Assembly: GCF_000003605.2 (NCBI RefSeq)
Contig: NW_003154742.1
Coordinates: forward strand, 77,831 to 104,022
Source of the DNA: Saccoglossus kowalevskii
Taxonomy: Eukaryota; Hemichordata; Enteropneusta; Harrimaniidae
Direction: 5' to 3'
DNA length: 26,192 bases
Shown in pieces: positions 1 through 26,192 of the stretch (its first letter is position 1; every line of letters begins with the position of its first letter). The notes under the pieces were generated by a model. That model was not told where the DNA came from and did not search any database. It worked only from the letters and a program-made list of their open reading frames with translations. The translations under genes and the position numbers were made by a program.

Positions 1-1811
<1,811 letters not shown>

Positions 1812-3490
1812 TGTAACTGATATCTGTTTTTTTTCTTCTTTGTAAATAACAAAAGAAGACTTTTAGTCTTCAAGGGTAACTGTCTGGATTTGCATTGATG
1901 GATTATAAAGTCGATATCGATTAATATGGCCTGTGTAACAAAGTATCCAGTTAGGTCATACACTATGGTCAACTGTAGCACATAAATATACTTGGAGAGA
2001 TTCTACGCGAGACAATGTAAACAAAAACATTTGCCAATTTTAGCTCGTCCTGTCATATTCTACCCAAACTTCAGAATTGGTATCGCCCGATGGGAACATA
2101 TTTGTATAAACGGAAAAAGTAAATTAGGTTCTTGACACTTGCTGTGAAAATAGCTGTCCCGCCAATTGGTTTTATCATCATAAACAGATGCTTACACTGC
2201 TCTAGAAAATAAAAGTAACGTGACGCTACCACAGCAAAAGTTCTTCGCGTTGGAATCCAATATAGTAATGCAGCCGCGCTGTGAGTCGTGTGTTATCCGA
2301 TTTCAGCGATTAAGGGTTCACTTTGCTACAATGGACTAAATATATTTATTTGTTAGTTCTTATATTCTTTCCTCATAATTTATCATTATTTGACAATGTT
2401 TACATTATTGCTTTATTGCGTATTATGTCCTTATCACGTAGTTATTTGGCATTCTTTATTATTATTTAAACTTTATTTTTTAGATTATTTCAACAACATT
2501 CTATCATTATTATGCCGAGTTTACTGTATTTAACGATTGTTACGTCATTATGTGACAATTAGAACTCAGTCAACATGTCAATGTCATTAATTTGCAATTA
2601 TTTGGACACAATTTCATAATTTCTCTTTTATCTTATTATTTATGATATAATAACGTACAAGTTAATGAAATAATAATATAAAAAATGCTAAATAATTAAG
2701 GATAATAAGGATATAACGATTTGTTCATGACTAATAATGTTAAACGATTTCCCAAGTAATGATAATATAATGTCGCAATATGATCAAAGAGCAACATATC
2801 AAAATAATAATGAAAGAAAAACAGTGACACTGTATAATGCACTTGAGCAAATATTGCTAAAATTAGAACAAGTCTCACCCCATTTATTTTACAACACTGT
2901 GTCGGATTCTAATGAGTCAGACTCGGGCGCTCGGCGAATCCCGTGTATGAACACACTGAATACCTTTGAAGGCAGTAAAACAGACAAAGAAGGGGGAGAT
3001 ACTGGAAATCGAGTCCATCTGATTACAAAATACATTTATTTCATTATCTGATCTGAATCTGATCAGATTGAATATGTCCGATATTTGAATAATCTGTTCA
3101 AACATCACATTTTGCAGTTTATGCGGACAACGACTCTTTCGATACCTTCCAATCACCAGACAATACCTAATTTTAAAGCTTGGTAACGTCTCAGTTTGTA
3201 CTCGTTGATCTGCGCAATAGTTAAAGTACGAATTGTGTGTATTATGTGTATCAATTGTTCCCATCCCAGAATAGTACCCCATCGTAGCATGTTTAATTTC
3301 ATCACATTTCGTGCAAATGATAGGTATTAATATTGCCTGAATACAAAGATCATTTTAACATTGAGTAACAGTGACATTGTTGATAAATGCGATGCGAAAC
3401 TATGCACACTAACCAACACACGGAGAAGTAGTATTCCCCTCGAAAGAACAAGTTAAAAAAACAAATATAAAAAAGTCAATGCAGCTGTAT
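1812..3490. other. Intergenic spacer between the GH9 start and the copy A 3' end
   Basis: No exon with conserved protein content was found. The part next to 1812 should hold the GH9 promoter and 5' UTR; no TATA box could be assigned with confidence. From about 2340 to 2830 the DNA is very AT-rich, with many ATTAT words on the plus strand changing to AATAA words after about 2650. A 14-bp palindrome (AATCTGATCAGATT) lies at 3056-3069. The 104-codon frame at 2737-3051 (+) and the 121-codon frame at 2917-3282 (-) overlap in antisense, match no family I know, and are probably chance. Confidence 0.5.
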
Positions 3491-3495
3491 ATCAC

Positions 3496-3501
3496 TTTAT
3501 T
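3496..3501 (-). terminator. Candidate polyadenylation signal AATAAA for copy A
   Basis: This is the first canonical AATAAA (minus strand) after the copy A stop codon, about 500 nt downstream. A variant ATTAAA lies nearer at 3711-3716, so the true 3' end is uncertain. Confidence 0.4.
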
Positions 3502-3975
3502 GCGCATTATAGTTTAAATTAATGTCTAATTACACCAATTACAATTACACATAAACACAATTCGACAAACATTATGATTGGCCGTGAATGATATTGACAT
3601 ATGTAGGCACAATGACAAACACATGTATGATACAATACTAAATAATCATGAATAGGTATATACAATTATAAAAAATAATATATTTAACAAATACTTATAA
3701 ATTGTATAAGTTTAATTTGAGGTGTAATCAAGGTTTTATCCGAATATATATTTAAAAAAAATCATGATTGTAATAAAACACCTGCTTCTGCTACAACTTA
3801 TAAAATTCATTTCAAAATTTTCTGTTTAAGTACAAGTATTTAAAACGACGGATAGAAAGACTGCCACATAAATAACAAATACATATAGCACAATTAATAT
3901 ATGACAAACATTTGAAAATCGGGAATCTTAATTGCTAAGACGTGTAACCTAATAGGAATACAACTTCATCTCCGG

Positions 3976-3996
3976 CGTCGTCGTCGTCGTCGTCGT
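3976..3996. repeat. (CGT)7 trinucleotide repeat in copy A 3' UTR
   Basis: Seven uninterrupted CGT units (ACG on the sense strand) begin about 6 nt after the copy A stop codon. They should be transcribed in the 3' UTR. Copy B has no equivalent. Confidence 0.85.
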
Positions 3997-4001
3997 TGAA
4001 A

Positions 4002-7000
4002 CTACTCTCGTTTACATTTTCGTAGGAGTATCTTTTCCAGCCTCATCATGGGAGCTTCTGCCATCAGAGATACAACAAATGATGCACAGTAAGACAGCAC
4101 CAAACCCGCAATATACATGTAGATCTGGTAAGAAAATAACGTATCATCAGTATAAACAACATATGACGTTATACTGTCCTCTGTCATCTCGTGAAGCAGT
4201 TACGCGGTAGTGAGTTGTTACCCAACACCGTCCAGGGGCGTACGTTTATTCCTTACCTCATTAAAGTCTGTTAAGTGTATCAGCCTATCTCTATACATCA
4301 TGTAAACCAATATCACCATGATGTGTATGAGATATGCAGTGTACGTCAACCTGCTTATCGGTATCCACGCTTTCCACGACAGTATGGCGTTTATCGGACC
4401 TGTTGAAGATATGTTATTGTAAATCTCGGTTCAACCTCAGACTAGTAATACAAACTTTATACAAATAAATTGCGACTATCATACCTCCATATCCCGTGAG
4501 ACAGGCGAAAGTCAACCAACCGATGGCAACTCCCCAGGCTATTCGGCACACTGTCATATAGAATACATCAACAGGTCTGGATAACACAGTGCCGTGGAAT
4601 GTACTGTATAAGCCATAGAGAACAGCTAAGGCGATAATCCACGCTGCTGCCCAGCATACCACATTTACAATCTATATTTACAATTAATATATATTTCTAT
4701 GAAATATGCTTAAATATATGTACATATAAAATTAAATTAACTAATTTGGATATCGTGTGGCGAAATGTGACGTAATGTAATTCACTGGCCCTACTTCTGA
4801 ATAACGCCGCAAGGTGATTATTGATTATAAGTATGAAAATGAGATCGTCCAGGGTCAACGACCTGTCACACTTCCGTCGAACAATCACAATAACAGTCAC
4901 ATGCTCACCCTGGGAATCTTTACTCTGCAGGACGTTTTAACCAATGCATAACCTACTATCATGCCGATTAGATATGTACAAATACGGGTCCACGGTTTGG
5001 TATAGTAGTATGGCGAGCTTATAAAATACCTCTCAGGATCGCTAACCCTATAAAAAATAAGGAAACAATAGTAGCCATCTGGAATTTGATGAAGGACATT
5101 GTCAATTACAACAAAAACAGCACAATTATAAATGCTGACGATTAGCACACACGTATATACTTAGCTCACAATTCACATATAACGTAACAATACCAGCTCT
5201 AGGGCATATTCTATTTGAAAAGAGGGGCATACATTACATTTCCTAGAGCGACATTCGAGCCGTTTTTGTTGTTCGGCCTCGACATTTTGTTACGGAGTGG
5301 CACTTCATATTCCTCGTCGTACTCGGACTTTATCCAATACATAACAAGACATACTGATTTGTATATACATTGCTACCAGTATAAAACTAGCGTAAACATG
5401 GTAGCTATTAACATGCAATACTTACGTCAACGCCATGGATGATGTAAGATTGTGATGGACAGCTAAACCTGCTCTGGTACCAATGCACATGGTCATTAAC
5501 AATGCTATACTTGCAATACCAATTTTTGGCCATCTGAAAAAAAAATGTTGCTAGACCGAGTTAAGTAGAATAAAAAAATCCCTGTTATGAACATTCGCTC
5601 ATCAAATCATTTTTAGCCATGTGACCAATTGTTGAGACGATTAGAATGCCTCTGTAAATTCGCACTTGTCTTTTTCTGCGTATACAGGTCAGTGCACCCA
5701 TAGTTTATACAAAAGATTATATACATGCCACTTTTTATAAAGAATATTCTTGTAAACGCCACACTTTATACAAAGGAAACTTGTAAACGCCACACTTTAT
5801 ACAAAGGAAACTTGTAAACGCCACACTTTATACAAAGGAAACTTGTAAACACCACACTTTATACAAAAGAAACTTGTAAACGCCATACTTTAAACAAATG
5901 GAATCTTGTAAACGCCATACTTTAAACAAATGGAATCTTGTAAACGCCACTTTTTTAACAAAGGAATCTTGTAAACGCCATACTTTACAGAAAATGATCT
6001 TGTAAACACCATGCTTTAAACAAATGGAATCTTGTAAATGCCACTCTTTTAACAAAGGAATCTTGTAAACGCTATACTTTACACAAAGGAATCTTGTAAA
6101 CACCATATTTTAAACAAATGAAATCTTGTAAACGCCACTCTTTTAACAAAGGAATATTGTAAACGCTATACTTTACACAAAAGCATATTGTGAACACCAT
6201 ACTTTACATAAAGAAATCTTGTAAAACCATACTAAATGAAATCTTTTAAACGCCATACAGTAATCACACAGTAATCCTATAAACGGCATTATTCACACAA
6301 ATATACGTAAGTGCCACACATCACACAATGAAATTTTGTGAATTTGTTCATATACCTCAAATAAGGTAATTTCCCTTGATTATGTTGATTGTAAAACCTT
6401 GTTCAGTACCATTTAGTGTCAGTGATCATGAAATGCGAGAGACTTTCTTTCTGTTCTATTGAAAATTGCAAGTCAACGAAAATGGCCAATGTTTAAACGC
6501 CTTGCATTTCGAGAAGACTCTCTTGTACTTAGTAATTTGTTATGCCCACAACACCGGCAATGACATCTTGAGACAGATAATTACTATTTTGAGACTATTG
6601 CTCTACAACATATGTCAACATCAAGGTATACGATTGGATTATAGAACTGTGCCAACATAGATTACAATCTAGATGGTAGAACACATATCCTGATTTCTTT
6701 TTTTTTGCAATTTGTCCGCCTTTCATATCCCTGCTTCTCCAAAGCCTTTGATTTACCACACATAGGTTTAGACTTGCAAATCTGGAATTTGGGGTGATAC
6801 ATACCTATAGAGTAAAACTATGATAAATGGACTGATGACGTGGAATTGCATATCATTAGCCAGGTACCAAGCGACTCCGTAACACTGTGAATACAAAAAC
6901 AGTCGTGTTATGTTATAACAGTTATGCAGGACTGGTCGGCTGCTGCAGCTGGTCAAAACTTCCGGCTGGTTATGATTATGGTTTGGACAAACGTGTCGAT

Positions 7001-8523
7001 TGTGTTTAGATACAGGACACAGTCGACGTAAATATACCATGACCTTTGAACTTTCATGTTCTACTGTACAAAAGTTGTCCGATGAAAATGTTTGTTCGAT
7101 GAATTACCTACCTGGTCAGCAAGAGCAGCAGGCCATGGTACAATGTTGTTTATATACAGCAAATTAGTCCACCAATACTGCTCACAAGGATTTTGTAAAC
7201 TAGTGCGATAACCTTCGGCCATGGGGCCATCACCCAGATATACAAATAGATAAGTGTTGAAGAAAACTACGAACATGTAGAGAGGAGTCAGTCTGTAATT
7301 AAGCAAACGTTACAAATATATGCAGATACACTTCAAAAGACTTCGCAAAACAAGTGTAAGAAAGATTCCTGCAGTCCTTGACTTATTCATACTTTCTTGA
7401 ATCTGATAAACTGCATTTCTAATAGAACACAAAGCGGAAGGGTCGTCACCTGCGCACGCGCGAGAATTGAGTCCCAAGCGATGATAACAACACACACTAA
7501 GAACGCAAAGGCCCATGGGTTGACGCGTGTTTGTAAACAATGACACGCTATGGCCATCTGACGTATGCGCAGGCGAAGACTCCCTGCTTTAAATTATAAT
7601 AAATAAATTGCATTGGTTGTATGCTGGATTATTTAAATAATTTACTTACTAACTTACTTACTAACTAATTCATGTATATGTATACTTACCTCCAAAATCT
7701 ATGAAAGTAAAAGAGAAACCAGTTGATTTTACGACCTTCTTTTAGCTCACGTAAAGTGAGATACGTCACAAGTAGACCACTGCGTGAGCAAACAAACACA
7801 TTGAACGAGTTGAGTTATTGACAGGTTGAGTCATCCCCACACACGGAGAAGAACAACTTTGCCAACCAAAGTCGGCTATATCGAATGTACGAAACCCGGG
7901 TACTAGATTTCGGACGTTGAGATTAAAAGTGAGTGTAATACGTGCCGTGTATGATGGCGATTAAACGTACCTTAAGAAGAAAAATGTATCCACGGAGAAT
8001 GTGGCATTACTGATAGCTTGAAAAGTAAACCTCTTCATAATGTCCCCTATCACGGCACTATTGTCTGTAATCAATACGTATATGGCAGAAACAATAAAGT
8101 GTTACAACATGGCATTTGAGTACCTGCGATATAACAACAGACAAGGGCATATTTTGTATATTCTATGTATTGAACACTCTGGCGTGCGGAAACTGTAGTA
8201 AATATCGACAAAAACTTAGGTATAACGAATCATAATATAGGGTCTGTTCAATTCCTTGGTAGAATTGAATGAGTGAACGCATATCTAATGTTTTTTTTAT
8301 GTTCATCTTCCCTCAATTTGCTGTATATATACTACAAATGTACGTACCCGCCATATTGACTGGAGTGCTATAACTATGACCTAATATAACCCACCACATA
8401 CTAAGCACGCGTATACCGTGGACCGCGGCCAAAGTACCTGACGCATGCGTGGTGTCTAATATCTTCCGCCCATTCTCCAATACAGAAAACGCAAGAATAC
8501 ACTGGCCAGGAATACCTGTAATG

Positions 8524-8620
<97 letters not shown>

Positions 8621-10890
8621 ATTAGGTATTTCGGTGAACATGAATAGATATACACAAGTAGATGCAACTAAGTATTTCCTACGACTAGTACTACTAGGAT
8701 GAAATGGTCTATGGCAAGTAAATGTGTGAGACGAAGGCGAACACATTATAACGCCGAGACCTTTCTCTGAATCTAATACGATGCTGTGGAGAATTCATTT
8801 TTGAATCACCACCATCAAAATTACTCAAAATTAATTAAATTTAGGCCTTTTTGTTGAAATGAATTTTCTTTCGAATAGATGTTTGCATTGTCGTGTGATA
8901 ATGTGACTATGACTATGGCTCCACAACAATTCTGATAGAAGTGATTTATAATATTTCTCGCGGATCTAGAAAGAATACCAACATACCTGGCTGGTATGCA
9001 AATTTCTTGACATTGTTGTCTGAGGTCGAATTTAACAGAGATTCCACCTCTTCCGGATCACCACCGAACCCTGACTGGACGTTTACCGGTACATCAAATT
9101 TGCTTGGAGCTCGATTCTTATTGATTTGCGTAACGACGAAGTCGTATACTGTTCCAATAATCATAAAGGTCAGTAGCACCCCGATAACGACTCTACGGGT
9201 AAGAATGAAATGCGACAATAGTAAATAATTGTCGGTATCCTTTAAAAAGGTAGAAACAGCATATTTTTTTACGGTTTACACAGCCACTTACAACATTACT
9301 ATAGAACCCGTAGATAAGGAGTGCTCCTCCGTACAAAATAAACCGGATGGCTGTAGTTTCGGAATGGGGACCAATTTCGTACCTAGAAGCAAGCACACCA
9401 ATACCACACACGGTAGTTACAGATAGACGAACAATAAAATACAATGACTTGTCAATTTAGATTGGTAGTGATGATTCAAGTACCTGTTTTCAATATCATG
9501 AGTACGTCCTTCGTGCTACAGGTATCTGGAAAGCACAAACCGATGCTTATAGCCCCCAATTTCTGCGAAAATACGCATACGAACAATGTGTGAAATAAGT
9601 TAATACAGTACGTCGCAAATTTCTAACTATGCGGCAGTCGTGGAAAAATACGATGCCATCATCCCGGAGGTGCACACCAAACGTGTAGCAATCTCATTTA
9701 CATTGTTATTTTAACGGGTCACTGTCGTCGCATCGCGCCGGGTGCTACATGGGTCCCATGCGATACACTGCATTTTGTTGCATACTGTTTCAACATGATG
9801 GGCACTGCGTAAATGTCACCTGATACATACTGTGTTTAATACTTACTGAAACAGGAAATGAAGCCAAGCAGTATTTGCCATTAAATGTTGACTCAGCTGT
9901 CTGTACGTCTTTCACCTTGCGACACTCCTCTGGCGCCCCGATCCACAGAATATTCCCTTCCAAGACACCTGGCGGAAGTTTGCCGTTCGAGTCAAACACT
10001 GAAATAAATGCGAGAGTCGGAGTTGAACCTAATGTTGGTCGCTTTCGGGAAATACAACACGAATTGTAACACAATTATATGTGCAGTGTATGTTGTGCCA
10101 TTTGGATAAAACACAGCCATTAGCGTGACGGGAAAATGCAATAGCACTTAACCATGGAGCTAAAATTATTTTAGCTCCATGACTTAACTAACTGTTCCAG
10201 AACCAAAGTTAACGTAGCGTGAATAGTTATGCTGAGCTTGTACGTACGACAGTTATGACAAACACCACCAACGGCTATATATTAAAACCTCTCATTTTCA
10301 TAGCAACTTGGGATAGCAGGGGCTTAGATTCTTCAACCCGGGATTTGACCTTCACTCGATTACGGAGTGAATGTGTCACAATATTAAACTTCTGTACACA
10401 ATGAATAATTATATGACACTTTACGAAATATACTGTGTACTGCTATATATAGTGTGTACTTCTAAGGCTAACTGCGCATGCGCTTGGTTTAAGTTCAGCG
10501 AGTGGTGACAGAAACATGTCACTGTCGACTCCCGTATTGTAACTTTGCAAACTCACTTTTAATCGCGTAACTTGATCCACTTACGATATCTTCGACATAC
10601 TGAATTGTGTCGTTTACACATCGGATACTGACGTCTGAGGGGTTTAACGGAATTATGGGGATGTCCTTGTCAGGTTCTGCCAAGGTCATTTTCCCGAGAT
10701 TTTGCAGAGCAGCTTTGTGAATGGCGTTTTGCAGGAATTCCTGATTCGTTTGACCGATGATTCGCAATTGATCGCCCGATACCCACATTTCGGTCCACTT
10801 TCCCGGTTGCTGGCCCGGCATTAAAACTTGCGCGTTGACCTCGACTGGCAAACAGCAACAAAGCGTCGCGGCTATAACCGTTACTGCCAT
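4002..10890 (-). CDS. nrf-6-like: NRF-6-like multi-pass acyltransferase (acyltransferase-3 family), tandem copy A, 15 exons, 724 aa
   Basis: Exons: 10890-10557, 9998-9847, 9562-9484, 9382-9292, 9192-8987, 8515-8348, 8064-7971, 7779-7690, 7292-7112, 6884-6805, 5533-5426, 5047-4909, 4671-4485, 4399-4257, 4124-4002. All junctions are GT/AG and the sum is 725 codons with the stop. Domains in order: signal peptide ([20 protein letters not shown]); NRF domain at about residues 90-215 with six Cys (RCVNDT, EECRK, KYCLA, LCFPDTC, LFCTEE); TM1 ([17 protein letters not shown]); linker with EEVESLL; acyltransferase-3 domain at about 320-715, including [101 protein letters not shown] and [15 protein letters not shown]. 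Family members act in endomembranes; C. elegans nrf-6 affects fluoxetine response and yolk/lipid uptake. The acyl acceptor is unknown. The start was chosen by homology to copy B. Upstream in-frame ATGs at 10938 and 11052 would add up to 54 residues. Oddity: IHIMV where copy B has IHPMV. Confidence 0.93.
5738..6260. repeat. Minisatellite, ~31-32 bp unit, about 17 copies, in copy A intron 10
   Basis: The unit on the plus strand begins CTTGTAAACGCCATACTTTA followed by about 11-12 more bases. The word GTAAACGCC recurs at 31-bp spacing from 5757 and at 31-32 bp after 5881. Early units (ACTTTATACAAAGGAAA) form a homogeneous block, middle units carry AAACAAATGG, and copies decay to about 6340. The repeat explains the Lys/Cys/Val-rich spurious minus-strand frame at 5828-6106. 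Copy B has no counterpart. Confidence 0.95.
7431..7588. mobile_element. ~157-bp non-autonomous TIR element, copy 1 (copy A intron 8)
   Basis: It lies between copy A exons 9 and 8. It matches the reverse complement of 11693-11849 over its whole length: shared words include GGTCGTCACCTGCGCA, GCGATGATAACAACACAC, AACGCAAAGGC and ACACGCTATGGCCATCTGAC. Its ends are inverted repeats of the AAAGCGG...GGTCGTCACCTGCGCA type, more decayed at the right end (TGCGCAGGCGAAGACTCCC). A TTAA abuts the right end (7589-7592) but not the left (ACAC). It is too short to encode a transposase. Confidence 0.8.
8526..8616. repeat. (TA)~45 microsatellite beside the copy A exon 6 acceptor
   Basis: About 91 bp of uninterrupted AT/TA. 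On the transcribed (minus) strand it ends 9 nt before the AG of the exon 6 acceptor (exon begins 8515), so it occupies the normal place of the branch point and pyrimidine tract. It accounts for the Ile/Tyr-repeat spurious frames at 8401-8746. Confidence 0.97.
8987..9192 (-). other. Copy A exon 5: TM1 and cytosolic linker with an acidic dileucine motif
   Basis: This exon encodes [17 protein letters not shown] (TM1) and then a polar linker with EEVESLL, which fits the [DE]xxxL[LI] endolysosomal sorting signal. The NRF domain precedes TM1 and follows a signal peptide, so the linker should face the cytosol, where adaptor proteins could read the motif. It is 206 nt against 299 nt in copy B. Confidence 0.55.
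9748..9760. repeat. 13-bp palindrome CATGGGTCCCATG in copy A intron 2
   Basis: A perfect 6+1+6 palindrome with CATGG/CCATG ends like the longer hairpins in this window. It has no flanking direct repeats and no A/T core, so its relation to them is unproven. Confidence 0.4.
10146..10188. mobile_element. Hairpin H1: 29-bp perfect palindrome with 7-bp direct repeats (copy A intron 1)
   Basis: The core 10153-10181 has 14-nt arms (left arm CATGGAGCTAAAAT) around a single T. The direct repeat ACTTAAC lies immediately on both sides (10146-10152 and 10182-10188). It is a candidate minimal mobile palindrome, related in sequence and layout to 11307-11333 and 16726-16755. Confidence 0.7.
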
Positions 10891-11692
10891 GAAATCGAGT
10901 CCGCTTCGACGACGATACTCCGATTTTGTATACATCATGTTTGCCGTCAACAGTGCCGTGACGCCGTCGAATGATCTATTCCCCACACTAAGCAGCGTAC
11001 GCCGATCGAAGCACAGCTTTTGTACCAGTGTGAACTTTCCCACGTGACTCATTCTCACATGACCACTTCACCTCCCCAAACTTCATGTGCTAGGGAGTCT
11101 GACTGACGGTTCATTTGAAATCAAAAAGGTCGACCGTAGAAGAACGATTCAGGTGAGCGCCGACTGCGTCGAAACATTTGGGCTCATATAAGGTATTAAT
11201 ATGCCAACTTTTAGATACGGCTGTTGACTCAGGATGATGTCATTGGACTAGCAAACTGTAGTATGTGTAATATCTTGAATCGGACGGAGTTCAACCTCGG
11301 TTCAACCATGAAACTATAAATCATAGTTCCATGGTTCAACATCACTATCAGGGACTGTGGTACAAAGAATCTACATATATGGACTTATTTACTCAGTTAG
11401 TGTTTAAAAACAAATACCTGACACGGGGCTGGGCAGGTATACCAGTCTCTAGCATTTCAATTTTGTTCTAAGGTTCGATTAATAAACAGTGGAAATCGAA
11501 CTAGAACAACCGACACAGACCACATTCCAAATAATAATCTGTGAAGGTTAACGAATATCAGTTCGGCATCACAATAGTTGTCTTTTAATACTAATGAATA
11601 TGAAAATGACGTGTAAGACCATGAAGCTTTGTCGGAAGAAACTGTCGCAAAGGTGTCCAGTGCTTCAATGATTCTTTGCGAAAGTTAATTAA
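10891..11692. promoter_or_regulatory. Upstream region of copy A, with an overlapping E-box and AP-1 site
   Basis: CACGTG lies at 11041-11046 (minus strand GTCACGTGGG) and overlaps TGACTCA at 11045-11051, about 150 bp before the chosen start. Copy B also has CACGTG and TGACTCA upstream. If translation began at the ATG at 11052, both motifs would be coding. No TATA box was assigned. The rest of the stretch holds hairpin H3 (11307-11333) and otherwise unremarkable AT-rich DNA. Confidence 0.4.
11300..11340. mobile_element. Hairpin H3: 27-bp palindrome with 7-bp direct repeats, upstream of copy A
   Basis: The core 11307-11333 has 11-nt arms (CATGAAACTAT / ATAGTTCCATG, one mismatch) and a 5-nt loop. 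GTTCAAC flanks it at 11300-11306 and 11334-11340. A third GTTCAAC at 11289-11295 makes the duplication claim weaker here than for the other two hairpins. Confidence 0.55.
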
Positions 11693-11849
11693 AACGGGGG
11701 GGGGGGTCGTCATCTGCGCATGCGTCAGATGGCTATAGCGTGTCGTTGTTTACAAGCGTCTACCCATTAGCCTTTGCGTTTTTAGCGTGTGTTGTTATCA
11801 TCGCTCAAGACTCAATTCCCATGCGTGCGCAGGTGACGACCATCCCGCT
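11693..11849. mobile_element. ~157-bp non-autonomous TIR element, copy 2
   Basis: It matches the element at 7431-7588 in the opposite orientation. TTAA flanks both ends (11689-11692, 11850-11853). The terminal inverted repeats read AACGGG...GGTCGTCATCTGCGCA on the left and, reverse-complemented, AGCGGGATGGTCGTCACC on the right. A run of G at the left end (from 11696) has expanded. The flanking TTAA suggests a TTAA-targeting DNA transposon as the source of mobility, but TTAA is common in AT-rich DNA. Confidence 0.75.
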
Positions 11850-11853
11850 TTAA

Positions 11854-12328
11854 AGACAATGTCCAGCATTATAATACCATGAACAGACAAACAAGTCATT
11901 CGCTTCCAAGGCAGCCACCAGCTACACACATGGAGTTCCATACACCCCCAATAAATTACTGAACAAACCAAAACCGTTCTTTACACATACATTAGTGGGA
12001 GAATACGGTTCACAGATATTCCACATCAACAAAATATTCGCATTATACGTCAGCCACCAGCTACACACATGGAGCTCCCTACACCCCAATAAATTACTGA
12101 ACCAACCAAAACCGTTCTTTACACATACATTAGTGGGAGAATACGGTTCACAGATATTCCACATCAAAAACAATATTCGCATTATACGTTTATAATAGAG
12201 AAGTAGCAGAATATAAATGGGTAGTCACTGTTCATTTGCGCACGAACTCCAAAAAGTGCATTGATCGGAGGTTCAGTAGTGAATGACTTCTTTGTTTGTT
12301 CATAGTATTATAATGCTGGACTTTGCTG
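11854..12328. mobile_element. 475-bp TIR element with internal 139-bp tandem duplication
   Basis: The left end and the reverse complement of the right end share GTCCAGCATTATAATAC and go on to match over about 40 bp (ATGAACA, ACAAA, AAGTCATTC) with few mismatches. TTAA borders it at 11850-11853 and 12329-12332. The left TTAA is shared with the neighbouring element at 11693-11849. The interior is mostly the two-copy repeat 11912-12189. No transposase is encoded. The Cys/Asn-rich minus-strand frame at 11922-12182 is a product of the internal repeat. Confidence 0.75.
11912..12189. repeat. Two-copy tandem repeat, 139-bp unit
   Basis: Unit 1 is 11912-12050 and unit 2 is 12051-12189, both starting CAGCCACCAGCTACACACAT. 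The copies differ by a few substitutions and a one-base C-run indel. The repeat lies wholly inside the TIR element at 11854-12328. Confidence 0.92.
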
Positions 12329-12332
12329 TTAA

Positions 12333-14747
12333 ATTCCTAACACTTCCCCAAACGTGTTTACCACATTAGTGCACGTGTCAATTGTTTTTTTTTTTTTATC
12401 TATTAACCCAAAACTCGCAAAAGAGAATTTTTAATTATACAGCAATTCTGCACATGTAATTTTGAAACCATTCAACTCTGGTATAAATTGTCGTACTATT
12501 AAAACGTGTATAATAATATACGTCGAGTAGTGATGCAGTAGTTGTATGCGTAGAGGTGTAATTGACTTCCATGGACTCGATAATCTTATTTTTCAATATG
12601 GCGGCTTTTATGAAAAATAGCGATTTTATCAAAATACGAATAACTTTAAAAAATGTCAGTTTTATTGCCACACAACTCCGTGATTAGACGTATAGCCGAA
12701 TGCAAGTATTGGTATTTCGACAAGAAGGAAAATTAACTGTTTAAACCTTTGCTTGTTACCCAAACTTTTTGAATCCGCTAATTTTACTTTAATATTCCAT
12801 GTATCGACGTGCCTCGCTCCTATATTAAATGCTATTCTAAATGCATTATTTTTCATTGCAACATTGAGGACTTATTAAAACACTATTGTTTGAAAATAAA
12901 ACTGATTAGTTTATCGTCAGTCATTGCGGGGTTTAATTTACCTACGTAATTAGAATGTGTATACGACGAAAACACTATGTTGTATGTGTCTATGATTGCA
13001 TTTCGTTCTGTAATGATTTTGCATCTAGCACAGGTGTATGTGATCACGACACGTGAAATCGCCTTTCAACTTCATTTTATACGAGTGTACTAATATTTGA
13101 TATTTTCAATTACACGTCAAAAAAGTAAAAACAAAACATCTTGATCGGAGTTTCTACTGCAAACACATTGCAAAAATGTTAACTAGTATTATGACAGCAA
13201 TTTGAAACATATCGTAACTATTACAACCTTGCCTGTGAAGTATTTAATAAAAAATAAGAATTCAGGATGAAAGCTGAACAATGTTTGCTCCCACGGTATG
13301 AACTGAATCTTGCAAAAGCTAGGGTATGTATTAATATTCATATAATATAACTTTGTACGTTTGCTATAATAATATCGAGGTTATTTATGGAATATTATCA
13401 CATCTCACTATTGTTACGCATGCTGTAATTGGTTTAGACTCAGTCACATGACATTGAATAATAATGAATATTACATGATATATAGCTCGCCATTTGGATG
13501 TTACATGGTATATCAGATGAATGACGTCACTGCGCATAACGATAAGACCCGATTTCCAAGGACGCAGGTTGTTTGGATCAGATGTTTTCATTTGTTTCGA
13601 GTTCGTTGCTTGTCTAGATACATAACAACTTTGTTTTATCTTCTCCAAAAAATGATTTTCATATGAAATCGATAAATTTAATATTTCCTCATTGAAACGT
13701 CTTTCGTATAATTAGTCCTTGACTCTCCTCAATTTGACTTTCTGTTCAGCACGTCGTTTATTGTAGCTATTATTGAAAAATCAGCCAGTTGAGAACTTTA
13801 AATCTCATTTATTACGATTGCTGCATAAAGTCACAGGCAGAAAAAATGCGTAACTATGATAATGGAAAAAAAAAATGTTTTTTTTTTTTACTGTCCTGGT
13901 TATATAATAAATTTTCCTACTAATATGTGATAGGTATTTTTGTAAGTGTACATGTGTGCACTGAAATATATACACCCATTAAAATCGTCAAAAGTTTAAG
14001 CGCAAACATAGTAAAGAAAGCAGAATTATGAGTGATTTTGAATTTACTAAAAATGGTGGTGGGAATTAATTGCTAAACCAGTTAGTCATAGAAGGTCTAT
14101 AGAATTGTGAACAAATATTTTTGTGAATATCACTGACTACAAAAGACGCCCATTGCGAAGTTATATGAAGCAACATGTACGGCGAAACCGCCACTGAAAC
14201 CAGTGATAATAAAATAAATGCGATGTTTACTATTATACTGGACCGCCATCTTCAATAAAGTATGAAACTAAATAAAAAGACAAGTTGTGAAACGCGTTTT
14301 TCAGATTCCTACAAAACAGAAAAAATATCAATCCGGTCTTTCACAGCCAAACGATACGTTGGGAGTAAAATTAACCAATCGTTGTTGTGTGGAAAAATAC
14401 CTTGCATACGAATACATAATTACACGAATAACATAGAGAACTTTCCCGGGGTATTTGAAACCGAAATTGTCATATAAGGCCGTCACTGATTGGTTACAGA
14501 GAAGGAATAAACCCGTTTTTAAAAATACGACATTTATATGGAGCATATTGCCTTAGATACCTAGTTATCCACAATGTCCATGCCATGGCTGAGCAATAGT
14601 CTACATGATCATAACGGTATTTTACCATTAAACACATATATTAATATTTATTTATGTTGGTTTATTTAATAAAACAATTTGGTAGTTAATCCTTTACATA
14701 ATTGGTAACAGCAATAAACGCAGTAAGAATATGGAAAAAAGACAGTC
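12333..14747. other. Intergenic spacer between copies B and A; no gene recognised
   Basis: AT-rich spacer. Open frames of 60-90 codons (12435-12671, 12662-12856, 13385-13648, 13448-13666, 14262-14477, 14328-14546) show no family motif, overlap in antisense, and are treated as chance. Possible regulatory words are a perfect CRE palindrome TGACGTCA (13522-13529), a YY1-like CCGCCATCTTC (14243-14253) and CAATATGGCGGC (about 12595-12606). None is tied to a gene. Confidence 0.5.
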
Positions 14748-14753
14748 TTTTAT
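14748..14753 (-). terminator. Candidate polyadenylation signal AATAAA for copy B
   Basis: The first canonical AATAAA (minus strand) downstream of the copy B stop codon, about 155 nt after it. Confidence 0.5.
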
Positions 14754-14907
14754 TTTAATTTGCGGAATAAATATAACAGTAATGCAAAATCATCGAACAT
14801 CATATAGTACTTGGATTTACCGATTCATTCTCAGCAATTTTCCACATTTGCTTTATAAATAATTTGTTAATGGAATGAATACGACGCATAGTTTGATACA
14901 ACTCCTA

Positions 14908-17900
14908 TTATATGCTCTTGTCTTTTCGTAACAGTATCTTTTCCAGCCTCATCATGGGCGCTTCTGCCATCAGAGATACAACAAATGCCAAACAGTATGA
15001 AATCACCAAACCCGCAATATATATGTAGATCTGATAAGAAAATATAATAGAAATAATTACAGCTCAATGTATCACGTAGCACACATGTGGCATGCTTTTC
15101 ATTGAAGTGCAGTAGGGTCTGTAATTATGGTTTTCTAGATTTCATTGTATTTAGAAGGAATTAGCGAGAATATAAATAAGTCGGGTTCCGATCGAGTCGG
15201 ACAACGAATAAGCGTTATGAATGGTACGTGATTACCTGGTTCAGATCTGTTATATGTAGGAGCCTATCTCTGTGCAAAACATAGGTCTCTTGCACCATTG
15301 GGTGTATGAGGTACGCACAATACGTTAATCTGCTTATTGGAATCCAAGCTTTCCATGACAATACGGCGTTTATCGGACCTGTAAATGTCAGGCATGCTTT
15401 TAGTAATATGGGAACATTGTAATCCTAGTTACCATGGCAAATATAGTGATAGTAACCTTATATATGTTACTAGTATTATAATAAATTAGTAATATACATA
15501 GTGATTAAACAAACATGACTAGCGCTTGTTTGGAGATTACTAAAAGCGTTGTGTGGTATTTTCTACTTACCTCCGTTACCAGTAAGGCAAGCAAACGTCA
15601 GCCACCCAATAGCAATTGACCATGCTACTCTGCATATAGTCAAATATAATATATCAACTCCCCTTGACAGCTCAACGCCGTGAAATGTACCATATAAACC
15701 ATACAATACAGACAGGGCTACTACCCAAGCCGCCATCCAACAGATGAGATTAACAGCCTAGATTTAAAAACATAGTTTAACTCTGGTGACATTGTCGTTT
15801 GTTATATAATAGTATTTCTTTTATCATTGTTTGTTTCAATATGAATATGCATTGACATAATTATTTTTTAATACCGACAAGTATTAGGATTAGGATAACA
15901 GCAGTGGTAAAACAGTACTACAATCTGTTGGGGGATAATAAATCATATTGAAAGTAGTATAACAACACATATTAGAGACATGAAATTAGCATATCTCTGT
16001 GTGAGGGGTATAATTCAGGCACATATTGAGGGCAGCATATATGCATGCAAGAGGGTATAATTTATGGCTCATATTGAAGGCTGAATAACTCTTTGAGGGA
16101 AGGACGGTTAATCCAAGGCAAAAATCGATAGCAGACTATATTTTTATGTTTCTTCCTTAAAAGAAATCAACAGGTCTGGACTACAGTGTGAATGATATTT
16201 TGGTATACTTTTTGAAGAAAAAAATGTATTAATTCAGGTATAGCAAATATATTTGCAGAGGAGGTATGGTTTTCATGAATTCAGTCTTCAACTGGGGTGA
16301 AACACATTCAAAGGTCACTGGTCCCTTAATATATCTTTTCTTTTCATCTCTGATGATACGGGAAAGGTAAAAAATAAATAAACATAAGTTGCAAACATTA
16401 TCAGGCCACACATCAAAGTTAGGTCAAACATTGTGACAGGAAAAAGGCTGCAACATAGAATATAGAATTTATTTGGATAACTTTGTATACTGTTTACTGT
16501 TGGTACAAACCTATACCCCTCATAAATCATTCGTATGTTTGCTCAGTGACTGTATAACTCACCAAATGGATTTATGTGTAGATAACGTATGTCTCTAATC
16601 GCTGTTGTCTTTCTACCAATAGCATGATCCACAATATAAATACATTTTGCATGAGTTCAAATACTATGCTGACCAATCATCTATTGATCCGCAGTGTATT
16701 CGAATTCCATAATAGTATGTCCTAGCGTGGAGGTAAAATAGATTTTACCTCCATGGTCCTAGTTAAATATTTACTGTTTTTTCTTACCCTGGGTATTTTA
16801 AAGTTGCACTCCGTCTTGACTAAAGCATACCCTACAGCCATACCTGTGAGGTATGTGCCGATACGTGTCCATGGTTTAGTATACATGTATGGCGACATCA
16901 GAAAATATGTTCCACCAGTAATATTGGGGTCCAGTCTGTAGTATAAAATTATTATACGACATTGTATTTGTGTACATATAATATATGCAAATAATTCCCG
17001 CATTATGTTTAAATTGGCATGAAACATGTTGTGTCAAACGATGCCGAGATTTGAACGTGTCAGCTTGTCATTTTTTAAAACGACCAAGTTAGATGCCCGA
17101 ATTTAAGCGATAAAATTAGCTTCAGATCAAACGATCAGACCAAAACAGCTTAAATTCAAGCGTCTGAAAATGTGTATTCTCCAACACCTTACACACAACT
17201 TGCATTGTTCTCATGTATACATATATTTTAGGAAGCACTGCTAAAGCCATTAGTGAGGAGTCATTCAATAAGGCATGGGAGGGAGTAATGACATACGTGG
17301 TCAGTATGCCCAGTACCCAAGATGTTCATGTATCGCGATCTGCAAAATCTTCAAATGTACATGTTCTGCCAAAGAGTTTTACAGGTTTGCACATGTTCTA
17401 CCATTGATATTCATATCGTGAAACGAGCTCTTAAATCACGGGTCAGTGACGGGTATATTATATATAGGAAAGAATGTGGAAAACATCTAAATAGCCTAAG
17501 TGTGTATTTACTGTCCATGGGCGGCTTCATTTTTTTCACAAATCATGCAAACTGAGGCGTGCATCTTAAATCCTGCTCCATTCAATGGGGTGTTGTTTGT
17601 GCATTTATTTATATAGCGTATATAATTAAATAAGTAACATTTAAGTAATGAAAGTAAGATTATTTATAAATAACAATGTGTATATAAAAAATATATGTAA
17701 TAGTACGAATCGGATTATTCATGAACAAAACAAATGCATTTTGGAATACCACTAGATATTAATAATAAAAAGAATACCACAATTGTTACATATAAAAATT
17801 ATATATAATTAAATGCTCAAACGCTATCCCATTCAACCCATGTGTGAACTAATTACGCGCTTCGACATTCTATGGTTACCTAAACACTTTTCGATAACTT

Positions 17901-20900
17901 GAGCTACTCAGATGCGTTCGCTCGTCATGCATTGTATGTTACCTATTATTAATGACAACTTCAACCGCTGTATCAATCATTATACTATTACAACGTTACT
18001 GTGAAGTGTAAAGATGTATTTCGTCAATTGGGAAATGCACTGACTTACACAGAATTCATTGATGAGGTGAGGTCGTAATGAACTCCCGTTGCAACTCTTG
18101 CGGCAAGCGTTGATCCCATCAATACTGTAAGTAGTCCAAATCCCGAATAGCGCCACCTTTAATATATTTTGAAACAACAGAGAGAAGTTATAATGTATAC
18201 ACGTATGTCGAGAAAAACAAGTTTAAGACATTGTGCTTGCATTTCAGTAGACCTTAGGCGCAATTGACCTAGATCTCGCTAAGAGCGAGAAAGTCACGAG
18301 ATTTGTTTCAGCGTCTAAGTTCAAGGCTCACAAGATTCACGTACCTTACAAGCAAGATTATTATTATAGGAGAAACCACGTGAAATTGCATATCATTTGC
18401 GAGATACCATGCCACGCCGTAACACTATATTATACAGAAAAACAATAATATTAATAAATGTCACATATAAAACCCATCCTAAGTTATCCCGGTCTTTGTA
18501 TATTAAGGAGAATACTGCGTTATGTTACCCGAGTTTACCGCTGGGCTAATGACTATGAGAAGTGACTGAGACGAGGGAAAATGTCACTTTTTTAAATACC
18601 TGTTCCATCCCAGGCCATGGTACGAGGTTATTAATGTACAACAGATTAGTCCACCAATTCGTTTTACACGGGTCTTCGATTACGGAGTTCATAGCTTGAT
18701 ATGGACCATCGCCAATATATGGTAATAAGTACGTCGAGAAAAATATTATGAACATATAGACTGGGGTTAATCTGGAAACAATGTATAGAAATACAGAAAT
18801 ATTGTTTGAGGTATTGAACAATGAGTGAACTGACACATTTGTTAAATAGAGAAAATTTGAATATGGTTAGACTATATAAATCATGAAGAGACCTCAGTTG
18901 GCCGCCGAAGTCACATTGAAAGCGGGAGTGCTGACGAGAAAGTATGGGGCATTATTTCAGGAGATAACAAGTCTCGTAGCTGTATCGCTGCCAAAGAGGT
19001 CTAGGCGGCTATTTGCGTCCAGGGTTCCATTGAGCGGTAACTACTCACCTCCAGAAACGGTGGAAATAAAATAAAAACCAATTCACTTTTCTTCCTGATA
19101 TTAATTCCCGCATCGTTAGGTACGTCACCAAGAGTCCACTTCAAATAAAAGTTAAGTGAAAATGAAACAGTCGATGTATATAATTTAGAACAGCCGTGCA
19201 ATACAATAAGTATTTATTAATAGCACCTACCTTAAGAAAAAGAACGTATCAACGGAAAATGTTGCATTCGAGATTGCTTGGAAAGTAAACCTTTTTAATA
19301 CTTCCGGTAAGACGGATATGTTATCTGCAATTACATCGATACTCTGTTACACATTTAAAATAAAGTAGTTGGGCCGCAAGAACATATAAAGTGTTGATGT
19401 GTATTAATATAATTCGAATAATGTACCTACACAAATTATTCAATATTATGTCAATTGTACATATTCAACCGGATGCAATGATGATAATAGTTATCTATAA
19501 TTTGTATAACTCATAACAATAATAAACTTACCAGAAAACCCAAAAAGCGAACTATAGCTATGACCCAAGATGACCCACCACATACTAAGCACGCGGACGC
19601 CATGGATAGCGGCCAAAGTACCTGACGCATGCGTGGTGTCTAATATCTTCCCACCGTTCTCCAGCACAGAGAACGCAAGTATACATTGGACCAAAGTTCC
19701 TGTATCAAATTTGAAATGTTGTAAATATGTCATATTTGTGAGTCCATTGCGACGGAAGTGACATCACAGACAAAAACGATATTACTTGAGGGACAACAAT
19801 GTGATGCTATCCACAATGCATTGCGTTGTACCTAATGATGTCATCACAGAGTAAACAAATTGTCTAACACTGTAAGATGCATTGCGCAAAATGATATGTC
19901 AAATCTCCACTATCTTTTCTTTTTCTGTTTTGCGTTTTGAAAAAACAATTCATAGAATAAATGTGTTGAAACCAAAATGTGCGAAATTAATACATATTCC
20001 AGAAACAGGAAAACATTTTTTCCACGGTTTTTCAGGACTTTGGTGTCATCCGTCGGCATATGAATTGTCTCACAACCATCTGACCGGTATCAGTACTCTC
20101 AAGTGCTACATATTATGTTTCGAGGAACTGCACTTAATTTACTATCAAAACATTTAATTAGGATATATGAAATAATGGAAGATTTTTGATACTTGAATCC
20201 GTGGTGTTGCGTTATTTCTAGCCATTCAACGTAAACTTGTGTTTACCTGGACGTGGTGACAATGTCTTAGCTCTTTGTTCATCGTGTATTACTGAGTGGG
20301 TGTCTTCATAATGTTCGTTTTCTTCCGGCACAGGTTTCAGTAGAGCAGATACATCTTCTTCTACATCTTGATCATCCTCGGGTTTCAAAAGAGGGGATAC
20401 TTCTGCGTGGTCTCTCACATCGTTTTGAATATTGCTTCTTGTAAAAACGGGCAATTGAGTGCCGCTGTCTCTCTGTAGGTATTTCACATATACGTCATAT
20501 CCGGTACCAACTGCCATTAGATACAGCAATACTCCAATGACGACTCTTCGAAATGAACACACGACACAGACACATGGCAATATGTTGGGTGTACTGTGTT
20601 TGCGTTTAACGGTTTGCTGAATACCAATAAATATAATCCCAAATCACAGAGAACCACTTGATAATAACTTGCATGTCAGATCACAGAGTACTAATTGATG
20701 TGCGAATCAATCACATGCACGTCAGATCACATACCATAGAAAAGATTTCTAACAATTTGTCAGGTAAATAGTTTAAATACACACATCGACTTTAACAATA
20801 TAATCTTAAAACTCAAAACAACGAATATAATAAACTCACATCATGACGATGGCTCCTGTCGATAACGACGACTCCTCGATACAAATAACAGACGATGCTC

Positions 20901-22456
20901 GCAGACCCTGGACTGGAACTAATCCAAGTCCTACACACAAAAAACAAGTTTTTTAATGAGGTCAACAATATACTAACAGCATCTAGAACGATAGCCTATT
21001 CTGAATTCTAGTAATACCACCATTGATATCGTACCTGCGTTGATCAATACCAGCACATCTGTATTATCACAGCTATCTGGCAGGCATAGGCCAAGTTCCA
21101 CTTGAGGCTGCAAACGATGACAATTATTTATACGTTCAATCGATTGGTATTTGGATGAGAATCATTATAATTTGTGGGAATTGTTAAAAAAGAGGTTCAA
21201 GAATTGTGGAATGATACAACGTATGAACTTCAATTGATGACTTTATTAATAGCACTTCTGATGAGACGCACCGTCTCCTACTTACGAGTACATCTTGGCC
21301 GTGTAACGTGGCTGGTTAAAATTGGTATGGTCTTGTACTTGATTGGCCAAAAGAGAAATGACCTGATTGGTCATTATGATTTAACGAGCTTGTCAATTGG
21401 TGGAAATTAAATCGATCTCATTGGCTGGCTTATCCTCAATCAGAATCCTAGGTTGTGATCAAACCCAGTTAGATTCGGACAAAATTCGAAAGTGTTTATT
21501 TCCTAAAAAAAATGTATAACTTTATGCTATCTGTCATACTCACTTGCAGAACCAACTCTGAGCTCATAGGAAAGGCAGCAATACAATACTTTCCACTGAA
21601 CGAAGAATTGTATGTTTGGACATCTACCACTCGTCGACATTCCACCGAAGAGCCGACCCACATGTAATTGCCTTCTAAGATGCCCGCTGGCGGCTTTCCG
21701 ATCGAATCAAACACTGTTGGTGATCAATTTTGAGTGAACATGTTCAAAAGGTTAAGTTTAAATAGTCACATTCGTCGCCCTGGACATTCGAATTTCATGT
21801 TTAGCGTCACATGGCACTCAATTCGAAAATGGCTTGCATCGACTGTGGAGCTTTGAATTGACGTTACATAATATATTTCTTTGTTGAAATTATAAATAGT
21901 TCGAACATTATTACCACTGTTGTTGCATTATTAATATACTGCAATCGAGAAATAATAAACATTATCGACGTCTGTGCTAAAATTTAAACTTCTTGCGTTA
22001 TATTGACATTAAATTGGTCACATGTCGTGTGTAAACATGCTCGATGAGCTTCTCGTGAACTCTTGCGAGTCGGCCGAAATGAAAAGAAATAGCCCGATAC
22101 TTACTGCGCATGGCATAACTCTCGCCACGCAGAATGTCTTTAACGTAGTGAATGGTGTCATTGATGCACGCCAGACTTGCGTTTTCATAGGACTGCTGCG
22201 TGAAAGGTGTGAATTCATAGGTATCGTGAACGTCTTCTAATTGCGTGATATCGTCTAAATGCTGTAGCGCCGTCTCGTGAACTCTATTAAATAGTATTTC
22301 ATTGTTATGTATTCTTAAAATGTTCAACTCTTCTTCGTATATTCTCATGTCATCTCCTTTCATCGGCTGCAACCGATCCGACTGAATTAGTTGTGCGTTG
22401 ACAGCTAAACTTGACAACAGGAGAGCAATCTTGAAGGCAAAGGCGTGGAATTGCAT
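14908..22456 (-). CDS. nrf-6-like: NRF-6-like multi-pass acyltransferase (acyltransferase-3 family), tandem copy B, 15 exons, 765 aa
   Basis: Exons: 22456-22105, 21713-21544, 21107-21035, 20930-20840, 20545-20247, 19699-19532, 19324-19231, 19138-19049, 18771-18600, 18424-18345, 18156-18049, 16935-16788, 15757-15571, 15378-15236, 15030-14908. All junctions are GT/AG and the sum is 766 codons with the stop. The protein has a signal peptide (MQFHAFAFKIALLLSSLAVNA), an NRF domain with the same six Cys as copy A (LACINDT, VECRR, KYCIAA, LCLPDSC, ICIEE), TM1 (VVIGVLLYLMAVGTGYD) and an acidic linker, longer than in copy A, holding EVSPLL and DVSALL. The acyltransferase-3 domain has [86 protein letters not shown] and [15 protein letters not shown]. 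The role is presumed acyl transfer in an endomembrane or at the cell surface, substrate unknown. It has GNGG where copy A has the commoner GYGG. The start is the only Met that gives a signal peptide. Confidence 0.94.
16003..16090. repeat. Imperfect ~48-bp direct repeat in copy B intron 12
   Basis: Two units, at about 16003-16040 and 16051-16090, share GAGGG(G)TATAATT, then CATATTGA and GG, with several differences. Flanking DNA (ATTAGAGACATGAAATTAGCATAT; CTTTGAGGGAAGG) may be further decayed units. The rest of this ~1-kb intron is AT-rich, with hairpin H2 near its 5' end. Confidence 0.55.
16719..16762. mobile_element. Hairpin H2: 30-bp palindrome with 7-bp direct repeats (copy B intron 12)
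   Basis: The core 16726-16755 has TGGAGGTAAAAT and ATTTTACCTCCA as perfect 12-nt arms around AG, within CG...TG ends. GTCCTAG lies directly on both sides (16719-16725 and 16756-16762). On the transcribed strand it begins about 25 nt after the exon 12 donor. The arm differs from that of H1 (CATGGAGCTAAAAT) at only two positions. Confidence 0.7.
16936..18048. other. Copy B intron 11; nothing recognised
   Basis: An AT-rich intron of about 1.1 kb between exons 11 and 12. Plus-strand frames at 17213-17407 and 17322-17555 overlap each other and match nothing I recognise. Confidence 0.6.
20247..20545 (-). other. Copy B exon 5: TM1 and long acidic linker with two dileucine motifs
   Basis: After VVIGVLLYLMAVGTGYD the linker runs through an internally repeated module, EVSPLLKPEDD then DVSALLKPVPEE. 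Each half fits [DE]xxxLL. The exon is 93 nt longer than in copy A; both begin in phase 2 and end in phase 1, so the length change keeps the frame. Confidence 0.55.
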
Positions 22457-22860
22457 TCTGTACAGCCACTTTTCAGAAACAAACAGTCAACTTATACCCG
22501 TCTTGGTCCAGTGACCTCTATCCGTCGTTTTCAAACGTCTTCTGCACGGATTCGTTCGAATAATTCGCTATTCCAAAATTGGGAATCATGCGCTAGCAGC
22601 GACATGAGCACAACTGGTAACAATCGTCAGCGAAATGACCTTGTATTGAACTTATCGTACCTTTCAATGTCACATGTAAATCCCGTGACTGACGCCACTA
22701 TCGTAATGTAGGTCAGAAATTACGCTTCTAGTTCGCCGTGTTGTTTCGAATTGATCACGTGTGTTCGTTCGTGAACACGTGTCATGTGAATCATAATGAC
22801 TCATCGGAAGGTCACAATATTTCACAACGAAGTGAAAGATTTTGTGTAGATCACTAGTAG
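22457..22860. promoter_or_regulatory. Upstream region of copy B, with two CACGTG E-boxes and an AP-1 site
   Basis: CACGTG occurs at 22756-22761 and 22776-22781, 20 bp apart, within a larger imperfect inverted repeat. TGACTCA lies at 22797-22803. This is about 300 bp upstream of the start codon. The same two motif types occur upstream of copy A. Confidence 0.4.
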
Positions 22861-22942
22861 CTTCGCGGTAAGTGGCTTTCGCGGTAAGTGGGTTTCGTAT
22901 TGGGTGGGTCTCGCGGGGAGTAGGGCTTTATCGCAGTAACTG
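22861..22942. repeat. Degenerate 16-17-bp tandem repeat, locally G-rich
   Basis: About five decaying units of the type CTTTCGCGGTAAGTGG, GTTTCGTATTGGGTGG, GTCTCGCGGGGAGTAGG. It stands out as G-rich in AT-rich surroundings, upstream of copy B. Confidence 0.6.
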
Positions 22943-22979
22943 GTCGTTTCATCGTTGTTGAGAATTAAAGTTTTATGTT

Positions 22980-23500
22980 TCTTGCGCTATTCTGGGAATA
23001 CCATTCTCGGAAGCTATTAATTTGTCCTTATGATTTGTGATGTTGCTCTGGCAGGAGTTCCAAAATAAGACCCATGCTCTGATAATGCCCATAGTTTCAA
23101 AAACCAAGAAAAATTATCATTATGATCTTATTGCAAAGGATAGTTGAATATTGTTTATTAAAATTAATAATCCCCATAACCGTTTTCCAATATAGTTAAA
23201 TTATAGTATGTAACAAATATATAACTCAGTCTCATCAATGAAATAACGAAATGTATATATATATATATATTTACATCATTACTAATGCATTGCATTGCAA
23301 TACAACTAATTAAATTGAACGAAATTGCAATATAAAATATTCCGTCAGTAACAATTCTCAAGGGCGTATTTCACGGTCAGTGTTATTTACGACAATATTT
23401 GTTTATAATTTTATAAATTGGCTTGGCAATTTCCACCCCAATTAGATATAATGTGTACATATTTTAATAAATAAAATTAAAGATACACTAACAAAAATGA
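22980..23500. other. Intergenic; only a short (TA)n at 23252-23271
   Basis: AT-rich DNA without a convincing coding frame. A (TA)~10 tract is the only distinct feature. Confidence 0.6.
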
Positions 23501-23561
23501 AATATTAATTATTGGCGATCCGCTCCGCTAGGATTGCCCTTATAATCACTTTTGACATTTT

Positions 23562-23590
23562 GTGTGTGTGTGTGTGTGTCCGTGTGTGTG
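23562..23590. repeat. (TG)n microsatellite
   Basis: A TGTGTG tract with one CC interruption. The overlapping frames at 23505-23744 on both strands are low-complexity shadows of it. Confidence 0.9.
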
Positions 23591-23609
23591 ATTTCAAGTG
23601 TTTCACCCA

Positions 23610-24055
23610 AGTTATTAGGAAAAATCTGAAAAAAAATTGGCCCACTGTTGCAATAGCAACAGCCAAAAAACTGTTTTTTTTTTTGGATAGCTTCGTGACA
23701 AATGTATCTCCTCCTACAAATTTGGAATAAAACACCTCAGACATAGCCCATTCTACTCAGCTTGAGTGTGGGCACGAAGTTACTACATGTATTTGAATTT
23801 TTGATATCTTTTTTCATTACCGAGAAATTTGACCCCAAAGTTGGGGTAACTTTTTATCAGCAACGGCTTTTAACTCCTCTGAGATTTTGTTTTGGCTCGG
23901 CTGATTTTGTTCATACTTCACAGGTAGGTCGTGCCGTCACTAATTGAAAAAAAATCCTGCATGGCGCACCACTGCCATTGCAATAGCCAAAAACTGATTT
24001 TTGAATACTTTCGCCCCAAATGTATTACCTCCTACCAGTTTTGTAATAGCAGTGT
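23610..24055. repeat. Diverged direct repeat, two ~100-bp copies about 320 bp apart
   Basis: About 23635-23735 and 23955-24050 share, in order, CCACTG(T/C), TTGCAATAGC, AGCCAAAAA(A)CTG, the word AAATGTAT and CTCCTAC. A third trace (AACAGCCAAAAAC) lies at about 24366. This points to an old tandem duplication or a repeat family; the source element was not identified. Confidence 0.5.
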
Positions 24056-24056
24056 T

Positions 24057-24110
24057 CAGATGATCATGCTTTTTATTTTGGCTCAGATGATCATGCTTTT
24101 TATTTTGGCT
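24057..24110. repeat. Perfect two-copy tandem repeat, 27-bp unit
   Basis: The unit starts CAGATGATCATGCTTTTTAT and is present twice back to back (24057-24083, 24084-24110). The lack of divergence implies a recent duplication. Confidence 0.92.
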
Positions 24111-24127
24111 ATGTTGCGCACTGGTAA

Positions 24128-24942
24128 GTGATCACCGATGCAGACGTTGTTACACTATATCAACATAATCCCAACGCAACTTTGAATGAACATGCTGCCT
24201 TCATTCTAGAAAATGCTATCACAAAATGGTTGGAAATGTAACAGCAGAATACGTCCTAGTAATAAACTAAGTAACTTCTAAAGACTGAGTGGTTTTAGCG
24301 AATTCGTATACAGGGCCCATTTAGTTATAAACTGACGTTAGCTTCACGTTCATGTCCTACCATGGAAACAGCCAAAAACATGTTGCTTGTTTTTTGAGTG
24401 GAGCGGATCGTCAACCAGCCTACCGGCATGTATTGACTATGTCCCGGACTGTTTACTAGTACTTACTTACTTGTCAGTGTCTGACTGTTATATACAGCCC
24501 AGAACACATCAGAATAGTAAAAAAAAGTCAGGAAATGTCAGTTGCCCGTGCCTTGAGAGCCGTTGAACCAAAACAATCTGTCACCCTTTACCACCCACAG
24601 CATCGATATGATTTTATATTGCATGGAAAAGAACACTAAATGCAGCTATCTCGGTCACCAATGGAATCATCAATCTTCATGATTTATGCAACTGGTATTT
24701 CCATCTATTTGCTTAATGGTCTGAACTTTAAAATTGTCAAGTTCGAGAGTGTGTTTTTACGTACAGTGACGCGAACATTCAACAACGTGTTGAACAGGAA
24801 GTCTATCTTGGGCTAGTGGCATTGTTAAATTTTATAGAGTACAGGAAATGTTCCATTAAAGAATTGTTATGCATATCAAAAGTCTTTATTGGAACAGAAC
24901 ATGTTATATATTCACCAAAAACAACGTTTCCATGTTTCTAGG
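24128..24942 (+). other. Possible degraded coding region (three open blocks, no ATG-to-stop gene)
   Basis: Three plus-strand blocks read as plausible protein but are separated by stops and shifts: about 24128-24231 (contains DADVVTLYQHNPNATLNEHA), about 24490-24635 (SVARALRAVEPKQSVTLYHP), and about 24742-24942 (RVEQEVYLGLVALLNFIEYR, then GTEHVIYSPK). I recognise no family. Open stretches of this length also arise by chance in this window. The proximity to the helicase fragment would fit a decayed transposon, but that is inference. Confidence 0.2.
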
Positions 24943-25183
24943 CGTACAGCGAATTGGAAACAAAAGAAATCGTCCGACCCAAACCACAGGCGCTCGACTG
25001 ACTTGCAGCCATGCCTGTGCTAGCTGTAACTTGAACTCTTTTGATCTTCCTCAAATTCCTGATTAGTTCAATTAGAGTTTTAGTCTTGCCAGTTCCAGCT
25101 TGTCCCGTTAATAAAATACTGTGTCCATGTATGGCCATGTCTAAACTGAACTGTTGTAGTTTATTCATTGTTATTTTTGACAT
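24938..25183 (-). pseudogene. PIF1-like DNA helicase, N-terminal fragment
   Basis: From the Met at 25183 the frame reads MNKLQQFSLDMAIHGHSILL, then the Walker A motif TGQAGTGKTKT, then VQVTASTGMAAS. This is the order seen at the start of the helicase core in PIF1-type proteins, including those carried by Helitrons and the expanded PIF1-like genes of invertebrates. A TGA lies just upstream of the Met, so the N-terminus is short. After TGMAAS the expected TIH motif is not intact (GRTISF) and the frame stops at 24938. Walker B and all later helicase motifs are missing. It is either a truncated transposon or retrocopy remnant, or a first exon whose next exon I could not find. Confidence 0.65.
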
Positions 25184-25195
25184 TGTGATCGGCAC

Positions 25196-26192
25196 TCAAA
25201 GCTCTACTCCACTGGAGTCTGCCTAGCATCTGATTACTTGCTCTATTAAAACAGATGGTATCAATTAAAACTTCCTGTCATTGCTTACAATGACTTTGAA
25301 TGTGTACTTAATAAGTACTACCAAGGTCATATACTTAAATAAATAATTGTATGCCTGTCCAATATGGCGACCAAAGGTAAAAACATTGTTATGCAAATTA
25401 GCTTTAGTTGAAAATTTGAGTTTTCTCCTCGATATCTACGTGACTTTGAACCAAAATGTTATCGACAAGACTCAGAATACAACTGTGACAGCCACTGAAA
25501 CGCAATTGAAAGCAAATGAACACGTCAAGCAAACAAAACTTTTTCGAGTCCTGGCATAAAATGGAGGCACATACCATTTTGACTCTTGAGGGGAATGGAA
25601 ATCAGTTGATTTGAGGGTGCTCAATAAGCAAGAGAGTAAATCCTTTTTATGCTACGAAAAAATGCAGACCTTGAACGTACTTTTTGGACTTTAGTACAAC
25701 ATCATTTTTGTTTGATTAGCTAACGTTTTTAGGTTCATTTTCTGTAAGTTACAGAGCACATACCTAAGCGGCCGTCCCTCAGCAAATAATGAAGCAAAGG
25801 CATTTTCGATGTCAAAATCGCGAAACTCACCCTTTTTACGCAAACTAGGAAGTTCGAATTAATAAACGAAGTACAGGTCGGCGAAGATAACATATCCAAG
25901 AATCAACACATACCAACAATTATTCTCAAACGTGAATATTCGTGGTGTATTTTAAGTCTAACCGGACCATAGGTGAAAATTTGTTAGTACTCTAATTATC
26001 CAAATATATTTTAGTATAAGGTAGTAAATATCCATGAGAGATATGATAACGGATTATGTATATTATAGACACGACCATATATAGTACACTACAATACTGT
26101 GGAATTATAAATCGGGATTAAAAGCTGCATGCGAAATACTATTATTCAGATCTCTAGATGAAATTACGTCACATACCAGTTAAAGCGGGAGG
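25196..26192. other. Right-hand flank; no gene recognised
   Basis: AT-rich DNA with no frame of recognisable content on either strand. The 70-codon plus frame at 25347-25559 has no family motif. A small inverted repeat (AAAATGG ... CCATTTT) lies at about 25558-25580. Confidence 0.5.

Follow-up and report, generated by a model that had tools for sequence, protein, structure and literature searches.

Three short palindromes, each flanked by an exact 7-bp direct repeat, were found in a 26,192-bp stretch of the Saccoglossus kowalevskii genome, which was analyzed over its whole length and is referred to here as the window. The hairpins are real and derived from transposition, and they are most likely best read as P-type repair scars and not as a self-moving family. 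Each hairpin is very probably the excision scar of a DNA transposon of the P superfamily (1360/Galileo/P type), and a P-type parent element of the scars is likely.

Hairpins with 7-bp repeats in the window

The three hairpins (H1 to H3) and their target-site duplications, none of which has an assigned strand, are located as follows:

10146..10152, no strand: left target-site duplication of H1, ACTTAAC
10153..10181, no strand: H1 scar, 14 + 16 nt of the end CATGGAGCTAAAATAAG with a 1-nt overlap
10182..10188, no strand: right target-site duplication of H1, ACTTAAC
11300..11306, no strand: left target-site duplication of H2, GTTCAAC, an exact fit to the 1360 motif GTTNAAC
11307..11333, no strand: H2 scar, a second end type, CATGGAACTATA...
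11334..11340, no strand: right target-site duplication of H2, GTTCAAC
16719..16725, no strand: left target-site duplication of H3, GTCCTAG
16726..16755, no strand: H3 scar, ends CATGGAGGTAAAAT with a 2-nt centre
16756..16762, no strand: right target-site duplication of H3, GTCCTAG

Positions 10153-10181 (H1) read CATGGAGCTAAAAT-T-ATTTTAGCTCCATG and are bordered by ACTTAAC on either side, exactly the coordinates, palindrome and flanks that the sequence-only reading had given, and the same 29-mer recurs twice elsewhere in the genome, both times with a separate 7-bp repeat. H2 (11307-11333, GTTCAAC) and H3 (16726-16755, GTCCTAG) had also been placed correctly by that reading and contain one arm mismatch each. 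The hairpins are 27-30 bp in size, and exact 7-bp direct repeats flank all three. H2 is related to hairpins at loci L006 (181-207) and L022 (2290-2309). The end of H3 is a C/G variant of the H1 end at nt 8, and the hairpin at locus L024 has one end of each variant (H1-type and H3-type). Across the scars of H1-H3, 2 of 60 paired positions are mismatched, and the window scars are therefore probably not very old.

The window was scored for hairpins with arms of at least 9 nt, loops of at most 12 nt and at most one mismatch, with the AT microsatellite masked. Among the 20 hairpins obtained, the longest arms belong to H1 (14), H2 (13) and H3 (13), which are also the only ones with a flanking repeat, while the other 17 have no flanking repeat of at least 5 bp. 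Ten Markov shuffles of the window resulted in no hairpin with a repeat of at least 7 bp and no arm above 12, and a separate scan of 20 shuffles produced a repeat of at least 6 bp once in all. For one exact 7-mer, the chance expectation at the composition of the window is about 1e-4.

The window looks like animal DNA. It carries two diverged copies of one gene on the minus strand, with the exon at 9790-10074 matching the NRF domain (E = 3.2e-12) and paralogous gene pieces about 11 kb apart. According to the inferred gene model, H1 and H2 would map to copy A, H1 apparently within its first intron and H2 upstream of its first exon, and an exon of copy B would be about 30 bp away from H3. The paralogue could not serve as an empty site, as alignments of the gene never reach the hairpin-bearing introns. 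Other features of the window are a tandem array in which a 31-bp unit is repeated about 16 times (5727-6225), within which a minus-strand frame is open over 93 codons (5828-6109), and a PIF1-like helicase fragment on the minus strand (24938-25195; 8.8e-7).

The window was furthermore scanned up to 4 kb for a longer inverted-repeat element, and none stood out; one weak longer row at 25577-25908 (CATACCA, 10/12) was set aside. An exact 7-bp repeat was found at none of the other CATGGA-type pairs in the window. Two tandem copies of a 138-bp unit at 11912-12189 each contain CATGGAG[T/C]TCC, which resembles the scar ends, and the scan of CATGGA-type pairs reported no 7-bp repeats around them. Thus three scars and no matching insertion are visible in the window; this excess could reflect selection against long insertions near genes or the loss of the parent.

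Sites with H1-type ends in the genome

The genome (572 Mb) was searched with the pattern CATGGAGNTAAAATN{0,8}ATTTTANCTCCATG, which was limited to a total length of 36 bp and carried no 17-nt requirement. In this way 11 sites were identified, with none for the reversed control; allowing lengths up to 46 bp, the pattern found 7 sites, none of them longer than 36 bp. From one 36-bp copy the 17-nt end CATGGAGCTAAAATAAG was deduced. This 17-mer has 15 matches at 14 genome sites, and at 13 of these 14 the inverse end (6-17 nt of it) follows directly or past filler, with L016, which did not parse cleanly, among the 13. The three pattern searches combined gave 20 sites with H1-type ends, of which 18 were parsed after exclusion of L016 (boundary unclear) and L020 (one-sided).

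Perfect 7-bp repeats flank 16 of the 18 parsed sites; the search for these sites had used the ends and made no use of the repeats. The repeats at L009 and L007 have one and two mismatches, respectively. The sequence-only reading was correct in that the hairpins are dispersed, related, non-coding and inserted with a 7-bp stagger, and its prediction of flanking 7-mers elsewhere in the genome is borne out by these counts. At L007 (1501-1536) a 17+2+17 scar lies between 7-mers that differ at two positions, for which mutation or an exchange between two scars is possible. Near 1480-1520 of L016 an extra CAATT separates the repeat and the end, which a simple single scar does not explain.

Nucleotide 17 of the end is reached by 13 of the 36 sides of the parsed sites, many of which were selected with the 17-nt pattern, and by 7 of 22 sides at the 11 sites of the pattern without this requirement (capped at 36 bp). 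Each end is kept up to nt 17 at most in the H1-type scars at the sites read; as the parse cannot score past nt 17, this limit rests on the 14 sites of the 17-mer, which were compared beyond it. There, no scar matches the continuation of L020 for more than two bases.

Unequal sides occur around the same 17-nt end (9+17, 7+17, 17+6 and 17+12), with many different centres. At one extreme the junctions overlap by 2 nt and at the other they contain 7 nt of filler (ACCATGG at L017), excluding L024, whose value of +14 reflects its variant ends. The L017 filler (1501-1530) resembles a copy of nearby end sequence, as in templated insertion. A fixed shared centre, the mark of a MITE, was not found, since centres and side lengths vary apart from three small identical groups. 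These groups are one 29-mer present three times, one 31-mer present twice and one 34-mer present twice among the 11 pattern sites, and all seven copies have their own 7-bp repeats.

Proposed excision and end joining

The idea of a scar retaining at most 17 nt per side was formulated before the genome data were obtained. According to this explanation, an element was first inserted with a 7-bp staggered cut and the target was duplicated, a step shown by the repeats. The transposase would then excise the element through a cut at the junction on one strand and a cut 17 nt further in on the other, as the 17-nt limit and P-element biochemistry suggest, so that each flank would be left with a 17-nt single-stranded tail of the element end sequence. 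Judging from the junctions, the tails would finally be trimmed, annealed at small overlaps or extended by filler, and ligated by end joining. The expected product is a 7-bp repeat, up to 17 nt, the reverse complement of up to 17 nt and the second 7-bp repeat; it would look like a hairpin because the two element ends are inverted repeats, and would have no mobility of its own. Three features of P-superfamily scars are present: identical target repeats of a length typical of the superfamily (7 or 8 bp, here 7 bp), at most 17 nt per end at the sites read, and variable junctions (overlap, blunt or filler).

This scheme is close to what is described for Drosophila. The cuts made by P-element transposase are offset: one strand is cleaved at the junction, its partner 17 nt into the element (PMC7776569), and for this reason the donor ends retain 17-nt tails (PMC2895639). 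Among the 66 joined isolates in Table 1 of the latter source, both target repeats are kept in 63 by sequence, and palindromes with arms of 10 or more account for 36, of which 22 are 25-34 bp. As in the hairpins described here, the fly junctions consist of a target repeat, up to 17 nt, the reverse complement of up to 17 nt and a repeat; the ends start with CATG, short overlaps and fillers occur, and palindromes of 25-37 bp are common (PMC2895639). The fly system differs in its 8-bp repeat, in contrast to 7 bp here, in its other end sequence and in that these were laboratory events in a Rad51 (spn-A) mutant. Moreover, 19 of the 66 fly joins retain just 4-7 nt (PMC2895639), and scars of this class would escape the 17-nt and hairpin scans.

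The central claim of the sequence-only reading, that the minimal hairpin is itself mobile by an unknown machinery, is not supported, as there is no fixed centre and the copies mostly look like truncated pairs of one 17-nt end, with the variable trimming, overlap and filler expected of end joining after P-type excision. The corresponding alternative is a micro-MITE, a 27-36-bp palindrome of two abutting inverted repeats that is cut and pasted with a 7-bp stagger. It accounts for the exact 7-bp repeats at all three window copies, for the window lacking a longer relative and for the identical 29-, 31- and 34-mers with their own repeats. Nevertheless, it is quite improbable. The same 17-nt end occurs with different centres and unequal sides, unlike the fixed sequence of a replicating unit, transposition explains the fillers poorly, and P-type cuts 17 nt inside each end would presumably break up a 29-bp duplex. 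Shared junctions can also result from preferred overlaps: in flies, 14 of the 66 isolates have one 30-bp junction in common (PMC2895639). The commonest long fly junction is a 30-bp palindrome between the repeats and as such of the size of H3.

The identical groups could thus have arisen by a preference for certain overlaps, of the kind tabulated for flies, or by movement of a unit; they slightly lower the confidence in the excision-scar explanation, which is still high. Counting against that explanation are also L016, which shows no simple fit, the mismatched repeats of L007 and the variant ends of L024.

Target-site preference

For the target-site analysis, 22 perfect repeats were used (16 from H1-type sites and 6 from hairpins with other ends; L007, L009 and L016 excluded). 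Their mean fit to GTTNAAC is 3.27 of 6; random 7-mers drawn from these loci score 1.64 (z = 7.1), and none of 20,000 resamplings reached the observed fit. The both-strand motif of the 22 repeats is TTNGTYNRACNAA, which is palindromic by construction. The single target sites are only weakly palindromic, with 12, 4, 6, 7, 7 and 9 of 22 per position pair from the outside inwards. The repeats therefore match the GTTNAAC target, which characterizes the 1360 clade of the P superfamily, well beyond the background level.

In Drosophila, the P-superfamily element 1360 is flanked by a target repeat of 7 bp, for which the motif is GTTNAAC (PMC3276498, Tables 3 and 4), and its comparison with the scars concerns these two target features. 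Galileo, also a P-superfamily element of Drosophila, shares a palindromic target of mostly 7 bp, sometimes 8, and differs in its consensus GTATTAC and its long inverted repeats (PMC4168063). Outside insects, a P-type transposase is described for zebrafish Pdre2/THAP9, with ends that start with CAT as here; there the repeats are 13 bp (CATACCTGTCAAC), the target repeat is 8 bp and excision by zfTHAP9 comes with larger flanking deletions (PMC10983969).

Candidate parent element and P transposases

L020, one of the 14 sites of the 17-mer, is one-sided and continues into other DNA. In the 10-kb stretch taken from it (L023), the 17-nt end is located at position 227, and the first 23 nt of this end are CATGGAGCTAAAATAAGAAGGAG. 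On the strand opposite to the end, matches to the N-terminal (3.5e-19) and C-terminal (4.4e-6) parts of the P transposase RNase H domain were detected, together with a weak match to the GTP-binding insertion domain (0.0022) that is below the cut-off. The nearest P transposase exon is about 3 kb from the 17-nt end, and an ORF for a PHD finger (L023:489-803, plus strand) lies between them. The end is tied to the P transposase by nearness and not by proof. From position 6520 onwards L023 reads N, and the far end of the element would fall there. A 221-aa ORF without a Pfam match and the PHD-finger ORF are located on the plus strand of L023:227-2026, and the P transposase gene is convergent to them.

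None of the sites and loci read contained an intact element that combines two matching ends with 7-bp repeats. The genome contains 13 matches to PF21787 (P-type, TNP-like RNase H), all of them over the cut-off, of which some have stops or are parts of one gene. No H1-type ends were found at the 13 P-transposase loci (3.2-3.4 kb), two of which were widened to 10 kb, and a search of the Protein Data Bank with the L023 exon gave no match. One of the loci read (L045:1782-2172) contains a 391-bp sequence that has TCCATTG as its 7-bp repeats and nearly identical inverted ends (13/14) unlike CATGG; it adjoins a P transposase match.

The scars could also stem from a transposase outside the P group whose cuts are likewise placed deep within the element ends. 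An intact parent joined to ends on both sides was not found, and the PHD-finger ORF separates the 17-nt end from the P exons, both of which would fit such an origin. However, the 7-bp target, the GTYNRAC-like preference and the 17-nt limit all agree with P-superfamily data, and the sole extended end lies near a P transposase, so that this origin is very unlikely. Internally deleted copies formed by interrupted gap repair, in which sister-templated synthesis halts early, instead of direct joining of the tails, have a negligible probability: incomplete synthesis followed by end joining is described as common in flies after P excision (PMC2895639), but many remnant lengths would be expected, and no side extends past nt 17 at the sites read.

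Several other candidates were rejected. Terminators and known RNA hairpins gave no Rfam match at its cut-offs, and LINE-type insertion of a hairpin RNA does not fit the constant repeat length and the missing A tail. The target lengths and footprints of hAT, Tc1, piggyBac and similar elements do not fit either. Dada has a 6-7 bp target, but its U6 and U1 families, as far as described, have small-RNA genes as insertion sites and lack terminal inverted repeats. Three bacterial contigs that matched a relaxed pattern have no 7-bp direct repeats, and in two of them the flanks extend the palindrome; the pattern scan of viral contigs gave no match. A literature search for tiny elements, natural scars and P footprints turned up neither natural P scars nor a eukaryotic element as small as these hairpins, although publication elsewhere is possible.

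Abundance and possible further scar families

Four further scar-like hairpins with 7-bp repeats and other ends (CATAGACCTC..., CATGGAACTATA..., CACAGTTT...) were detected in 108 kb of additional retrieved sequence, to which neither the window nor the bait sites contributed:

L006:137-163, scar-like hairpin
L006:181-207, scar-like hairpin
L010:39-57, scar-like hairpin
L022:2290-2309, scar-like hairpin

They remained from eight raw rows after removal of three rows of the L007 tandem repeat and one L016 row; a low-complexity row of the window (1029-1044) was not counted. All four come from the bait flanks (52 kb); the surroundings of the transposases (56 kb) contained none. Two of the hairpins are short (L010 with 19 bp and L022 with 20 bp) and could be due to chance. 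Five shuffles gave 1, 0, 0, 0 and 0 such hairpins. Since hairpins with other end sequences are flanked by 7-bp repeats as well, the sequences suggest that several families left scars. By rough extrapolation from this small and non-random sample, about 20,000 scars would be present genome-wide (Poisson range about 6,000-54,000), that is, some 10^4.

Implications

It is conceivable, though unlikely, that P-type excision and end joining were so dominant in this animal that a dispersed repeat of scars alone is what chiefly remains of the elements, perhaps because a domesticated or hyperactive P transposase cleared them from the germ line. With the scar reading, a seeming new class of mobile DNA becomes a natural record of transposon excision. 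Such palindromes are also a warning to repeat finders and should not be labelled mini-transposons. If the scars number about 10^4, thousands of independent outcomes of break repair at a known cut would be readable in one genome without experiment. The finding also suggests that the 17-nt cut of the P element, as defined in flies, is common to a P-type lineage with a 7-bp target in this animal.
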